Under the pieces are notes generated by a model that worked only from the letters and a program-made list of their open reading frames with translations, was not told the DNA's origin and made no database searches. Source: Actinacidiphila paucisporea (lineage in GTDB: Bacteria > Actinomycetota > Actinomycetes > Streptomycetales > Streptomycetaceae). From it: a DNA stretch of 64,000 nt. The stretch is from positions 62,001 through 126,000 of the forward strand of contig NZ_FRBI01000005.1 of NCBI RefSeq assembly GCF_900142575.1. Direction: 5' to 3'. Shown one piece after another: positions 1 through 64,000 of the stretch. Each line of letters begins with the position of its first letter. The first letter of the stretch is position 1. Position numbers and translations under genes: made by a program.

Positions 1-430
1 TTCCCGAACTGCCGCTCGACGCGGGGAGTTCGCCCGCCTCGACCTTCGTCAGATTCGCCTCGGCCGCGGTCAGCGAGGCCTCGTCCTGCTGGAGCGTCTC
101 CTTCGCGTCCGTGGCGTCGACCTTGGCCAGCACCTGGCCCTTCTTGACCTTGTCACCCGGCTTGACGTCCACCTGAGTGAGCGTGCCGCCGGTGGTGAAG
201 TTCAGTCCCGCGTCGCTGGGCGAGGCGAGCGAACCCGAGCCGGACACCGTGGCGAGGACCGTGCCCTTGGTGACGGTCGCCACCCGCGCGGTGCCGCTGC
301 CGGTGGACTTGCTGCCGTCGTCGTGCACGGCGGCGTACGCGCCGCCGATGCCCGCGAGGACGACCACTCCGAGCACCGAGTTGATCAGGGCGGCCCTGTG
401 CCGCCGTGGGAGCACCTTCATGGCCCGCAT
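1..430 (-). CDS. Efflux/secretion periplasmic adaptor (HlyD/MFP family), N-terminal part, truncated by window edge
   Basis: The reading frame starts at ATG 430 (an in-frame ATG at 421 is an alternative) and runs off the left edge with no stop, so only about 143 residues are visible. A basic N-terminus (MRAMKVLPRRHR) precedes one hydrophobic segment at about residues 13-34, then a biotinyl-lipoyl-like beta region with the phrase TLTQVDVKPGDKVKKGQVLA, and the start of a coiled-coil hairpin (TLQQDEASLTAAEANLTKVE). This is the standard layout of a membrane-fusion adaptor working with an ABC transporter, whose ATPase and permease would lie to the left of the window. It is divergent from the cysteine-repeat lipoprotein at 724. 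Family assignment is secure; the substrate is unknown. Confidence 0.85.
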   Translation of the reverse strand, partial: MRAMKVLPRRHRAALINSVLGVVVLAGIGGAYAAVHDDGSKSTGSGTARVATVTKGTVLATVSGSGSLASPSDAGLNFTTGGTLTQVDVKPGDKVKKGQVLAKVDATDAKETLQQDEASLTAAEANLTKVEAGELPASSGSSG

Positions 431-680
431 CCTGGCCGCCCACTCCTTTGAAGCCCTGGGAGGAAACTGGGAGTTCCCTGGGAGCGCGAAGCGCTTTTTT
501 ACGGACCCAGGCCGCATTCCGGGCACGGCCGTGACCGGTTCGGTCACCGACGGGCGATGTGTTCCCCGGGAACTCACAGGCGGCCCCCGGGCGGCGCCTA
601 CCTCCGTGGGGTTCAGTCATGGGCTGCCGCCCTGTGTTGGCCCTCGTCATCCCCGCGCGCACGCGCAGGGCGGCCCACCG

Positions 681-707
681 CTTTCGCCTTTCGCCTTTCG
701 CCTTCGC
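681..707 (+). repeat. 7-bp tandem repeat next to the ribosome-binding site
   Basis: CTTTCGC occurs three times in direct succession (681-687, 688-694, 695-701), followed by a shortened CTTCGC. The array ends four bases before the AGGAG ribosome site (711-715) of the lipoprotein gene starting at 724. Slippage here would change the distance between upstream promoter elements and the ribosome site. Confidence 0.7.
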
Positions 708-723
708 CCGAGGAGACCCGGCC

Positions 724-1350
724 ATGACCTGGACCCCCACCACCGCGCAACGGGCCGGCGCGTCCGTCGCCGTCTTCGCGTCGGCGGCGCTTCTGCTTGC
801 CGCGTGCTCGTCGGGTGCGTCGGGCTCGCCGGCCGCCGACGCGAAGTCGTCCGGCTCGGCGTCGGCCTCCGCGAACGCGTCCGCGTCGGGCTCGATGACG
901 GCGTACCGCGACTGCCTGTCGCAGCACGGCGTGCAGCTGCCCAGCTTCTCGCCCCGCACGGGCGGGACCGGGCGCCCGTCCGGGCGCCCCACCGGGGGCG
1001 GCGGCTTCGGGGGCGGCGGCTTCGGGGGCGGTTTCGGGGGCGCGTCCGCCGATCCCAAGACGCAGGCGGCGATGCAGGCCTGCGAGTCGCTGCGGCCGCA
1101 GTTCTCCGGGCGCGGGGGCGCCGGTGGCGCCGGTGGCGCCGACTCCAGTGCCTACCAGGCCTTCACGAGCTGCCTCAAGGACCACGGGGTCACCCTCCCG
1201 ACGTCCTCCGCGTCCCCGGGCGCCACGAACCGCCCCCGCGGCGGGATGTTCGGCGCCGGCGCCCTCAACACGTCCGACCCGAAGATCGCCAAGGCCTACA
1301 CCACGTGCAAGGCCCTCCTCCCCCAGCGCCCCACCCCTTCCACGACCTGA
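724..1350 (+). CDS. Secreted lipoprotein with duplicated cysteine motif, function unknown
   Basis: 208 residues from ATG 724, preceded by AGGAG at 711-715 (8-nt spacing). A signal peptide ends in the lipobox LLAAC, so Cys28 should be lipidated and the protein anchored outside the membrane. The mature part is a Ser/Ala-rich linker, then two halves each with the pattern C-L-x(3)-HGV-x-LP followed by a second cysteine: Cys64/Cys120 and Cys150/Cys195, separated by Gly-rich stretches. Four cysteines in two equivalent pairs suggest disulfides or metal binding. It is divergent from the efflux adaptor, so a role near that exporter is plausible but unproven. An upstream in-frame extension to 559 exists but lacks a signal peptide. 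Confidence 0.8.
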   Translation: MTWTPTTAQRAGASVAVFASAALLLAACSSGASGSPAADAKSSGSASASANASASGSMTAYRDCLSQHGVQLPSFSPRTGGTGRPSGRPTGGGGFGGGGFGGGFGGASADPKTQAAMQACESLRPQFSGRGGAGGAGGADSSAYQAFTSCLKDHGVTLPTSSASPGATNRPRGGMFGAGALNTSDPKIAKAYTTCKALLPQRPTPSTT

Positions 1351-1410
1351 CCCTCCCCCTCGGCTCGCCACCCTGCCCCTCGCGGTGCGTTGCTTGCCCG
1401 CGGGCCGCGT

Positions 1411-1602
1411 CGTGGCGTGTCGCTCCGTTCTCCCCCGGAGCTTCGCGTGGGGTACCCCCACGCACCCCTGAAAACGCGTGCCCTCCTGCGTAGAGGCCGA
1501 GCCCTTGGCAGGGGCTAACGCTGGGCGTAGGAGGACGCAGGCCCCAAAGGGGCGCGTGGGGGTACCCCCAGGCGAAGCCCTGGGGGAGAACTGCGCGCCC
1601 GC
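1411..1602. repeat. Inverted pair of a dispersed Streptomyces-type intergenic repeat
   Basis: Two copies of a GC-rich palindromic element face each other in the 386-bp gap between the lipoprotein and the LCP gene. The right copy (about 1549-1602) has a GGGGTACCCC core followed by GCGAAGC, CTGGGGGAGAA and CTGCGCGC. The left copy (about 1411-1470) is the same series on the opposite strand. The stretch between them also pairs (CCCTCCTGCGTAG near 1480-1492 against GCGTAGGAGGACGCAGG near 1526-1542). Related copies occur at 9337-9386 and 9517-9571. No gene was seen in 1351-1736. Confidence 0.75.
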
Positions 1603-1736
1603 CGAAAAGGCGGGAAAGAAAGCCACGCACCGCAAGGGGCAATCACCTGGGGGCCGCGGAACCACGACGGCGGCCGCGGCCAAGCGACGCGCCGCGAGGG
1701 GCAGGGTCACCCCCAAAGGCAGCCCGCAGGGCGGGC

Positions 1737-3224
1737 TCAGCCGTAGCTGAGCTTCGAGCAGGGGTCCGCGTCGGCGCTCCGCGCCTGCTTGCCGAGGTCC
1801 GTCGTGGACGGCTTCGGCGTCGTGGACGCCGACGTACCCGACTTCGCGGCGGCAGCCGCGAAATCCGTGCCGAGCACGACGTTCACGCCGGTCGTGTCGA
1901 GCGGCACCAGCTGCGCCCCGGGGAAGAGCTTCGCGACGGTGTCCGCCTGCGCCTTCGCGCCGGCGCCGGAGCCGTACTCGATGCGGGTGACCGTGTGGTC
2001 CTTGGTCTTGGCGTTCGTGGAGTTCATGACGGTGAAGCCGTCGGCCTTGAGCAGGTCGGCCGCCTTGCCGGCGAGGCCCACGGTGTAGGTGCCGTTGTAG
2101 ACGGAGACCATGATCCCGGTGCCGTCGACCGTGGCGCTGGGGGTCGGGGTGGGGGTGGTCTTGCCGGAGGCGTTGACGCCTTCGAGGGTGCGGTCGGCGC
2201 GCAGTTCGGCGAAGAGGTCGTCCACGGCGGGGTGGACGAGGTCTATGCGGGAGCCGGAGTATTTCCAGGGCGCGGTGATGAACTGGATGTTCTTCAGGTC
2301 GATGCCCTTGAGCGACAGCCCGAAGGACATCAGTTTCGCGGCGCTGCCGAGGCCGGGGTCGACGGTGAGCGACTTGGTGGCCGCGTTGGCCAGCGGCAGC
2401 AGCGTCGTCGGGTTCATGCCCTGGCCCTTGACCTTGCTGATCAGGGCGGACAGGAAGGCCTGCTGCCGCAGCATGCGGCCGACGTCGGAGTTGTCGCCGA
2501 CTCCGTGCCTGACCCGGACGTAGTCGAGGGCCTGCTGGCCCTGGAGGTTCTGCATCCCGGCCTTGAGGACGACCTTGCCCTTGTGGCCGAGGTTGGGGTT
2601 CATGTCGCCCTGGTAGATGTCGTTCGGGACGCAGACCTCGACGCCGTGGACGGCGGAGGTCATGGAGGCGAATCCGGCGAAGTCGACCACCATCGTGTGG
2701 TCGATCCGCAGCCCCGACAGCTTCTCGACGGTGTTCTGGGTGCAGGCCGGGTTGCCCTTGGCCGTGTCCCCCATGGAGAAGGCGGAGTTGAACATCGCGG
2801 CGGGCTGGTCCTTCGACCACGTGCCGTCGGGCAGCAGGCAGGGGGGTATGTCGACCAGCGAGTCGCGGGGTATGGATATGCCCACCGCGTGTTTGTGGTC
2901 GGGGTAGACGTGCAGGAGGATCGTGGTGTCCGAGCGGCCCACGGGGCCGGACTTGGCCCCGCCGAGCTTGGCGTTCGCGCCGGCGCGGGTGTCGGAGCCG
3001 ATGAGCAGGACGTTGACGGCCTTGTGGCCGTTGGCGTCGGCCTGGGCGGCCGCGGGGCGGTTCTTGCTCAGGCCCGCGGAGTCGAAGGTCGCGATGTTGG
3101 CGTTCAGCTTGAGGTAGATCGCTCCCGCACCAGCGACGAGCAGCACCGCGCACGACACGACAACCGCGATGATCCAGCGTTTGCGGCTGTGCTTACGTTC
3201 CGGCTTGCGCCCACGAACGCCCAT
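1737..3224 (-). CDS. LytR-CpsA-Psr (LCP) family cell-wall glycopolymer transferase with LytR_C domain
   Basis: 495 residues from ATG 3224. GAAGG lies 9 nt upstream, which favours this start over the in-frame ATG at 3257. A basic cytoplasmic tail (RKPERKHSRKR) precedes one transmembrane helix (about 17-36), then the LCP catalytic domain with LLIGSDTR, IPRDS and the Arg-rich DYVRVRHGVGDNSDVGRMLRQQ region. A Pro/Thr linker leads to a C-terminal LytR_C domain (about 375-460). LCP enzymes move undecaprenyl-linked anionic glycopolymers onto peptidoglycan outside the membrane. The C-terminus is Ser/Thr-rich. Family assignment is firm; the transferred polymer is not known. Confidence 0.92.
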   Translation of the reverse strand: MGVRGRKPERKHSRKRWIIAVVVSCAVLLVAGAGAIYLKLNANIATFDSAGLSKNRPAAAQADANGHKAVNVLLIGSDTRAGANAKLGGAKSGPVGRSDTTILLHVYPDHKHAVGISIPRDSLVDIPPCLLPDGTWSKDQPAAMFNSAFSMGDTAKGNPACTQNTVEKLSGLRIDHTMVVDFAGFASMTSAVHGVEVCVPNDIYQGDMNPNLGHKGKVVLKAGMQNLQGQQALDYVRVRHGVGDNSDVGRMLRQQAFLSALISKVKGQGMNPTTLLPLANAATKSLTVDPGLGSAAKLMSFGLSLKGIDLKNIQFITAPWKYSGSRIDLVHPAVDDLFAELRADRTLEGVNASGKTTPTPTPSATVDGTGIMVSVYNGTYTVGLAGKAADLLKADGFTVMNSTNAKTKDHTVTRIEYGSGAGAKAQADTVAKLFPGAQLVPLDTTGVNVVLGTDFAAAAAKSGTSASTTPKPSTTDLGKQARSADADPCSKLSYG

Positions 3225-3470
3225 TCCCTTACACCTTCGGTCCGGTGGCACCCGCACGGATCACGACGAAGCCCCAACGTTTATCAGCTCACCCGGTGTT
3301 GCCGTATGACGCCGGTCACATGGGCGCCCGGGGAGGACGACTGTCCAGCGAGACACTGTACGGCGTCAACATTTGGGTGACGTAAAGGCAGCGTGGAGTG
3401 ACGGGTTCCGGTCCGCGGGGGCAGGCTCGGATCCCCGGGGAGACGGGCTCAGGTCCTTGAGGGGGCGGGC

Positions 3471-3983
3471 TCAGGCCCGCAGCGCCTCGTCGAGGGTGGG
3501 GGCCGGGAGGAAGACCGCGTCGAGGCCGGTCATGACCAGCAGTTTGCGGGTCGGCGGGTGGGCGCACGCCATCGCGGTCCTGCCGCCGCGGTCGAGTACC
3601 CGGCGGCGGGCGCGTACGAGCAGCGCCAGGCCGAAGCAGTCGATGAATTCCAGCGGCCCGAGGTCGAAGACCACCAGCAGCGGCAGTGGCCACAGGGCGG
3701 CCGCGTCGAGGTGGGGGTGGACGTCCTGCGCGCTGCCCAGGTCGATCTCGCCGGACAGCTCCACGACGGTGGTCTGCCGGACGCGGTAGGTGCGGGCGTA
3801 GGGCGTCGGGGCCGGGAGGATGTCGCCGAGCGGGCAGCCGAACGGCGGCCGGCCCTCGCGGTTCCCGGCGGCGCGGTCGCCGTTGACCCCCTCGTGCACC
3901 CGTGCCCCCCATCCCCCTGGCGTGACCTGCGTAACCGTAGCGGTGACGCGGTGCCGCCGGGGAGGGCGACGGGGGGAAACCAT
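3471..3983 (-). CDS. STAS-domain protein (anti-sigma factor antagonist-like) with altered phospho-site
   Basis: 170 residues from ATG 3983 (GTG 3995 is also in frame; neither has a strong ribosome site). A poorly conserved N-terminal 60 residues precedes a STAS domain at about 65-165 (VVELSGEIDLGSAQDV, then LVVFDLGPLEFIDCFGLALLV). In SpoIIAA/RsbV-type antagonists the motif after the second strand is D-S-S-G or D-C-S-G, and the second serine is phosphorylated by the partner kinase. Here it is D115-C-F-G, so the acceptor is phenylalanine. It lies beside HATPase genes of the RsbW-like class, the usual STAS partners. Confidence 0.82.
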   Translation of the reverse strand: MVSPRRPPRRHRVTATVTQVTPGGWGARVHEGVNGDRAAGNREGRPPFGCPLGDILPAPTPYARTYRVRQTTVVELSGEIDLGSAQDVHPHLDAAALWPLPLLVVFDLGPLEFIDCFGLALLVRARRRVLDRGGRTAMACAHPPTRKLLVMTGLDAVFLPAPTLDEALRA

Positions 3984-4032
3984 GCCGATATTCACCCGGA
4001 GGGGTGAAGATCTGCCAAAAACGACCTAAAGG

Positions 4033-4899
4033 TCACAACTCCCGCTGGAATGTGTTCAGCCAGTCCAGCGAGTCGGCCGGGCTCAGCGCGAGCCGTCCCA
4101 GCGCGGTCATGGCCTTGTCGTATTCGACGACCTCGTCGTGCTTGTCGATGTAGAGCGCACCGGTCAGCTGCTCCAGATACACCAGGTCGGGCAGGTCGGA
4201 CTCGGGGAAGCTGAGCAGCGTGAAGGCGCCGCCGCCGGCCGCGTGGCCTCCGGTGGCGAAGGGCAGGACGCGGACGTCCACGTTGGGCGCCTCGGCGGCC
4301 TCCAGCACGTGCTGGATCTGGTCGCGCATCACCTGCCGGGTGCCGAAGGGGCGGCGCAGCGCGCCCTCGTCCATCACGGCGACGAAGTGGGGTGCCCGCT
4401 CCGATACGAGGAGCTTCTGCCGTTCCAGGCGTAGGCCGACTCGTCTTTCCACCCAGGAGTCGGCTCCTTCGGGGTGACCGAGCCGGATCACCTGCCTTAT
4501 GTAGTCCTCGGTCTGCAGCAGGCCGTGCACGAACTGCACCTCGAAGGTGCGGATGAGGGCCGCCGACTCCTCCAGACCGACGTAGGTCTGGAACCAGGTG
4601 GGCATCACCTCGCCGTATCCGTGCCACCATCCGGCCGCGTTGGCCTCTCTCACGAGTCCGAGCATGGCGAGCCGTTCACCCTCCTCGGTGACGCCGTACA
4701 GCGTCAGCAGATCGGCGACATCCCGCTCCTTGAAGCTGACTCTTCCCAGCTCCATGCGGCTGATCTTCGACTCCGACGCCCGGATGGAATACCCGGCGTC
4801 CTCCCGGCTGATCCCCCGCGACTCACGCAGCCGCCGCAGCTGCGCTCCGAGCAGCATTCGTCGCACGATGGACCCGCCTCCCGGCTGCCCTGCGCTCAT
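4033..4899 (-). CDS. XRE-family regulator with DUF5753 (WhiJ-like), first trio
   Basis: 288 residues. An N-terminal helix-turn-helix (about 16-70: LGAQLRRLRESRGISREDAGYSIRASESKISRMELG) is followed by DUF5753 (about 95-280), recognised by WWHGY, the TFEVQFVHGLLQTEDYIR region and PFATGGHAAGGGAFTLLSFPE. In Streptomyces such proteins (WhiJ class) act with small DUF397 proteins and AbaA-like HATPases to control development and antibiotic production. It is divergent from the HATPase gene at 5080 across a region carrying three ACGTGCA copies, and a DUF397 gene lies just beyond. Self-regulation through that motif is inferred. Confidence 0.9.
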   Translation of the reverse strand: MSAGQPGGGSIVRRMLLGAQLRRLRESRGISREDAGYSIRASESKISRMELGRVSFKERDVADLLTLYGVTEEGERLAMLGLVREANAAGWWHGYGEVMPTWFQTYVGLEESAALIRTFEVQFVHGLLQTEDYIRQVIRLGHPEGADSWVERRVGLRLERQKLLVSERAPHFVAVMDEGALRRPFGTRQVMRDQIQHVLEAAEAPNVDVRVLPFATGGHAAGGGAFTLLSFPESDLPDLVYLEQLTGALYIDKHDEVVEYDKAMTALGRLALSPADSLDWLNTFQREL

Positions 4900-4978
4900 A
4901 GGTCACGCTCCGCCCTTGGTTCATCAGCAGTCTGCCACTAATGGCTTGCGCGCAGTACCCGTCCGGTCACTCTGGATC

Positions 4979-5062
4979 GTCACGTGCATCAATTCCTTGC
5001 AGATGCACGTGCAGACGCTCTTGCATCCCCCGGGTGGAATCCCTGAGCATGGGAACGTGCAG
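4979..5062. promoter_or_regulatory. Putative WhiJ-like operator: three ACGTGCA copies
   Basis: The 180-bp divergent promoter region between the XRE and HATPase genes carries ACGTGCA at 4982-4988, 5007-5013 (inside ATGCACGTGCA) and 5055-5061. Three more copies lie upstream of the DUF397 gene of the same module (5891-5921). A shared motif in both promoters of one regulatory module is what a common DNA-binding protein, probably the XRE product, would need. Confidence 0.55.
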
Positions 5063-5079
5063 AAACTCCGGGGGCACGC

Positions 5080-5562
5080 ATGAAGGCAGAGGCCGCACCT
5101 GTGCTCGACCCGTTATGGCAAGGCGTGCTCGCACCCGAGCGACTTGCCGCGGGTCACGGCGCCACGTGCGAGTTGCCCGCCGCCCTGGAGTCGGTGCGTG
5201 AGGCACGCCACTTCACACGTACGACCCTTCAGCACTGGGATCTGGCCGCACTGCTCGACTCCATGGAGCTGGTGGCCTCCGAGCTGGTCACCAACGCGCT
5301 GCGCTACGCGGTGCCGGCGGGCACGCCCGGCGCCCCGGTGCGGCTGAGCCTGGTGCGCTGGACCAGCCGGGTGGTCTGCGCCGTCCGCGACCCCAGCGGC
5401 GTGGCGCCGATCACGAAAGACCCTGACTTCGTGGCCGAGACCGGTCGCGGACTGCACCTGGTGGACTCCTTCAGCGAGAACTGGGGATGGCACCCGCTGA
5501 GCGGTACGGGGAAGGTCGTCTGGGCGCTGTTCCTGGTCGCACCGGCCGGCCAGCGCGGGTAG
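5080..5562 (+). CDS. HATPase-domain protein (AbaA/RsbW-like anti-sigma regulatory factor), TTA codon
   Basis: 160 residues from ATG 5080. The GHKL ATP-binding fold is shown by the N box in MELVASELVTNALRYAVPAG (about 65-84), the G1 box region VVCAVRDPSG, and the G2-like ETGRGLHLVDSF. RsbW-type proteins of this size bind ATP and act as anti-sigma factors or kinases of STAS proteins; the Streptomyces AbaA-linked homologues act in developmental modules. Codon 12 (5113-5115) is TTA, the rare leucine codon read by the bldA tRNA, so translation may be development-dependent. It is divergent from the WhiJ-like gene and convergent with the DUF397 gene 20 bp downstream. Confidence 0.88.
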   Translation: MKAEAAPVLDPLWQGVLAPERLAAGHGATCELPAALESVREARHFTRTTLQHWDLAALLDSMELVASELVTNALRYAVPAGTPGAPVRLSLVRWTSRVVCAVRDPSGVAPITKDPDFVAETGRGLHLVDSFSENWGWHPLSGTGKVVWALFLVAPAGQRG

Positions 5563-5582
5563 GGCCGTGACGCGTCAGCGCG

Positions 5583-5834
5583 TCACGGCCCCGGCACCAG
5601 CGGCATCAGATGGTCGAACTCGCCCGCCTTCACACCGATGATCATCGACTCGATCTCCGCCCTGGTGTAAATGAGCGCGGGACCGTCCGGATAGCGCGAA
5701 TTGCGTACGGCCACGTCGCCGTCGGGCAGTGCCGCGAACTCCACACAGGTGCCATTGGCATTGCTGTGTCTGCTCTTCTGCCAGACCACGCCCGCAAGGT
5801 CTTCTGCGGCCATTCCGTTGTGCGTCCGGCGCAT
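5583..5834 (-). CDS. DUF397 protein (BldB-like family), first trio
   Basis: 83 residues from ATG 5834, with GGGGAG 6 nt upstream. The frame is open further upstream but has no comparable ribosome site. The DUF397 core is seen in VVWQKSRHSNANGTCVEFA, VAVRNSRYPDGP and a final IIGVKAGEFDHL. The family includes BldB, a dimeric developmental protein; the trio with an XRE-DUF5753 gene and an HATPase gene recurs across Streptomyces genomes. Its promoter carries three ACGTGCA copies at exact 12-bp spacing. A role as the small partner or antagonist of the neighbouring WhiJ-like protein is inferred from context. Confidence 0.88.
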   Translation of the reverse strand: MRRTHNGMAAEDLAGVVWQKSRHSNANGTCVEFAALPDGDVAVRNSRYPDGPALIYTRAEIESMIIGVKAGEFDHLMPLVPGP

Positions 5835-5888
5835 CAGCCACTCCCCAAAAGTGCCGTGTGGTACAGGAGATGATAACTCGTGGCGCGA

Positions 5889-5922
5889 GCACGTGCATGT
5901 GCACGTGCAAGTGCACGTGCAG
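5889..5922. promoter_or_regulatory. Three ACGTGCA repeats phased at 12 bp upstream of the DUF397 gene
   Basis: ACGTGCA starts at 5891, 5903 and 5915, and most copies sit within the palindrome TGCACGTGCA. The array lies 55-88 bp upstream of the DUF397 start at 5834. The same heptamer occurs three times in the divergent promoter at 4979-5062. The DNA between 5923 and 6067 is otherwise the metG leader, where I see no structured RNA element. Confidence 0.6.
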
Positions 5923-6067
5923 TCACAGCGCGTCATCACGGAGAGCGCTCTGACCTGAATCTGACCGGAATGTGAATGCGACGGCGGTAATCCGGCTACG
6001 GTCCGATACGATTGACGATCCGTAGATGAATTCCTCACTCCGCGCTACGAATTGGGAGCAGCCTGCA

Positions 6068-7798
6068 ATGGCTCGTCACCTCATCACCTCGGCCCTGCCC
6101 TATATCAACGGGATCAAGCACCTGGGCAACATGGTGGGGTCCATGCTCCCTGCGGACGTCTACGCCCGCTATCTGCGGCAGCGCGGGCACGAGGTGCTCT
6201 ACATCTGCGCCACCGACGAACACGGCACCCCGGCGGAACTGGGCGCCAAGGAGGCCGGCCTTCCGGTCGACGTCTTCTGCGCCCGCGCGCACGACGCCCA
6301 AAAGGCGGTCTACGACGGATACGCACTGTCCTTTGACTACTTCGGCCGCAGTTCCTCGGCGCAGAACGTGGACATCACCCAGCGCTTCGCCCGCCGGCTG
6401 AACGAGAACGGCTTCATCGAGGAACGCGCGATCCGCCAGGTCTACTCGCTGGCCGACGAGCGCTTCCTGCCCGACCGCTACATCGTCGGCACCTGCCCGC
6501 ACTGCGGCTACGACAAGGCTCGCGGCGACCAGTGCGAGAACTGCACCCGGGTGCTGGACCCCACCGACCTGATCGAGCCGCGCTCGGCGATCAGCGGCAG
6601 CAGCGCACTGGAGATCAGGGAGACCAAGCACCTGTTCCTCCTCCAGTCCAAGCTGGCCGCCGAGGTGGAGGCCTGGCTCGACGCGAACAGCGACGACTGG
6701 CCGACCCTGGCGTCCTCGATCGCCCGCAAGTGGCTCACGGAGGGCCTGCGCGACCGGGCGATCACCCGCGATCTCGACTGGGGTGTGCCGGTGCCCGCCG
6801 ACACCTGGCCGGAGCTTGCCGCCGAGGGCAAAGTCTTCTACGTCTGGTTCGACGCCCCGATCGAGTACATCGGTTCCACCAAGGAATGGTCCGACGCGGC
6901 CCCGGAAGGCGAATCGCGCGACTGGCAGTCGTGGTGGTACGAAGCCGACGAGACGGTGCGCTACACGCAGTTCATGGGCAAGGACAACGTGCCCTTCCAC
7001 ACCGTGATGTTCCCGGCGACCCAACTGGGCACCAGGGAGCCGTGGAAGAAGGTCGACTTCGTCAAGGCCTTCAACTGGCTGAACTACTACGGGGGGAAGT
7101 TCTCCACCTCCCAGCGCCGCGGCGTCTTCACCGAAGCCGCGCTCGAAGTGCTGCCCGCCGACTACTGGCGCTACTTCCTGATGGCCAATGCGCCCGAGTC
7201 CGACGACACGTCCTTCACCTGGGAGCTGTTCGCGGCCGGGGTCAACAAGGATCTCGCCGACACCCTCGGCAATTTCGTCAACCGGGTGCTGTCCTTCTCC
7301 CGCAAGCGCTTCGGCGACGAGGTGCCGGCCGGTGCGCCGGCCGGCGAGGCGGAGGCCAGGCTCGGCGAGCAGATCGCCGGTCTGCTCGCGGAGTACGAGG
7401 GCCACATGGAGACCCTCCAGTTCCGCAAGGCGGCCCAGTCGCTGCGGGCGCTGTGGAGCGCGGGCAACTCCTACCTGGAGGAAAAGGCCCCCTGGACGCA
7501 GGTCAAGACCGACCAGGACGGCGCCGCCCTGACCCTGCGTACCGCGATGAACCTGATCCACCTCTACGCCGTCGTCTCCGAGCCCTTCATCCCGGCCTCG
7601 GCCGCCGCCATGCGGGCCGCCTTCGCGCTGCCCGAGGACGACGCGCGCTGGGTCACCGCGCACGAGGCCCGCACCCTGGCCTCGGTCCCCGCCGGTACGC
7701 CCTTCACCGTGCCGCCGGTGCTCTTCGCGAAGATCACCGACGACGACCTGGCCGGTTACGTCGAGCGTTTCGGCGGCGACCCGGACGCCGCCGCCTAG
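6068..7798 (+). CDS. metG: Methionyl-tRNA synthetase
   Basis: 576 residues from ATG 6068, with GGGAG about 10 nt upstream; the in-frame ATG at 6026 would add 14 unconserved residues. It charges tRNA-Met with methionine in the cytoplasm. The class I signatures are HLGN (18-21, the HIGH equivalent) and KFSTS (344-348, the KMSKS equivalent). The connective peptide has one zinc knuckle with Cys143, Cys146, Cys156 and Cys159. The C-terminal part is the alpha-helical anticodon-binding domain; there is no C-terminal tRNA-binding (OB-fold) extension. The KFSTS form with a single four-cysteine knuckle resembles the MetRS2 type, which some bacteria carry as an additional, inhibitor-insensitive enzyme. 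Confidence 0.95.
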
Positions 7799-7976
7799 GG
7801 TCGGGCGCCGCCGCGCGCCCGTGTGCCGCCGAGTCACCGAGCGGCACCGGGCGCAGCGGCCCCTCCTCCGGCAGCCGCGACCGCCGGGCTCCCGTACCGG
7901 GGTTGCACGCGGCGACCAGCGCCGCGGCCAGCCCGAACACCGCGCCCCTGCGGCCTATCGGTATCTGACCGCTCAT
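7734..7976 (-). CDS. Small predicted lipoprotein coupled to the sigma-factor operon
   Basis: 80 residues from ATG 7976. The start overlaps the stop of the upstream membrane-protein gene as ATGA, so translational coupling is likely. It begins [26 protein letters not shown]: a short basic n-region, a hydrophobic stretch and a lipobox-like LVAAC with the cysteine near residue 24. The remainder is Arg-rich and unlike any family I recognise, and its last 65 bp are antisense to the 3' end of metG. The lipobox and the overlap support a real gene; the basic tail argues that only the first part may be conserved. Confidence 0.45.
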
Positions 7977-8716
7977 CCGAAGTCGGCCGACGCCAGCAGG
8001 CCCCTGACCCGGGTCAGTTGGGCGGCCGAGGGGTGCGACAGGCAGGCCACCGCCCACACCACGGCGCCCGTCGCCGCGGAGCCGACCATCGTCCGCCCCA
8101 TCTGCCGGGTGCCGGTGACCGCACGGCAGGACGAGTACGGGTCCTCGTCCGTGAGCGGCAGCTCGTAGCCGCCGAACTTGGCCGCCGGGGCCTTGCTCTG
8201 CGCGAGGTGGAACATCACCAGCGCCCCGTCCTCGGCCAGCACACGGGCCAGCGGCGTGCAGAAGCCGTCCAGGGCATGCGCGCAACCGCCCTGGGGCAGG
8301 ACCAGCTTCTGCGACGACAGGAAGACGGTGTCGGTGTCCTGGTCCGCCAGGACCTTCCAGCCCGGCGGCGGCCGCAGCCGCAACCCGGCCATGCCGGGCG
8401 GCAAGTAGCCGCGGCCCGGTGTCGAGCCCGGGGTGGTCGGCTCCTCGCCCCGGGCGCTCGCCGGCGGGCTGCTCGGCAGCTGCGCCTGCCCGCTGGTCGC
8501 CACCGCCACGGGAGCCGCGCCGCCCTCCGGCCGGAGCAGGCCGGGCACCGCCAGCAGGCTCGCCGCGAAGGCGACCACCACGCTTCCGGTGACCGCGGCC
8601 ATACGCCGTCGGCGCCGCCGGACCCGCTCGTGGATACGGTCGAGCCGCTGCGCGGAGGCGGCCGGCTGGGGCACCACCCGCTCCAGCAGCACCCGCAGGT
8701 CGTCCTCCTCAGTCAC
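7973..8716 (-). CDS. Single-pass membrane protein partnered with SigE-type sigma factor (putative anti-sigma)
   Basis: 247 residues. A cytoplasmic N-terminus of about 40 residues ends in the basic run RRRRRRM, then one transmembrane helix (about 40-60) and an extracytoplasmic domain of about 185 residues with three or four cysteines (GGCAHALDGFCTPL, SSCRAV, AVACLSH). Its start overlaps the stop of the sigma-factor gene by 4 nt (8713-8716), the usual arrangement for a sigma factor and its membrane-bound regulator. No zinc-binding ZAS motif (HxxxCxxC) is visible in the cytoplasmic tail, so anti-sigma activity is inferred from position and topology only. Confidence 0.75.
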   Translation of the reverse strand: MTEEDDLRVLLERVVPQPAASAQRLDRIHERVRRRRRRMAAVTGSVVVAFAASLLAVPGLLRPEGGAAPVAVATSGQAQLPSSPPASARGEEPTTPGSTPGRGYLPPGMAGLRLRPPPGWKVLADQDTDTVFLSSQKLVLPQGGCAHALDGFCTPLARVLAEDGALVMFHLAQSKAPAAKFGGYELPLTDEDPYSSCRAVTGTRQMGRTMVGSAATGAVVWAVACLSHPSAAQLTRVRGLLASADFG

Positions 8717-9219
8717 GGTGACTCACCGCCGTCCGCCGTCACCGCGACCGGCAGCCGCCCGCGCAGCGTCCGCAGCGCCTTGGCCGCCTGGCTCTTCACC
8801 GTGCCCTCCGAACACCCCAGCACCTCCGCAGTCTCGGTCACGCTCAGGTCCTCGAAGTAGCGCAGCACGACCACGGCCCGCTGCCGCAGCGGCAGCGCCC
8901 GCACCGCGGCGGCCAGCGCCTGCTCCAGATCCACCCCGGCGTACGCGTCCTGAGCCAGCGCCCGGTCCGGCAGGTCCCCGTGCGGCACCTCCCCCCGCCA
9001 CCGCCGGCGCCACCACGAGGCATGCGTGTGCACCAACGCTCGGCGTACGTACGCCTCCGGGTCCTCCTCGGCGATCCGGTGCCACTTCGGCCACACCTTG
9101 GCCAGCACGGTCTGCAGCAGGTCCTCTGCGAGGTGGGCGTCCCCGGTGAGCAGCCACGCGACACGCAACAGTCGTTGCCCACGCGCCGCAACAAACCCCT
9201 CGAACCCGCCCTCGCCCAC
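8713..9219 (-). CDS. SigE-family ECF RNA polymerase sigma factor
   Basis: 168 residues from GTG 9219, chosen because GGAGGG lies 7 nt upstream and the length matches the SigE family (about 170). Region 2 covers about 5-70 (FVAARGQRLLRVAWLLTGDAHLAEDLLQTVLAKVWPKW) and region 4 about 105-160, with the helix-turn-helix LSVTETAEVLGCSEGTVKSQAAKALRTLR. It directs RNA polymerase to a specific promoter set. It forms an operon with the membrane protein and small lipoprotein downstream, each joined by 4-nt overlaps. The upstream region is filled with dispersed repeats (9321-9652), and no clear promoter was found there. Confidence 0.9.
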   Translation of the reverse strand: MGEGGFEGFVAARGQRLLRVAWLLTGDAHLAEDLLQTVLAKVWPKWHRIAEEDPEAYVRRALVHTHASWWRRRWRGEVPHGDLPDRALAQDAYAGVDLEQALAAAVRALPLRQRAVVVLRYFEDLSVTETAEVLGCSEGTVKSQAAKALRTLRGRLPVAVTADGGESP

Positions 9220-9320
9220 GAATGGTCCCTCCCACACCTCTACAACGCCGCGGCCCCCCCATCCGGTTGCCCCGCGGCCCCGTTGCGGCGTGGCCGCACA
9301 CCCCACGACAGTCCCGTGGT

Positions 9321-9652
9321 GACGGACCGCCACCGCCCCAGGGGCGCGCGGGGGCACCCCCGGGCGAAGCTCTGGGGGGAGGGCCGAAACAGCCCCTTCC
9401 GGACGGTGGCGACGTTCAGCCCGTCAACGGCTGAGCGCGCAGTTCCCCGCGCCCCTGTATGGCGCCCCCTGCGCAACCCGCCACCGGCCGTCGTGTGGCG
9501 ACGACCGCCACCACCTCAGGGGCGCGTGGGAGTACCCCCATGCGAAGCTCTGGGGGAGAACTGCGCGCGCAACCCGCAACCGGCCGGTGGTCCGGGGACA
9601 ACCGAACAGCCCCTTTCGCACGGTGGCGACGTGCAGCCCGTCAAAGGCTGCC
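9321..9652. repeat. Duplicated module of dispersed intergenic repeats
   Basis: The 478-bp gap between the sigma factor and aspS holds two direct copies of a composite module. Copy 1 (about 9321-9432) and copy 2 (about 9497-9652) each start with GACCGCCACC, continue through GGGGCGCG and GCGAAGCTCTGGGGG, and end in AACAGCCCCTT, CGGTGGCGACGT and CAGCCCGTCAA. The CG-rich part is the same element as the inverted pair at 1411-1602. An inverted GCGCGCAGTTCCCC element lies between the copies (9436-9449). No gene was seen here. Confidence 0.75.
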
Positions 9653-9697
9653 CTGCAAGGCGCAGCCTTGCGTGAAGGGGTCCGGGGGCGCCCGGGG

Positions 9698-11452
9698 TTA
9701 TTTGGCGCGGAGCTGGATGTGCAGCTCGCGTAGGCGGGACTCGGACACCTCCGACGGCGCCCCCATGAGCAGGTCCTGCGCGTGCTGGTTGAGCGGGAAC
9801 GCAATGGTCTCGCGGATGTTGGGCTCGTCCGCGAGGAGCATGACCATGCGGTCGACGCCCGGCGCGATGCCGCCGTGCGGGGGCGCGCCGAAGTGGAAAG
9901 CGCGCAGCATTCCGCCGAATTCCGCCTCGACGGTCTCGCGGGAGTAGCCGGCGATCTCGAACGCCTTGTACATGACGTCGGGTTCGTGGTTGCGGATCGC
10001 GCCGGAGGACAGCTCGATGCCGTTGCAGACGATGTCGTACTGCCAGGCGAGGATGTCCAGCGGGTCCTTGGTCTCCAGCGCTTCGAGGCCGCCCTGCGGC
10101 ATCGAGAACGGGTTGTGCGAGAACTCGACCGCCCCGGTGTCCTCGTTGCGCTCGAACATCGGGAAGTCGACGATCCAGCAGAAGCGGAAGACGCCCTCGT
10201 CGTACTGCCCGGCACGCTTGGCGGCCTCGACGCGGACGGGGCCCATGATCTTCGAGACCTCGTCGAAGTCGCCGGCGCCGAAGAAGATCGCGGTGCCCGG
10301 CTCGGCGCCGACCGCGGTGACGAGCGCGGCCACGTCCTCCTCGGTGAGGAACTTGGCGATCGGCCCGGTCAGCGCGTTCTCCTCGCCGACCCGGACCCAC
10401 GCCAGGCCCTGCGCGCCGAGCGAGACGGCGTATTCGCCGAGCTGGTCGAAGAACTTGCGCGGCTGGTCGGCGGTGTTCGGCACCGCGAGGGCGCGGACGT
10501 GCTTGCCGGCGAAGGCCTTGAAGCCGGAGCCGGCGAAGATGTCGGAGACGTCGACCAGTTCGAGCGCGGTGCGCAGATCCGGCTTGTCGTTGCCGTACTT
10601 GAGCATCGACGTGCGGAAGGGGATGCGCGGGAAGGGCGAGGTGACGGTGCGGCCGCCGCCCAGCTCGGTGAACAGGTCGGTCATCACCTTCTCGATGACG
10701 CCGAAGACGTCCTCCTGCTCGACGAAGCTCATCTCGACGTCGAGCTGGTAGAACTCGCCGGGCGAGCGGTCGGCGCGCGAGTCCTCGTCGCGGAAGCAGG
10801 GCGCGATCTGGAAGTAGCGGTCGAAGCCGGAGATCATCAGCAGCTGCTTGAACTGCTGCGGGGCCTGCGGCAGCGCGTAGAAGCGGCCGGGGTGCACGCG
10901 GGAGGGCACCAGGAAGTCGCGGGCGCCCTCGGGGGAGGTGGCCGACAGGATCGGGGTGGCCATCTCGTTGAAGCCCAGCGCGGTCATCTCGCGGCGCAGG
11001 AAGGAGATGACCTGGGTGCGCAGCATGATGTTGCGGTGCATGCGCTGGCGGCGCAGGTCCAGGAAGCGGTTGGTGAGCCGCATCTCCTCGTTGGCGTTGT
11101 CCTCGGGGAAGACCGGGAAGGGCAGCGGGTCGGCGGCGCCGAGCACCTCGAGCGACGTCACGTCGACCTCGATGCCGCCGGTCGGCAGCTCGGGGTTGAC
11201 GTTGTCGGCCGAGCGGGCCAGGACGCGGCCGTCGACGCGGACCACGGACTCCTTGGACAGGCTGCTCAGCTCGTCGTAGACGGGCGATCCCGGGCGGACC
11301 ACCAGCTGGGTGAAGCCGTAGTGGTCGCGAAGGTCGACGAAGAGGATGCCGCCCAGGTCACGCCGATTGTGCAGCCAGCCGGACAGGCGGACGTCGGTGT
11401 CGACGTCGGTGGCGCGCAGCTCTCCGCAGGTGTGTGACCGGTACCGGTGCAT
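9698..11452 (-). CDS. aspS: Aspartyl-tRNA synthetase
   Basis: 584 residues from ATG 11452, which begins [13 protein letters not shown] as in other actinomycete homologues; the in-frame ATG at 11467 adds five residues. It is a class II enzyme that charges tRNA-Asp. The N-terminal OB fold (about 1-105) is followed by motif 1, motif 2 with [24 protein letters not shown], a bacterial GAD-type insertion (about 300-420), and motif 3 near the end with [14 protein letters not shown]. Length and insertion match the bacterial type. It is divergent from the SpoIIE phosphatase gene and separated from the upstream repeats by its own 3' region. Confidence 0.96.
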
Positions 11453-11601
11453 CGTGGTCTCGTCCAAGTCGTCAGGTCGTCGCGAGGGTGGGGTCCCGCA
11501 CAGCCTACCGGCGCCGGAGGCGCCTCCTCATCCGCGTATACGCGGCATGAGCAAGTGGTGCACATTGGCCCATAGCATCCGAGAACCCATAAACTGGGGC
11601 A

Positions 11602-13653
11602 ATGCACTCCGAGGAGGTCCTCGCCGCGGTCGGCTCCGGCCTCTGGCAGTGGGACGAGGGCACCGGCAATGTCACGGTGGACGGTTGTGCGGCGCGCCTG
11701 CTCGGTCTGTCGGGGGGCGCCGCCACGCACCGCTCCAGCGCGGTGAGGGCCTGCCTCCACGCGGGCGACTACGTGTCGCTGAACGCCGCGGTCTCGCTGG
11801 CCGCGGCCGAGGGCACGGTCGCGGAGTCCCTGGTGCGGGTGGTCGGCGACGACGGCTCCGTGCTGCGCACGCTGCGCGCCCGGGTCGCGCCGCGCGGGGA
11901 CATGATCAGCGGCACCCTGCACGAGGTGCGCAGCGCGCAGCGCCGGACGGGCACGGCGAGCGGGGACTGGCGGCGGGCCAGGGAGGCCTTCCTGCTGGAC
12001 GCGGGCCGGGCGCTCGCCGAGGCGGACTCCACCGGCGACGTCCTGCGGGTCGCGGCGACCCTGTCGATGCCCGGCTTCTCCCCCGACGGCCTCGCCGTCT
12101 TCGGGGTGGAGGGCGACCGGCTGGAGATGATCGGCCACCACGGGCAGGAGATCGCCGACGCCGCCCTCCTCGACATGCCGCTGTCCACCGACTACCCGGC
12201 GGCGCTGGTGGCCCGTACCGGCCGTGCGGTCTACGTGACCTCGCCGGAGGAATACGCGCGGCGTTTCCCGACGACCTGGCCGCTGGTCGAGCCGTACGGG
12301 CGGGTGTCGTGGGCGTATCTGCCGCTGATCGTCGCCGGGACCACGATCGGCGCCTGGCTGGCGGCCTTCCGCGAACCCGTCGCCTTCACCCCCGACGAGC
12401 GCTCGGTGCTCACCACCGTCGCCCGGCTGCTCGGCCAGGCCCTGTCCAGGGCGGGCCTGCACGAGTCGGAGCGGGCGCTGACCGACGGCATCCAGCGCAC
12501 GATGCTGCCCACGCGCAAGCCCGGCGTCAGCGGGATGGCGGTGGCCGCCCGCTACGTTCCCACCGGCGGCGGCCTCCAGGTCGGCGGCGACTGGTACGAC
12601 GTGATCGACCTGCCCTCGGGCCGTACGGCGATCGTCATCGGCGACGTCCAGGGCCACGACATCAGGGCCGCGGGCCTGATGGGACAGCTGCGGGTCGCGC
12701 TGCGGGCGTACGCCGCCGAGGGCCACGGGCCCGACGCGGTGCTGTCGCGGACGTCCCGGTTCCTGGCCGGGCTCGGCGACGAGCACCACGCCCCCTCCGA
12801 CGTCCGCTTCGCGACCTGCCTGTACGTCGAGATCGACCCGCTCACCGGCACTCTGGACATGGTCCGCGCCGGCCATCCCGAACCGGCGATCCGCCTCGGC
12901 GACGGCACCACGATCGTGCGGCGCACCGCCGTGGGCCTGCCGCTCGGCATCGAGCCGGACACCGACTACCCCACCACCAAGATGGTCCTGGAGCCCGGAG
13001 AAGTGCTGCTGATGTGCACCGACGGCCTGATCGAGACCGGCGGCCACGACCTGGAGACCGGCTGGCGCAGGCTGTCCCAGGCGCTTGCCGCCGGTCCCGC
13101 GAACGACCTGGAGGTCCTCGCCGACTCCCTGGTCGGCGCCGTCCACGGCCCCGCCTCGCACCACGCCCCGGGCCCGCTCACCGACCGCCGCGAGGACGAC
13201 ATCGCCCTGGTCCTGCTGCGCCGCAACGCCGACGGCCCGAGTTGCGCGGTCCCGGTCCGCCGCACCGTCCAGACCGTCTCCCAGGACGACCCCGGCCAGA
13301 TCCGCTCCTGCCGCGAGGACATCCGCGCGCTGCTCCACGACTGGGCCTCGCCCGATCAGGTCGAGTCCGCCGTCCTGCTGACCTCCGAGCTGGTCACGAA
13401 CGTCCTGGTCCACACCGAGGGCGACGCCCTCCTCCTGGCCCAGGTGACCGGCATGCCCGGCACCCGGCGCCTCCACGTCGCCGTCGGCGACCCCTCGGAC
13501 GACATGCCGCACCTCCGCTCCCCCGGCGAGATGGCCTCCTCGGGCCGCGGCCTCCTCCTGATGGAGGAGCTGGCCGACGCCTGGGGAGTCGATCCCCGCG
13601 GCGACGGCAAGTCCACCTGGTTCGAGCTGTACGAGGCGGCGCGGACGCCGTAG
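11602..13653 (+). CDS. Multidomain PP2C phosphatase: PAS-like, GAF, SpoIIE, HATPase
   Basis: 683 residues. In order: a PAS-like sensor (about 1-105), a GAF domain (about 125-275), the SpoIIE/PP2C phosphatase domain (about 300-510, with GGDWYDVIDLPSG, GDVQGHDIRAAGLMGQLR, RAGHPEPAI, LLMCTDGLIE and the terminal DRREDDIALVLLRR metal-binding region) and an RsbW-like HATPase domain (about 535-680, TSELVTNVLVHT and SGRGLLLMEEL). Such proteins dephosphorylate STAS antagonists and also carry the opposing ATP-binding domain. It probably senses a small signal through PAS/GAF and tunes a sigma factor; target unknown. The STAS protein at 3471 lacks a serine and is an unlikely substrate. Confidence 0.93.
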   Translation: MHSEEVLAAVGSGLWQWDEGTGNVTVDGCAARLLGLSGGAATHRSSAVRACLHAGDYVSLNAAVSLAAAEGTVAESLVRVVGDDGSVLRTLRARVAPRGDMISGTLHEVRSAQRRTGTASGDWRRAREAFLLDAGRALAEADSTGDVLRVAATLSMPGFSPDGLAVFGVEGDRLEMIGHHGQEIADAALLDMPLSTDYPAALVARTGRAVYVTSPEEYARRFPTTWPLVEPYGRVSWAYLPLIVAGTTIGAWLAAFREPVAFTPDERSVLTTVARLLGQALSRAGLHESERALTDGIQRTMLPTRKPGVSGMAVAARYVPTGGGLQVGGDWYDVIDLPSGRTAIVIGDVQGHDIRAAGLMGQLRVALRAYAAEGHGPDAVLSRTSRFLAGLGDEHHAPSDVRFATCLYVEIDPLTGTLDMVRAGHPEPAIRLGDGTTIVRRTAVGLPLGIEPDTDYPTTKMVLEPGEVLLMCTDGLIETGGHDLETGWRRLSQALAAGPANDLEVLADSLVGAVHGPASHHAPGPLTDRREDDIALVLLRRNADGPSCAVPVRRTVQTVSQDDPGQIRSCREDIRALLHDWASPDQVESAVLLTSELVTNVLVHTEGDALLLAQVTGMPGTRRLHVAVGDPSDDMPHLRSPGEMASSGRGLLLMEELADAWGVDPRGDGKSTWFELYEAARTP

Positions 13654-13689
13654 CTTTCCCGGACGCGCGGGGCCGCCTGCGGTGGTGCG

Positions 13690-14106
13690 TCACCCGGGCG
13701 AGGGCAGGGCCAGCCCGGCGACGACCGACTTCCCGCGGTACGGGCGCGGCACGACCGCCCAGGCGTCGGCGAGCGCGTCCACGAGCAGCAGCCCGCGGCC
13801 CGACTCGGTGTCGGGCGAAGGACGGTGGTCCACCGCGGGCTTGCCCGGCCCCGGGTCGGAGACCGCCAGCCAGTAGTGGCCGTCTGTGGGCCACAGCACG
13901 AGTTCGACCACCTCGTCCGCGTCGGCGCACGCGCCGTGCCGGATGGCGTTGGTGACCAGCTCGCTGGTGATGAACCCCAGCTCGGCGTGCAGTTGGGGCG
14001 GCAGCCCGTACGGCAACGCCTCCATTACCGCGTGCCGGGCACGGCCCACCGAGGCGGGATGAGCCGGGAACCGCCAGAGGGCGGGCACGACGGGGATTTC
14101 GGGCAT
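13690..14106 (-). CDS. HATPase-domain protein (AbaA/RsbW-like), second trio
   Basis: 138 residues from ATG 14106, with GGAG 6 nt upstream; the frame is open further upstream but has no start evidence. GHKL motifs are LGFITSELVTNAIRHG (N box, about 42-57), WLAVSDPGPGKP (G1) and SGRGLLLVDALADAW (G2). It is a small ATP-binding protein of the anti-sigma class, divergent from an XRE-DUF5753/DUF397 pair, so it repeats the composition of the 4.0-5.9 kb module in a different order. Its 3' end is 36 bp from the stop of the convergent SpoIIE gene. Confidence 0.88.
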   Translation of the reverse strand: MPEIPVVPALWRFPAHPASVGRARHAVMEALPYGLPPQLHAELGFITSELVTNAIRHGACADADEVVELVLWPTDGHYWLAVSDPGPGKPAVDHRPSPDTESGRGLLLVDALADAWAVVPRPYRGKSVVAGLALPSPG

Positions 14107-14230
14107 GGCGAACTCCGTTGTGAGGGTGAGTTTTCGGCGCCGCCGCCGGTGGCATGCCGCCCTGGTCGTGAGCCCACCCCTTCCAGGGCGGATGGGCAGG
14201 CTCACGCGGTGCGCTTCCGGCGAGTGACGC

Positions 14231-14249
14231 GTAGTAGCGTGCGTACTAC
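14231..14249. promoter_or_regulatory. Inverted repeat in the divergent promoter of the second trio
   Basis: GTAGTA and TACTAC flank a 7-nt centre (14231-14249). GGTAG and CTACC form a second, wider pair just downstream (about 14250-14278). The position between the divergent HATPase and XRE genes suits an operator. The sequence is unlike the ACGTGCA motif of the first trio, so the two modules probably have separate operators. Confidence 0.45.
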
Positions 14250-14349
14250 GGTAGGGCATCCGGGTTACATGTGCTACCGATTCCTGACGGATCGTTGGAC
14301 CAGCCCCGGCCTGGCACGACAGACTGAGCACACGCGGGAGGGGACCCAC

Positions 14350-15201
14350 ATGCCGCCGAGAAGCAACCCGAGCGCGCGCCAACAGCGCCTGGGTGCGGAA
14401 CTCCGCAAACTGCGGGAGGACGCCGGACTGTCCACCGAACAGGCAGCCGCCCTGTTGGACACCAACCGGACCGTCATCTCCAGCACCGAGGCCGGACGCC
14501 ACGGGGTCAGCTCCGAGCGCGTGCGGCGGATCGCCTTCGCCTACGAATGCACCGACCAGGCGCTGGTCGACGCACTGGTCGCGATGTGCGGCGACCGCGT
14601 GCACGGCTGGTGGGAGGACTACCGGGACGTGCTTCCCTCGACCTTCCTGGACATCGCCGAACTGGAGTGGCACGCCTACGGCCTGCGGGTCAGCACGATG
14701 ACCCACATGCCGGGCCAGTTCCAGACCGAGGCCTACGCGCGCGCTCTCTTCCGCGCCGCCATCCCGCCGCTCCCCGAGGCGGAGTTCGAGGCCAGGGTCG
14801 CCCACCGCGTGCAACGCCACCAGGCCATCGACCGCCCGGACGCCCCGCCGTACGAACTCGTCATCCACGAGGGAGCGCTACGTACCGAGGTGGGCGGCCG
14901 TACGGTACTGCGCAACCAGCTCGCGCACCTCATGGCCGCCGCCGACCGCGCCAACGTCACGATCCAGGCCATCCCGTTCTCGGCGGGCGCCTTCCCCGGC
15001 TCGGGCCAGTCCATCCTGTACGCCCGCGCCCAGCTCCCCCGCCTGGACACCGTCGAGCTGGACCGCGCCACGGTCGTGGAATTCATCCACCCCGAGGCGC
15101 AGTTGAGCAAGTACCGGCTGCAACTCGACGAGATGCAACGCATTGCCCTCCCGCCGGAGAAGACCCTCGACCTCATGCACGCCATCGCGTCCCAGCTCTA
15201 G
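14350..15201 (+). CDS. XRE-family regulator with DUF5753 (WhiJ-like), second trio
   Basis: 283 residues from ATG 14350, with GGGAGGGG about 5 nt upstream. The helix-turn-helix lies at about 10-65 (LGAELRKLREDAGLSTEQAAALLDTNRTVISSTEAGRHG) and DUF5753 at about 90-280 (WWEDYRDVLPSTFLDIAELEW, THMPGQFQTEAYARALF, VIHEGALRTEVGG). It is followed 11 bp later by a DUF397 gene, so the two form an operon, divergent from the HATPase gene. This is the second WhiJ-like module in 10 kb; the HTH recognition regions of the two XRE proteins differ, consistent with different operators. Confidence 0.9.
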   Translation: MPPRSNPSARQQRLGAELRKLREDAGLSTEQAAALLDTNRTVISSTEAGRHGVSSERVRRIAFAYECTDQALVDALVAMCGDRVHGWWEDYRDVLPSTFLDIAELEWHAYGLRVSTMTHMPGQFQTEAYARALFRAAIPPLPEAEFEARVAHRVQRHQAIDRPDAPPYELVIHEGALRTEVGGRTVLRNQLAHLMAAADRANVTIQAIPFSAGAFPGSGQSILYARAQLPRLDTVELDRATVVEFIHPEAQLSKYRLQLDEMQRIALPPEKTLDLMHAIASQL

Positions 15202-15212
15202 GAGAGTCCACC

Positions 15213-15404
15213 GTGTCCGACATCACCTGGGAAGCCCCCTTCTGCCAGGACGGCAGCAACTGCTTCCGCATCGGTACGGACGCGGACGGCAACGCGTACA
15301 TAGCCGTCGCGGGCCAGGAGGACCGCTACCTCACCGACTCGCGCGAAGCGCTGCAAGCGCTGATCGCCGAGATCAAGGCCGGCAAGGCCGACCACCTGCT
15401 CTAG
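15213..15404 (+). CDS. DUF397 protein (BldB-like family), second trio
   Basis: 63 residues from GTG 15213. The ribosome site GGAGAG (15201-15206) overlaps the stop codon of the XRE gene, so the two are translated as a pair. The family pattern is clear: ITWEAPFCQDGSNCFRIG, AYIAVAGQEDRYL and TDSREALQALIAEIKAGKADHLL. The WQKSSYS box typical of the family is replaced by WEAPFCQDGSNC, so this is a diverged member. It is expected to work with the WhiJ-like protein encoded just before it. Confidence 0.85.
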   Translation: MSDITWEAPFCQDGSNCFRIGTDADGNAYIAVAGQEDRYLTDSREALQALIAEIKAGKADHLL

Positions 15405-15430
15405 GGCCTGGTCACGCCGGCGCCAGCCGA

Positions 15431-15970
15431 TCAGTCGGCGAACCGCAGATCGCTGATGCCCGCCAGGTCGATGCCGTAGCTGGCGTACAGGGCCGTGGTG
15501 TTCGCACCCGTCAGCGCGTGACGGGGGAGGGCCAGGCGGTCCGCGGTCGCCCACACCTGATCGGCGTCGTCGGCCTCGATCTCCAGGTAGGGCGGAATCC
15601 GCGGCCACGAGTCGATCTCCAGGCGGACGCCGTCCAGCAGCCAGGACGACCGGCGGTTCTCCTGGTACGCCTTGGGCTGGAAGCCCAGGAGGCCGAGGAG
15701 TTCGTGGGTCACGTCGAAGTCGCCGACCGTCGTCTCTGTCTCTCGGGTGCCGTCGACGGCGTCATCGCTGATCTCCTTGACGCACAGCGTCACCTCGCTG
15801 CCCGTGTCGCGAAGCCGCATCCAGCGGCCCTGCTCGCCGGGGCGGATGTCGTAGACGAAGCGGCGCATCAGCCGGTCGGCCACGTGCTCGCCGCCCGCCG
15901 CCGCGATGCGCCGGGCGATGTCGGCGGTGTCGACCTCAAGTGCTCGCATTTCGAACTCGACCTGCGCCAT
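15431..15970 (-). CDS. CYTH-domain protein (class IV adenylate cyclase/triphosphatase-like)
   Basis: 179 residues from ATG 15970. The CYTH fold forms a tunnel that binds triphosphates. Visible signatures are the N-terminal VEFEMRAL (a degenerate ExExK), RWMRLRDTGSEVTLCVKE, ETETTVGDF and LEIDSWPRIPPYLEIEADD. Length fits a single CYTH domain. Family members include class IV adenylate cyclases, thiamine triphosphatases and inorganic triphosphatases; the substrate cannot be told from sequence. The last lysine of ExExK is methionine or arginine here, which may weaken catalysis. It is divergent from the hydrolase-NB-ARC gene at 16145. Confidence 0.8.
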   Translation of the reverse strand: MAQVEFEMRALEVDTADIARRIAAAGGEHVADRLMRRFVYDIRPGEQGRWMRLRDTGSEVTLCVKEISDDAVDGTRETETTVGDFDVTHELLGLLGFQPKAYQENRRSSWLLDGVRLEIDSWPRIPPYLEIEADDADQVWATADRLALPRHALTGANTTALYASYGIDLAGISDLRFAD

Positions 15971-16144
15971 GGGACATGGCCTCCCAGCTTCCGGTGGGTG
16001 ATCGGCGAGCATCTTCCCGCACTGCGCTGAGGCGCGCACACGCCCCCGTACATCCGGGAGATGGCGGTTTGCGGGAGTCCGCACGCAGGGCGGGCCGGGA
16101 GGCTTAACGTGGGGCTCCGCGGGTTCGGGGCAGGGGGTGGCCAG

Positions 16145-18565
16145 GTGCGCGAGAACCGGCTGGGCGTGGTGCTGGTGCACGGGATCAGGTCCGGACCGAA
16201 GGCATGGGACCCGCTGCGGAAGCTGATCGCGGCCGACAAGGGGCTCGGCTTTGCCAGCACGCTGGCCTTCTCGTACGCGACCGGGCTGAAGCGGGTGCAT
16301 CCGCTGCGGGTCTTCCCGGGGATCGACACCGCCGCGGACAGCCTCAGGGAGTACCTGGCCACCGAGGCGGGCGCGTACGAACACCTGGTGCTCGTGTCGC
16401 ACAGCCAGGGCGGCCTTGTCGTGCAGCGCTGCCTCGCGCGGATGCTCGGGGACGGGCGGGGGCGCGAACTGGCCCGCGTCCGGCGGGTGGTCATGCTGGC
16501 CTGCCCCAACAACGGTTCAGAGCTGTACCTTTCGCTGCGCCGCACTGTGCTCGGGTCCGGCCATCCGCAGGAGAGCCAGCTGCGGCCGCTGAACGAGCAG
16601 GTGACGCACACCCTGCGCACGGTGCTGCGGGACGCGGTGAACGCCACCGGGGTCACCGACCGCACCTGCCCGATCCCCTTCTCGGTCTATGCCGGGGAGA
16701 GCGACGGCGTCGTACGCCCCGCGTCCGCGCAGAGCGTCTTCCCGGACGCGGCGGCGCTGCCCGGTGACCACGCCACCATCCTCAAGGCCACTACGGCCGA
16801 TCACCGGACCTTCACCACGCTGCGCCGCCTCCTGCTGGCCGCCGAGGGCGTGGACCGCTCGTTATCCGTCGAGCCCACCGAGGCGCTGGCGGGCCTGCCG
16901 CCGCGGTCGCGTACGTTCACCGGCCGCGAGGAGGACGTACGGGCGCTGCTCGCGCTGCTCGCCCCCGGCGGCGGCGGGCAGCGGCCGGTGCTGGTGCAGG
17001 CCGTGGCGGGGATGGGCGGTGTCGGCAAGACGGAACTGGCCCTCCAGAGCGCTGAGCGCGCGCTGCTGGAACCCGGCTGGTTCCCGGGCGGCGCGCTGTT
17101 CGCCGACCTCAACGGCTACGACCCCGACCCCGGCCGGCGGGTCGGCGCCGCCGACGCCCTCGACGGCTTCCTGCGCACCCTCGGTACCTCCGCCGACGAC
17201 ATCCCGCCCGGGGTCCCCGCACGCTCCGCGCTGCTGCGCTCGGCCCTGACCGCCCGCACCAGCCGGGGCGAGCGGACGCTCCTGGTCATCGACAACGCGA
17301 GCAGCGAGGAGCAGGTGCTGCCGCTGCTGCCGCTGCTGCCGGGCGACGGCACCACGCCCGCCCTGATCACCTCGCGCAACACCCTCGCTCTGGGCGCCCG
17401 CGTGCACAGCCTCGACGTCCTCGACGCCGAGGCCGCGGCCGACCTCATCCGCCAGGAGCTGCACCAGGCCCTAGGCCCGTCCGACACCCGCGCCGCCGAC
17501 GACCCCGACGCCACCATGGACCTGGGCCGGCTGTGCGGGGGCCTGCCGCTGGCCCTGCGGATCACCGCCGCACTCCTGGTCGACACCCCACGCCGCCCGA
17601 TCGCCTCGCTCACCGCCGCCCTGCGCGCCGGGCACTCCCGGCTCGACCACCTCAGCCGCGCGGACCGCGCGGTGCGCGGCGCCTTCGACCTGTCGTACCA
17701 CCACCTGACGCCCGCCCAGCAGCGCCTCTTCCGCCTGCTGCCGCTGAATTCCGGCCCCGACATCTCCACCACGGCGGCCCACCACCTGACGGGCGACGGC
17801 GACGAGGCCACCACCGAGCACCTGCTCAGCGACCTGGCGGCGGCCCATCTCATCGAGCCCGCCCCGGTCTGGGGCCGCTGGCGCTTCCACGACCTGCTGC
17901 GGCTGCACGCCGACGAGCACGGCCGGCGCCATGCGGCGGACGACGACCGCGAGGCGGCGCTCGGCCGCCTGCTGGACCACTACCTCAGCACCGCCCAGGC
18001 GGCCGACACCTATATGGAGACCCGCGCCGGCGAGCCCGTCTCCGACCTGTTCACCGGGCGCGAGCAGGCCTTGGCGTGGCTGGACGCGGAGCGCACCAAC
18101 CTCACCGCGGCGGCCACCGCCGGACCGGCCGACCACGAAGCCCACACCGCACTGAGCTTCGCCCTCGCGCGTTACCTCAACTTCCGCCGCCACTTCGACG
18201 ACTGGTCCGTCCTCGCCGCCCAGGCGGCGGACGCGTTCCACCGGACCGGCGATCGCCACCACGAAGGCACAGCCCTCAACAACCTCGGCCTCGCCCTACG
18301 CTTACTCGACAGGTACGACGAAGCCATCATCGCCCTCCAGCAGGACCTGGAAATCTGCCGGGAGACCGACAACCGCTACGGCGAGGGCCAAGCCCTGAAA
18401 AACCTGGGCCTCATCCTCCAAGAGCTACGCCGGTTCGACGAAGCCGTCACCGCCTTCACCGTCGCCGCCGACATCTTCCGCCAGACCGACGATCCCCGGA
18501 AGGCGGACGAGACGCTGGCCATCCTCGAAGAGGTACGGCAGCAGCAGCACGACGGCCAGGCGTAG
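16145..18565 (+). CDS. STAND NTPase with N-terminal alpha/beta-hydrolase effector: hydrolase-NB-ARC-TPR
   Basis: 806 residues from GTG 16145 (GGGGG 7 nt upstream); the frame extends to 16061 without a better site. Domain 1 (about 1-235) is an alpha/beta hydrolase like DUF676/SesB lipases: VLVHGIRSG (oxyanion), VSHSQGG with Ser87, GESDG with Asp187 and GDHA with His209, a complete triad. Domain 2 is NB-ARC: Walker A GMGGVGKT (289-296), Walker B LLVIDNA (Asp383), LITSRN, GLPL (466-469) and an MHD-like FHDL (about 580-585). Domain 3 has about three TPRs (665-780). Such nucleotide switches usually sense a ligand through the repeats and activate the N-terminal effector; bacterial examples include phage defence. 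Two TTA codons (16862-16864, 18302-18304) suggest bldA-dependent translation. Cellular role unknown. Confidence 0.88.
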   Translation: MRENRLGVVLVHGIRSGPKAWDPLRKLIAADKGLGFASTLAFSYATGLKRVHPLRVFPGIDTAADSLREYLATEAGAYEHLVLVSHSQGGLVVQRCLARMLGDGRGRELARVRRVVMLACPNNGSELYLSLRRTVLGSGHPQESQLRPLNEQVTHTLRTVLRDAVNATGVTDRTCPIPFSVYAGESDGVVRPASAQSVFPDAAALPGDHATILKATTADHRTFTTLRRLLLAAEGVDRSLSVEPTEALAGLPPRSRTFTGREEDVRALLALLAPGGGGQRPVLVQAVAGMGGVGKTELALQSAERALLEPGWFPGGALFADLNGYDPDPGRRVGAADALDGFLRTLGTSADDIPPGVPARSALLRSALTARTSRGERTLLVIDNASSEEQVLPLLPLLPGDGTTPALITSRNTLALGARVHSLDVLDAEAAADLIRQELHQALGPSDTRAADDPDATMDLGRLCGGLPLALRITAALLVDTPRRPIASLTAALRAGHSRLDHLSRADRAVRGAFDLSYHHLTPAQQRLFRLLPLNSGPDISTTAAHHLTGDGDEATTEHLLSDLAAAHLIEPAPVWGRWRFHDLLRLHADEHGRRHAADDDREAALGRLLDHYLSTAQAADTYMETRAGEPVSDLFTGREQALAWLDAERTNLTAAATAGPADHEAHTALSFALARYLNFRRHFDDWSVLAAQAADAFHRTGDRHHEGTALNNLGLALRLLDRYDEAIIALQQDLEICRETDNRYGEGQALKNLGLILQELRRFDEAVTAFTVAADIFRQTDDPRKADETLAILEEVRQQQHDGQA

Positions 18566-18622
18566 CAAGCCGCCTGGCCGTCGTACCGCGAAAGCTCACC
18601 CCGAGCCCGGGAAGCGCAGCCC

Positions 18623-18651
18623 GGGGGCTCAGCCCAGAAGGCTGAGCCCCC
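18623..18651. terminator. Bidirectional hairpin terminator
   Basis: Perfect 12-bp arms GGGGGCTCAGCC (18623-18634) and GGCTGAGCCCCC (18640-18651) enclose a 5-nt loop, midway between the convergent hydrolase-NB-ARC and pirin genes. Confidence 0.8.
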
Positions 18652-18672
18652 GACGGCCGAGCCCCCGGAAAC

Positions 18673-19635
18673 TCACCGCCCGTAGGGCGAGTCCGCCGGG
18701 ATCGTGCCGAGGCGCCCGGCCTGGAAGTCGTCGAAAGCCTGCGCCAGCTCGGCGTGGGTGTTCATCACGAACGGGCCGTACTGCATCATCGGCTCGCGGA
18801 TGGGGAGCCCGCCGAGCAGGACGAACTCGAAGTTCGCCGAGCGGGAGTCCTGGGTCTCGGCGGCGCGCACGGTCAGCGTGTCGCCGGGGCCGAAGACGAC
18901 CGCCTGCCCCATGGCGAAGGGGCGGCCCTGCGGGCCGGCGAAACCGGTGCCGGCCAGGCCGTAGGCGAGGGCGTTGAAGTCGGGGCGCCACGGGAGGGTG
19001 ACCGAGGCACCGGCGTTGAGGGACACGTGGGTCATGGTGATCGGCGTGTGGGTGGAGCCGGGTCCCGTGTGGCCGCCGATGTCGCCGGCGATCAGCCGGA
19101 TGAGGGCGCCGCCGTCCGCGGAGGTGAGCAGCTTCAGGCCGCCGGCCCTGATGTCCTGGTACTTCGGGGGCATCATCTTGTCGGCCTTCGGGAGGTTCAC
19201 CCACAGCTGGAGGCCGTGGAAGAGCCCGCCGCTGAGGACGAGCGACTCCGGCGGGGTCTCGATGTGCAGCAGCCCGGACCCGGCGGTCATCCACTGGGTG
19301 TCGCCGTTGGTGATGGTGCCGCCACCGCCGTGCGAGTCCTGGTGGATGAAGGTGCCGTCCATGATGTAGGTGACGGTCTCGAAGCCGCGGTGCGGGTGCC
19401 AGGGGGTGCCCTTGGGCTCGCCGGCCGCGTAATCCACCTCGCCCATCTGGTCCATCATGATGAACGGGTCGAGCTGGCGGTAGTCGATGCCGGCGAAGGC
19501 GCGGCGGACCGGGAAGCCCTCCCCTTCGAGCCCGCTGGGCGCGGTGCTGACGGCGAGGGCCTGGCGGGGCCGGCCGTCGGCGGGGGCGGTGACGCGCGGC
19601 AGGGTCAACGGGTTCTCAACGGTCACGGCGGGCAT
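18673..19635 (-). CDS. Pirin family protein (cupin)
   Basis: 320 residues from ATG 19635, with AAGGAGG about 5 nt upstream. It is a bicupin. The N-terminal metal site is visible as TPWHPHRGFETVTY (two histidines) plus GSGLLHIETP (His and Glu), the four-ligand set of pirins. Pirins bind Fe(II) and range from quercetin dioxygenases to transcription cofactors; in Streptomyces pirins modulate central carbon metabolism and redox responses. Substrate not predictable. It is followed by the hairpin shared with the convergent gene at 16145. Confidence 0.92.
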   Translation of the reverse strand: MPAVTVENPLTLPRVTAPADGRPRQALAVSTAPSGLEGEGFPVRRAFAGIDYRQLDPFIMMDQMGEVDYAAGEPKGTPWHPHRGFETVTYIMDGTFIHQDSHGGGGTITNGDTQWMTAGSGLLHIETPPESLVLSGGLFHGLQLWVNLPKADKMMPPKYQDIRAGGLKLLTSADGGALIRLIAGDIGGHTGPGSTHTPITMTHVSLNAGASVTLPWRPDFNALAYGLAGTGFAGPQGRPFAMGQAVVFGPGDTLTVRAAETQDSRSANFEFVLLGGLPIREPMMQYGPFVMNTHAELAQAFDDFQAGRLGTIPADSPYGR

Positions 19636-19761
19636 GGGGGCCTCCTTGGGGGGATGTTCCGCATCCAATGTAGTTGAAGACTGAACATCTAGCAACGCGT
19701 GACCATTCCCTCACCCGTCAGGGAGATGCGAAGAGATGGACGAACGGGGAGGAAAGCGTAC

Positions 19762-20205
19762 CTAGCCGTACATCCGGCGCATGGTGAAGTCGACCATCTG
19801 CTCGACCGCCTTCGCGTCGAAGACCATCCGGTGCTGGCCGTCGATGTCGAGCACGAAGCCGTAGCCGGTCGGCAGCAGGTCGAGCACCTCGGCGCCGGTG
19901 ATCACGAAATACTTCGACTCCTTGCCGGCGTAGCGCCGCAGCTCCTTGAGGGAGCTGAACATCGGGATCACCGGCTGCTGCGTGTCGTGCAGCGCCAGGA
20001 AGCCGGGGTTCTCGCCGCGCGGGCAGTAGACCTTGGAGGTGGCGAAGATCGCCTGGAAGTCCTCGGCGGACAGCGAGCCGGTAGTGAAGGCGCGTACGGC
20101 GTCGGCCAGGGACGGCGGCGAGGGCTCAGGGTAGCCGGACATGGGCGCAGGTCCGCCGGGGGCCGCGCCTTGGCCGGGATTCACGCTCTGGTCGTAGCCG
20201 TACAC
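19762..20205 (-). CDS. SseB-family protein
   Basis: 147 residues from GTG 20205. A Gly/Pro-rich N-terminus of about 30 residues precedes an SseB N-terminal-type domain (about 33-130): LSAEDFQAIFATSKVYCPRG, PGFLALHDTQQPVIPMFSSLKELRRY and GAEVLDLLPTGYGFVLD. The domain is common in Streptomyces, often near ESX/type VII or cell-surface genes, but no biochemical role is established. It is divergent from the acyl-CoA dehydrogenase gene with 187 bp between the starts. Confidence 0.82.
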   Translation of the reverse strand: MYGYDQSVNPGQGAAPGGPAPMSGYPEPSPPSLADAVRAFTTGSLSAEDFQAIFATSKVYCPRGENPGFLALHDTQQPVIPMFSSLKELRRYAGKESKYFVITGAEVLDLLPTGYGFVLDIDGQHRMVFDAKAVEQMVDFTMRRMYG

Positions 20206-20392
20206 GGGCCCTAGCGTAACGGGGACAGGCGGGGCCTATCGGGGAACGGTCGCGAACCGGCCGCCGGGGAACGAGGAACCCGTCACATCCACCCGTCGGG
20301 GGTTGCTTCTTATTACTGACGGGTAGCATCATGTGGATACAGCTTTTGTGACATCAGCAGAGTGCCTGCAGCAGCGATACGGAGCCGTCGTC

Positions 20393-22219
20393 ATGGGCCA
20401 CTACAAGTCGAACCTCCGCGACATCGAGTTCAACCTCTTCGAGGTGCTCGGCCGCGACCAGCTCTACGGCACGGGTCCCTTCGCCGACATGGACGCCGAC
20501 ACGGCCAGGGACGTGCTGGCCGAGCTGACCCGGCTGGCGGAGAACGAGCTGGCCGAGTCCTTCGCGGACACCGACCGCAATCCGCCGGTCTTCGACCCCG
20601 ACACCAACACCGCGCCGATACCCGACACGTTCAAGAAGAGCTACGCGGCCTTCATGGACGCCGAATACTGGCGGCTCGGCCTGCCCGAGGAGATCGGCGG
20701 CACCACCGCGCCCCGCTCCCTGATCTGGTCGTACGCCGAGCTGGTGCTCGGCTCGAACCCGGCGATCTGGATGTATTCGTCCGGCCCGGCCTTCGCCGGC
20801 ATCCTCTACGACGAGGGCACCGAGGAGCAGAAGAAGATCGCCGCCCTCGCGGTCGAGAAGCAGTGGGGCTCGACCATGGTCCTCACCGAGCCCGACGCGG
20901 GCTCCGACGTCGGCGCGGGCCGTACGAAGGCCGTCAAGCAGGACGACGGCAGCTGGCACATCGAGGGCGTCAAGCGCTTTATCACCTCGGGCGAGCACGA
21001 CATGTCCGAGAACATCATCCACTACGTGCTGGCGCGCCCCGAGGGCGCGGGACCGGGCACCAAGGGCCTGTCGCTGTTCATGGTCCCGAAGTACGAGTTC
21101 GACCCGGAGACCGGCGAGCTGGGCGCGCGCAACGGCGTCTACGCCACCAACGTCGAGCACAAGATGGGCCTGAAGGCGTCCAACACCTGCGAGATGACCT
21201 TCGGCGACAAGCACCCCGCCAAGGGCTGGCTGATCGGCGACAAGCACGACGGCATCCGGCAGATGTTCCGGATCATCGAGTTCGCCCGGATGATGGTCGG
21301 CACGAAGGCCATAGCCACCCTGTCGACCGGGTATCTGAACGCGCTGGAGTATGCCAAGGAGCGGGTCCAGGGCCCCGACCTGGCGCAGTTCATGGACAAG
21401 ACCGCGCCCAAGGTCACCATCACCCACCACCCCGACGTGCGCCGCTCGCTGATGACGCAGAAGGCGTACGCCGAGGGCATGCGCGCCCTGGTCCTCTACA
21501 CCGCCTCCGTCCAGGACGCGATCCAGGTCGCCGAGGCCACCGGCGCCGACACCAAGCAGCTGAACGGGCTGAACGACCTGCTGCTGCCGATCGTCAAGGG
21601 CTACGGCTCGGAGAAGTCCTACGAGCAGCTCGCCCAGTCCCTGCAGACCTACGGCGGCTCCGGCTACCTCCAGGAGTACCCGGTCGAGCAGTACATCAGG
21701 GACGCCAAGATCGACACCCTCTACGAGGGCACCACCGCGATCCAGGGCCAGGACTACTTCTTCCGGAAGATCGTCCGCGACCAGGGGCAGGCGCTGACCG
21801 CGCTGAGCGAGGAGATCAAGAAGTTCCTGGCCGAGGCCACCGGCGGGGCGGAGCTGGCCGACGCGCGCGACCAGCTCGCGAAGGCCGCCGCCGACCTGGA
21901 GGCCATCGTCGGCACCATGCTGGCCGACCTGGCGGCCACCGAGCAGGACGTCCGCTCGATCTACAAGGTCGGCCTGAACACCACCCGGCTGCTGCTGGCC
22001 TCCGGTGACGTAGTGGTTGCCTACCTGCTGCTGCGGGGCGCGGGGGTGGCGCTGGACAAGCTGCCGTCCGCGTCGCAGAAGGACACCGCCTTCTACACCG
22101 GCAAGGTCGCCGCGGCGAAGTTCTTCGCGACGAACATCCTGCCGGGCGTCGGGGTGCAGCGCGCGATGGCGGAGGCCGTCACGCTCGACGTGATGGACCT
22201 GCCGGAAGAGGCCTTCTGA
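20393..22219 (+). CDS. Acyl-CoA dehydrogenase (large FadE-type)
   Basis: 608 residues from ATG 20393, with GGAG 8 nt upstream. It oxidises acyl-CoA to trans-2-enoyl-CoA with FAD, the first step of beta-oxidation. Seen: the FAD/substrate region [19 protein letters not shown], the central beta domain, the helical C-terminal domain with [39 protein letters not shown] (catalytic glutamate in YEGTT), and an additional C-terminal helical extension typical of the roughly 600-residue subclass. A putative promoter with TAGCAT at 20324-20329 and TTGCTT at 20303-20308 lies upstream (15-bp spacing, weak). Confidence 0.93.
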
Positions 22220-22306
22220 CCAAGGCCCGTACCGGGCCCGTACCGGGTTCGTACCGGCTTCGCGCCGGGTGCCGCCACCGACGAGGTGACGGCGCCCGGC
22301 GTTTCC

Positions 22307-22320
22307 TATGCTGGCCGGTA
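22307..22320 (+). promoter_or_regulatory. Putative -10 element of a leaderless M18 aminopeptidase mRNA
   Basis: TATGCT (22307-22312) lies 8 nt before ATG 22320, and GGTGAC (22285-22290) sits 16 nt further upstream. There is no purine-rich ribosome site before either possible start, which fits transcription starting at or next to the start codon. Confidence 0.4.
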
Positions 22321-23615
22321 TGAGCAAGCCACCGCGCACTTTCGACCGCACCCACACCGACGACCTCGCCGCGTTCGTCCAGGCGGCACCGTCCCCGTAC
22401 CACGTGGTCGCCGCGGTCGCGGCCCGGCTGGAGAAGGCCGGATTCCGCCGGGTCACCGAGACCGACGCCTGGGACGCGGAGGCCGGCGGGAAGTACGTGC
22501 TGCGCGGCGGCGCCGTCATCGCCTGGTACGTCCCCGAGGGCGCGCCCCCCGAGACGCCCTTCCGGGTGATCGGCGCCCACACCGACTCCCCCAACCTGCG
22601 GGTCAAGCCGCGCCCCGACATGGGCACGGCCGGCTGGCGGCAGGTCGCCGTCGAGATCTACGGCGGCCCGCTGCTCAACAGCTGGCTGGACCGCGACCTG
22701 GGCCTGGCCGGCCGGCTGTCGCTGCGCGACGGCTCCACCGCCCTGGTCGACGTCGACCGCCCGCTGCTGCGGGTCGCCCAGCTCGCCGTGCACCTCGACC
22801 GCGGCGTCAACGACACCGGGCTCAACCTCGACCGCCAGCGGCACCTCCAGCCGCTGTGGGGCCTCGGCGACGCGCACGACGGCGACCTCATCGACTTCCT
22901 CGCCGCCGAGGCGGGCCTGGACGCCGACGACGTCGCGGGCTGGGACCTCATGGCCTACGACGTGCAGCCCCCCGCCTACCTGGGCCGCGACCGCGAACTG
23001 CTCGCCTGCCCGCGGCTGGACAACCAGCTGTCCGTGCACGCCTGCACCGCGGCGCTGCTGGCCGCCGTCGAGTCCGGCGACCTCGACTTCATCCCGGTGC
23101 TCGCCGCGTTCGACCACGAGGAGAACGGCAGCGGGTCCGACACCGGCGCGCAGGGGCCGCTGCTCGGCAACGTCATGAAGCGCTCGGTCCACGCCCGCGG
23201 CGGCGCCTACGAGGACCGGCTGCGGGCGCTGGCCGGCACCGTCCACGTCTCCTCCGACGTCGGCCACGCCGTGCACCCCAACTACGCCGAGAAGCACGAC
23301 CCGACGCACCACCCCCGCGCCAACGGCGGCCCGATCCTCAAGACCAACGTCAACCAGCGCTACTCCACCGACGGCGTCGGCCGCGCCGTCTTCGCGGCGG
23401 CGTGCGAGGCCGCGGGCGTACCCTTTCAGCACTTCGTGTCCCACAACGCGATGCCGTGCGGGACGACGATCGGCCCCATCACCGCGGCCCGCCACGGCAT
23501 CAAGACGGTCGACATCGGTGTGCCGATCCTGTCGATGCACTCCGCCCGCGAGCTGTGCGGCGCGGACGACCCGGCATACCTGGCGGCCGCGCTGACCGCC
23601 TTCCTGACCGCATGA
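22320..23615 (+). CDS. M18 family metallo-aminopeptidase (aspartyl aminopeptidase-like)
   Basis: 431 residues from ATG 22320; ATG 22308 is in frame but lies within the likely -10 element. It is a cytosolic di-zinc aminopeptidase removing N-terminal acidic or other residues. Metal and catalytic motifs: VIGAHTDSPNLRVK (His, Asp), AAFDHEENGSGSDTGAQG (general base and metal Glu), SSDVGHAVHPNY (Asp) and VSHNAMPCGTTIGP / VPILSMHSARE (distal His). The insertion between the first two motifs is the dimerisation domain of the family. Length is normal. Confidence 0.94.
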   Translation: MSKPPRTFDRTHTDDLAAFVQAAPSPYHVVAAVAARLEKAGFRRVTETDAWDAEAGGKYVLRGGAVIAWYVPEGAPPETPFRVIGAHTDSPNLRVKPRPDMGTAGWRQVAVEIYGGPLLNSWLDRDLGLAGRLSLRDGSTALVDVDRPLLRVAQLAVHLDRGVNDTGLNLDRQRHLQPLWGLGDAHDGDLIDFLAAEAGLDADDVAGWDLMAYDVQPPAYLGRDRELLACPRLDNQLSVHACTAALLAAVESGDLDFIPVLAAFDHEENGSGSDTGAQGPLLGNVMKRSVHARGGAYEDRLRALAGTVHVSSDVGHAVHPNYAEKHDPTHHPRANGGPILKTNVNQRYSTDGVGRAVFAAACEAAGVPFQHFVSHNAMPCGTTIGPITAARHGIKTVDIGVPILSMHSARELCGADDPAYLAAALTAFLTA

Positions 23616-23666
23616 CCACGTAGCGGCCACGACCATCTGACGGCCGAGTCCCCCGGGGTGGGCGAG

Positions 23667-24650
23667 ATGCTGAGCGAGACGATCTTCCGGAGCGACGACC
23701 TGCCGGCGTCGGAGAGATTCGACGCCTGGGAGGCGGTGATGAGCCGGACCAACTCGCCCATGCACCTCACCAGCGATCACGCGGCCGACTACCAGGCGCA
23801 CTTGCGGCTGATCACCCTCGGCGAGGTGACGCTCTGGCCGGCCACCTACCAGCAGCTGGTCTTCCTGCGCACCCCGAGGCTGATCCGGCAGTCCGACCCG
23901 GAGCACTGCCACCTCTCGCTCGTCCTGCGCGGCGACGCGGTGGTGACCTGGGGCAAGGCGGAGGCCGAGTACGGCACGTACGACATCTTCACCAACGACA
24001 CCTCGGTGCCCTACGAGATCGCGACCGGCGCCGGGCCGATCACCTCGATCGGCATCGAGGTGCCCAAAGCGCGGCTGGGCTTGCCGTGGGACAAGGCCCG
24101 GCAGGCCATCGGCCGCCCGATCTCGGGGCGGGAGGGGATCGGCGCGCTGGTGGCGCAGTTCGCCACCCAGGTCTCCTCCGACAGCGGTGCCTACGGGCCG
24201 GCCGACGCCCACCGCCTCGGCGGGGTCCTGTGCGACCTGGTCACCGCGATGTTCGCGCACGTGGCGGAGGCGGACGCCGCCCTCCAGCCGGAGACCCGCC
24301 ACCGCACCCTGCTGCTCGCCGTGCAGGCCTTCATCCGCGAGCACCTGAACGACCCCGACCTGAACCCCGGCTGCATCGCCGCCGCGCACTACATCTCCCG
24401 CAGCCACCTGCACCGGCTCTTCAGGACCGAGGGCACCACCGTGGCCGCCTTCATCCGCGCCCAGCGGCTCCGGTCCGCCCTGCGCGACCTCGGCGACCCG
24501 GCGCTGGCGGCCACACCGGTGCACGTCATCGCGGTCCGCTGGGGCTTCAGGGACCACGCCACCTTCACCCGCGCCTTCCGCGCCGCCTACGGCGCCGCTC
24601 CCACCGACTACCGCCACGGGGCCGACGTTTCAGCGCTCGACGCGGGGTAG
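23667..24650 (+). CDS. AraC-family transcriptional regulator (AraC-binding-like domain)
   Basis: 327 residues from ATG 23667 (GTG 23658 is in frame). The N-terminal 190 residues match the AraC-binding-like domain that opens with FDAWEAVMSRTNSPMHL, and the C-terminal 100 residues carry two helix-turn-helices (LNPGCIAAAHYISRSHLHRLFRTEGTTVAAFIRAQRL and VIAVRWGFRDHATFTRAFRAAYGAAPTDYR). It probably activates or represses a nearby or distant operon in response to an unknown ligand. It follows the aminopeptidase gene by 51 bp. Confidence 0.92.
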   Translation: MLSETIFRSDDLPASERFDAWEAVMSRTNSPMHLTSDHAADYQAHLRLITLGEVTLWPATYQQLVFLRTPRLIRQSDPEHCHLSLVLRGDAVVTWGKAEAEYGTYDIFTNDTSVPYEIATGAGPITSIGIEVPKARLGLPWDKARQAIGRPISGREGIGALVAQFATQVSSDSGAYGPADAHRLGGVLCDLVTAMFAHVAEADAALQPETRHRTLLLAVQAFIREHLNDPDLNPGCIAAAHYISRSHLHRLFRTEGTTVAAFIRAQRLRSALRDLGDPALAATPVHVIAVRWGFRDHATFTRAFRAAYGAAPTDYRHGADVSALDAG

Positions 24651-24695
24651 GCGGCTCCTGAGGAGCATTCAACTCCACCTCTGGAGGCGGACATC

Positions 24696-24932
24696 GTGGG
24701 TATCGGAGGGTGCATCATCCTGATCGCGATAGGTGCGATCATCACCTTCGCGACGGACTGGCACGCCAAGGGCGTCAACATGGACCTGCTCGGCCTGATC
24801 ATGATGGCCGTCGGCGTGATCGGTATGGCCGCCTATGTGAGCATCTTCAAGCGGCGCAGGATCCCGCCGACCGCGGACGGCGACGTGCCGCCCGTGGTCG
24901 AGGAGCGCTACTACACCGACCGGCGCTACTGA
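24696..24932 (+). CDS. DUF6458-type small membrane protein
   Basis: 78 residues from GTG 24696, with GGAGG 8 nt upstream. Two transmembrane helices (about 2-20 and 31-48) connect through a short loop (DWHAKGVNMDL), followed by a basic KRRR and an acidic tail ending YYTDRRY. The pattern MGIGGCIILIAIGAIITFA and the LGLIMMAVGVIGM second helix are characteristic of the DUF6458 family found across actinobacteria. Function unknown. Confidence 0.8.
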   Translation: MGIGGCIILIAIGAIITFATDWHAKGVNMDLLGLIMMAVGVIGMAAYVSIFKRRRIPPTADGDVPPVVEERYYTDRRY

Positions 24933-24939
24933 GCGCTGA

Positions 24940-24975
24940 CGGGCACGACCGGCACGACCGGCACGACCGGCACTA
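24940..24975. repeat. 9-bp tandem repeat between convergent genes
   Basis: GGCACGACC is repeated about four times (the last copy degenerates to GGCACTACT) in the 40-bp gap between the DUF6458 gene and the NHLRC2-like gene, ending at the latter's stop codon. Confidence 0.7.
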
Positions 24976-26808
24976 CTGGTCGGACGGCGCGTCCATCCCT
25001 GCCAGGACCAGTGCGAGCCGGCTCCCGCCGGTGTCGGTCAGCCGGACCGGGACACCCCAGTCCTGCTGGTGCACATGGCAGGCCGGGTATTCGTTGGCCG
25101 GGTCGTCGTCGCAGGACGCCGCCATGGCCGAGACATGCAGGACCCCCTCGCTCACGGACGGGTCGAGCACCAGGTCACGGAAGAGATCCGTGCCCTTGCC
25201 CGCACCGTCCGCGAGCAGTTCCGGCGGGGTCGCGCTGACCAGCAGCCGGGTCGAGGGGCCGTAGCGCTCGTCCAGCTTCTGGCCGGCGGGCGCCGAGAAG
25301 ACCACGTCGAGGCGGAAAGGCCCGGCTGCGACATCGGTGGCGGCCCGCTGCGTGCGGTGGGCGACCGCCTCGACCCGTACCGCCTCTTCCGGCAGGCGCA
25401 TCCGGGTCAGCCGGTGCCGGGCCGACTCCACCACCACGATGTCCCCGTCCACCACGGCGGCGTCCGACGGCTCGCGCAGGTCGGTCGCCAGCGTGCTGAC
25501 CTCGCCGCTGTCCGGGTCGTAGCGGCGCAGCGCGTTGTTGTACGTGTCGCTGATCGCGACCGAGCCGTCGGGCAGCCCGGTCACCCCGAGCGGGTGCTGG
25601 AGCAGCGCCTGCCCGGCCGGGCCGTCGCGGTGGCCGAAGTCGAACAGGCCGGTGCCGACGGCCGTACGGATGACGTACCCCTCGCCGTCGGTGGCCCGTT
25701 CCACCCAGCGCAGTGCCGACGTCTCCGAGTCCGCGACCCACAGCCGGGCCCCGGCCGCCGCCAGCCCCGACGGCTGCGCGAACCAGGCGTCGGCGGCGCG
25801 GCCGTCGACCAGGCCCTCGTTGGTTGTGCCCGCCGCGACCTCGACCCGGCCGGTCGCCGGGTCGTACGCCCACAGCTGGTGCACACCGGCCATCGCGATC
25901 CACACCCGGTCCTCGAACCAGGCCACGTCCCACGGTGACGACAGGTCCACCTCGCGCGCCTTGCCACTGGTCGGCGAACCCTGCCACCACTGGCGCCCGG
26001 TGCCGGCCACCGTCGTGACCCGGCCGCTCTCCAGGTCGAGCCGCCGCAGCGCGTGGTTGACGGTGTCCGCCACGATCACGCCGCCGTCGGGCAGCATCGC
26101 CAGTCCCTGCGGCTCGCTGAACCGCGCGGTCGCCGCGTCCCCGTCGGCGAAGCCGCGCTCACCGGTGCCGATCCGGCGTACGACGCTCTCGCCGTCCGCC
26201 GCCAGCTCCACCAGGGCATGCCGCGTCGAGTCCGACACCAGGTAGTGCCCCGAGCCGGGCAGCGCCAGCATCTTCCCCGGAAAGCGCAGGTCGGTGGCCA
26301 CCGGCTCCGGCGGCACGTACACGCCGTCGCCGCGCCGCAGGGTGCCCTTCGCCCCGTGCTCGACCTCCAGCTCCGTGACCAGCTGCTCCAGCGCGTGGGC
26401 GTGGCCCTCGCCGGCGTGCTGCGCGACCACGTAGCCCTCCGGGTCGATCACCACCAGCGTCGGCCACGCGCGGACCGCGTACTGCCGCCACGTCGCCAGC
26501 TCCGGGTCGTCGAGCACCGGGTGGTGCACCTCGTACCGCTCGACGGCGTCCACCACGGCCTGGTGCTCCGCCTCGTGCACGAACTTCGGAGAGTGCACAC
26601 CGACGATCACCACGGTGTCACGGTGCCGCTCCTCCAGCGCCCGCAGCTCATCGAGGACATGCAGGCAGTTGACGCAGCAGAAGGTCCAGAAATCCAGGAT
26701 CACGATGGATCCGCGCAGGTCGGCGAGGGTGGGGGTGGCCTCGCCCGTATTCAGCCAGCCGCCCTTGCCGACCAGCTCGGGCGCCCGGACGCGTGCACGT
26801 GCAGTCAT
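24973..26808 (-). CDS. Thioredoxin-NHL repeat protein (NHLRC2-like)
   Basis: 611 residues from ATG 26808. A thioredoxin-like domain (about 15-160) carries FWTFCCVNCLHVL, the CCxNC form of the CxxC redox motif seen in NHLRC2 proteins. It is followed by a beta-propeller of NHL repeats (about 185-500: RFSEPQGLAMLPDGGVIVADTVNHALRRLDL and three further copies) and a C-terminal beta domain (about 510-610). No signal peptide is visible, so it is likely cytosolic. Family function is unresolved, probably a thiol-disulfide role with a protein-binding propeller. The first codons lie over GTGCACGTGCAGTCA, matching an operator-like motif at 5911-5925. Confidence 0.9.
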   Translation of the reverse strand: MTARARVRAPELVGKGGWLNTGEATPTLADLRGSIVILDFWTFCCVNCLHVLDELRALEERHRDTVVIVGVHSPKFVHEAEHQAVVDAVERYEVHHPVLDDPELATWRQYAVRAWPTLVVIDPEGYVVAQHAGEGHAHALEQLVTELEVEHGAKGTLRRGDGVYVPPEPVATDLRFPGKMLALPGSGHYLVSDSTRHALVELAADGESVVRRIGTGERGFADGDAATARFSEPQGLAMLPDGGVIVADTVNHALRRLDLESGRVTTVAGTGRQWWQGSPTSGKAREVDLSSPWDVAWFEDRVWIAMAGVHQLWAYDPATGRVEVAAGTTNEGLVDGRAADAWFAQPSGLAAAGARLWVADSETSALRWVERATDGEGYVIRTAVGTGLFDFGHRDGPAGQALLQHPLGVTGLPDGSVAISDTYNNALRRYDPDSGEVSTLATDLREPSDAAVVDGDIVVVESARHRLTRMRLPEEAVRVEAVAHRTQRAATDVAAGPFRLDVVFSAPAGQKLDERYGPSTRLLVSATPPELLADGAGKGTDLFRDLVLDPSVSEGVLHVSAMAASCDDDPANEYPACHVHQQDWGVPVRLTDTGGSRLALVLAGMDAPSDQ

Positions 26809-26848
26809 GCACCCATCCAACAGCATCACGGGGGGTAGGCATTCCCGC

Positions 26849-27328
26849 ATGAAATACGTGGTGCAGGAGAAGATGTTCGCCATCGGCGACGACTACTGGA
26901 TCGAGGACGAGAACGGCCGCAGGGCCTTCTACGTCGACGGCAAGGTCCTCAGGATCAGGGAGACCCTGGAGCTCCAGGACCCCTCCGGCGCGGTGGTCGC
27001 CGTCATCCACAAGAAGCTGGTCTCCCTGCGGGACGCGATGACCATCGAGCGCGACGGCGACGTCCTGGTCACCGTCCGCAAGAAGCACGCCCTGCTGCAC
27101 GAGGTCTACCGCGCCGACCTCGCCTCCGGGGAGGAACTGGAGATCCGCGGCGACCTCATCGGCAAGGAGTTCGACATCGAGTACGAGGGCGAGCGCCTCG
27201 CCCGCGTCTCCCGCCGCTGGTTCTCGCTCCGGGACAGCTACGCGATCGACGTGGAGCGCGACGACGCGGACGCGGCGATGCTGATCGCCGTGGCCGTCTG
27301 CGTCGACCGCATGGTCACCAAGGAGTAG
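26849..27328 (+). CDS. LURP-one-related (LOR) family protein
   Basis: 159 residues from ATG 26849 (longer frame extensions lie over the neighbouring gene). The tubby-like LOR fold is recognisable by KYVVQEKMFAIGDDYWIEDENGRRAFYVDGK, LSLRDAMTIERDGDVLVTVRKK, and repeated IEYEGERLARVSRRWFSLRDSYAIDV. Such proteins form a 12-stranded beta barrel around a helix and may bind membrane lipids; the bacterial role is unknown. It is divergent from the NHLRC2-like gene with only 40 bp between starts, implying overlapping promoters. Confidence 0.88.
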   Translation: MKYVVQEKMFAIGDDYWIEDENGRRAFYVDGKVLRIRETLELQDPSGAVVAVIHKKLVSLRDAMTIERDGDVLVTVRKKHALLHEVYRADLASGEELEIRGDLIGKEFDIEYEGERLARVSRRWFSLRDSYAIDVERDDADAAMLIAVAVCVDRMVTKE

Positions 27329-27337
27329 CCCGCCCGG

Positions 27338-28150
27338 CTACCGGGGCGGCGCCCCGAGGACGCGGTCGCGCAGGACCGGGAAGTCGGAGCGGGTGGCCGC
27401 GACCCGGGAGGGGTCCAGCTCGACGGTGAGGACCTCCTCGGCGGCGCCGGCCTCGGCCAGCACGGCCCCCCACGGGTCGATGACCATGCTGTGGCCGGCC
27501 TGCGGCACGTCCGCGTGCGTACCGGCAGTGCCGCAGGCCAGGACGAAGACCTGGTTCTCGATGGCCCGGGCCTGCAGGAGGACCCGCCAGTGCGCGAGGC
27601 GCCGGGCGGGCCACCCCGCCGGGATGACCAGCATCTCGGCGCCGGCGTCCACCAGCAGCCGGAACTGCTCCGGGAAGCGCAGGTCGTAGCAGGTGGCCAG
27701 CCCGAGCACGCCCTGCGGGAGGGCGGCGGTGACGATCCGCGAGCCACCCGCCATCAGCACCGCCTCGCCCCGGTCGAAGCCGAAGCGGTGGATCTTGCGG
27801 TAGGCGGTGTGCAGCGTGCCGTCGGGCGCGAAGAGCAGCGAGGTGTTGTAGAGCGGCCCGTCGGGCCACGGGTCGCGCTCGACGACGGAGCCGGCGTGCA
27901 GCCACACCCCGGCGTCCCGCGCGGCGGCGCTCATCGCCTCGGCGGTGGGCCCGCCGTCGAGGCGCTCGGCGCCGGCCGCGAAGTCGTCGGAGGCGAAGGC
28001 CCCGACGGGCCACAATTCGGGCAGCACGACAAGATCCGCGCCCGCCTGGGCGCGGACGAGGGCGGCCGCACGGCGCCGCCGGTCGGCGGCCGTCTCGGCC
28101 GGGTCGACCTCGATCTGGAGAAGCGTTGCGCGCACCTGGACACCGCCCAT
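27338..28150 (-). CDS. Carbon-nitrogen hydrolase family protein (nitrilase superfamily)
   Basis: 270 residues from ATG 28150; GTG and other upstream codons are possible. The catalytic triad is complete: Glu45 in VLPELWPVG, Lys119 in AYRKIHRFGF and Cys154 in ATCYDLRFPE. Length matches the omega-amidase/Nit-type clade, which hydrolyses amides such as 2-oxoglutaramate or deaminated glutathione; the exact substrate cannot be assigned. It is divergent from the DinB-like gene, and its stop lies 9 bp from the convergent LOR gene. Confidence 0.92.
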   Translation of the reverse strand: MGGVQVRATLLQIEVDPAETAADRRRRAAALVRAQAGADLVVLPELWPVGAFASDDFAAGAERLDGGPTAEAMSAAARDAGVWLHAGSVVERDPWPDGPLYNTSLLFAPDGTLHTAYRKIHRFGFDRGEAVLMAGGSRIVTAALPQGVLGLATCYDLRFPEQFRLLVDAGAEMLVIPAGWPARRLAHWRVLLQARAIENQVFVLACGTAGTHADVPQAGHSMVIDPWGAVLAEAGAAEEVLTVELDPSRVAATRSDFPVLRDRVLGAPPR

Positions 28151-28269
28151 ACGTTGGGTCGTCAAGCCGGGCCTACCATCGTCACTCGAAAGCACTGCGT
28201 GGGCGCCCGCGCGCAGCGTAACTTAGGCGCCAACCACCACGACCGCGCACCGATCCGTCGAGGGGTCCC

Positions 28270-29094
28270 GTGACCGTCCACAGCAAGCTCCAGCCGTACA
28301 TCGACGCCTGGACCCACTCCATAGAATCCATCAACGAACTGGTGTCCCCACTGGCCGAGGGGGAGTGGAACCGCGCCACGGAGTGCCCCTACTGGTCGGT
28401 GCGCGACATCGTCTCGCACGTCATCGGCTTCGAGTGCGAACTGCTCGGCGATCCGCGCCCGATCCACACCCTTCCCAGCGACCTGCGGCACATCACCAGC
28501 GAGGCCGCCCGCTACACGGAGGTGCCGGTCGACATCCGGCGGCACCACACGGCCCCCGAGATGACCTCCGAACTGGAGTACACGATCATCCGCAGGTCGC
28601 GGCAGCTGCGCAACGAGTCGCGGCAGCCCGACCAGGAGGTACGGGCGATCGGCGGCGGCGAGATCACCCTGGAGGAGCAGCTGTGGAGCCGCGTCTTCGA
28701 CGTGTGGGCCCACGAGCAGGACCTGCGCAGGGCGCTGAACACCCCGGGCAACCTCGCCTCGGCTGCGGCGGTGCTGGCCCGCGACTACGTGCTGCGGGCG
28801 CTGCCGAAGCTGGTCGCGCACGACGCGGGCGCCAAGCCCGGGTCCGCGGTGGTCTTCGACGTGCACGGGCCGCTGGAGTTCATGCGGACGGTGCGGGTGA
28901 ACGCGGAGGGCCGCGGGTCCATCGACTCGGCGGTCTCGCTCGGCCCCGCGGTGACCTTCGCGCTGGACTGGGAGACCTTCCTGCGGCTGCTGACCGGCCG
29001 GGTGCGGCCCGCCGTGGTCGCCGACCGGCTGAAGATCGAGGGTGACACGGCGCTGGCCGAGGCGATCCTGCAGCACATCGCCGTGACGCGCTGA
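28270..29094 (+). CDS. Maleylpyruvate isomerase family mycothiol-dependent enzyme (DinB-like)
   Basis: 274 residues from GTG 28270. The N-terminal four-helix DinB-like bundle carries the metal histidines (CPYWSVRDIVSHVIGFE and FDVWAHEQDLRRAL) of the MDMPI_N family, which uses mycothiol as cofactor in actinobacteria. The C-terminal region (about 180-270) is an SCP2-like domain ending in GDTALAEAILQHIAVT. Substrate unknown; many copies exist per Streptomyces genome. Confidence 0.9.
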   Translation: MTVHSKLQPYIDAWTHSIESINELVSPLAEGEWNRATECPYWSVRDIVSHVIGFECELLGDPRPIHTLPSDLRHITSEAARYTEVPVDIRRHHTAPEMTSELEYTIIRRSRQLRNESRQPDQEVRAIGGGEITLEEQLWSRVFDVWAHEQDLRRALNTPGNLASAAAVLARDYVLRALPKLVAHDAGAKPGSAVVFDVHGPLEFMRTVRVNAEGRGSIDSAVSLGPAVTFALDWETFLRLLTGRVRPAVVADRLKIEGDTALAEAILQHIAVTR

Positions 29095-29113
29095 GACGCT
29101 CCCGGACCCCGCA

Positions 29114-29155
29114 GGGGCCGGTACCGACGGGTTCCCACCCGTCGGCACCGGCCCC
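29114..29155. terminator. Strong hairpin terminator
   Basis: Two 19-nt arms (29114-29132 and 29137-29155) pair with a single A-C mismatch around a 4-nt loop and are followed by TTT. It ends the DinB-like gene. A further imperfect palindrome rich in GACCGGTCG (29205-29235) lies before the convergent MFS gene. Confidence 0.85.
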
Positions 29156-29275
29156 TTTGCACAGACTTCCGCCCCCTCGCGGGACGTCAACGGAGCCGAC
29201 CGAGTCAACCGACCGGTCGACCGACCGGTCGGATCAGCGAGTCGGAGCCCCGATGGGCAGAGCGCGGGCGGCTGC

Positions 29276-30592
29276 TCACTCCCCGCGGACCGCGGCGGCC
29301 GACGAGCGGTGGACGCTCTCCACCCGGCTGACGGCGATCCGCTCGCGCTCCAGGCGCTCGCTGTGCCGGTGCAGCCGCAGGATCTGGGTGGTGCCGATCG
29401 CCTGCAGGACGAAGACGCTGCTCCAGGCCACCCGGTAGTTGTCGCCGGTGGCGTCCAGCAGCACGCCGATGGCCAGCAGGGTCAGCATCGACGCCGTGAA
29501 GCCGCCGATGTTGACGATGCCCGACGCCGTGCCGAAGCGCTCCGGCGGGTTGGCGGGGCGCGCGAAGTCGAAGCCGATCATCGAGCCGGGACCGCAGGCG
29601 CCCAGCACCACACACAGCAGCGCCAGCAGCCACATCGGGTCCTGCCCGCCGGGCCAGCCCAGAACCGCCGCCCAGGCCCCCGCGGTCGCCGCGATGACGC
29701 CCAGCGTCAGCGGCATCCTGGCCCCGTGGTGGCGGGAGATCAGCTGGCCGAAGACCATCCCGAAGACCATGTTGGACAGCACCACCAAGGTCAGCAGGCT
29801 GCCCGCCGTGCCGCGGGACAGGCCCTGGTCCTCGACCAGGAAGGGCAGGCCCCACAGCAGCAGGAAGACCATGCCGGAGAACTGCGTGGTGAAGTGCGTC
29901 CACATCCCCAGCCGGGTGCCCGGCTCCGCCCAGGACGCCGCGATCTGCCGCCGTACGTACGCCGGTCCCGCGTGTTCGGCCGGCGCGGGCTCGTGGCCCT
30001 CGGGGTGGTCCTGCAGGAAGAGCGCCACCAGCAGCAGCACGAAGGCGCCGCCGATCGCCGTGCCCAGGAAGGTCGGCGTCCAGCCCGCCGAGTGCAGCAG
30101 CCGGGACAGCGCGACCGTCGAGACCAGGTTGCCCGCCACCCCGAAGAGGGCCGCGCCCTGCGCGATCATCGGCCCGCGGCGGGCCGGGAACCAGCGCGAG
30201 CCGAGCCGCAGCACGCTCACGAAGGTCATCGCGTCACCGCAGCCCAGCACCGCGCGGGCGGCCAGCGCCATGCCGTACGAGTGCGACAGCGCGAAGGCCA
30301 GCTGGCCGCTGGTGAAGAGCACCGCGCCCAGCATCAGCACCCGCTTGGTGCCGAGACGGTCCACCATCAGGCCGACGGGTATCTGCATGCCGGCGTAGAC
30401 CAGGACCTGGAGTATCGAGAAGGACGACAGCGCGGACGCGCCGATGTGGAAGCGGTCGGCGGCGTCGATGCCGGCCACGCCGAGGCTGGTGCGGTGCACC
30501 ACCGCGACCAGGTAGACCAGGGTGCCGACTCCCCAGACCAGGACGGCACGCCGGCCGCCCGGTGGGTCGCCCGGCAGGGTTTTCGCGGTCAC
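29276..30592 (-). CDS. MFS transporter
   Basis: 438 residues from GTG 30592, with about 12 hydrophobic segments. Seen: the loop 2-3 motif VDRLGTKRVLML, RAVLGCGDAMTFVSVLRLGSRWFPARRGPMIAQG in TM4-5, and a cytoplasmic centre (about 205-235). The start overlaps the stop of the GntR gene as GTGA, so the two are co-translated and the regulator probably controls the transporter. Substrate unknown; the family resembles MFS carriers of sugar acids and small organic anions. Confidence 0.92.
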   Translation of the reverse strand: MTAKTLPGDPPGGRRAVLVWGVGTLVYLVAVVHRTSLGVAGIDAADRFHIGASALSSFSILQVLVYAGMQIPVGLMVDRLGTKRVLMLGAVLFTSGQLAFALSHSYGMALAARAVLGCGDAMTFVSVLRLGSRWFPARRGPMIAQGAALFGVAGNLVSTVALSRLLHSAGWTPTFLGTAIGGAFVLLLVALFLQDHPEGHEPAPAEHAGPAYVRRQIAASWAEPGTRLGMWTHFTTQFSGMVFLLLWGLPFLVEDQGLSRGTAGSLLTLVVLSNMVFGMVFGQLISRHHGARMPLTLGVIAATAGAWAAVLGWPGGQDPMWLLALLCVVLGACGPGSMIGFDFARPANPPERFGTASGIVNIGGFTASMLTLLAIGVLLDATGDNYRVAWSSVFVLQAIGTTQILRLHRHSERLERERIAVSRVESVHRSSAAAVRGE

Positions 30593-31260
30593 GACTCGCC
30601 CCGGGCCAGGGTGTTGACCCGCGACAGGTGCCGGCGGACGGCGCCCTCCGCCTGCCGCGCGCCGCCGTGGCGCAGCGCGTCCAGGATCTCGGTGTGCTCC
30701 TCGATGTTCTTCGCGACCCGGCTGGGCTCGGCGTGCATCGTGGCCACCCCCATCCGCAACTGGCGGTCCCGCAGCTGGTCGTAGAGCTGGGCGAGGATAC
30801 GGTTGCCGGCCGCGCGCACGATCTCCGCGTGGAAGCAGCGGTCGGCGACCGCGAAGGCCGCCAGGTCGCCGGCGGCCGCGTGCCGGCGCTGCTCGGCCAG
30901 CAGCTCCTCCAGACGCGCGACCAGCCGCTCCGGCAGCGCGCCCACCAGCTTGGCGACCGCGTGCTGCTCGACCAGCAGCCGGGTCTCGACGACGTCGGCG
31001 ATCTCCTGCGCGGAGACCGGCAGCACCAGGGCGCCCTTCTTCGGATAGAGCTTGAGCAGCCCCTCCGCCTCCAGCCGCAGCAGCGCCTCCCGCACCGGGG
31101 TGCGCGACACCCCGACGGCCTCGGCGAGGTCGCCCTCGGTCAGCAGCGTCCCCCCTTCGTAGCTGCGGTCCAGCACTCCTGCCTTGACGTGCAGATACAC
31201 CCGCTCGGCGGCGGGCGGCGACTTGACGGCGACCGGGGTCGTGACGGTTGCTGCATCCAT
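30589..31260 (-). CDS. GntR-family regulator (FadR/FCD subclass), probably leaderless
   Basis: 223 residues from ATG 31260. A winged helix (about 18-85, LTEGDLAEAVGVSRTPVREALLRLEAEGLL) is followed by an FCD ligand domain (about 95-215) with the metal-type histidines CFHAEIV and EEHTEILDAL. The minus-strand promoter has TATGAT about 9 nt before ATG and no ribosome site. A perfect ATGATG-CGCA-CATCAT inverted repeat spans the start codon, so autorepression is likely. It forms an operon with the MFS gene. Confidence 0.92.
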   Translation of the reverse strand: MDAATVTTPVAVKSPPAAERVYLHVKAGVLDRSYEGGTLLTEGDLAEAVGVSRTPVREALLRLEAEGLLKLYPKKGALVLPVSAQEIADVVETRLLVEQHAVAKLVGALPERLVARLEELLAEQRRHAAAGDLAAFAVADRCFHAEIVRAAGNRILAQLYDQLRDRQLRMGVATMHAEPSRVAKNIEEHTEILDALRHGGARQAEGAVRRHLSRVNTLARGES

Positions 31261-31277
31261 GATGCGCACATCATAGA
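31259..31277. promoter_or_regulatory. GntR operator overlapping -10 and start codon
   Basis: ATGATG (31259-31264) and CATCAT (31269-31274) flank a 4-nt centre. Read on the minus strand, the same bases supply TATGAT as a -10 element and the ATG start at 31260. Confidence 0.6.
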
Positions 31278-31345
31278 TACAACAGGCCGCCACCCGTGAC
31301 GTCGTCCGCGATCCGGACGATCCGCCCCGCCCCCGGCCCCCCGGC

Positions 31346-31885
31346 CTAGGCTCCGGCGGCAGCGACGTCGACGTCGTCGCGGATGATGCTGTAGAGCATG
31401 GCGTCGCGCCACCGCCCGTCGCGGAAGACGACGCTGCGCAGGACGCCCTCGCGGGTGAACCCGGCCTTCTCCAGGGCGCGCTGCTCGGGGAAGTTGGTCG
31501 CCTCGGTGTCCGCCTCGATCCGGACCACGGGGGTGTGGGCGAAGAGGTAGTCGACCAGCAGGCGCTGGGCGCGGGTGCCGACACCGCGGCCGCGGGCGTC
31601 GGGGAGCAGCAGGATGCCGATGTTCCAGAAGTAGGAGTAGCCCGAGGCGTCGATCTTCCGCCAGGACACGAAGCCGAGTGGCTCGGTGGCGGTGGCCACC
31701 ATGAGCAGGCCGTTGTCCGGGCCGAGCAGGCCGTTCTCCGCCCAGCCGCGGGCCGTTCTGGCCGGGTCCAGCCAGCCGAACCACTGGAAGGGCGCCCTGG
31801 CCTCGGGGCTGTTCAGCATGCCGGTCAGCGTCGGGAGGTCACCCTCGCCTACCGGCCGCAACAGCACATCGTCGACGTCGCTCAT
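31346..31885 (-). CDS. GNAT-family N-acetyltransferase
   Basis: 179 residues. The acetyl-CoA-binding motif A is ILLLPDARGRGVGTRAQRLLVDYLF, followed by VVRIEADTEATNFPEQRALEKAGFTREGVLRS, the RimJ/RimL-like C-terminal pattern. It transfers an acetyl group to a small molecule or protein N-terminus; the acceptor is unknown. It ends upstream of the GntR gene on the same strand, about 85 bp away, so separate transcription is likely. Confidence 0.88.
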   Translation of the reverse strand: MSDVDDVLLRPVGEGDLPTLTGMLNSPEARAPFQWFGWLDPARTARGWAENGLLGPDNGLLMVATATEPLGFVSWRKIDASGYSYFWNIGILLLPDARGRGVGTRAQRLLVDYLFAHTPVVRIEADTEATNFPEQRALEKAGFTREGVLRSVVFRDGRWRDAMLYSIIRDDVDVAAAGA

Positions 31886-31921
31886 CCGATCATCGTAACG
31901 ACCGACTCTGCGGGACCGGCG

Positions 31922-32116
31922 CTACGGGCGGATCGTGCTGACCAGGTCGGCGGTCGAGGCCACGGTGGACTGGATGGTGGGCGCCAGGCTGGAACCGGCC
32001 AGGAAGAAGCCGAGCAGGCCGCACACGAGCGCGTGGCTGACCTTGAGGTTCTTGCTGCGCATCAGGAGTGCCGCGATGACGAACAGCAGCAGGACGACGG
32101 AGACAGAGACGACCAT
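31922..32116 (-). CDS. Conserved small two-helix membrane protein
   Basis: 64 residues from ATG 32116 (a longer frame starts at 32134). Two hydrophobic helices (about 3-18 and 29-46) flank a basic loop MRSKNLKVSHALV, and the C-terminus is polar. It resembles short hypothetical proteins common in Streptomyces beside the branched-chain dehydrogenase genes. I do not recognise a function. It is not part of the bkd operon, because a terminator lies between them. Confidence 0.65.
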   Translation of the reverse strand: MVVSVSVVLLLFVIAALLMRSKNLKVSHALVCGLLGFFLAGSSLAPTIQSTVASTADLVSTIRP

Positions 32117-32164
32117 ACGGTGATAGCAGCACAATTCACCCGCAGTGTGCGGTCAACACGCGGA

Positions 32165-32205
32165 AGCGGAGGCTCCCGGACGTTTGTCCGCCGGGAACCT
32201 CCGCT
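32165..32205. terminator. Hairpin terminator of the first bkd operon
   Basis: Arms AGCGGAGGCTCCCGG (32165-32179) and CCGGGAACCTCCGCT (32191-32205) pair with one mismatch around an 11-nt loop, 53 bp beyond the stop of the E2 gene. Confidence 0.75.
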
Positions 32206-32258
32206 GGGTGTACCTGCTGCGCCCGGTGCTCGCCGGGTCCGCGGGCCGCCCGTACGGG

Positions 32259-33674
32259 CTACGCCCAGGTGATCAGCCGCTTGGGCTGCTCCAGGATCGC
32301 GGCCACGTCCGCCAGGACCTTCGAGCCCAGCTCGCCGTCGACCAGCCGGTGGTCGAAGGACAGCGCCAGCGTGGTGACATGGCGCGGCTTGACCTTGCCC
32401 TTGTGGACCCACGGCTGGAGCCTGACCGCGCCGAAGGCGAGGATCGCCGACTCCCCGGGGTTCAGGATGGGCGTGCCGGTGTCCACGCCGAAGACGCCGA
32501 CATTGGTGATGGTCACCGTCCCCGCCTGCATGTCGGCCGGTGACGTCCTGCCCTCGCGGGCGGTCGCGACCAGGTCGCCCAGCGCGGACGCCAGTTCGGG
32601 CAGCGTCTTGTCCTGCGCGTCCTTGATGTTGGGCACGATCAGGCCGCGCGGGGTGGCCGCGGCGATGCCCAGGTTGACGTAGGACTTGTGGACGATCTCC
32701 TGCGCCGCCTCGTCCCAGGCCGCGTTCACCTGGGGGTGGCGCCGGATCGCGACCAGCAGGGCCTTGGCGACCAGCAGCAGCGGGCTGACCTTGAGACCGG
32801 TGAAGGCGCGGTCCTCCTTCAGCTCCTGGACCAGCTTCATGGTCCTGGTGATGTCGAAGGTCACGAACTCCGTGACGTGCGGGGCCGTGAAGGCGCTCGC
32901 CACCATGGCCTGTGCGGTGGCCTTGCGCACGCCCTTGATGGGGGTGCGGGTCTCCCGCTCGCCGGGTGCGAAGGCGGGCGCGGAGCCGGATGCGGAACCG
33001 GGCGCCGGGACCTGCGCGGCGGCCCGCGGGAGGGTCGCGGGGGGCGCCGCCGCGGCCCGGATGTCCTCCCGGGTCACGACACCGTTCGCGCCCGTCGGCA
33101 CCACGGTGGCCAGGTCGATGCCGAGGTCCTTGGCGAGCTTGCGCACCGGCGGCTTGGCCAGCGGCCGCTCCGACCGCTCGGCGGGCGCGGGGGCCGGGAC
33201 CGAGACCGGGGCCGGGGGTGCGGCCGGAGCCGTACTCGTACCGTTCAGCGGAGCCGTGGACGCCGGCTTGCGCGGCCGGCGGGAGGTCGAGGACGGGGCG
33301 ACCCCGTAACCCACCAGCACCGCCTCGCGCTTGGCCGGCTTCGGCTCCTCGACCGCGGCGGGCGCGGCCGCCGCGGCGGTCTCCACCCCGCCGTCCGCCT
33401 CTCCCGAGGACCCGGCGTCGACCACGATGATCGGCGTACCGACATCCACCGTCGAGCCCTCGTCGAAGCGGATCTCGCTGACCACCCCGTCGTAGGGGAT
33501 GGGCAGTTCGACGGCCGCCTTCGCCGTCTCGACCTCGCAGACCACCTGGCCGTCGGTGACGGTGTCGCCCACCGCCACGTACCACTTGAGGATCTCGGCC
33601 TCCGTGAGGCCTTCGCCGACGTCCGGCATCCGGAATTCCCGGAAGCGCTGTGCCTGTGGCGTCATCGTCGTCAC
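32259..33674 (-). CDS. bkdC: Dihydrolipoamide acyltransferase E2, first 2-oxoacid dehydrogenase operon
   Basis: 471 residues. It accepts acyl groups from E1 on a lipoyl arm and passes them to CoA. The lipoyl domain (about 12-87) has the lipoylated Lys52 in VETAKAAVE. An Ala/Pro-rich linker (about 90-168) leads to a peripheral subunit-binding domain (about 171-208, VRKLAKDLGIDLATVVPTGANGVVTREDI), then the catalytic domain (about 240-471) with DHRLVDG near 441-447, including the active-site histidine. It is the last gene of the operon, 11 bp after E1beta. Branched-chain specificity is inferred from the operon type; pyruvate cannot be excluded. Confidence 0.92.
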   Translation of the reverse strand: MTTMTPQAQRFREFRMPDVGEGLTEAEILKWYVAVGDTVTDGQVVCEVETAKAAVELPIPYDGVVSEIRFDEGSTVDVGTPIIVVDAGSSGEADGGVETAAAAAPAAVEEPKPAKREAVLVGYGVAPSSTSRRPRKPASTAPLNGTSTAPAAPPAPVSVPAPAPAERSERPLAKPPVRKLAKDLGIDLATVVPTGANGVVTREDIRAAAAPPATLPRAAAQVPAPGSASGSAPAFAPGERETRTPIKGVRKATAQAMVASAFTAPHVTEFVTFDITRTMKLVQELKEDRAFTGLKVSPLLLVAKALLVAIRRHPQVNAAWDEAAQEIVHKSYVNLGIAAATPRGLIVPNIKDAQDKTLPELASALGDLVATAREGRTSPADMQAGTVTITNVGVFGVDTGTPILNPGESAILAFGAVRLQPWVHKGKVKPRHVTTLALSFDHRLVDGELGSKVLADVAAILEQPKRLITWA

Positions 33675-33685
33675 AACCCTCTCCC

Positions 33686-34663
33686 TCAGAACGCCAGTGC
33701 GCGGTCGACGGCGTCGAGTACGCGGTCCAGGCCCGGCAGGTACTCCTCCTCCAGGCGGGCCGGCGGGTAGGGGGCGTGGAAGCCGCCGACCCGCAGCACG
33801 GGCGCCTCGAGGTGGTAGAAGCAGCGCTCGGTGATCCGGGCGGCGATCTCGGCGCCGGCTCCGTAGAAGACCGGGGCCTCGTGGACGACGACCAGCCGGC
33901 CGGTGCGCTCCACCGACGCCTGGATCGTGTCGAAGTCGATCGGTGAGAGCGAGCGCAGGTCCACGACCTCAAGGCTACGGCCCTCGTTCGCGGCCGCCGC
34001 GGCCGCCTCCAGGCACACCTTCACCATCGGCCCGTAGGCGGCGAGCGTGATGTCCGTGCCCTGCTGGGCGACGACCGCCCGGTGCAGGTCGCCGGGCAGC
34101 GCCGAGACGTCGACCTCGCCCTTGTCCCAGTAGCGCCGCTTCGGCTCGAAGAAGATCACCGGGTCGTCGCACTCGATGGCCTGCTGGAGCATCCAGTACG
34201 CGTCGGAGGGGTTGGACGGCGAGACCACCTTGAGCCCGGGGATGTGCGCGAACAGCGCCTCGGGCGACTCGCTGTGGTGCTCGACCGCGCCGATGCCGCC
34301 GCCGTAGGGGATGCGGATGACGACCGGCAGCTTGATCTTGCCGAGCGCGCGGGCGTGCATCTTGGCCAGCTGGGTGACGATCTGGTCGTAGGCGGGGAAG
34401 ACGAAACCGTCGAACTGGATCTCCACCACCGGCCGGTAGCCGCGCAGCGCCAGCCCGATCGCGGTGCCGACGATGCCGGACTCGGCGAGCGGGGTGTCGA
34501 TGACCCGCCCCTCACCGAAGTCCTTGTGCAGGCCGTCGGTGATGCGGAAGACACCGCCGAGCTTGCCGACGTCCTCACCCATGATGAGGACCTTGGGGTC
34601 GTTCTCCAGCGCCTTGCGCAGGGACTCGTTGAGCGCCTTGGCCACTGCCATCGTCTGCGTCAT
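33686..34663 (-). CDS. bkdB: 2-oxoacid dehydrogenase E1 beta, first operon
   Basis: 325 residues from ATG 34663; only 2 nt separate it from the E1alpha stop. The transketolase pyrimidine-binding domain (about 5-180) shows LIMGEDVGKLGGVFRITDGL, DTPLAESGIVGTAIG and IPYGGGIGAVEHHSES. The C-terminal transketolase domain (about 195-315) shows LEVVDLRSLSPIDFDTI and GFHAPYPPARLEEEYLP. With E1alpha it forms the alpha2-beta2 TPP enzyme that decarboxylates 2-oxoacids such as those from Val, Leu and Ile, feeding branched fatty acids and polyketide starters. Confidence 0.93.
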   Translation of the reverse strand: MTQTMAVAKALNESLRKALENDPKVLIMGEDVGKLGGVFRITDGLHKDFGEGRVIDTPLAESGIVGTAIGLALRGYRPVVEIQFDGFVFPAYDQIVTQLAKMHARALGKIKLPVVIRIPYGGGIGAVEHHSESPEALFAHIPGLKVVSPSNPSDAYWMLQQAIECDDPVIFFEPKRRYWDKGEVDVSALPGDLHRAVVAQQGTDITLAAYGPMVKVCLEAAAAAANEGRSLEVVDLRSLSPIDFDTIQASVERTGRLVVVHEAPVFYGAGAEIAARITERCFYHLEAPVLRVGGFHAPYPPARLEEEYLPGLDRVLDAVDRALAF

Positions 34664-34665
34664 GA

Positions 34666-35850
34666 TCAGTGCCCCGTTCCCGCGCTGCTGCCTGCTGCGG
34701 CGTCCTCGAAGGACGCCTGGTATGCGGCGAACTGCGCGCGCTCCTCGTCGACGAGCGCGCTGCCGTCCGCGTAGACGTTCTCGAAGATCGCCATGGTGCC
34801 GGGGTTCGGCATGTTCCGTACGCCCTCGCGCACCCGCTTGGCGAGCGCGTCGCTCTCCGCGTCGATCCCGGCGTAGAAGTCCTCGTCGGCGAAGCCCTCG
34901 CGCTCCAGGTAGGTCTTCAGGCGGGCGATGGGGTCCTTGGACGCCCACTCCTCGCGCTCCTCGTCGCGCCGGTAGCGCGTCGGGTCGTCGGTCGTGGTGT
35001 GCGCGCCCATCCGGTAGGTGAACGCCTCGACCAGCATCGGCCCCTGCCCGCTGCGGGCGTGCTCCAGGGCGGCCCTGGTGACGGCGAGCACCGCGAGCAC
35101 GTCGTTGCCGTCGACCCGGACGCCGGGGAAGCCGTAGCCGGCGGCGCGCTGGTAGATCGGTACCCGGGACTGCTTCTCGGTCGGCTCGGAGATGGCCCAC
35201 TGGTTGTTCTGGCAGAAGAAGACGACCGGCGCGTTGTAGACCGCGGCGAAGGTGAAGGCCTCGGCGACGTCGCCCTGGCTGGAGGCCCCGTCGCCGAAGT
35301 AGGCGATGACGGCCGCGTCGGCGCCGTCCTTGGCCACCCCCATGGCGTAACCCGTGGCGTGCAGCGTCTGCGAGCCGATCACGATGGTGTAGAGCTGGAA
35401 GTTGTTCTCGTTGGGGTCCCAGCCGCCGTGGTTCACGCCGCGGAACATCCCCAGCAGGTTGAGCGGGTCCACGTCCCGCGTCCACGCCACGCCGTGCTCG
35501 CGATACGTCGGGAAGACGTAGTCGTCGGGGCGGGTGGCCCGGCCCGAGCCGATCTGGGCGGCCTCCTGGCCGAGCAGCGAGGCCCACAGGCCCAGCTCGC
35601 CCTGCCGCTGCAAGGTGATCGCCTCGGCGTCGAAACGGCGGGTCAGCACCATGTCGCGGTACAGGCCGCGCAGCTCTTCCGGCGTCAGGTCGATCGCGTA
35701 GTCCGCGTGCTCGACCCGTTCACCCTCGGGGGTCAGCAGCTGTACGAGCCCGGGTTCGCCGGTACGGGGCTTCGCCGCGTGGCCGCGGGGGCTCGTCCGC
35801 CCCCTGCCTTTGGCGGGGGGACCCCCAGCGGCAGTGCTCTTCACGCTCAC
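34666..35850 (-). CDS. bkdA: 2-oxoacid dehydrogenase E1 alpha, first operon
   Basis: 394 residues from GTG 35850, with GGAG 5 nt upstream. A basic, Gly/Pro-rich N-terminus of about 30 residues is unconserved. TPP binding is by GDGASSQGDVAEAFTFAAVYNAPVVFF followed by CQNN (the GDG-N30-NN motif), with FPTYREHGVAWTR and YRMGAHTTTDDPTRYR from the active-site loop and phosphorylation-loop region. First gene of the E1alpha-E1beta-E2 operon. The 429-bp upstream region shared with the divergent response regulator lacks the CAATCGGTAG repeat found at the second operon, so the two operons may be regulated differently. Confidence 0.93.
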   Translation of the reverse strand: MSVKSTAAGGPPAKGRGRTSPRGHAAKPRTGEPGLVQLLTPEGERVEHADYAIDLTPEELRGLYRDMVLTRRFDAEAITLQRQGELGLWASLLGQEAAQIGSGRATRPDDYVFPTYREHGVAWTRDVDPLNLLGMFRGVNHGGWDPNENNFQLYTIVIGSQTLHATGYAMGVAKDGADAAVIAYFGDGASSQGDVAEAFTFAAVYNAPVVFFCQNNQWAISEPTEKQSRVPIYQRAAGYGFPGVRVDGNDVLAVLAVTRAALEHARSGQGPMLVEAFTYRMGAHTTTDDPTRYRRDEEREEWASKDPIARLKTYLEREGFADEDFYAGIDAESDALAKRVREGVRNMPNPGTMAIFENVYADGSALVDEERAQFAAYQASFEDAAAGSSAGTGH

Positions 35851-36279
35851 GTTCGCTCCTCCGTCTGTCCGGCCCCCGGGATCTGCCGGGGAGCAGGATC
35901 GGGCCGCCCCCACGTGTTCGAGGGGCGGCGCACCTGGTCCGGCGGGACGCACGGGGTGTGTGCGGCATGGCCGAGCCAGGCGTGACAGTGTCCCGGCGAG
36001 TGGCCTGCAATACAGACGTTACCCAGAAGTCCCGCATTCGCGCGAAGCCGTCCGACCTGCGGTTTTGCTTGGATTTCCTAGTAAGTGCGCGGGCGCGGCG
36101 CTTTCCGGGCGGCCGAGGCGGCCGTTCGTCGCCCTGCCGGGTCTGTGCTGTCGCCTGTTGTCGCAGGCCACCGGGACAACGGCACCGTATCTCGAATGCC
36201 GGACATACGTAAGGGGCCGCCCGGGGGTTCGGCGGGAACGCGGGAGGCAGAAGCGTGCGCGGGGTGCGACGCTGGGCAC

Positions 36280-36942
36280 GTGAGCGAAAACGGGCATATA
36301 CGGGTATTCGTACTTGATGACCACGAAGTGGTCCGGCGCGGCGTCAACGACCTGCTCTCGGTGGATCCCTCAATCGAGATCGTCGGGGAGGCCGCCAGCG
36401 CGAGCGAGGCCATGGACCGGGTGCCCGCGGCGCACCCGGACGTCGCCGTCCTGGACGTCAGGCTGCCGGACGGCAGCGGCGTCGAGGCCTGCCGGGAGAT
36501 CCGCTCCCAGGACCAGTCGGTGAGGTGCCTGATGCTCACCTCCTTCGCGGACGACGAAGCCCTCTTCGACGCCGTCATGGCCGGCGCCGCCGGCTACGTC
36601 CCCAAGGTCATCAGGGGCGACGACCTGATCAGCGCGGTACGCGAGGTCGCCGCCGGCCACTCGCTGCTCGACCCGGCCGCCACCGCCCAGGTGATCGAAC
36701 GCCTCAAGGAGGGTGGCGCCCGCAGCGAGCACGAGGAGCGCCTCGGCGAGCTGACCGACCAGGAGCGGCGGCTGCTCGACCTGATCGGCGAAGGCCTCAC
36801 CAACCGGCAGATCGGCGAGCACACCGGGCTCGGCGAGAAGACCGTCAGGAAGCACGTGACAGGGATGCTCGCCAAGCTGGGCATGGAGCGGCGGACGCAG
36901 GCCGAGGCGTACGCGGCACGGCTGACCAGGCCGCTCCCGTAG
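36280..36942 (+). CDS. NarL/LuxR-type response regulator (DevR-like)
   Basis: 220 residues from GTG 36280; the frame extends upstream without start evidence. The receiver domain (about 6-120) has Asp13-Asp14, the phospho-acceptor Asp59 in AVLDVRLPDGSG, Thr87 and Lys109 in YVPKV. The LuxR-type helix-turn-helix (about 155-215) reads LTDQERRLLDLIGEGLTNRQIGEHTGLGEKTVRKHVTGML, close to DevR/DosR regulators. No sensor kinase is adjacent, so it is an orphan here or served by a distant kinase. It is divergent from the first bkd operon. Confidence 0.92.
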   Translation: MSENGHIRVFVLDDHEVVRRGVNDLLSVDPSIEIVGEAASASEAMDRVPAAHPDVAVLDVRLPDGSGVEACREIRSQDQSVRCLMLTSFADDEALFDAVMAGAAGYVPKVIRGDDLISAVREVAAGHSLLDPAATAQVIERLKEGGARSEHEERLGELTDQERRLLDLIGEGLTNRQIGEHTGLGEKTVRKHVTGMLAKLGMERRTQAEAYAARLTRPLP

Positions 36943-36955
36943 CGTCACGGCCTGC

Positions 36956-37057
36956 CCTCGACCGGCCCGGGGTGAGGGTGGCCTCGACCGGCCCGGGGTG
37001 AGGGTGGCCTCGACCGGCCCGGGGTGAGGGTGGCCTCGACCGGCCCGGGGTGAGGGG
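36956..37057. repeat. 26-bp tandem repeat, four copies
   Basis: Copies start at 36956, 36982, 37008 and 37034 with an exact 26-bp period. Each runs CCTCGACCGGCCCGGGG then TGAGGGTGG, the last one degenerating. The array begins 14 bp after the response regulator stop. It has no spacers, so it is not a CRISPR array. Confidence 0.9.
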
Positions 37058-37091
37058 GCCGTTGGCAGGTCGGGTGAGGGGCCCTTAGCAG

Positions 37092-37123
37092 GTCCGGGCG
37101 GGGTGGCGCCACCCCGCCCGGAC
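37092..37123. terminator. Perfect 16-bp palindrome, terminator
   Basis: GTCCGGGCGGGGTGGC (37092-37107) is followed directly by its reverse complement (37108-37123), then GGCCCCCTTT. It lies after the 26-bp repeats and before the phosphotransferase gene. Confidence 0.8.
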
Positions 37124-37153
37124 GGCCCCCTTTGGTGATCTACGCTGTGGCTC

Positions 37154-38188
37154 GTGAAAGGCACGGCGACGGAGCCGCACGCGCGGGCTTCGCTGACCGC
37201 CCTGCTGCACCGGTACGAGGAGGCGGGCGAGCCGCTGACCTGCGAGGCCGTCCCCCGGGGACTGCTCAACCGCGGGTGGCGGGTGACCACCACCACGGGC
37301 CGCTACTTCCTCAAGCAGTACGTCGCCGCCGACACCGCCGAGCCCGCGCTCATCGCGCGCCAGCACCGCGCCACCCGGGGACTGGCCCGGCTCGGCTTAC
37401 CCGCCGCGGCCCCGCTCCCCGACGCCGACGGCCGCACCGTCGCGCTGCTCGGCGGCGACGGCTACGCGCTCTTCCCGTGGATCGACGGCACCCACCGCGA
37501 GGGCACCGAACTGACCGCCGGGCAGTCCCGGCGGCTCGGCACCCTGCTCGGCCGCGTCCACACCGGCCTGGCCCGCGTCCAGCCGCCGCCCGCCGCCGGC
37601 CCGCAGCCCAGCGCCGACCCGGGCCGCACCCACGCCGACATCGCCCGGCTGCTCACCCTGGTCCGCGCCCACCGCCCCTACGACGACTTCGACGGCCTCG
37701 CGGAACACCGGCTGGTCGAGCGCAGCGACCTGCTGCGGCGGCACGCCCACCGCCGCCCGCCCGACCCGGCGCCCGACGGCCGCGCCCAGGGCTGGGTGCA
37801 CGGCGACTTCCACCCGCTGAACCTGCTCTACCGCGGCGACGAACCCGCCGCGATCGTCGACTGGGACCGGCTCGGCGTCCAGCCGCGCGCCGAGGAGGCG
37901 GTCAGGGCCGCCGCCATCTTCTTCGTCCACCCGGTCGACGGCCGCCTCGACCTGCGCAAGGTACGGGCCTACGCACGGGCGTACCGGCTCGCCTCGGGCG
38001 TCGGCGAGGCGGAGATCGCCGCCGCCGTCCACCGGGTGTGGTGGGAGCGGCTCAACGACTTCTGGATGCTGCACTGGCGCTACGAGCGCCGCGACCCCCG
38101 CTCCGACCCGCTCTTCCCCGCCGCCTCGGCGCTGGCCGTGTGGTGGACGGGGGAGTACGAGTCGGTGCTCGACGCCTTCGCGGGTTAG
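37154..38188 (+). CDS. Phosphotransferase of the aminoglycoside/choline kinase fold, TTA codon
   Basis: 344 residues from GTG 37154. It has a protein-kinase-like small lobe (VPRGLLNRGWRVTTTTGRYFLKQY) and the Brenner-type catalytic loop WVHGDFHPLNLLY, with the metal site AAIVDWDRLG. Such enzymes phosphorylate small alcohols or antibiotics; no specific resistance motif is visible and the substrate is unknown. Codon 82 (37397-37399) is TTA, so translation may depend on bldA. Its stop is 7 bp from the stop of the convergent kinase gene. Confidence 0.88.
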   Translation: MKGTATEPHARASLTALLHRYEEAGEPLTCEAVPRGLLNRGWRVTTTTGRYFLKQYVAADTAEPALIARQHRATRGLARLGLPAAAPLPDADGRTVALLGGDGYALFPWIDGTHREGTELTAGQSRRLGTLLGRVHTGLARVQPPPAAGPQPSADPGRTHADIARLLTLVRAHRPYDDFDGLAEHRLVERSDLLRRHAHRRPPDPAPDGRAQGWVHGDFHPLNLLYRGDEPAAIVDWDRLGVQPRAEEAVRAAAIFFVHPVDGRLDLRKVRAYARAYRLASGVGEAEIAAAVHRVWWERLNDFWMLHWRYERRDPRSDPLFPAASALAVWWTGEYESVLDAFAG

Positions 38189-38195
38189 CGGCCGG

Positions 38196-39791
38196 TCAGC
38201 CGGTTCCGTCGGTCGTGCCGGGAGAGCTGGTGTCGGTCGGATCGACCGTCGGCGGCGTCGTCGTCGGCTTGGGCACCGTCGCCGACGGCGTCGGCTTGCT
38301 CGCGGTCGCCGACGGCGTCGGCTTGGTCGCGGTCGGCGACGGCGTGCCGGACGTCTGGGTCGGCGTCGGCGTGCTGGACGTCGGGGTGGTCGACGGCTTG
38401 GCCGGCCCGGTGTTCGGCTCGCCGGCGCCCGACGAGTCGGTCGTCGGGTCCTGCGACGGCGGCTGCTCGGCCGACGGCTGGTCGGACTGTCCCACGGAGG
38501 CGGACGGCTTGGTGCCGGCGGGGTTGTCGCCACCGCCGCCGCTCGAACTCTGGGTCGCCAGGTAGACGCCGAGCACGACGGCCAGCACCGCGGCGACCGC
38601 GAAGAGCACCGGCTTGAGCCAGCGGTTGCCGCCCTGGCCGCCACCAGAACCGCTCCCGCCGTCGTAGCCGGCGTCCTCGTAACCGCTGCCTCTGCCGTCC
38701 TTCCCGCCGACGACGCCGGGGACCAGGGGCAGTCCCAGCTCGGCGGTGCTGCCGCTGCGACCGTCGGGGTGGTAGGTGCCGCCCGCCGCGCCGCCCGAGC
38801 GCTGCGGGAGCACCGCGGTCACCGCGCCGGTGTTCCACATGCCGCCGGTCCAGCCGCCCTGCTGGGTCAGCGCCTGGTGCGCGTAGCCGACGACGCCGCG
38901 CATCTCCTCGGCGCTCTGGAAGCGGTCCTCCGGCTGCTTGGCCAGCGCGCGCAGCACCATGCCGTCGAGCTCGGGCGGCACCCGGTCGCTGACCTGCGAG
39001 GGGACCCGCGGCTCGTCCTGCACGTGCTGGTAGACCACCGACAGCGGGGTCTCGCCGACGAAGGGCGGCCGCAGCGCCAGCAGCTCGTAGAGCAGGCAGC
39101 CGGTGGCGTAGAGGTCGCTGCGGTGGTCGACGGACTTGCCGAGCGCCTGCTCGGGCGACAGGTACTGCGGGGTGCCCATGACCATGCCGGTCTGCGTCAT
39201 GGTGCTGGCGGCGCCGTGCAGGGCGCGCGCGATGCCGAAGTCCATGACCTTGACCGCGCCGCCCGTGGTGATGATCACATTGGCCGGTTTGATGTCCCGG
39301 TGCACGATCCCGTGCTGGTGGCTGTACGCGAGCGCGTCCAGCACACCCGAGACGATCAGCAGCGCCTGGTCGACCGGCGGCGGGGTCGGGCCGGTCAGCA
39401 GGTCCTTGATCGTGTGGCCCTCGACCAGCTCCATCACGATGTAGGGGACGGTGCCGGTCGGCGTGCTGTCCTCACCGGAGTCGTAGACGGCCACCACGGC
39501 ATGGTGGTTCAGGCCCGCGACGGCCTGCGCCTCGCGGGCGAAGCGGGCCTTGGAGACCGGGTCCTCGGCGAGGTCGCCGCGCAGCAGCTTCACCGCCACG
39601 ATCCGGCCCAGCCGCACGTCCTCGGCAGCGAAGACCTCGGCCATGCCGCCACGGCCCAGCCGCCCGGTCAGCCGGTAGCGGCCCTCGCCGACGAAGGAGC
39701 CGATGCCCCACTGTCCCGAGGACTCGCCTGACGCCTCCCGTGCACCGGTGGACGCCTTGCTGCCGTCGGCCGTCTCGTTCGGGTCGACCAT
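38196..39791 (-). CDS. Membrane Ser/Thr protein kinase with Pro/Thr-rich exterior
   Basis: 531 residues. The N-terminal kinase domain (about 38-305) has GRGGMAEVFAAED, Lys68, HRDIKPANV (Asp166), DFG (184-186) and the activation loop TMTQTGMVMGTPQYLSPEQ. A Gly-rich juxtamembrane region leads to one transmembrane helix (about 394-412). The external part (413-531) is Ser/Thr/Pro-rich, with near-repeats such as KPTPSAT, and has no PASTA domain. It belongs to the PknB-like group. It is arranged back-to-back with the next kinase (starts 275 bp apart), whose kinase domain is very similar, suggesting a duplicated pair. Confidence 0.93.
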   Translation of the reverse strand: MVDPNETADGSKASTGAREASGESSGQWGIGSFVGEGRYRLTGRLGRGGMAEVFAAEDVRLGRIVAVKLLRGDLAEDPVSKARFAREAQAVAGLNHHAVVAVYDSGEDSTPTGTVPYIVMELVEGHTIKDLLTGPTPPPVDQALLIVSGVLDALAYSHQHGIVHRDIKPANVIITTGGAVKVMDFGIARALHGAASTMTQTGMVMGTPQYLSPEQALGKSVDHRSDLYATGCLLYELLALRPPFVGETPLSVVYQHVQDEPRVPSQVSDRVPPELDGMVLRALAKQPEDRFQSAEEMRGVVGYAHQALTQQGGWTGGMWNTGAVTAVLPQRSGGAAGGTYHPDGRSGSTAELGLPLVPGVVGGKDGRGSGYEDAGYDGGSGSGGGQGGNRWLKPVLFAVAAVLAVVLGVYLATQSSSGGGGDNPAGTKPSASVGQSDQPSAEQPPSQDPTTDSSGAGEPNTGPAKPSTTPTSSTPTPTQTSGTPSPTATKPTPSATASKPTPSATVPKPTTTPPTVDPTDTSSPGTTDGTG

Positions 39792-40066
39792 CAGTCCTCG
39801 CCGTCGTTCGCCATCGCTTCGTGCTTCGTCTGGTGCGCCACCGTACCGCTTTTCGGCCGTCGTCCACGGCGTCCGTCCACCGCTTACCCGGCTTTGACGG
39901 GCCGACCCCGATACTTGCCGAACTTCCGGGTTGTGTGCGCGCCCGATGGGCGTCAGGTGACGAGATGGTCAACGAGCTTGACGTGCACGCGCGATCGGCC
40001 AGACTTGGCGGGCAAGCCCGGGGACAAGTGGCTTCCCGTTGGACCTTCATGGGGGTAGCGGTACTG

Positions 40067-41779
40067 ATGAGCGGGGACGCCACGCAGGGCGGCGGGTACA
40101 CGGGGCGCTCGGTCGGCGGGGGCCGGTACGTACTGCGCGACCTGCTCGGCCAGGGTGGCATGGCGTCGGTGCACCTGGCACACGACACCGTGCTCGACCG
40201 TCCGGTGGCCGTCAAGACCCTCCATACCAATCTCGGCCACGAGCAGTCCTTCCGGGAGCGCTTCCGCCGCGAGGCCCAGTCCGTCGCCAAGCTCAACCAC
40301 ACCAACATCGTGTCCGTCTTCGACTCCGGCGAGGACACGATCGACGGCCAGGTCGTCCCCTACATCGTCATGGAGTACGTCGAGGGCAAACCGCTCGGCG
40401 ACGTCCTGGCCGCCGACATCGCCCAGTACGGCGCGATGCAGGCCGACCGGGCGCTGAAAATCGTCGGCGACGTGCTGGCGGCACTCGCCGTCAGCCACGA
40501 GATGGGCCTGGTCCACCGGGACATCAAGCCCGGCAACGTGATGATCACCCGGCGCGGCGTCGTCAAGGTCATGGACTTCGGCATCGCGCGCGCCATGCAG
40601 TCCGGGGTCACCTCGATGACCCAGACCGGCATGGTCGTCGGCACCCCCCAGTACCTGTCGCCCGAGCAGGCCCTGGGGCGGGGCGTCGACGAGCGCTCCG
40701 ACCTCTACTCGGTCGGCTGCATGCTCTTCGAACTGCTCACCGGGCGGCTGCCCTTCGACGCCGACTCGCCGCTGGCGATGGCGTATCAGCACGTGCAGGA
40801 GACGCCCCCGGCGCCGTCCTCCTTCAACCGCGCCCTCACCCCGGCCGTCGACGCCCTGATCGCCCGCGCCCTGCGCAAGAACCCGGCCGAGCGCTTCCCG
40901 ACCGCCGACACCATGCACGACGAGGCCGACCGGGTGCTCGCCGCCACCGCCCGCAACACGATGCCGCTGATCGCCGGCGGCCCGGCAGCCGGCAACCGCG
41001 GCGAAGGCATCGCCGCCTCCGTCTTCCCGTCCGCGCAGGGCCCGGTCCACACCTCGCCGCCGCAGCTGCACACCCCGTACGCCCCGACACCGCAGCCGCA
41101 GGGTTTCGGCCCGTCCACCCCGCCGCCCTCCGCCTACGGCTACCCGCAGCAGGGCCCCGCCTCGACCCCGCCGCCCAGCCCCGCGTACGGCATGAGCGCG
41201 CCCCCCTCCCTGCAGTCCGTGCCGCACCAGCACATGGGCGGCCGACCGCCCGGCGGCGGCACGGGCGCGGGCCCCGGCGGAGGCGGCGGCCGCAAGCGCA
41301 ACACCCCGCTGATCATCGGCGCCGCGGTCGCCGCGGTGGCCGTGATCGTCATCGTCTCCGTCCTCATCGCGATGTCCGGCGGTAGCGGCGACCCGGCCTC
41401 CGACCCGACCGCCAGCACGAGCGTCACCGCGTCCGGCTCCGGCTCCCCCACTGCCACCGCCAGCGCTACCGACTCCGTCATCCAGGGCGACCAGAGCCGC
41501 ACCATCGAGTCGACCGAGTGCACCAAGGCGCACAACGAGCTGATCAACCCCGGCAAGCCCAACCTCATGACGATGCCCGACTTCACCTCGATCTACGTGG
41601 ACTCCGCGGTGGCCTGCATGAAGGCCGCCAACTGGCCCTACGAGATCAAGGACATGGACGAGCAGCAGTGGGGCAAGGGCACCATCACCAACCAGTCGCC
41701 CAAGTCCCTCGATGACTTCGACGTCAAGTCCGGCCAGAAGATCACCATCTGGGTCTCCACCGGCAAGGGCGCCAGCTGA
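40067..41779 (+). CDS. Membrane Ser/Thr protein kinase with PASTA-like sensor
   Basis: 570 residues from ATG 40067; ATG 40049 is in frame. Kinase domain (about 20-290): LGQGGMASVHLAHD, Lys50, HRDIKPGNV (Asp152), DFG (170-172), TQTGMVVGTPQYLSPEQ. A Pro/Gly/Gln-rich linker (about 305-410) precedes one transmembrane helix (about 413-436). The outside ends in a single PASTA-like domain (about 500-567, MPDFTSIYVDSAVACMKAANWPYEI). PASTA domains of PknB-type kinases sense muropeptides or lipid II. It carries one copy where PknB has four. Confidence 0.93.
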   Translation: MSGDATQGGGYTGRSVGGGRYVLRDLLGQGGMASVHLAHDTVLDRPVAVKTLHTNLGHEQSFRERFRREAQSVAKLNHTNIVSVFDSGEDTIDGQVVPYIVMEYVEGKPLGDVLAADIAQYGAMQADRALKIVGDVLAALAVSHEMGLVHRDIKPGNVMITRRGVVKVMDFGIARAMQSGVTSMTQTGMVVGTPQYLSPEQALGRGVDERSDLYSVGCMLFELLTGRLPFDADSPLAMAYQHVQETPPAPSSFNRALTPAVDALIARALRKNPAERFPTADTMHDEADRVLAATARNTMPLIAGGPAAGNRGEGIAASVFPSAQGPVHTSPPQLHTPYAPTPQPQGFGPSTPPPSAYGYPQQGPASTPPPSPAYGMSAPPSLQSVPHQHMGGRPPGGGTGAGPGGGGGRKRNTPLIIGAAVAAVAVIVIVSVLIAMSGGSGDPASDPTASTSVTASGSGSPTATASATDSVIQGDQSRTIESTECTKAHNELINPGKPNLMTMPDFTSIYVDSAVACMKAANWPYEIKDMDEQQWGKGTITNQSPKSLDDFDVKSGQKITIWVSTGKGAS

Positions 41780-41918
41780 GCGACCGTGCCGCGGGCGGCC
41801 GCCGGGTGGCGGCCGACCCCGCGTTCACGTGACCCGCAGGTCCTGACCCGCGTGTTCTGATCTGCGGATGGTGACCTGGGGATGGTCACCACCTGCGGAT
41901 GGTCCGGTCTACAGATGG

Positions 41919-41952
41919 TCCGATCCGGTCCGGTCCGGTCCGGTCCGGTCCA
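41919..41952. repeat. CCGGT pentamer repeat
   Basis: About six tandem CCGGT units lie in the 186-bp gap between the PASTA kinase and bpa, flanked by several GATGGTC near-repeats (41867-41920). No gene was seen here. Confidence 0.75.
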
Positions 41953-41965
41953 CAGACGGTCTGAT

Positions 41966-42526
41966 CTACAGATACGGGCCCGAGCGGGAACCCGGGTGGC
42001 CCGCCTCCTGCTCCTCGTCATTGCCGAGCGCCCCCGGCGGAAGCGCCCGCCGCATCTGCTCGAGCTGGGCGCGAGCCGCCATCTGCTGGGCGAACAGCGC
42101 GGTCTGGATCCCGTGGAAGAGCCCTTCCAGCCAGCCCACCAGCTGCGCCTGGGCAATACGCAGCTCCGCCTCGCTCGGCACACTGTCGTCGGTGAACGGC
42201 AGCGACAGCCGATCCAGCTCCTCGACCAGCTCCGGCGCGAGACCCGCCTCCAGCTCCTTCACCGAACTGGCGTGGATCTCCTTGAGCCGCACCCGGCTGG
42301 CCTCGTCGAGAGGTGCCGCCCGCACTTCCTCCAGGAGCTGCTTGATCATGCTGCCGATCCGCATCACCTTCGCCGGCTGCTCGACCATCTCCGTCACCGG
42401 AATCTCGCGGCCCTCGTTACCATCACCGCCGGGTGACCCTCCCAGGGTCAATCCGTCCGGTCCGACGACCAGGACCTGCTGATTCTGCGAGCTATCCGGC
42501 GACCGTTCGTTCCTCGGCATCTCCAT
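41966..42526 (-). CDS. bpa: Bacterial proteasome activator (Bpa/PafE-like)
   Basis: 186 residues from ATG 42526. The family core is clear: GREIPVTEMVEQPAKVMRIGSMIKQLLEEVRAAPLDEASRVRLKEIHASSVKELEAGLAPELVEEL and LPFTDDSVPSEAELRIAQAQLVGWLEGLFHGIQTALFAQQMAAR, forming the four-helix bundle that assembles into a dodecameric ring. The C-terminal GPYL matches the GQYL-type HbYX tail that docks on the 20S proteasome. It opens the proteasome for ATP-independent degradation of unfolded proteins, such as heat-shock regulators. Confidence 0.93.
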   Translation of the reverse strand: MEMPRNERSPDSSQNQQVLVVGPDGLTLGGSPGGDGNEGREIPVTEMVEQPAKVMRIGSMIKQLLEEVRAAPLDEASRVRLKEIHASSVKELEAGLAPELVEELDRLSLPFTDDSVPSEAELRIAQAQLVGWLEGLFHGIQTALFAQQMAARAQLEQMRRALPPGALGNDEEQEAGHPGSRSGPYL

Positions 42527-42571
42527 GTGTCCATTGTCCCGCACCCCCGCGCCGGGCGGGCCCGTGCCCCC

Positions 42572-45493
42572 TCATCCCTCGGCCCGCCGACCCAGGTCGG
42601 GACGGGACCTGGTGACCAGCGCCGCCAGCAGTCCCGCACCCAGCGGCACCACCACGACCAGCAGTGCCAGGGTCGCCCAGGGCACCACCAACGGCACCTT
42701 CGGCGGGGTCACCGCACCCCAGCCCTCGTCGAGCTCCCGGCGGTATTCGTCCCAGCGCCGGTGCTGGTCGCCGCGCCGCAGCGCGATCGCGGGCAGCACC
42801 CCCGCCGCCGAGCCCAGCACCACTCCCATCACCGCGACGACCCCGCACTGGAAACCGGTCAATGTACGCCGCACCTGACCTGGCGCACCGATCGCCGCCA
42901 GAGTCCTGAGGTCCGGCTCCGCGTCGGTCTGCGCCAGCCCCGTCGCTATCCCGGCGGCACCGATCGTGATCACCCCCGCGAACAGCGTCAGCGCCACCAG
43001 CACCAGATTGCCGTGGCCGATGTAGCCGCGCTCCAGGTACACCTCCGCGCGCGTGCCGATCTTGGCCACGTCGCTGTTCAGCGCCTGCCGCTGCGCCCCG
43101 CTCGGCATCTGCGACGTCGTGTAGTAGGAACCCAGCGGTGTGGTCGTGAAGCCCGCCGCGTCCGCCGCCCGCCGCGGCACGACGGCCACCACTCCGTACG
43201 GCTCCTCCTCGGCAGCCAGGTGCACCGGCAGCGACTTCACCGCCCCGGCCGGCTCCGTGCCGTCCTGCGACTCCTTCGTCACATCGGCTATCACCGTGAA
43301 CTTCACGCTGCCGTGATCGGCATACGCCCGGTCGAACAGCACCGTCTCGCCGCGCGCCAGCGCCTGCTCTGCGGCACCGTCGCGCACCCCGAGCGCATGC
43401 AGCACCGCGGGTCCGCCCACCAGCACACCGTCGGAGGCCGAGATCGCCGACGGCCCCCATCGGAGGGCGCACCGCCAGTCGTGAACCAGAGCCTCGCGCT
43501 GCGCCACGGTCAGCCGGTGGGCACCCGTCGGCCCCGACGACGGGCACACGTTGGCCGGCGGCATGCGCATCTCGATCCTGCCGCACCCGGGCAGACCCTC
43601 GTCCTTGAGGCAGGACGCGCCCCCCACGTACACCCGGGACACGTCCACCCGGCCCGTGACCGGATAGTTCTTCTCGACCGCGGCACGCACCTGCGCCAGA
43701 TCGCCGGCCGCCTCGCCGTTCGCCCCGACCGCAACCTCCCCGTGCGGCAACCGCGCCACATACGCCTGCCGATCCTCCTGCGCCTGGCTGGCCGCGTAGG
43801 ACGCGACGGCCACGGACCCGGCCACCGCGGCAAGCACCGCCGCCACCGCCGGAGCCGTCCGCCCGCGGTTGCGCACCGCGTCCCGCAGCGCCAGCCGCGG
43901 TGCCAGCGGCAGCCACCGGCCGAGCCTGCCGAAGGCCCCGATGATCGCCGAGGTCAGCATCACCAGCCCGGCCTCCGCCAGCGCCGCGCCGAGCACCGCC
44001 GAGTACGTGCTGTCGGTGAGCATCGTCGCGCAGAAGACCACGGCCACGCCGAGGCCCAGCAGGAGCAGGCCCGCGACCGGCAGGAAGCGATTGGCCCGCC
44101 GCACGCCGCGCCGACCGGTGAGCGAGGCCAGCACGCTCTGCCGTGCGGCGCCGACCGCGGGCACCACCGACGCCAGCAGCCCGGTGAGCACCGCGAGCCC
44201 GCCGACCCCCGCCAACTCCGTCGGCCGCAAGGTCAGCCCTCCGAACCGCTGCCCGACATAGCCCTCCAGCGTCCCGCGCAGCAGCATGGTGGCGACCACG
44301 CCGAGCAGCGTGCCCACCACGGCTGCCGCCGCGCCGAGCACCAGCCCGCTGGAGAGCACGATCGCCCTGATGTGCCTGCGGTCGCCGCCGTTGGCGCCCA
44401 CCAGACCCAACTGGCGCCGCGAACGACGGGCCCCGACCGCGAACGCCGGGCCGGCCAGCAGGCAGATCTCCAGCATGCTCAGCCCCGCTATCGTCACCCC
44501 CGCGGCGACGGCCTTGGGCCGGACGTCCCCCGAGTCGTACAGCACCGGGTCGCCGAAGTCGGTCCGGTAGATCGGGACATCCGCCCTGGCCGGCGGGTGC
44601 AGCCGCACCGCCCGCGAATCGACCTGGACGCCCAGGGTGTTGGCGCGCTTGACCATGTCCCAGGTGAAGTCGCCCCGCACCGAGACCAGATAGGTCGGCA
44701 CACCGCTCGGATCCATCGCTCTTTCCGCCGTGCTCCGCGTCGCCTCGTAGGGCGGGATGAAGGCCCCCGGCAGCGCGTTGAGCTGCTCGGCGTCCAACTG
44801 GCTCGGCAGGTCGTAGGCACCCACGATCCGATAGGACCGGTCGAGTCCGCGCACCCTGACCTGTGAACCCACATGCAGTCCGCTGGACTTGAGGAACCCG
44901 TTGGTCGCCGCCATCTCGTCCGCCGCCGCGGGGAACCGGCCCCGGTCCAACTCGGCGATACCCGCGGCGATCGGGTCAGCCGCCTTCAACTCTCTTATCT
45001 CGACGTTCAGCAGCCCGAACCTCGTCCTGACCGGCGCGTAGATGAACGCGTCGCTCAACCGGTGCGCCCCGGCCGGCAGTGCGACCAGCGGATCGACCGG
45101 CGGAGTGATCTCGCCGGCCACGGCCACCGAGCCGTCGGGTTCCGTGACGGTGACCTCCTTGGCAGCCGCCTTCCCCCCGGGATTCTGCTGCACCGGCACG
45201 ACACCGCCGGGCACCGCCTCCTGGTAGACCGGCTGCGGCCCGTGCCCCGCGTCACTGATCCGGGCGTCGGCGGCACCCAGTTCCCTGGTGGCCGTCTCAG
45301 CGGTCGTCAACTGCGAGCTGCGGATGGTCACATCGACCGCGCTCACGCCCATGATCGGCAACGCGATCATCGCCAGCACCAGCAGGCTGCGGCCCTTGAA
45401 GCGCATGGCGTCCCTGCGGGCGATCCTGATCGCCGCGCGCCAGGTGTGCAGGCGCCCGACGCCGGGCACACCGGCCTGCGCCCGCCCGGTCAT
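42572..45493 (-). CDS. FtsX-like ABC transporter permease (MacB type)
   Basis: 973 residues. About ten transmembrane helices are arranged as in double FtsX permeases: one at the N-terminus (RSLLVLAMIALPIMGVSAV), a large extracytoplasmic domain (about 65-320), three to four helices with the FtsX core (about 325-470), a second exterior domain (about 610-860) and a final triplet. The start overlaps the stop of the ATPase gene as ATGA. Such exporters move lipoproteins, peptides or antibiotics, or act in mechanotransmission; the substrate is unknown. Controlled probably by the PadR gene upstream. Confidence 0.92.
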   Translation of the reverse strand: MTGRAQAGVPGVGRLHTWRAAIRIARRDAMRFKGRSLLVLAMIALPIMGVSAVDVTIRSSQLTTAETATRELGAADARISDAGHGPQPVYQEAVPGGVVPVQQNPGGKAAAKEVTVTEPDGSVAVAGEITPPVDPLVALPAGAHRLSDAFIYAPVRTRFGLLNVEIRELKAADPIAAGIAELDRGRFPAAADEMAATNGFLKSSGLHVGSQVRVRGLDRSYRIVGAYDLPSQLDAEQLNALPGAFIPPYEATRSTAERAMDPSGVPTYLVSVRGDFTWDMVKRANTLGVQVDSRAVRLHPPARADVPIYRTDFGDPVLYDSGDVRPKAVAAGVTIAGLSMLEICLLAGPAFAVGARRSRRQLGLVGANGGDRRHIRAIVLSSGLVLGAAAAVVGTLLGVVATMLLRGTLEGYVGQRFGGLTLRPTELAGVGGLAVLTGLLASVVPAVGAARQSVLASLTGRRGVRRANRFLPVAGLLLLGLGVAVVFCATMLTDSTYSAVLGAALAEAGLVMLTSAIIGAFGRLGRWLPLAPRLALRDAVRNRGRTAPAVAAVLAAVAGSVAVASYAASQAQEDRQAYVARLPHGEVAVGANGEAAGDLAQVRAAVEKNYPVTGRVDVSRVYVGGASCLKDEGLPGCGRIEMRMPPANVCPSSGPTGAHRLTVAQREALVHDWRCALRWGPSAISASDGVLVGGPAVLHALGVRDGAAEQALARGETVLFDRAYADHGSVKFTVIADVTKESQDGTEPAGAVKSLPVHLAAEEEPYGVVAVVPRRAADAAGFTTTPLGSYYTTSQMPSGAQRQALNSDVAKIGTRAEVYLERGYIGHGNLVLVALTLFAGVITIGAAGIATGLAQTDAEPDLRTLAAIGAPGQVRRTLTGFQCGVVAVMGVVLGSAAGVLPAIALRRGDQHRRWDEYRRELDEGWGAVTPPKVPLVVPWATLALLVVVVPLGAGLLAALVTRSRPDLGRRAEG

Positions 45494-46329
45494 TGGGCCG
45501 CTCCGCCCGCGAGCAGCGACTCCGCGGAGGAGCGCAGCGTCATGTCGACCACCGAGCCGTCCCGCAGGAAGACCACCCGGTCCGCCCAGGCCGCGAACCG
45601 CGGCTCATGGGTGACCAGAATGCCGGCCGCCCCCGCGTCGCAGCGGGACCGCAGCAGGGCGAGCACCGCGTCACCGGTCTCCGAGTCCAGCGCACCGGTC
45701 GGCTCGTCGGCGAGCACCAGGCGGCGGTCGCCGACCAGTGCCCGGGCGATCGCCACCCGCTGCTGCTGGCCGCCCGACATCTCGTCGGGGAAGCGGTCCG
45801 CCAGCTCCTGCAACCCGAACTCCTCCAGTGCGGCAAGCGCTTCCTTGCGCCCCCGCCGGCTGCTGACGCCGTCCAGCTCGCGGGGGAGTGCGACGTTCTC
45901 CGCCGCGGTGAGTGCCGGGATCAGGTTGTAGTCCTGGAAGACATAGCCGATGCTCCGCCGACGCAATGCCGCTATGTCCTTGCGCCTCGCCATGGTCAGA
46001 TCGGTGCCCTCGACCACGACCCGCCCCGACGTCGGCAGGTCGAGGCCGCCGGCGATGGTCAGCAGAGTGGACTTCCCCGACCCCGACGGTCCCATCACCG
46101 CGACAAGCTCACCCGGATACACGTCCAGGTCGATACCGCGCAACGCGTGCACCTGGGCCGCGCCCGTGCCGTGGACCCGGGTCAACTCCTGAAGACTGAG
46201 GACGGGTTCGACAGCGCGGTCGGGCGCTGTGGACGCGGTGCTCGCGGTGGGCCCGGTGGTGCTGGGGCCGCCGGCGGCCGGGTGCGACGGGTCGCGCGGC
46301 TCGGCCGGTGGTGTGGGCTGACTGGACAT
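45490..46329 (-). CDS. ABC transporter ATP-binding protein (MacB/LolD type)
   Basis: 279 residues, with GGGGGAA about 10 nt upstream of ATG 46329. A low-complexity Pro/Thr N-terminus of about 45 residues precedes the ATPase: Walker A GPSGSGKST, Q-loop region VFQDYNLIP, signature MSGGQQQRVAIARAL and Walker B LVLADEPTGALDSETG. It pairs with the FtsX permease by a 4-nt overlap and energises export. Confidence 0.93.
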   Translation of the reverse strand: MSSQPTPPAEPRDPSHPAAGGPSTTGPTASTASTAPDRAVEPVLSLQELTRVHGTGAAQVHALRGIDLDVYPGELVAVMGPSGSGKSTLLTIAGGLDLPTSGRVVVEGTDLTMARRKDIAALRRRSIGYVFQDYNLIPALTAAENVALPRELDGVSSRRGRKEALAALEEFGLQELADRFPDEMSGGQQQRVAIARALVGDRRLVLADEPTGALDSETGDAVLALLRSRCDAGAAGILVTHEPRFAAWADRVVFLRDGSVVDMTLRSSAESLLAGGAAQ

Positions 46330-46384
46330 CGGAACTGCTTCCCCCTGATTCAGGCCCAGGCCGATCGGTCCGGGCTGTCCTCGC

Positions 46385-46470
46385 TGCTCGTGCGGCTCGT
46401 GTTGTTCGTGTTGTTCGTGTTGATCTGTTAGGTGTCGCTGCTCGTGCTGCTCGTGCTGTGCGTGCTGGAT
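46385..46470. repeat. Strand-biased short repeats (TTCGTGTTG and CTGCTCGTG)
   Basis: Near-perfect 9-bp repeats of TTCGTGTTG (about three copies) and CTGCTCGTG fill part of the 259-bp gap between PadR and the ABC gene. The composition is G/T-rich on the plus strand, unlike the surroundings. I see no gene in this gap. Confidence 0.6.
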
Positions 46471-46588
46471 TCCGGCGTTCCGGCGGATTCAGCGGTGCGC
46501 TCTTTCGTCTTCTTCTCGTGCGGGCGGTGCGGGCGGTGCGGGCCCGTACCGCTCGGGCGAACAAGCCGGGATGGCCGGCCCCGGCAGG

Positions 46589-47293
46589 TCAGCGCCGAGG
46601 CCGGGTCCGTCTGATGGCGCCGCGCAGCCCCCCGTCCTGCGCGGCACCTGGCTGCTGTCCGCGGTCGGCCGACTCGGCCGGCTCGGCTGACTCGGCCGGG
46701 TCGGTCGGGTCGGCCGGGACGACCGCGGGGGCGGCGGCCGCGGCCTGCGGGGCCAGCCGCACGAGCCTGGTCTCGCAGTGGTCGAGCCAGCGCGCTTCCG
46801 CCTCCGCCTGGAAGATCAACTGGTCGATGACCAGCTGCCACGCCACGTCGTCCGGGTCGAACACCCCCGGCCGACGGGATGCCGCCTCCAGGGCCTGTCC
46901 CTTCAACCTCGTGTAGTCCTGCATCGCCCGGATGGTGTGGGCGCGCTGGGCCTGGATGACCGCACGCACGTCGACCTCGGGTGAACCGACCGCCATCGCG
47001 AGCTTGATGGCCAGTTCGTTCCGCGGCGGGTTGGCCCGGTCGACAGGGGTGGTGAACCACTGCCGCAGCTCGTCCCTCCCGTCCTCGGTGATGGCGTAGA
47101 GGGCGTGGCCCGCTTCGTCCTCACCCGCGGGGACGACCAGGCCGTCCCGCTCCAGCCGGGCGACGGTCGTATAGACCTGCCCGACGTTGAGCGGCCAGGT
47201 GGAACCGGTGCGCGACTCGAACTCGGTGCGCAGCTGATAGCCGTAGCGCGGACCCCGTTCGAGGAGGGCCAGCAGGCCGTGACGGATTGACAT
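46589..47293 (-). CDS. PadR-family transcriptional repressor, probably leaderless
   Basis: 234 residues. The winged helix (about 1-80, HGLLALLERGPRYGYQLRTEFESRTGSTWPLNVGQVYTTVARLERDGLV) and the Vir_AR_t-like dimer helices (about 95-190) are typical. The tail is Ala/Glu/Pro-rich. Upstream on the minus strand, TATACA lies 8 nt before ATG 47293 with no ribosome site. A perfect ATACTCAGTAT palindrome (47292-47302) covers the start codon, and a second half, ATACCCAGTA, follows. It probably represses itself and the downstream ABC exporter, relieved by the exported compound. Confidence 0.93.
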   Translation of the reverse strand: MSIRHGLLALLERGPRYGYQLRTEFESRTGSTWPLNVGQVYTTVARLERDGLVVPAGEDEAGHALYAITEDGRDELRQWFTTPVDRANPPRNELAIKLAMAVGSPEVDVRAVIQAQRAHTIRAMQDYTRLKGQALEAASRRPGVFDPDDVAWQLVIDQLIFQAEAEARWLDHCETRLVRLAPQAAAAAPAVVPADPTDPAESAEPAESADRGQQPGAAQDGGLRGAIRRTRPRR

Positions 47294-47314
47294 ACTCAGT
47301 ATGTATACCCAGTA
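47292..47314. promoter_or_regulatory. PadR operator and -10 element at the start codon
   Basis: ATACTCAGTAT (47292-47302) is a perfect 11-bp palindrome that includes the start codon, with a related ATACCCAGTA at 47305-47314. The minus-strand TATACA lies within the same interval, so repressor and RNA polymerase would compete. Confidence 0.65.
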
Positions 47315-47552
47315 AGGTCGGGCACCGCAAGGCCGATCGGCGGGATCGCGGACTACTTCACTCGAACGGGTGGTCGATTCGTCTTTCAGGTTCGATCCGG
47401 CTCGCGGCAGGCAATCATGTCCATAAGGCAGTCACTGAGAGTTACAGAGACCGCGAGAGGTCACCTCGCGCGTGCGTGCGGGTGCCCACGGGCGCGACGC
47501 GCGTGAGCGCGGGCGAGCGCGCAGAAGAAGGGGTGCGGGGGCGGAGCGGCGG

Positions 47553-48452
47553 TCAGGGGCGGCGGAGGCGCAGGCCGAGAAAGCCGAGTCCCAGGCCGAC
47601 CATCAGCATCCCCGCACCGAGCGGCAGCACTCTGACCACGCGTCGGCCGGACGCGAAGGAGGAGGCCGACGGCTCCTGCTGTCCCACCCCGGGGGCGACA
47701 GATGCCGACGGCGCCGGGGTCGGTCCCGTCTCCTCGGCGTCGGGCAACAACGAGGGTGCCCGGTCGGGGTAGTCGCGGCCGTGGTGGCGCACGGGGCGCC
47801 GCTGCGAGAAGGCGTGCCCGGAGGGGTGCCCGCTGCCGGCGGTCGGCGTCGCGGTCGGGCGGGCCGGCGGGCGCAGCGGCGAGTTCGCGGAGGCGGACGG
47901 CGCAGGCCCGGACGCCGGACGGTCCGGGTCCCGGGTCGGTGCGGCCGGCCGCGCGGGGTCGGCCGGCTTCTGGACGGGCGGCCGGGAAGAAACAGGCGAA
48001 TGCGACGAGGGAGGTGACGGCATGGCAGGCATGCCGGGGACGACAGGTGAACGGGGCACGGCAGGGGCGGCGGGCGCGGTAGCGGACGGCTTGGGCGGTA
48101 GGGATCCCGCGGGTCCGCCCGGCCGGTCGGGCCCTGGCGGGATCACGGCTCCCGGCCCGGGTGGCAACGGGCCGCCGGGCTGGGGGTCACGCCCCGGCGG
48201 GGGTTGCGGCGGCCGGGCCGCGCCGGGAGCGGCGGCCTCGCCGGGGGCAGGAGCGCCGGCGGCCGCCCGCGGTATGGACGCGGCCGGAGCGGCGGGCGGC
48301 TCGGCCGCTCCGGCGGGACCGGCCGGCGCGAGCAGTGCCGCCGCGAGGAGCAGGGTGGCCGCGGCGCGGTTGGCGGCGGTCGCGATGAGGGTCGGTCGGC
48401 TCGGATGTGCGGCGGCCCGCAGTCTGGCCCACCTGTCGGATTCCCACCTCAT
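47553..48452 (-). CDS. Proline/alanine-rich secreted protein with C-terminal membrane anchor
   Basis: 299 residues. A signal peptide (about 1-50, ATLLLAAALLAPAGPAGAAE) is followed by about 200 residues of Pro/Ala/Ser/Gly low complexity, a short charged patch (RRPVRHHGRDYPDRAPS), and a C-terminal hydrophobic helix LPLGAGMLMVGLGLGFLGL ending in RLRRP, the arrangement of a wall-spanning anchored protein. There is no LPxTG motif. The function is unknown; a long reading frame on the opposite strand is a composition effect. Confidence 0.75.
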   Translation of the reverse strand: MRWESDRWARLRAAAHPSRPTLIATAANRAAATLLLAAALLAPAGPAGAAEPPAAPAASIPRAAAGAPAPGEAAAPGAARPPQPPPGRDPQPGGPLPPGPGAVIPPGPDRPGGPAGSLPPKPSATAPAAPAVPRSPVVPGMPAMPSPPSSHSPVSSRPPVQKPADPARPAAPTRDPDRPASGPAPSASANSPLRPPARPTATPTAGSGHPSGHAFSQRRPVRHHGRDYPDRAPSLLPDAEETGPTPAPSASVAPGVGQQEPSASSFASGRRVVRVLPLGAGMLMVGLGLGFLGLRLRRP

Positions 48453-48669
48453 CCGTGCCGCCTCTCCGCCGGACTCTCGGTGGTTTCAGCGTCACATGAA
48501 GCGACATTTCCGGCATCCTGGCAGATGGCACGCCGATGCGGCGGCCGCCTGCGTCACGGGTAATGGGCCCGCCCGGCCGCGCGAACCGGAAGCGGACGCC
48601 CTGGCGGCGCCCCGCCGGACACGGGAGCGGAGTGATCCGCCGCCGCATCCCGCGGGAAAGCCGGAATGG

Positions 48670-49635
48670 TCAGATCGTGAGCAGGATCTTGCCGATGTGC
48701 TCGCTGCTCTCCATCAGGCGGTGGGCTTCCGGGGCCGACGCCAGCGGCAGCGTACGGTCCACGACCGGGCGGACGGTGCCGGCCTCGATCAGCGGCCAGA
48801 CGTGTTCGCGGACAGCGGCGATGATCGCCGCCTTCTCCTCCGTCGGCCGGGCCCGCAGGGTGGTCGCGATGACGGCGCCGCGCTTGGCGAGCAGCCGGCC
48901 GAGGTTGAGTTCGGCCTTCGCTCCGCCCTGCATGCCGATGATGACGAGCCGGCCGTTGACGGCCAGGGCGTCGACGTTGCGGGCCAGGTAGGCGGCGCCG
49001 ACCACGTCGAGGATGACGTCCGCGCCGTGGTCGCCCAGCTCCGCGACGAAGTCCTGCTCCCGGTAGTTGACCAGGACGTCGGCACCCAGGTCACGGCAGG
49101 CCGCCAGCTTCTGCGCGCTGCCCGCGGTCGTCACCACCCTCGCGCCGACCGCCTTGCCGAGCTGGATGGCCATGGTCCCGATGCCGCTGGACCCGCCGTG
49201 CACCAGAAGCGTCTCGGCCGGCCGCAGGTGGGCGATCTGGAAGACGTTGGACCACACGGTGGCGGTCACCTCGGGCAGTGCCGCGGCCGTCACGAGGTCG
49301 ACGCCCTTGGGCACGGGAAGGAGTTGGCCGACGGGGACGGCGACCTTCTCCGCGTAACCGCCGCCGACGAGCAGCGCGCAGACCTCGTCGCCCACCGCCC
49401 AACCGGTCACGCCGGGGCCGAGGGCCGCGATCCGTCCGGAGCATTCGAGCCCGGGATAGCGGGAGGCGTCGGGCGGCGGCTCGTAGAAGCCCTGCCGCTG
49501 GAGAACGTCGGCGCGGTTCACGGCCGAGGCGACGACCTCGACCAGCACTTCACCCGCGCCCGGCACGGGATCGGGGACGTCGGCCAGGACCAGCGCATCC
49601 GGGCCGCCCGGTTCGGCAATGGTGATCGCACGCAT
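48670..49635 (-). CDS. NADPH:quinone oxidoreductase (zeta-crystallin type)
   Basis: 321 residues. The medium-chain reductase fold without zinc ligands: the GroES-like domain (about 1-125, VASAVNRADVLQRQGFYEPPPDASRYPGLECSGRI) and a Rossmann domain (about 126-290) with the NADPH motif HGGSSGIGTMAIQLGKAVGARV. It reduces quinones or related enones by NADPH, probably for redox protection. It is separated from tnaA by 243 bp with direct repeats. Confidence 0.93.
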   Translation of the reverse strand: MRAITIAEPGGPDALVLADVPDPVPGAGEVLVEVVASAVNRADVLQRQGFYEPPPDASRYPGLECSGRIAALGPGVTGWAVGDEVCALLVGGGYAEKVAVPVGQLLPVPKGVDLVTAAALPEVTATVWSNVFQIAHLRPAETLLVHGGSSGIGTMAIQLGKAVGARVVTTAGSAQKLAACRDLGADVLVNYREQDFVAELGDHGADVILDVVGAAYLARNVDALAVNGRLVIIGMQGGAKAELNLGRLLAKRGAVIATTLRARPTEEKAAIIAAVREHVWPLIEAGTVRPVVDRTLPLASAPEAHRLMESSEHIGKILLTI

Positions 49636-49735
49636 GGCACGACCTTATGGGACGCGCTCGTAGGGGCCCGCGTCGCCATGCGCTCACACCACCGGAGTGC
49701 GCGAGGTGGCGAGGTCACGCGGTGCGCCCGGTTTC

Positions 49736-49815
49736 CGCGGGACGTCCGGTCGCGGGACATCCCGCCGTGGGTCGTCCCGTCGCGGGACGTCCGGTCGCGG
49801 GACATCCCGCCGTGG
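49736..49815. repeat. 35-bp direct repeat, two copies with 45-bp period
   Basis: An identical 35-bp unit (CGCGGGACGTCCGGTCGCGG then GACATCCCGCCGTGG) occurs at 49736-49770 and 49781-49815, separated by a 10-bp spacer. Each unit contains short inverted CGGGACATCCCG-type palindromes. It fills part of the gap downstream of tnaA and upstream of the oxidoreductase gene. Confidence 0.85.
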
Positions 49816-49878
49816 TGGCGCGGCGTCCCGCCCTCCCCGCCGGCCGGGGCGGCGAGGGCGGGACGCCGCACGGGACGG

Positions 49879-51252
49879 TCACCCCTCGACGGGCACCGGT
49901 TCCAGCGTGGCGCGGAAGTGGCGCAGGATCGGCGACTGGTCCACGATGCGGAAGCCGTAGACGCTGTCCGCCCGCTTGGCGATCTTCGCCAGGGTGTCGC
50001 CGACGTGGTCGTAGTGGCTGCGGGTGTAGACCCGGCGCGGCAGCGCGAGCCTGACCAGCTCGTAGGGCGCGCTCTTGATCGGGTTCCCCTGCTCGTCCTC
50101 CTCGCCGAGGTAGAGGGAGCCCAGTTCGGCCGAGCGGATGCCTCCCTCCAGGTAGAGCTGGCAGGCGAGGGCGTGGCCGGGGAAGTGGTGGGGCGGTATG
50201 TGCGGCAGCAGGCGGCCGGCGTTGAGGTAGAGGGCGTGCATGCCGGGCGGTTCGATGATGTCGACCCCGGCCGAGCGCACCCGGTGGGCGAGGTGGGCGG
50301 CGACGTCGGCCCGCTCGGCGAGGTAGGCCGGCTCGGTGACCTCCTTCAGGCCCTGGGCCATCATGTCGAGGTCGCGCCCGGCCAGGCCGCCGTAGGTGGC
50401 GAAGCCCTCGGTGGCGATGAGCAGCAGCTCGCAGCGCTGGGCGAGTTCGCCGTCGTTGAGCCCGATGAATCCGCCGATGTGGACGATGCCGTCCTTCTTG
50501 GCGCTCATCATGCAGCCGTCCGCCAGCCGGAAGGCCTCCTCGGCGACCTGGCGGGGGGTGCGGTCGCGGTAGGCGGCCTCGTGCCGGGTGACCAGCCAGG
50601 CGTTCTCGGCGAAGCGGGCGGCGTCCAGGAAGAAGGGGACGCCGTGCTCGCGGCAGAGGGCGGAGGTCCGCTTGAGGTTGTCCATGGAGACGGGCTGGCC
50701 GCCGCCGCCGTTGTTGGTGATGGTCATGACCACCATGGCGACCCGCGAGCCGTCGGGGCCGGTCAGCGTCCGGCTGAGCTCCTCCAGGTCTATGTTGCCC
50801 TTGAAGGGCTCGGTGCTGTCCAGGTTCCTGGCCTCGGCGCAGGGGAGGTCGCGTGCCTCGGCACCGGACAGTTCGACGTTCGCCCGGGTGGTGTCGAAGT
50901 GCGTGTTGGCCAGCACGAGGCGGCCGGGTTCCAGCAGGGTGTTGAAGAGGATGCGTTCGGCGGCGCGCCCCTGGTGGGCCGGCAGGATATGCGCGTATCC
51001 GGTCAGCTCGGTCACGGTCTCGTGGAAGCGGTAGAAGGAGCGGGAGCCGGAGTAGGACTCGTCGCCCGCCATGCCTGCGGCGAGTTGCGCGGCCGACAGC
51101 GCGCCGGTTCCGGAGTCCGTCAGCAGGTCGATGGTCACCTCCTCGGCCCGCAGGTCGAAGAGGTTGTAGTGCACGCGTTTCAGCGCCTCCTCGCGCTGTT
51201 GCCGCGTCGGTTGCGGGATGGGCTCCACGACCTTGATCCTGTACGGCTCCAT
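49879..51252 (-). CDS. tnaA: Tryptophanase (tryptophan indole-lyase), linked to an indole prenyltransferase
   Basis: 457 residues from ATG 51252, with AGGAG 10 nt upstream. It is a PLP enzyme of the aspartate aminotransferase fold that splits tryptophan into indole, pyruvate and ammonia. The whole chain aligns with Escherichia coli TnaA by eye: IDLLTDSGTGAL, YSGSRSFYRFHE, PAHQGRAAE, FKGNIDLEEL, MSAKKDG with the PLP Lys253, FATYGGLAGRDLD and LRHFRATL. Tyrosine phenol-lyase is the close alternative. It lies 49 bp after the DMATS gene on the same strand, so its likely substrate is tryptophan or prenyl-tryptophan. Confidence 0.9.
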   Translation of the reverse strand: MEPYRIKVVEPIPQPTRQQREEALKRVHYNLFDLRAEEVTIDLLTDSGTGALSAAQLAAGMAGDESYSGSRSFYRFHETVTELTGYAHILPAHQGRAAERILFNTLLEPGRLVLANTHFDTTRANVELSGAEARDLPCAEARNLDSTEPFKGNIDLEELSRTLTGPDGSRVAMVVMTITNNGGGGQPVSMDNLKRTSALCREHGVPFFLDAARFAENAWLVTRHEAAYRDRTPRQVAEEAFRLADGCMMSAKKDGIVHIGGFIGLNDGELAQRCELLLIATEGFATYGGLAGRDLDMMAQGLKEVTEPAYLAERADVAAHLAHRVRSAGVDIIEPPGMHALYLNAGRLLPHIPPHHFPGHALACQLYLEGGIRSAELGSLYLGEEDEQGNPIKSAPYELVRLALPRRVYTRSHYDHVGDTLAKIAKRADSVYGFRIVDQSPILRHFRATLEPVPVEG

Positions 51253-51301
51253 GCTGACGGTGCTCCTGTCGTTGCTTCGTGCTGTCTCTCGGGGAGAGGT
51301 G

Positions 51302-52465
51302 CTACCGGCCGGACTCGCGGCCGAGCTGGGGCGGGACCGCGTCGCGCGGTCGCTGTACCTCGTACGCCTCGGAGGAGACGTAGACGGTCACCCGGGGCGG
51401 ATGGCCCCGCTGGTGGACCAGCGACACGTAGGCGATCAGGCCCGGGCCGTCGCTCAGCCGGCGCGGGGTCACGGCGGCCAGCGCCCGGTCGAGTGCCGCG
51501 CTGTCCATGCCGTGCTCGCGCAGCACCGCGGCGGCACGGTCGCGTGCCTCGCCGTCGTGCCGGGCGTGTTCGCGGACGGGCACGTGCACCGTGTAGCCGC
51601 TGGGCAGGCCGGTCGCGGTCTCCGTGAAGGAGTGGCAGGTCAGGGTGCGGCGCCTGACGGGGAGTTCGGCGTCGTCCTCGGCGGTGTAGCCGCCGGCGGT
51701 CCGCACGAACCTCGCCATCTGCTCCCGCCCACCGGCGGGCGTCATGGCGGGCATGGCGCCGGCCTCCTCGGCGGACAGGCCGCGGTGGCTGAGGTAGACC
51801 TTCACGCGGGGTGCCTTCCAGTCCCCCAGGTCCAGGCCGACGAAGAGCATGCCGTCGGCCTTCGGCAGGGCGTCGAAGGCTTTGCGGTGGCCGAGCCTGG
51901 CCAGCGTCTCCTGGACGGTCTCGGCCGACCGGTCCTGCCCGGCGACCGCCGGGTTGAGGTAGACCTTGACCCGGGGAATGCCACCGGGACGCAGTTCCAG
52001 CGCGCACCACAGGGCCAGCGGGCCTTCAGGGGAGGCAGGGAAGTACAGGTCCTCGAGCCGGTCGAGGTGGCTGGTGTCGAATTTCCAGCGGTCCGCCATC
52101 TCCCGTATCGCGCGCAGCCCGGTGCGGCCGTTCTCCGCCATGTCGTCGCTGCCGCATCCCGGCTCCACCAGCACCCTGAGGGTGGGAGCCGCGCCCGGCA
52201 GGAAGGCCAGCGAGAATTCCACCGGTGTGTGGTCGTCGGACAGGAAGCTCCGGGATGGCGGCGGCAGCGCCAACGACCTCCGTGCTACCGGGCCCAGGCT
52301 GTCGGTCAGCACACCCGCGTAGGTCTCCGCGTCCGTCCGGTCCAGTTCGGCCACCGCGCACAGCCTGGTCAGCTGCCCGGTCACCAGGTCGCCGAGCCGT
52401 CCACCGTCGCGTTGCGGCCCCCCGTGGCCGGCAAGCTGCTCCGATTCCGGAGCGCGGCTTCTCAC
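51302..52465 (-). CDS. Aromatic (tryptophan) prenyltransferase of the DMATS/ABBA fold
   Basis: 387 residues from GTG 52465. Bacterial DMATS-type enzymes such as IptA and SCO7467 transfer dimethylallyl from DMAPP to the indole ring of tryptophan. Hallmarks: the substrate glutamate in TPVEFSLAF (Glu83, like FgaPT2 Glu89) and basic-x-aromatic diphosphate-binding strands RVKVYLNP (Lys167/Tyr169), RVKVYLSH (Lys222/Tyr224) and RVTVYVSS (Tyr362), repeated once per barrel unit. No DDxxD motif is present, as expected. Length is normal. It sits between a conservon and tryptophanase, 316 bp from the P450 gene, so it may have its own promoter. The ring position prenylated cannot be told. Confidence 0.9.
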   Translation of the reverse strand: MRSRAPESEQLAGHGGPQRDGGRLGDLVTGQLTRLCAVAELDRTDAETYAGVLTDSLGPVARRSLALPPPSRSFLSDDHTPVEFSLAFLPGAAPTLRVLVEPGCGSDDMAENGRTGLRAIREMADRWKFDTSHLDRLEDLYFPASPEGPLALWCALELRPGGIPRVKVYLNPAVAGQDRSAETVQETLARLGHRKAFDALPKADGMLFVGLDLGDWKAPRVKVYLSHRGLSAEEAGAMPAMTPAGGREQMARFVRTAGGYTAEDDAELPVRRRTLTCHSFTETATGLPSGYTVHVPVREHARHDGEARDRAAAVLREHGMDSAALDRALAAVTPRRLSDGPGLIAYVSLVHQRGHPPRVTVYVSSEAYEVQRPRDAVPPQLGRESGR

Positions 52466-52582
52466 TGCGCAGCCCCGGAGACGGCACGGAAGGCGGTATT
52501 TCGCCTTATACGGACGTTAAGAGACCCGCCCCGGGGGGCGGGTACGGGAACTCGCGGCATGCGGGATGTCTTACGTATCAGT

Positions 52583-52596
52583 AAATTGTCCAATTT
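52583..52596. promoter_or_regulatory. Candidate operator/promoter of the prenyltransferase-tryptophanase pair
   Basis: AAATTG (52583-52588) and CAATTT (52591-52596) form a perfect 14-bp inverted repeat about 120 bp upstream of the prenyltransferase start, inside an unusually AT-rich patch of the 316-bp gap (52466-52781). A TTGGAC hexamer overlaps it on the minus strand. I see no gene in the gap. Confidence 0.45.
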
Positions 52597-52781
52597 GAGG
52601 GGGAGATCGCATAGCCGCGACACCGAAGAAATCGCGGAACGTGGATGGGCGGGTGCGCCGACGGGGACAGGCACCACGACTACTCCTTTTTGTTTTTGAC
52701 CAACGCGAATTGCGCCTCGTTGACTACCCGTCCCGTGTATCGGTCATGCAATGCGCTGGCATATTCCGCATGTGTCGTGGA

Positions 52782-54122
52782 TCACACCTTCCACCAAGCC
52801 AGGAAGGAACTCCACAACCCGCCCTTTTCGGACTTCCCCTGCGGCCGGGCCTGGGTTCCGCTTGCCGCAGTCTGTGCCTGTCCCTGCGGCGCCGAACTCC
52901 TCTCGGCGCGGAGCGGGCTGAACCGGGCGGGCAGCGTGGCCAAGGCGCGGTTGAAGGGTCCCGGGCGCCAGGCCAGGCTGTCCTCGGGCACCGCGAGCTC
53001 GATGTCGGGCAGCCGGTTGAGCAGGTTCTCGATGGCCGCCACCGTGATGAGCTGGGCCGGATCCTTTGCCGGGCATCCGTGCGGTCCGGTGCTCCATGCC
53101 AGGTGAGCGCGCTTGCTGAGCAGCTGGCGCGATCCGGAGAAGGCCGGGTCGGAGTTGGCCGCGGCGAAGCTGACCAGCACCAGGTCGCCCGCGTTCAGCC
53201 GGGTCCCCGCGAAGTCGACGTCGGTCACCGGGTAGTGCGGCGCGTAGTTCGACATGGGCGGGTTGTTCCACAACACCTCGTCGATGGCGTCCTCGACCAG
53301 CAGGCCGCCCCCGGAATACCTGTCATCGGACAGAATGAGGTAAAGCCCGTTCCCGATGAGGTTCCGCAACGGCTCGGCACCGGCCCCGAGGAGCAGGACG
53401 AGTTGATGGGCCATTTCTTCGTCGGTAAGATTCGCCGGGTGCTGCATGAGCCAGGAAGTGACATCGTCACCCGGCTTTGCCCGGCGGAGCGCGACAAGTT
53501 CCCCGACGCTCTGCGCGAGCACCTCGTTCGCTTTTTCCGCGTTGATTCCGTCGAAAATACCGTTGATACCGAAGATGACCCGGTCACCGATGTCGGCCGG
53601 GCAGCCGAAGAGCTCGCTGAAGACGAAGAGCGGCAGCAGCTTGGCGTAGTCGTTGAGCAGATCGACGGAACCGCGGGAGTTGAACTGCTCGATAAGGTAG
53701 GTCGATATACGCTCGACGTTCCTCTTCAGCTGGTGCGCGTCCACCCGGGCCATCGTGTCCGTCACCGCCTGCCGCAGCCGCAGGTGGTCGGAGCCGTCAC
53801 TGAACATGCAGTTCGGCCGGTAGGCGAGCAGCGGCACCACCGGGCTGTTCGGACTGACCAGACCCTGGTTGAAGTCGCGCCAGTGGCGCGAGTCCTTCCT
53901 GAACGTGTCCGGATTCTGCAGCAGTTGCAGCGCCGCCAGGTAATCCGTGACGAGAGTGGCGTTCACTCCGGGCGCCAACTCGACCGGTGCGGTCGCCCCG
54001 TAGTTGCGCATCCACGCGTAGTAAGCGTTCGGGTCCGCCGCGAAATCGGGCCCGTAGAGGGGCACCCGGCCGTGGGCGGGGCAGCCCGGCGGAGGCGAGG
54101 GGACCTCTGAATCGATGCTCAC
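52782..54122 (-). CDS. cvnE: Conservon cytochrome P450 (CvnE; CYP157-like) lacking EXXR
   Basis: 446 residues from GTG 54122, one base after the cvnD stop, with AGGAGAG 6 nt upstream. The fold is P450: C-helix SDHLRLRQ, heme thiolate Cys350 in WSTGPHGCPAKDP. Three otherwise conserved elements are altered: the K-helix EXXR is EVLW (282-285), the I-helix AGxxT is AGAEP (247-251), and the heme-loop Phe is Trp343. Loss of EXXR is known for the CYP157 family, which is associated with conservons. The C-terminus has an extra linker and a Trp-rich amphipathic tail (WSSFLAWWKV) that could bind membranes. Catalytic competence is uncertain; a sensing role is possible. Confidence 0.9.
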   Translation of the reverse strand: MSIDSEVPSPPPGCPAHGRVPLYGPDFAADPNAYYAWMRNYGATAPVELAPGVNATLVTDYLAALQLLQNPDTFRKDSRHWRDFNQGLVSPNSPVVPLLAYRPNCMFSDGSDHLRLRQAVTDTMARVDAHQLKRNVERISTYLIEQFNSRGSVDLLNDYAKLLPLFVFSELFGCPADIGDRVIFGINGIFDGINAEKANEVLAQSVGELVALRRAKPGDDVTSWLMQHPANLTDEEMAHQLVLLLGAGAEPLRNLIGNGLYLILSDDRYSGGGLLVEDAIDEVLWNNPPMSNYAPHYPVTDVDFAGTRLNAGDLVLVSFAAANSDPAFSGSRQLLSKRAHLAWSTGPHGCPAKDPAQLITVAAIENLLNRLPDIELAVPEDSLAWRPGPFNRALATLPARFSPLRAERSSAPQGQAQTAASGTQARPQGKSEKGGLWSSFLAWWKV

Positions 54123-54123
54123 G

Positions 54124-54723
54124 TCATGCTCTCCTATCGGTACGCGTCTGCAGATACCGGACCAGGGCGATCAACGCGTCGGCGGATGACTTCTGGTCAC
54201 GGGCGTCACAGGTGACGATGGGGGTTTCGGGTAGCAGGTCGAGGGCTTCCCGCAACTCGTTCTCCGGACGGACCGGCGTCTCGTCGAAGTGGTTGACGGA
54301 GATCGCGTAGGGCAGCCCGTACTGCTCCACCAGATCGATCACCGGGAAGGACTCCTTGAGCCGCTCGGGGTCGACCAGGATCAGCGCCCCGAGAGCGCCC
54401 CTGGTCATGTCCTCCCACACCTGGACGAAGCGCTCCTGCCCGGGCGTCCCGAACAGGTAGAGGACGAGCTTGCTGCTGAGAGTGATACGGCCGAAGTCCA
54501 TCGCCACGGTGGTCGTGGACTTCCCCCGCACCCCGCCGAGGTCGTCGACGTGTGCGCCGGCCTGTGTCATCCGCTCCTCGGTACGCAGCGGAGGGATCTC
54601 GGACATGGTGCCGATGAACGTCGTCTTCCCGACGGCGAAGTGCCCCACGACCAGAATCTTGGCCGCGATCTGCACCGCGTCGTCCAGATAGACGCCATCA
54701 GCCGAATCGGGCCTGGAGCCCAT
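54124..54723 (-). CDS. cvnD: Conservon small GTPase-like protein (CvnD)
   Basis: 199 residues. Ras-like elements: P-loop GHFAVGKTT (27-35), G3 TPGQER (93-98; Gly in place of Asp of DxxG) and an N-H-F-D G4 (144-147) instead of NKxD, features of the MglA/Cvn branch. Its start lies inside the end of cvnC (26-nt overlap). CvnD is thought to bind GTP and associate with CvnA-C in a membrane complex that resembles eukaryotic G-protein signalling. Confidence 0.92.
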   Translation of the reverse strand: MGSRPDSADGVYLDDAVQIAAKILVVGHFAVGKTTFIGTMSEIPPLRTEERMTQAGAHVDDLGGVRGKSTTTVAMDFGRITLSSKLVLYLFGTPGQERFVQVWEDMTRGALGALILVDPERLKESFPVIDLVEQYGLPYAISVNHFDETPVRPENELREALDLLPETPIVTCDARDQKSSADALIALVRYLQTRTDRRA

Positions 54724-55069
54724 TCAGCACCTCCTGGAGGAGTGATACGTCGACAAGTTGCGCGGGTGGCACGGGGGCGCGTACGACGAGGAAGCCGTCC
54801 GCCGACAGGTCGGACAGCAGGACCTTGACGATGCCGATCGGGAGCTTCATGTGCCCCGCGATCTCGGCGACCGACAGAAGCCCTCCGGAACACAGGTCGA
54901 GGACGCTGTGCTTTTCGGGGTCGAGGTGGCTCGGGCGTGGCTGGTCGGACGTGGTGACCAGGGTGATCAGATTGAACTGGTCGTCGTCCGGGAGCCCGCG
55001 CCCGTTCGTGATGACGTACGGTCGCACTAATTCCACGGACAGCGCTTCGGGATCCCCAGGTGTGCTCAT
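54698..55069 (-). CDS. cvnC: Conservon DUF742 protein (CvnC)
   Basis: 123 residues. DUF742 pattern: VRPYVITNGRG, LDPEKHSVLDLCSGGLLSVAEIAGHMKLPIGIVKVLLSDLSADGFL, a winged-helix-like region. The start overlaps cvnB by 4 nt and the stop overlaps cvnD by 26 nt. It is a scaffold or nucleic-acid-binding-like partner in the CvnA-D complex; function not settled. Confidence 0.92.
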   Translation of the reverse strand: MSTPGDPEALSVELVRPYVITNGRGLPDDDQFNLITLVTTSDQPRPSHLDPEKHSVLDLCSGGLLSVAEIAGHMKLPIGIVKVLLSDLSADGFLVVRAPVPPAQLVDVSLLQEVLNGLQARFG

Positions 55070-55467
55070 GCCTGGGTACTCGTGTTCTCACGCAGCGGAC
55101 TGGTCAGCGCCTTGCCGAGCTGTCCGACAAGCTGCTGCATCCGGAAGGTGATCGCTCCCATGTCGACGTCGGGCGCGGACGAGACGGCCAGATACGCGCC
55201 CGCTCCCGCGGCGATGAGGAAGACCCATCCGCCGTCGAACTCGACCAGGGTCTGCCGCCACTGCATATGGGAGCCGCCGCAGAAGCCGGCCATGGTGCGG
55301 CTCAACGACTGGATGCCGCTCATGGCCGCAGCGACGGTGTCGGCATCGTCCTTCATGATCTCCTGCGAGCGGGCCATGAGAAGGCCGTCGGCGGAGATCA
55401 GGATCGCATGACGGGCCCCTGGGACTTCTAGGGCGCTGTCAAGCATCCATGACAGGTCGTTGTTCAC
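55066..55467 (-). CDS. cvnB: Conservon roadblock/LC7 protein (CvnB)
   Basis: 133 residues. The roadblock/LC7 domain (about 5-110): LSWMLDSALEVPGARHAILISADGLLMARS, then MSGIQSLSRTMAGF and LVEFDGGWVFLIAAGAGAYLAV. Roadblock proteins act as GTPase-activating or scaffolding partners for MglA-like GTPases such as CvnD. It overlaps cvnA by 4 nt (55464-55467) and cvnC by 4 nt. Confidence 0.93.
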   Translation of the reverse strand: MNNDLSWMLDSALEVPGARHAILISADGLLMARSQEIMKDDADTVAAAMSGIQSLSRTMAGFCGGSHMQWRQTLVEFDGGWVFLIAAGAGAYLAVSSAPDVDMGAITFRMQQLVGQLGKALTSPLRENTSTQA

Positions 55468-56570
55468 TGCGGATCGTGCCCTTCCGTGTTTGCGGAGCGC
55501 CCGGACTGTGTGCCGAGCTGGAAGGCGGCCATAATCGATGCAGTTTCCGCTTCCGTCCGGGCCGGAGCACGGGTGGAATCCGCTTGCGGCACGATGGATA
55601 TCGAGCCTTTTCGACTACGTTTCGGGAGGCCACCGGGGGTGGAAGTGCTCACTTCTGGCGCTGCTGCCCCCGATGTGCGGGAAGGCATCGGCGCTTCTTC
55701 CGGCTCTGGCATGCTGGTCAGAAGCTCCTCGGGAATCAGCACCACCGCGCGTACACCACCGTACGGAGACGAAGAATCGACGGAAACGCTGAATCCGTAT
55801 CGGGCGGCGAGCACGCCGATGACCGCGAAACCGAACTGCGGCGGGTTTCCGAGTGCGGTGATGTCGGTGGGGCCCTGCGGCGACAGCAGGTGATCGGCCC
55901 GCTTCTTCTCCTCCTCGTTCATACCGACACCGGCATCATCGATAATGATGCAGACACCCTTGGGCACTGTGCGGGTGGTGATGTCGATAGGGGAGTCGGG
56001 AGCGGAATAGCTGGTCGCATTGTCAAGCAGCTCGGCAAGCGCCAGTGCGACCGGTTCGACAGCCCGGCCGGTCATGGCGAAATTGCTCTGGGAACGGATT
56101 TCGACCCGGGTGTAGTGCCGGATTCTGCCCTTCGCGCTGCGCACCACGTCGTAGACCGAGGCGTCGGCCCGCTGCCTGCCCAGCCACCCGTCGCAGAGCA
56201 CGGCGATGGCCTGGGCACGCCTGCCGAACTGCGAGTTCATGTGGTCGATCTCCAGGAGGTCCTGGAGCACGTAGTGCTCACCGTACTTCCCCTGCGCCTT
56301 GGAGATGGCCAGCTGCTGTTCATTCGCGAGACCCTGGAGCGTTCGCATCGCGGATTTCAGCGCACTCTTGGTGGCGTCCTCCGCACGGATCCGGGCCTCG
56401 TGCACGGAAGCGGCGTAACTGCCTTCGAGTTCCGCGTAACGGCTCTCGACGACCGCCTTCTCCCGGCGTGTCTTGGTTCGCGCTCTGCGCTCGCGCACTA
56501 TGACAGTGGCGGCGAGCGGCGTGCCAGCGATCAGAGCCCAGAGCGCTGGATCCTGTATGTAATGCGTCAT
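55464..56570 (-). CDS. cvnA: Conservon sensor-kinase-like ATPase (CvnA), short form
   Basis: 368 residues from ATG 56570, with GAGAG 5 nt upstream. A single N-terminal helix (about 8-26, PALWALIAGTPLAATVIV) is followed by a coiled region (30-90) and an HATPase_c domain (about 170-285: ALAELLDNATSYSAPDSPI, IIDDAGVGMNEEE, FGFAVIGVLAARYGFSVSVDSS). The C-terminal 75 residues are Pro/Ser-rich. It lacks the large extracellular nitrate/nitrite-sensing domain of long CvnA proteins, so ligand input is probably direct or by another partner. A histidine acceptor (about residue 110, EIDHMNSQFGRR) matches a DHp-like helix. Confidence 0.9.
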   Translation of the reverse strand: MTHYIQDPALWALIAGTPLAATVIVRERRARTKTRREKAVVESRYAELEGSYAASVHEARIRAEDATKSALKSAMRTLQGLANEQQLAISKAQGKYGEHYVLQDLLEIDHMNSQFGRRAQAIAVLCDGWLGRQRADASVYDVVRSAKGRIRHYTRVEIRSQSNFAMTGRAVEPVALALAELLDNATSYSAPDSPIDITTRTVPKGVCIIIDDAGVGMNEEEKKRADHLLSPQGPTDITALGNPPQFGFAVIGVLAARYGFSVSVDSSSPYGGVRAVVLIPEELLTSMPEPEEAPMPSRTSGAAAPEVSTSTPGGLPKRSRKGSISIVPQADSTRAPARTEAETASIMAAFQLGTQSGRSANTEGHDPQ

Positions 56571-56840
56571 GAGACTCTCTTTAAACGACTAGACGACCGC
56601 CAAGGACTGAAAGGGGGTACTGTGCTTTTGCGTCCGGAATGTCCCGAGAAGCGACGGCGCCCGTACAGCGCCCACGGGGTCTGGGAGCATCGCACTCGGC
56701 CTGTCGACAGCGGCACCGAAGCGTCGATGAATCGAAACGGCTCCATATGCCCGACTGCGGCATAATGCTCCTTGGAGTGGTTAACGCTCTCAACGGATTG
56801 CCGTCCGTCTTACTCGCTTTGGCTGGCGCCGACAAGCGGC

Positions 56841-56866
56841 GTGATCATATCACCACTGATCGATCA
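56841..56866. promoter_or_regulatory. Two palindromes upstream of the conservon
   Basis: GTGATCATATCAC (56841-56853) and TGATCGATCA (56857-56866) are perfect palindromes 3 bp apart, about 270 bp upstream of cvnA, in a 469-bp gap (56571-57039) between cvnA and moeA. The gap is noticeably less GC-rich than its neighbours. They are candidates for a regulator of the conservon; a short reading frame at 56581-56835 is not convincing. Confidence 0.4.
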
Positions 56867-57039
56867 TGCGACCTGCAAGTATCCCTGGCATGAGCCGGCA
56901 TGACGGAGCGTCGACTCCCGATCGGCCGCCAGGTCGGCCCGGCGGCACGGCAGTTGCGGGTACGGGAGGGACACCGGGCCGTCGGCGGCGCCGGTGTCCG
57001 GGGCGAGGGGACCGGGTGGCCCGCCGCCGCCCCGCGGTG

Positions 57040-58524
57040 TCACATCCCGCTCCCCCAGGCCGGCGCGAGCGCCCCGGTGTCGAGCACGGCCGTCTCCTGA
57101 CCGGCCCTGGCGCCGCCCGGCGGGATCACCGCCATGCCGTCGGCGGCGGCCAGGCCGCGCAGCATCGCCGGCCCGGTGAAGTGCAGCGGCCGCGCCGCCG
57201 ACTCGTCGTCGAAGACCACCGGCACCAGCCGGGTGTCCACCGGGTGCCCGGTGACGTCCGCGGTCAGCGGCGCCGCATACGGCGCGGGCACCGGGCGGCC
57301 GGCGAGTGTGCGCAGCACGGGGGCCACCAGCGTGAGCACCCCGGCGACGGCCGCGAGCGGATTGCCCGGCAGCCCGGCCAGCAGGGCGCCGGCGGGCAGT
57401 TCCGCCAGCAGCATCGGGTGCCCCGGCCGTACCGCCACCCCGTCGACCAGCAGTCTCGCGCCCAAGGCGGCCAGGACCGGGTGCACATGGTCCACCGGAC
57501 CGCCCGCCGTGCCGCCGGTGGTCACCACCAGGTCGGCGGTGCTCGCGGCCACGGCGGCACGCAGCACGTCGGCGTCGTCCACCAGCCGGCGCACCGAGGT
57601 GACGTCCGCGCCGAGCCCGCGCAGCCAGGGCGGCAGCATCGGGCCGAGCGCGTCGCGCACCCGGCCGGCCCGCGGCGGCCCGTGGTCGAGCAGCTCGTCG
57701 CCGAGCACCAGGATCTCCACCCGGGGACGCATGGTGACGACCAGTTCGTCATGGCCCGCGGCGGCGGCCAGACCCAGCACCGCGGGCGTCACCACGGTGC
57801 CCGCGGGCAGCAGGTCGTCTCCGCCGCGGCACTCCTGGCCCCTGCGCCGTATCTCCTGGCCGGGGCGGGGCGCGGGATGCGGCGCCGGGACGTGCAGCCA
57901 CTCGCCGTCGGTCCCGCGCCGGATGCTGCCGTACTCGCTGCGCAGCACCGCCGTGGTGCCCGGCGGCAGTACCGCCCCGGTGGCGATACGAACGGCGTGG
58001 CCGCTGAGCAGGGCGTCCGCCGACCGCTGCTGCCCGGCGAGCACCTGGCCCTTCAGCCGCCACGGGCCCGTGCCCGCGACCGCCCAGCCGTCCATGGCCG
58101 AGGAATCGAACGGTGGCAGGTCCGTCAGCGCCAGCAGGTCCCGCGCCAGCGCCATGCCGAGCAGGTCCTCGCCCAGCGGCAGCGCCCGCGCGTCGAGCCG
58201 CCCGCCGGCCCGGCGGGCGATCCGCCGCGCTTCGGGCCAGGAAACAGCGGCCGCCTGGTGCCGGGGCGCGGGTGTGGCCGGTGACCGGTGGCCGGGCTCG
58301 TGCCCGAGCGCGACGACCAGCGGGTCGGTGCTCGGCGGGCGGGCGGCCGGACTTGCCGGGCGGGGGCCGTTGGCCAGTGCGAGGGCGTCGTCGAGCGCCC
58401 GGTCCGCCGAGTCGGCGCCCGGACGGCCGCGCTCCCGTGCGCCGTTCGTCGTCGGCCCGTGGTCCCGTGCGCCGTTCGTCCTCGGCCAGTTGTCCCGTCC
58501 GCCGTCGTCCCGGGGGCCGGTCAT
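57040..58524 (-). CDS. moeA: Molybdopterin molybdotransferase (MoeA)
   Basis: 494 residues from ATG 58524. It inserts molybdate into adenylated molybdopterin. An unconserved hydrophilic N-terminus (about 80 residues, with GARERG-type low complexity) precedes the MoeA body: DLPPFDSSAMDGWAV (about 138-152), RIATGAVLPPGTTAVLRSE, and GLPGNPLAAVAGVLTL. The usual TTGGVSxGxxD loop reads TTGGTAGGPVDH, a divergence in the substrate loop. The start overlaps the DUF6457 stop by 4 nt, so the three genes moeA, DUF6457 and mobA form an operon. Confidence 0.9.
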   Translation of the reverse strand: MTGPRDDGGRDNWPRTNGARDHGPTTNGARERGRPGADSADRALDDALALANGPRPASPAARPPSTDPLVVALGHEPGHRSPATPAPRHQAAAVSWPEARRIARRAGGRLDARALPLGEDLLGMALARDLLALTDLPPFDSSAMDGWAVAGTGPWRLKGQVLAGQQRSADALLSGHAVRIATGAVLPPGTTAVLRSEYGSIRRGTDGEWLHVPAPHPAPRPGQEIRRRGQECRGGDDLLPAGTVVTPAVLGLAAAAGHDELVVTMRPRVEILVLGDELLDHGPPRAGRVRDALGPMLPPWLRGLGADVTSVRRLVDDADVLRAAVAASTADLVVTTGGTAGGPVDHVHPVLAALGARLLVDGVAVRPGHPMLLAELPAGALLAGLPGNPLAAVAGVLTLVAPVLRTLAGRPVPAPYAAPLTADVTGHPVDTRLVPVVFDDESAARPLHFTGPAMLRGLAAADGMAVIPPGGARAGQETAVLDTGALAPAWGSGM

Positions 58525-58811
58525 CCGCCGGACTCCTCGGTCCAGCGCAATGCCAGGTCGGCGGCTTTCCGGGCCGCCTCCCGTACGGCCTCGGGTCCGC
58601 CGCCCGCCTGCGCCGCCGCGTATCCCACCAGAAAAGTGGTCAGCGGGGCGGCCGGCCGCGCTACGCCGTGCGCCGCGTCCCGTGCCAGGTCGAGCAGGAC
58701 CCCGGTGTCCACGTCGAGGTCGATGCCCAGTTCGGCCTTGGCTGCTGCGATCCATTCGTCCACCACACGCCCATGGTCCCCGATCCGGCCCCGCAAGCCA
58801 CCCAGGCTCAC
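58521..58811 (-). CDS. DUF6457 protein
   Basis: 96 residues from GTG 58811 (GGGAG 8 nt upstream); GTG 58766, just before VDEWIAAAKAELGID, is an alternative start, as is ATG 58826. The conserved stretch is DEWIAAAKAELGIDLDVDTGVLLDLARDAAHGVARPAAPLTTFLVGYAAAQAGG, the pattern of DUF6457, which occurs between moeA and mobA in actinobacteria and is sometimes fused to MobA. Likely role in molybdopterin guanylation or delivery; unproven. Confidence 0.8.
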   Translation of the reverse strand: MSLGGLRGRIGDHGRVVDEWIAAAKAELGIDLDVDTGVLLDLARDAAHGVARPAAPLTTFLVGYAAAQAGGGPEAVREAARKAADLALRWTEESGG

Positions 58812-58868
58812 CCCTCGGACTCCCATCCGGCGGTGCGGCGGGCGCGCGGAAGCCCGGGTACCCCGCCC

Positions 58869-59498
58869 TCAGCGGTCGGGGGAATCGCCCAGCCGCGCCC
58901 GCGCGGCGGCCACGTCGTCCCAGGTGTCGCAGTCGAAGCTGGCCTCGCCGGTCGGGTCGGCGATCCGGCGCAGCGCCAGTTCGCCGGTCAGCAGGCGCAG
59001 GGGCAGGCCGTTCAAGGTGCCGTGCTCGGCGCCGAGCAGGGCGATCTCGCGGCGCAGCGGCTCCGCCAGATACGCCGCCGCCAGCGGTTGGTCGCGTCCG
59101 CCGGGGTCGGTGAGCACGACGCCTTCGTACGCCCCGGCTCCGGACCCGGGGCCGGCCAGCTCTTCGACGAGTGCCGTCACGGTCCGCGCCGCCAGGAAGG
59201 GCAGGTCCGCGGCCAGTACGACGACCGCCGCCGGACGGTCCGCACCGGTGAGTGCTGCCAACCCCGCGGCGAGCGCGGGGAGCGGTCCGCCGCCCGCGGG
59301 CTGCTCCCTGGTCCACCGCACCGGAAGGGCGGTCGGCCTGCGCGGCCCCACCACGACGGTGCGGTCGGCGACCGCGCACGCGGCGAGCACCCGGTCGAGC
59401 AGCATCCGGCCGCCGACGGCGAGCGCGGGCTTGTCGGCGCCGCCCAGCCTGCTGGCGGCGCCGCCCGCGAGCACCACCGCGTCGTAGCTCGTCGTCAT
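58869..59498 (-). CDS. mobA: Molybdenum cofactor guanylyltransferase
   Basis: 209 residues from ATG 59498. It transfers GMP from GTP to Mo-molybdopterin. Nucleotide-binding signature LAGGAASRLGGADKPAL (about 10-26), the metal aspartate in VLAADLPFL and the late FDCDTWDDVAAAR, where Asp anchors the cofactor. Length matches the family. It is the first gene of the mobA-DUF6457-moeA operon. Confidence 0.92.
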   Translation of the reverse strand: MTTSYDAVVLAGGAASRLGGADKPALAVGGRMLLDRVLAACAVADRTVVVGPRRPTALPVRWTREQPAGGGPLPALAAGLAALTGADRPAAVVVLAADLPFLAARTVTALVEELAGPGSGAGAYEGVVLTDPGGRDQPLAAAYLAEPLRREIALLGAEHGTLNGLPLRLLTGELALRRIADPTGEASFDCDTWDDVAAARARLGDSPDR

Positions 59499-59559
59499 GC
59501 GCGCGAGTATCCCCCGGCCGGGCCTCCCCGCCCGGGGCAGGCCCCGACCGGGGTCCGCG

Positions 59560-60912
59560 TCACACCGCGGCGAGCAGCACCGCGGGCTGCTCCACGCAGT
59601 CCGCCACCAGCCGCAGGAATCCGCCCGCCGTCCCGCCGTCGCACACCCGGTGGTCGAAGGTGAAGGACAGCTGCACCACCTGCCGCACCGCCAACTCGCC
59701 CTCGTGCACCCACGGCTTGGCCGCTATCCGGCCGACGCCCAGCATCGCGGCCTCGGGGTGGTTGATGATCGGCGTGGAGCCGTCGACACCGAAGACCCCG
59801 TAGTTGTTGAGCGTGAACGTCCCGCCGGTCAGCTCCGCCGGGGTCAGCGAGCCGGTCCGCGCCGCCTCGGTGAGCCTGGCCATCTCGGCGGCGAGCGCCG
59901 TGGTGGTCATGGTGTGCGCGTCCCGCAGCACGGGCACCACGAGGCCGCGGTCGGTCTGCGCCGCGAAGCCGAGGTGCACCCCGGGCAGCCGTACGATCTC
60001 GGAGCGCTCGGTGTCCACCGTGGAGTTGAGGTCCGGGTAGCGCGCCAGAGCGGCCGTCACCACCCGGGCCAGCAGCGCCAGGACGGAGATCCGCCGCTCC
60101 CCCGAGGCGTTCATCGCCGCCCGGGCGGCGAGCAGCTCCGTGGCGTCGGCGTCCACCCAGCAGGTGGCGTCGGGGATCTCGCGGCGGCTGCGGGTCAGCT
60201 TCTCGGCCACCGCCCGGCGTATCCCGCGCAGCGGCACCCGTTCGGCGCCGTCCGCCGCTCCCGACAGGGACGGGGCCGGTGCCGCGATCGCGCGCTCGAC
60301 GTCGGAGCGCAGGATCAGCCCCTCGGGGCCGCTGCCTGCCAGCCGCCGCAGGTCCAGGCCGTGCTCGCGGGCGATCCGCCTGACCAGCGGGGAGATGACG
60401 GCCAGCGGGCCGCTGTCGCCGTCCACCGGGGCTGAGCCGTGCGGTGCGGCCGCCGCCGTCCCGCCGCGCCCCGCGTCCGGGACGGCGGAAGGCGCCCCCT
60501 CAGCGGCCGCGACCGAGCCAATGCCCGCCGCGCCGACCGCCCGTACGCGCTGCCGCCGCCGCGCGGACGCGGCGCCGGTGCCGTATCCGACCAGCACGTT
60601 GCCCGAGCCCTGCCCGTCACCGCCACTGTCACCGTCCCCGCCCGACGGGCGTGCGGCACCGGAGTCGGACCCCACGGCGACGGTGACCAGCGGGCGTCCC
60701 ACCTCCAGGGAGTCGCCCTCCTCGCCGAAGCGGGCGGTCACCACCCCGCCATAGGGGCAGGGCACCTCGACGACCGCCTTGGCGGTCTCCATCTCGACCA
60801 CCGGCTGGTCGACGGCGACGACCTCGCCGACCTGCACCAGCCAGCGGACGATCTCCGCCCCGGTGAGCCCCTCCCCGAGGTCGGGAAGGGTGAATTCGCG
60901 CACGACGGCCAT
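59560..60912 (-). CDS. bkdC: Dihydrolipoamide acyltransferase E2, second 2-oxoacid dehydrogenase operon
   Basis: 450 residues from ATG 60912, overlapping the E1beta stop as ATGA. The lipoyl domain (about 5-80) carries Lys45 in METAKAVVE. The subunit-binding domain is SPLVRRIAREHGLDLRRLAGSGPEGLILRSDV (about 163-194), and the catalytic domain ends with FDHRVCDGGTAGGFL (His421). It is a paralog of the E2 at 32259, with a shorter linker. Third gene of an operon controlled by the Lrp-type gene at 63223. Confidence 0.92.
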   Translation of the reverse strand: MAVVREFTLPDLGEGLTGAEIVRWLVQVGEVVAVDQPVVEMETAKAVVEVPCPYGGVVTARFGEEGDSLEVGRPLVTVAVGSDSGAARPSGGDGDSGGDGQGSGNVLVGYGTGAASARRRQRVRAVGAAGIGSVAAAEGAPSAVPDAGRGGTAAAAPHGSAPVDGDSGPLAVISPLVRRIAREHGLDLRRLAGSGPEGLILRSDVERAIAAPAPSLSGAADGAERVPLRGIRRAVAEKLTRSRREIPDATCWVDADATELLAARAAMNASGERRISVLALLARVVTAALARYPDLNSTVDTERSEIVRLPGVHLGFAAQTDRGLVVPVLRDAHTMTTTALAAEMARLTEAARTGSLTPAELTGGTFTLNNYGVFGVDGSTPIINHPEAAMLGVGRIAAKPWVHEGELAVRQVVQLSFTFDHRVCDGGTAGGFLRLVADCVEQPAVLLAAV

Positions 60913-61943
60913 CAGCCCTCCTCCCACTGCAGTCGGCCGACGGCGTCGAGGATGCGGTCCACGCCCGGCAGATGGTGCCGTTCGAGCATCGGTGGTGGAT
61001 AGGGGATGTCAAAGCCGGCGACGCGCAGCACGGGCGCCTCCAGGTGGTGGAAGCAGCGCTCGGTGACACGCGCCGCGATCTCCGCGCCGGCGCCGCCGAA
61101 GCTCGACGACTCGTGGACGACCACCGCCCGGCCGGTGCCGCGGACGGCCGCGGCGACCGTCTCCTCGTCGAAGGGCACCAGGCTGCGCAGGTCGACCACG
61201 CCGAGGTCCCAGCCCTCCTCCTGGGCCGCCTCCGCCGCCTCCAGGCACACCGGCAGCGAGGGGCCGTACGTGATCAGCGTCGCCGTACGCCCCGGCCGGC
61301 GCACCACGGCCCGCCCGATCGGCGCGACGTCGGACGGCTCCTGCGGCGACCAGTCGGCCTTCGACCAGTACAGCCGCTTCGGTTCGAGGAAGATCACCGG
61401 GTCGTCGGAGGCGATGGCCGCCCGCAGCAGCCCGTAGGCGTCCTCGACGGTCGCCGGGGTGACCACGTGCAGGCCGGGGGTGTGCAGGTAGTACGCCTCG
61501 GAGGAGTCGCTGTGGTGCTCCACGCCGCCGATGCCGCCGCCGTAGGGGATCCGCACGGTGATGGGCAGCGGCAGCGCCCCCCGCGTGCGGTTCCGCATCC
61601 GCGCGACATGGCTGACCAGCTGCTCGAACGCCGGGTAGGCGAAGGCGTCGAACTGCATCTCCACGACCGGCCGCAGCCCGTACATCGCCATGCCGACGGC
61701 GGCGCCGAGGATGCCCGCCTCGGCCAGCGGGGTGTCGGTGCAGCGGTCCTCGCCGAATTCCGCGGTGAGCCCGTCGGTGATGCGGAAGACCCCGCCGAGG
61801 GTGCCGACGTCCTCGCCCATGACGTGCACCGCCGGGTCGGCGGCGAGGGAGTCGCGCAGCGCCCGGTTCAGCGCCTGCGCCATGGTGGCGGGTCCGCGGG
61901 CGGGGGCGGCGGTCCGGTCCGCCGCGGTGGTGGCAGTGGTCAT
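60912..61943 (-). CDS. bkdB: 2-oxoacid dehydrogenase E1 beta, second operon
   Basis: 343 residues from ATG 61943, overlapping the E1alpha stop by 4 nt. Same domain plan as the paralog at 33686: VMGEDVGTLGGVFRITDGL, TDTPLAEAGILGAAVG, RIPYGGGIGGVEHHSDS and the C-terminal DLGVVDLRSLVPFDEET. It has 20 additional N-terminal residues (TTAADRTAAPARG). Tight overlaps on both sides suggest equal expression of the three subunits. Confidence 0.93.
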   Translation of the reverse strand: MTTATTAADRTAAPARGPATMAQALNRALRDSLAADPAVHVMGEDVGTLGGVFRITDGLTAEFGEDRCTDTPLAEAGILGAAVGMAMYGLRPVVEMQFDAFAYPAFEQLVSHVARMRNRTRGALPLPITVRIPYGGGIGGVEHHSDSSEAYYLHTPGLHVVTPATVEDAYGLLRAAIASDDPVIFLEPKRLYWSKADWSPQEPSDVAPIGRAVVRRPGRTATLITYGPSLPVCLEAAEAAQEEGWDLGVVDLRSLVPFDEETVAAAVRGTGRAVVVHESSSFGGAGAEIAARVTERCFHHLEAPVLRVAGFDIPYPPPMLERHHLPGVDRILDAVGRLQWEEG

Positions 61944-63040
61944 GACTGCCGCTCCGCTGCCAGTTCCGCCCGCAATTGCGCGGCCTGCTCGCGCAGCTGC
62001 GGTGTCGGCTCGGCATAGACGTGCGCGAACAGCTCCATCGGGTCGAGCGGCGGGTCCTCGTGCATCCGCTCGCGCAGGTCGGCGGCCATCGCCTCGGCCT
62101 CGTCCATCGCACGCTGCCGGCCGGCGTCGTCGAGCAGCCCGCGGCCTGTCAGCTCCCTTTCCAGCAGCTCCACGGGGTCGTGCGCCCGCCAGGCGGCGAC
62201 CTCGGACTCCTCGCGGTAGCGGGTGGCGTCGTCGGCGTTGGTGTGCGCGTCGATCCGGTAGGTGACCGCCTCGACCAGGGTGGGGCCGCCGCCTTCCCGC
62301 GCCCGCTCCAGGGCCTCGGTGAGCACCTGGTGGACGGCCGCCACGTCGTTGCCGTCCACCAACCGGCCCGGCATGCCGTAGCCGACCGCCTTGTGGGCGA
62401 GGGTGGGGGCGGCGGTCTGCTTGTCGAGGGGCACGGAGATGGCGAAGCCGTTGTTCTGCACCAGGAAGACCACCGGGGCCCGCCAGACGGCCGCGAAATT
62501 CAGCGCCTCGTGGAAGTCGCCCTCGCTGGTCCCGCCGTCGCCGACCAGGGCCAGCGCGGCCACCGGATCGCCGCTGAGCCGGGCCGCGTGCGCGAGGCCG
62601 ACGGCGTGCGGCAGCTGGGTGGCGAGCGGGGTGCTCAGCGGTGCGACCCGGTGCTCGCGGGGGTCGTAGCCGGTGTGCCAGTCGCCGCGCAGCAGCGTCA
62701 GCGCCTCGACGGGGTCGACCCCGCGGGCGATGACGGCGAGGGTGTCGCGGTAGCTGGGGAAGAGCCAGTCGTGGGGCCGCAGCGCGAGCGCGGCGGCGAT
62801 CTCGCAGGCCTCCTGGCCGGTGCTGGACGGGTAGACGGCAAGGCGGCCCTGTCTGGTCAGGGCGGTGGCCTGCCGGTTGTAGCGGCGGCCGCGGACGAGC
62901 TGGCCGTACAGCCTGCTGAGCAGCGCAGGATCCAGGTCCGCGGCGGCGGGGGTGCCGAGCAGCCGGTACGGCTCCGGGTCGGGCAGCAGCGGCGCGGCGT
63001 CGGCGCGAGGCCGCCAGGCAGGGGTGTCCAGCACGGTCAT
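61940..63040 (-). CDS. bkdA: 2-oxoacid dehydrogenase E1 alpha, second operon
   Basis: 366 residues from ATG 63040, with a near-ideal AAGGAGGTG 6 nt upstream, which rejects the in-frame ATG at 63076. TPP motif GDGGTSEGDFHEALNFAAVWRAPVVFLVQNN, FPSYRDTLAVIARG and YRIDAHTNADDATRYREESE. It is the first gene of the operon, divergent from the Lrp-type regulator. Its promoter region holds a long inverted repeat (63065-63121) expected to be the regulator's operator. Confidence 0.94.
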   Translation of the reverse strand: MTVLDTPAWRPRADAAPLLPDPEPYRLLGTPAAADLDPALLSRLYGQLVRGRRYNRQATALTRQGRLAVYPSSTGQEACEIAAALALRPHDWLFPSYRDTLAVIARGVDPVEALTLLRGDWHTGYDPREHRVAPLSTPLATQLPHAVGLAHAARLSGDPVAALALVGDGGTSEGDFHEALNFAAVWRAPVVFLVQNNGFAISVPLDKQTAAPTLAHKAVGYGMPGRLVDGNDVAAVHQVLTEALERAREGGGPTLVEAVTYRIDAHTNADDATRYREESEVAAWRAHDPVELLERELTGRGLLDDAGRQRAMDEAEAMAADLRERMHEDPPLDPMELFAHVYAEPTPQLREQAAQLRAELAAERQS

Positions 63041-63064
63041 CGCGAGCACCTCCTTGTGGTCGGT

Positions 63065-63121
63065 GACCGAAAGCAATCGGTAGCGCGAGCGGGTTCCGCT
63101 CTCCCTACCGATTGTTCGGTC
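63065..63121. promoter_or_regulatory. Long inverted repeat, probable Lrp-type (BkdR) operator
   Basis: GACCGAAAGCAATCGGTAG (63065-63083) and CTACCGATTGTTCGGTC (63105-63121) are reverse complements except for a 2-nt bulge, with CAATCGGTAG/CTACCGATTG forming perfect 10-bp half-sites about 31 bp apart centre to centre, three helical turns. It lies between the divergent bkdA and bkdR-like genes, 25 bp before the bkdA start. Confidence 0.7.
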
Positions 63122-63222
63122 GCCGGAGGCATTTTGGCTACGGGGTGGTTTCGCCTGTGGACAAACGGTTCTGCACAGCCTGAGATGGAGCCAGTACGTC
63201 CATGGTAGGGAGCTTGCGGGGG

Positions 63223-63705
63223 ATGGCGAGAGAACAGATGGCCGACGAGGAGCCGACGGTCCGACCTCTGGACCCGATAGACCGCACGATCCTGCGGCTG
63301 CTGCAGGAGGACGGGCGGGCCTCGATACGCTCGGTGGCCGAGCGGGTGCACGTGTCCAGGGCGAACGCCTACGCCCGGATCAACCGGCTCATCGAGGACG
63401 GGGTCATCCGCGGTTTCACCGCCCGGGTCGACCACGAGCGCGCGGGCCACGGCGCGTCCGCGTACATCACCCTCAAGATCGTCCAGAACTCCTGGCGGAC
63501 TGTGCGGGAAAAGCTCGTCACCCTTCCGGGTGTCGCCCACATCGCACTGGTGAGCGGTGACTTCGACGTGCTGCTCCTGGTGCACACCGTCGACAACCGC
63601 AGCCTGCGGGAGCTGGTCCTGACCCGGCTGCAGTCCATCGAGGAGGTGCTGAGCAGCCGCACCCTGCTGGTCTTCGAGGAGACCGACCTGGTGGTCGGGG
63701 ACTGA
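63223..63705 (+). CDS. bkdR: Lrp/AsnC-family regulator, BkdR-like
   Basis: 160 residues from ATG 63223, with GGGAG about 10 nt upstream; ATG 63202 and 63238 are also in frame. An N-terminal winged helix (about 18-65, LDPIDRTILRLLQEDGRASIRSVAERVHVSRANAYARINRLIEDGVI) and a C-terminal RAM/ligand domain (about 80-155, YITLKIVQNSWRTVREKLVTLPGVAHIALVSGDFDVLLLVH). Lrp-type BkdR proteins adjacent to bkd operons in Streptomyces respond to branched-chain amino acids. It is divergent from bkdA with an inverted repeat between them. Confidence 0.9.
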   Translation: MAREQMADEEPTVRPLDPIDRTILRLLQEDGRASIRSVAERVHVSRANAYARINRLIEDGVIRGFTARVDHERAGHGASAYITLKIVQNSWRTVREKLVTLPGVAHIALVSGDFDVLLLVHTVDNRSLRELVLTRLQSIEEVLSSRTLLVFEETDLVVGD

Positions 63706-63803
63706 AACGGCGACGGCGCCGGCTGCCGTGATCTCCTCAGGAACGTCGCCCCTGGCGGCCCTTGACCCGTTCGGGTGACAGGCGGCCGGAGCCGTTGACC
63801 TGA

Positions 63804-63839
63804 CCGAAGTTGTTGTCCTACCCGAAGTCGATGTCCTAC
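63804..63839. repeat. 18-bp tandem repeat, two copies
   Basis: CCGAAGTTGTTGTCCTAC (63804-63821) is followed directly by CCGAAGTCGATGTCCTAC (63822-63839), differing at two positions, in the gap between the convergent bkdR-like and TetR genes. Confidence 0.85.
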
Positions 63840-63854
63840 TGCCGCGGACCCGGT

Positions 63855-64000
63855 CTAGCTGCGCAGCCCGTGGAAGGCCAGCCGCACCACGGCGTCGGCG
63901 ACCTGCTCCCGGTCGAGCGCTCCCTTCGCGGCGGGGCGGTACCATTCGGCTATCGAGTTGATCATCCCGAAGAGCAGCCTGGTGGCCAGCCTGACCTCGA
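63855..64000 (-). CDS. TetR-family regulator, C-terminal end only (truncated by window edge)
   Basis: The stop lies at 63855-63857 and the frame stays open to the right edge, giving the last 48 residues. They read EVRLATRLLFGMINSIAEWYRPAAKG, then REQVADAVVRLAFHGLRS. The LFGMINSIAEWYRP pattern is typical of the C-terminal ligand domain of TetR regulators of the KstR/fatty-acid group. The DNA-binding part is outside the window, so target and ligand are unknown. Confidence 0.7.
   Translation of the reverse strand, partial: EVRLATRLLFGMINSIAEWYRPAAKGALDREQVADAVVRLAFHGLRS

Follow-up and report, generated by a model that had tools for sequence, protein, structure and literature searches.

The conservon, prenyltransferase and tryptophanase genes of the window (the whole analysed stretch of 64,000 nucleotides) are best read as a Type A iptA cluster, in which the conservon would control a separately started DMATS-tnaA operon, with a leader open reading frame (ORF) and a hairpin as a possible gate; judged from sequence, a probability of about 0.6 was assigned to this reading. 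Seven genes, transcribed in the order cvnA-B-C-D-E, DMATS and tnaA, lie on the minus strand (Table 1), and the common orientation described in a first-pass annotation was confirmed. The order of a conservon, namely a kinase-like ATPase (CvnA), a roadblock protein (CvnB), a DUF742 protein (CvnC) and a GTPase (CvnD), was present, as were the characteristics of a Type A iptA cluster, i.e., an IptA-type prenyltransferase, an adjoining tryptophanase gene and a conservon upstream in the same orientation. Neighbouring genes from cvnA to cvnE overlap by 4, 4 and 26 nt or, at the last junction, lie 1 nt apart; the distance from DMATS to tnaA is 49 nt, and cvnE and DMATS are separated by 316 bp. The statement that no other gene lies between the seven takes no account of this gap, which contains a conserved promoter-like element, an ORF of 71 codons running into the start of DMATS, and a hairpin. 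A quinone oxidoreductase gene (48670-49635) was rejected as a member of the cluster, as it adjoins tnaA only in the window and its three nearest relatives (L038-L040) and is absent there in L041-L043.

Table 1. Features of the conservon-DMATS-tnaA locus, in order of transcription (positions within the window).
Feature	Position	Strand	Description
cvnA	55464..56570	minus	histidine-kinase-like ATPase; Pfam HATPase_c 1e-7
cvnB	55066..55467	minus	Roadblock/LC7 protein; Pfam Roadblock 2.3e-22
cvnC	54698..55069	minus	Pfam DUF742 5.6e-34
cvnD	54124..54723	minus	small Ras-like GTPase; Pfam ATP_bind_1 3.8e-28
cvnE	52782..54122	minus	degenerate P450; Pfam P450 22.3 bits, slightly below the 22.8 cut-off
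SigB-type promoter-like element GCATGA-N14-GGGTAG	52724..52749	minus	32 bp past the cvnE stop codon; consensus from PMC8346170
Ribosome-binding site AAAAAGGAG of the leader ORF	52683..52691	minus	
Leader ORF, 71 codons, GTG start	52462..52677	minus	TGA overlaps the DMATS GTG as GTGA
G+C-rich hairpin, core ACCCGCCC-N4-GGGCGGGT, then CTCTTAAC	52523..52545	minus	terminator-like or attenuator-like
iptA-type L-tryptophan dimethylallyltransferase (DMATS)	51302..52465	minus	Pfam Trp_DMAT 9.3e-12
Tryptophanase (tnaA)	49879..51252	minus	Pfam Beta_elim_lyase 2.6e-67; SAKKDG motif fits the PLP lysine

The linkage of conservon and DMATS is already known and widespread among relatives of Streptomyces. According to the available text of an IptA-based search, every retrieved iptA-type cluster was accompanied by a conservon, some with a P450, and the conservon was “always located upstream” in both the tryptophanase form, named Type A there, and the flavin monooxygenase (FMO) form, named Type B (Ozaki, Nishiyama & Kuzuyama, 2013; PMC3617294). 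The same text ascribes 6-dimethylallylindole-3-carbaldehyde to the Type A cluster of a Streptomyces sp., and signalling via the conservon as well as plant-microbe signalling had been raised in it (PMC3617294). The linkage and the greater part of its interpretation had thus been anticipated by this report, and gene linkage alone adds little. A further paper on the link was not found in the open-access literature, subscription journals being outside the scope of the search, and the SigB-type promoter-like element, the leader ORF and the hairpin in the cvnE-DMATS gap are apparently unreported so far. Since the outputs of conservons are poorly understood, this gap is of interest: a conserved promoter-like element and leader in front of enzyme genes make it easier to test whether the conservon switches these enzymes on.

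The search set comprised 395 genomes of the family, which represent a sample, with DMATS relatives in 93 of them; genes were called with a simple codon-bias script. A complete cvnABCDE of the same clade and strand was found directly upstream in 60 of the 66 loci with a DMATS at least 49% identical, although such counts are not independent as the loci are related. Thirteen of these complete loci, the window included, are of Type A and 47 of Type B, and the remaining six loci consist of two with four of the five cvn genes recognised, one with cvnE only, one at a contig end and two without a conservon. A second set of 80 named loci, retrieved with a DMATS alignment as query from genomes partly shared with the first, left the picture unchanged. 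Within the window’s genus, Actinacidiphila, all eight DMATS-bearing genomes possess a matching CvnE (best match above 80%), compared with none of the 27 others (at most ~59%). The adjacency of conservon and DMATS is far beyond chance; a coupling of the two in evolution is supported, and the linkage is clearly not confined to this one genome.

DMATS-tnaA pairs without a conservon occur as well (L098, L103, L104, L106 and L107). A regulator gene family of the SARP/BTAD type adjoins DMATS in L098 and L103 and, by gene family, in L106; a general rule of such a regulator replacing the conservon was rejected, the regulator being limited to these three loci and not seen in L104, L105 or L107. At the site where it sits in other conservon-less loci, L104 carries an nSTAND-WD40 gene. 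In L170, from another family of the class, a DMATS (40%) and a tryptophanase (63%) are oriented convergently to a conservon from another clade; its CvnA measures 799 aa, and the arrangement may be coincidence.

An element of the form GCATGA-N14-GGGTAG, with modest degeneracy allowed, was present in 94 of 106 distinct cvnE-DMATS junctions compared to 1 of 2890 other gene ends of the same loci. It mostly lies 30-32 nt past the cvnE stop codon, and most of the exceptions seen carry near variants. In the genome of the window the long pattern, taken exactly, hardly recurs; the core pattern matches five times there, and the other four matches (L183-L186) fall into coding-like sequence and have no relative of conservon, DMATS, FMO or P450 nearby. 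Among 26 sister conservons, 19 have a related element ahead of their P450 gene (3 of 2138 in controls), and it was detected behind none of the 16 cvnE genes that are not followed by a co-directional DMATS or P450 gene. The same element was absent upstream of cvnA in 100 loci. The gap element agrees with the SigB-type consensus (GNNT-type -35, spacer of 12-14 nt, GGG(A/T)A as -10), and proven SigB promoters of S. coelicolor, e.g., SCO0566p with GCATAA-N14-GGGTAT, are of the same form (PMC8346170). It may hence be addressed as a putative SigB-type promoter, and its position, together with its joint presence or absence with the output gene, suggests that the conservon acts on it. It could also be a general 3’ feature of conservons close behind cvnE, although loss of the downstream gene goes along with loss of the element. 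Rfam gave no credible match near the gap. By tracking the output gene across related conservons, the element offers a concrete reporter target for conservon outputs.

Downstream of this element, the stop of the leader ORF and the start of DMATS overlap by 4 nt at 58 of the 106 junctions; at 21 others the reading frame continues open into DMATS. The leader peptide is unconserved, with no selection on its sequence (pN/pS 0.96). Attenuation by a Trp-rich leader peptide was rejected, as the leader of the window has no Trp codon and the peptide evolves neutrally, and a conserved small protein or a RiPP precursor was rejected on the same grounds. The leader ORF of the window (52677-52462) contains a TTA codon, as do those of L039 and L040, though not that of L038; in streptomycetes this rare codon for leucine is linked to bldA.

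The hairpin is situated inside the leader ORF. Perfect stems of at least 10 bp were found in 49 of 60 gaps, compared to 0.45 in shuffles, whereas the hairpin of the window is on the weak side, with a perfect core of 8 bp and a weak T tail; it was not listed in a standard scan for simple terminators, and the leader as a whole folds only slightly above shuffles (z -1.5). The inverted repeat could instead be an operator for a dimeric repressor, for which the nearly invariant core ACCCGCC/GGCGGGT would speak, symmetric changes being compatible with both an operator and an RNA hairpin. However, the whole L092 clade shows a stem of different sequence and equally perfect pairing (TGTCCCCCGGCC...GGCCGGGGGACA), and the 8 nt that follow the stem are enriched in T (0.45), as expected for terminators, so that an operator is considered rather doubtful. 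With the hairpin acting in the RNA, as the preferred reading has it, the leader ORF would run through it into DMATS, by which transcription and translation of DMATS might be gated, the hairpin possibly serving as an attenuator.

The DMATS of the window shares 72% identity with PriB and 66% with the 6-DMATS (6-dimethylallyltryptophan synthase) of PDB 7w8u; for the NCBIfam DMATS family it scored 150 bits, slightly below the cut-off of 163.85. Over 357 residues, 7w8u and the DMATS of L043 are identical; L043 belongs to the same genus and has the seven-gene layout of the window. PriB is 99.5% identical to the DMATS of S. hygroscopicus L189 (Type A, cvnABCDE-DMATS-tnaA). Because these two characterised 6-DMATS proteins correspond to loci of the window’s very layout, prenylation of tryptophan at C-6 is the likely reaction. 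The tryptophanase was assigned to the NCBIfam tryptophanase subfamily (617 bits), and its nearest solved structures are tryptophanases, closely followed by tyrosine phenol-lyases. By comparison with close characterised relatives, DMATS would transfer a dimethylallyl group onto L-tryptophan, most likely at C-6, and tryptophanase would release dimethylallylindole, pyruvate and ammonia from dimethylallyl-tryptophan; host enzymes could oxidise the dimethylallylindole onward to the 3-carbaldehyde.

CvnE aligns with P450s of known structure. In the window its heme-ligand cysteine is kept in GPHGCP, the K-helix reads EVLW, not the ExxR of catalytic P450s, and the I-helix AGAEPL is without the usual threonine; the family likewise has lost the K-helix arginine (mostly DDTLW elsewhere) and the I-helix threonine and kept the heme cysteine, and the P450 behind sister conservons displays normal motifs. 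CYP157 proteins without EXXR have been linked to conservons, and CvnE fits a CYP157-type conservon P450 by its pattern, i.e., location beside a conservon, lost ExxR and retained cysteine. It would accordingly be a protein of P450 fold, in which an ordinary monooxygenase role is unlikely. CvnA possesses one short N-terminal hydrophobic stretch, and an extracellular sensor domain was not found in it; CvnA7-13 are described as free of extracellular sensors, and the GAF protein CvnF was proposed as sensory input of Cvn8. Because CvnA has no sensor domain, CvnE would be, by analogy, the most likely ligand- or heme-sensing input subunit. CvnA-E would then form a membrane-associated GTPase switch with CvnE as its input, and the output would reach DMATS-tnaA via their own SigB-type promoter 32 bp behind cvnE.

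An opposite direction, with prenyl-tryptophan or prenyl-indole as the ligand of CvnE and other processes under the control of the conservon, appears unlikely. Signalling through the conservon was suggested in the available text of Ozaki et al. (PMC3617294), and CvnE keeps its heme cysteine but has lost monooxygenase motifs. As it is the second enzyme that varies between loci, with conservon and DMATS kept together, prenyl-tryptophan would be a better candidate than prenyl-indole. However, the same conservon family is found before a P450 and an enoyl-CoA hydratase without DMATS (26 loci) and is therefore not tied to one product. Prenyl-indole released by tryptophanase, which the first-pass annotation had put forward as the signal, is not supported: FMO replaces tryptophanase in 47 of the 60 complete loci, with conservon, element and DMATS remaining constant, DMATS-tnaA pairs without a conservon exist, and CvnA has no sensor domain. 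Mere linkage, with conservon and enzymes travelling together without functional contact, would agree with the finding of DMATS-tnaA without conservon and of the conservon with other partners, but it is rendered quite improbable by an order and orientation that are strictly kept in over 60 divergent loci, the fixed place of element and leader between conservon and DMATS, and the perfect co-occurrence in the window’s genus.

The related conservon has other partners, P450 with enoyl-CoA hydratase in 26 loci and FMO alone in four. That CvnE acts as a functional P450 on the prenylated indole, oxidising it, e.g., to the carbaldehyde, and that cvnE is thus a biosynthetic gene, is highly improbable, for even though the Type A 3-carbaldehyde requires an oxidising step in the available account (PMC3617294) and cvnE lies next to DMATS, the ExxR arginine and the I-helix threonine are missing in the family, as in CYP157, and CvnE is equally present beside unrelated enzymes. 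In L156, L157, L159 and L160 the conservon is combined with a Type B FMO and no DMATS, and the promoter-like element is gone; the hairpin persists behind cvnE in at least some of them. In one other genus (L127, L128, L130, L131, L132, L154 and in part L125) a distant DMATS (26-28% identity) is inserted beside cvnE of the same conservon clade. The insert comprises DMATS and two further genes, one weakly haem-oxygenase-like, on the strand opposite to cvnE and mostly between cvnD and cvnE, and the promoter-like element has been lost.

In the DMATS tree, conservon-linked DMATS formed one side of a branch with 100% SH-aLRT, Type A lying outside Type B. In the CvnABCD tree the group of the window joined the P450-type conservons (98/97 support) and not the other DMATS-linked ones, although a single DMATS-linked conservon clade was rejected only marginally (AU p 0.044). 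It is likely that the output gene was replaced at least once. As a tentative generalisation, which we hold to be possible but far from assured, a P450-bearing family of conservons might drive a neighbouring output gene via a SigB-type promoter that is dedicated to this gene and constant in its position past cvnE. The outputs (DMATS with tryptophanase, DMATS with FMO, P450 with enoyl-CoA hydratase) would be interchangeable, and the DMATS branch would have a second gate, a translated leader running through a terminator-like hairpin. If this were true, the dedicated promoter would, to our knowledge, be the first DNA site proposed from sequence as a target of a conservon.

Upstream of cvnA, a palindrome-like TGATACGATCA is conserved in L046, L050, L058, L128, L157 and others, and in these a conserved block ending in GAAGAGAGTCTTATG is located directly at the cvnA start; the GGGTAG element has no copy in this region. 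In the S. hygroscopicus/violaceusniger group (L190, L192, L197, L198, L207; L189, L191, L193, L196) a further P450-like gene lies divergent, just upstream of cvnA.

Compared with known systems, the window has the conservon, the IptA-kind DMATS and the tryptophanase in common with the Type A cluster of Streptomyces sp. SN-593 and relatives (Takahashi et al., cited in PMC3617294). As far as the available text describes that cluster, there is no essential difference, except that the promoter-like element and the leader between cvnE and DMATS are absent from the description (PMC3617294). Type B clusters (SCO7467-SCO7468, 5-dimethylallylindole-3-acetonitrile) possess the conservon-DMATS core, the promoter-like element of the gap and the hairpin as well, but differ in a convergent FMO gene instead of tryptophanase. 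Conservons 9-12 of S. coelicolor, which comprise P450 genes, resemble the window in a CvnA without extracellular sensor, CvnB-C-D and a P450-like CvnE (PMC8510531), whereas the sister clade in the present analysis has a normal P450 and an enoyl-CoA hydratase behind CvnE, not DMATS. With the SigB-type promoters of S. coelicolor the window element shares the GNNT-type -35, the 14-nt spacer and the -10 GGGTAG, as in SCO7446p (PMC8346170); the final G of the -10 does not agree with the B. subtilis consensus, but is present in proven S. coelicolor promoters.
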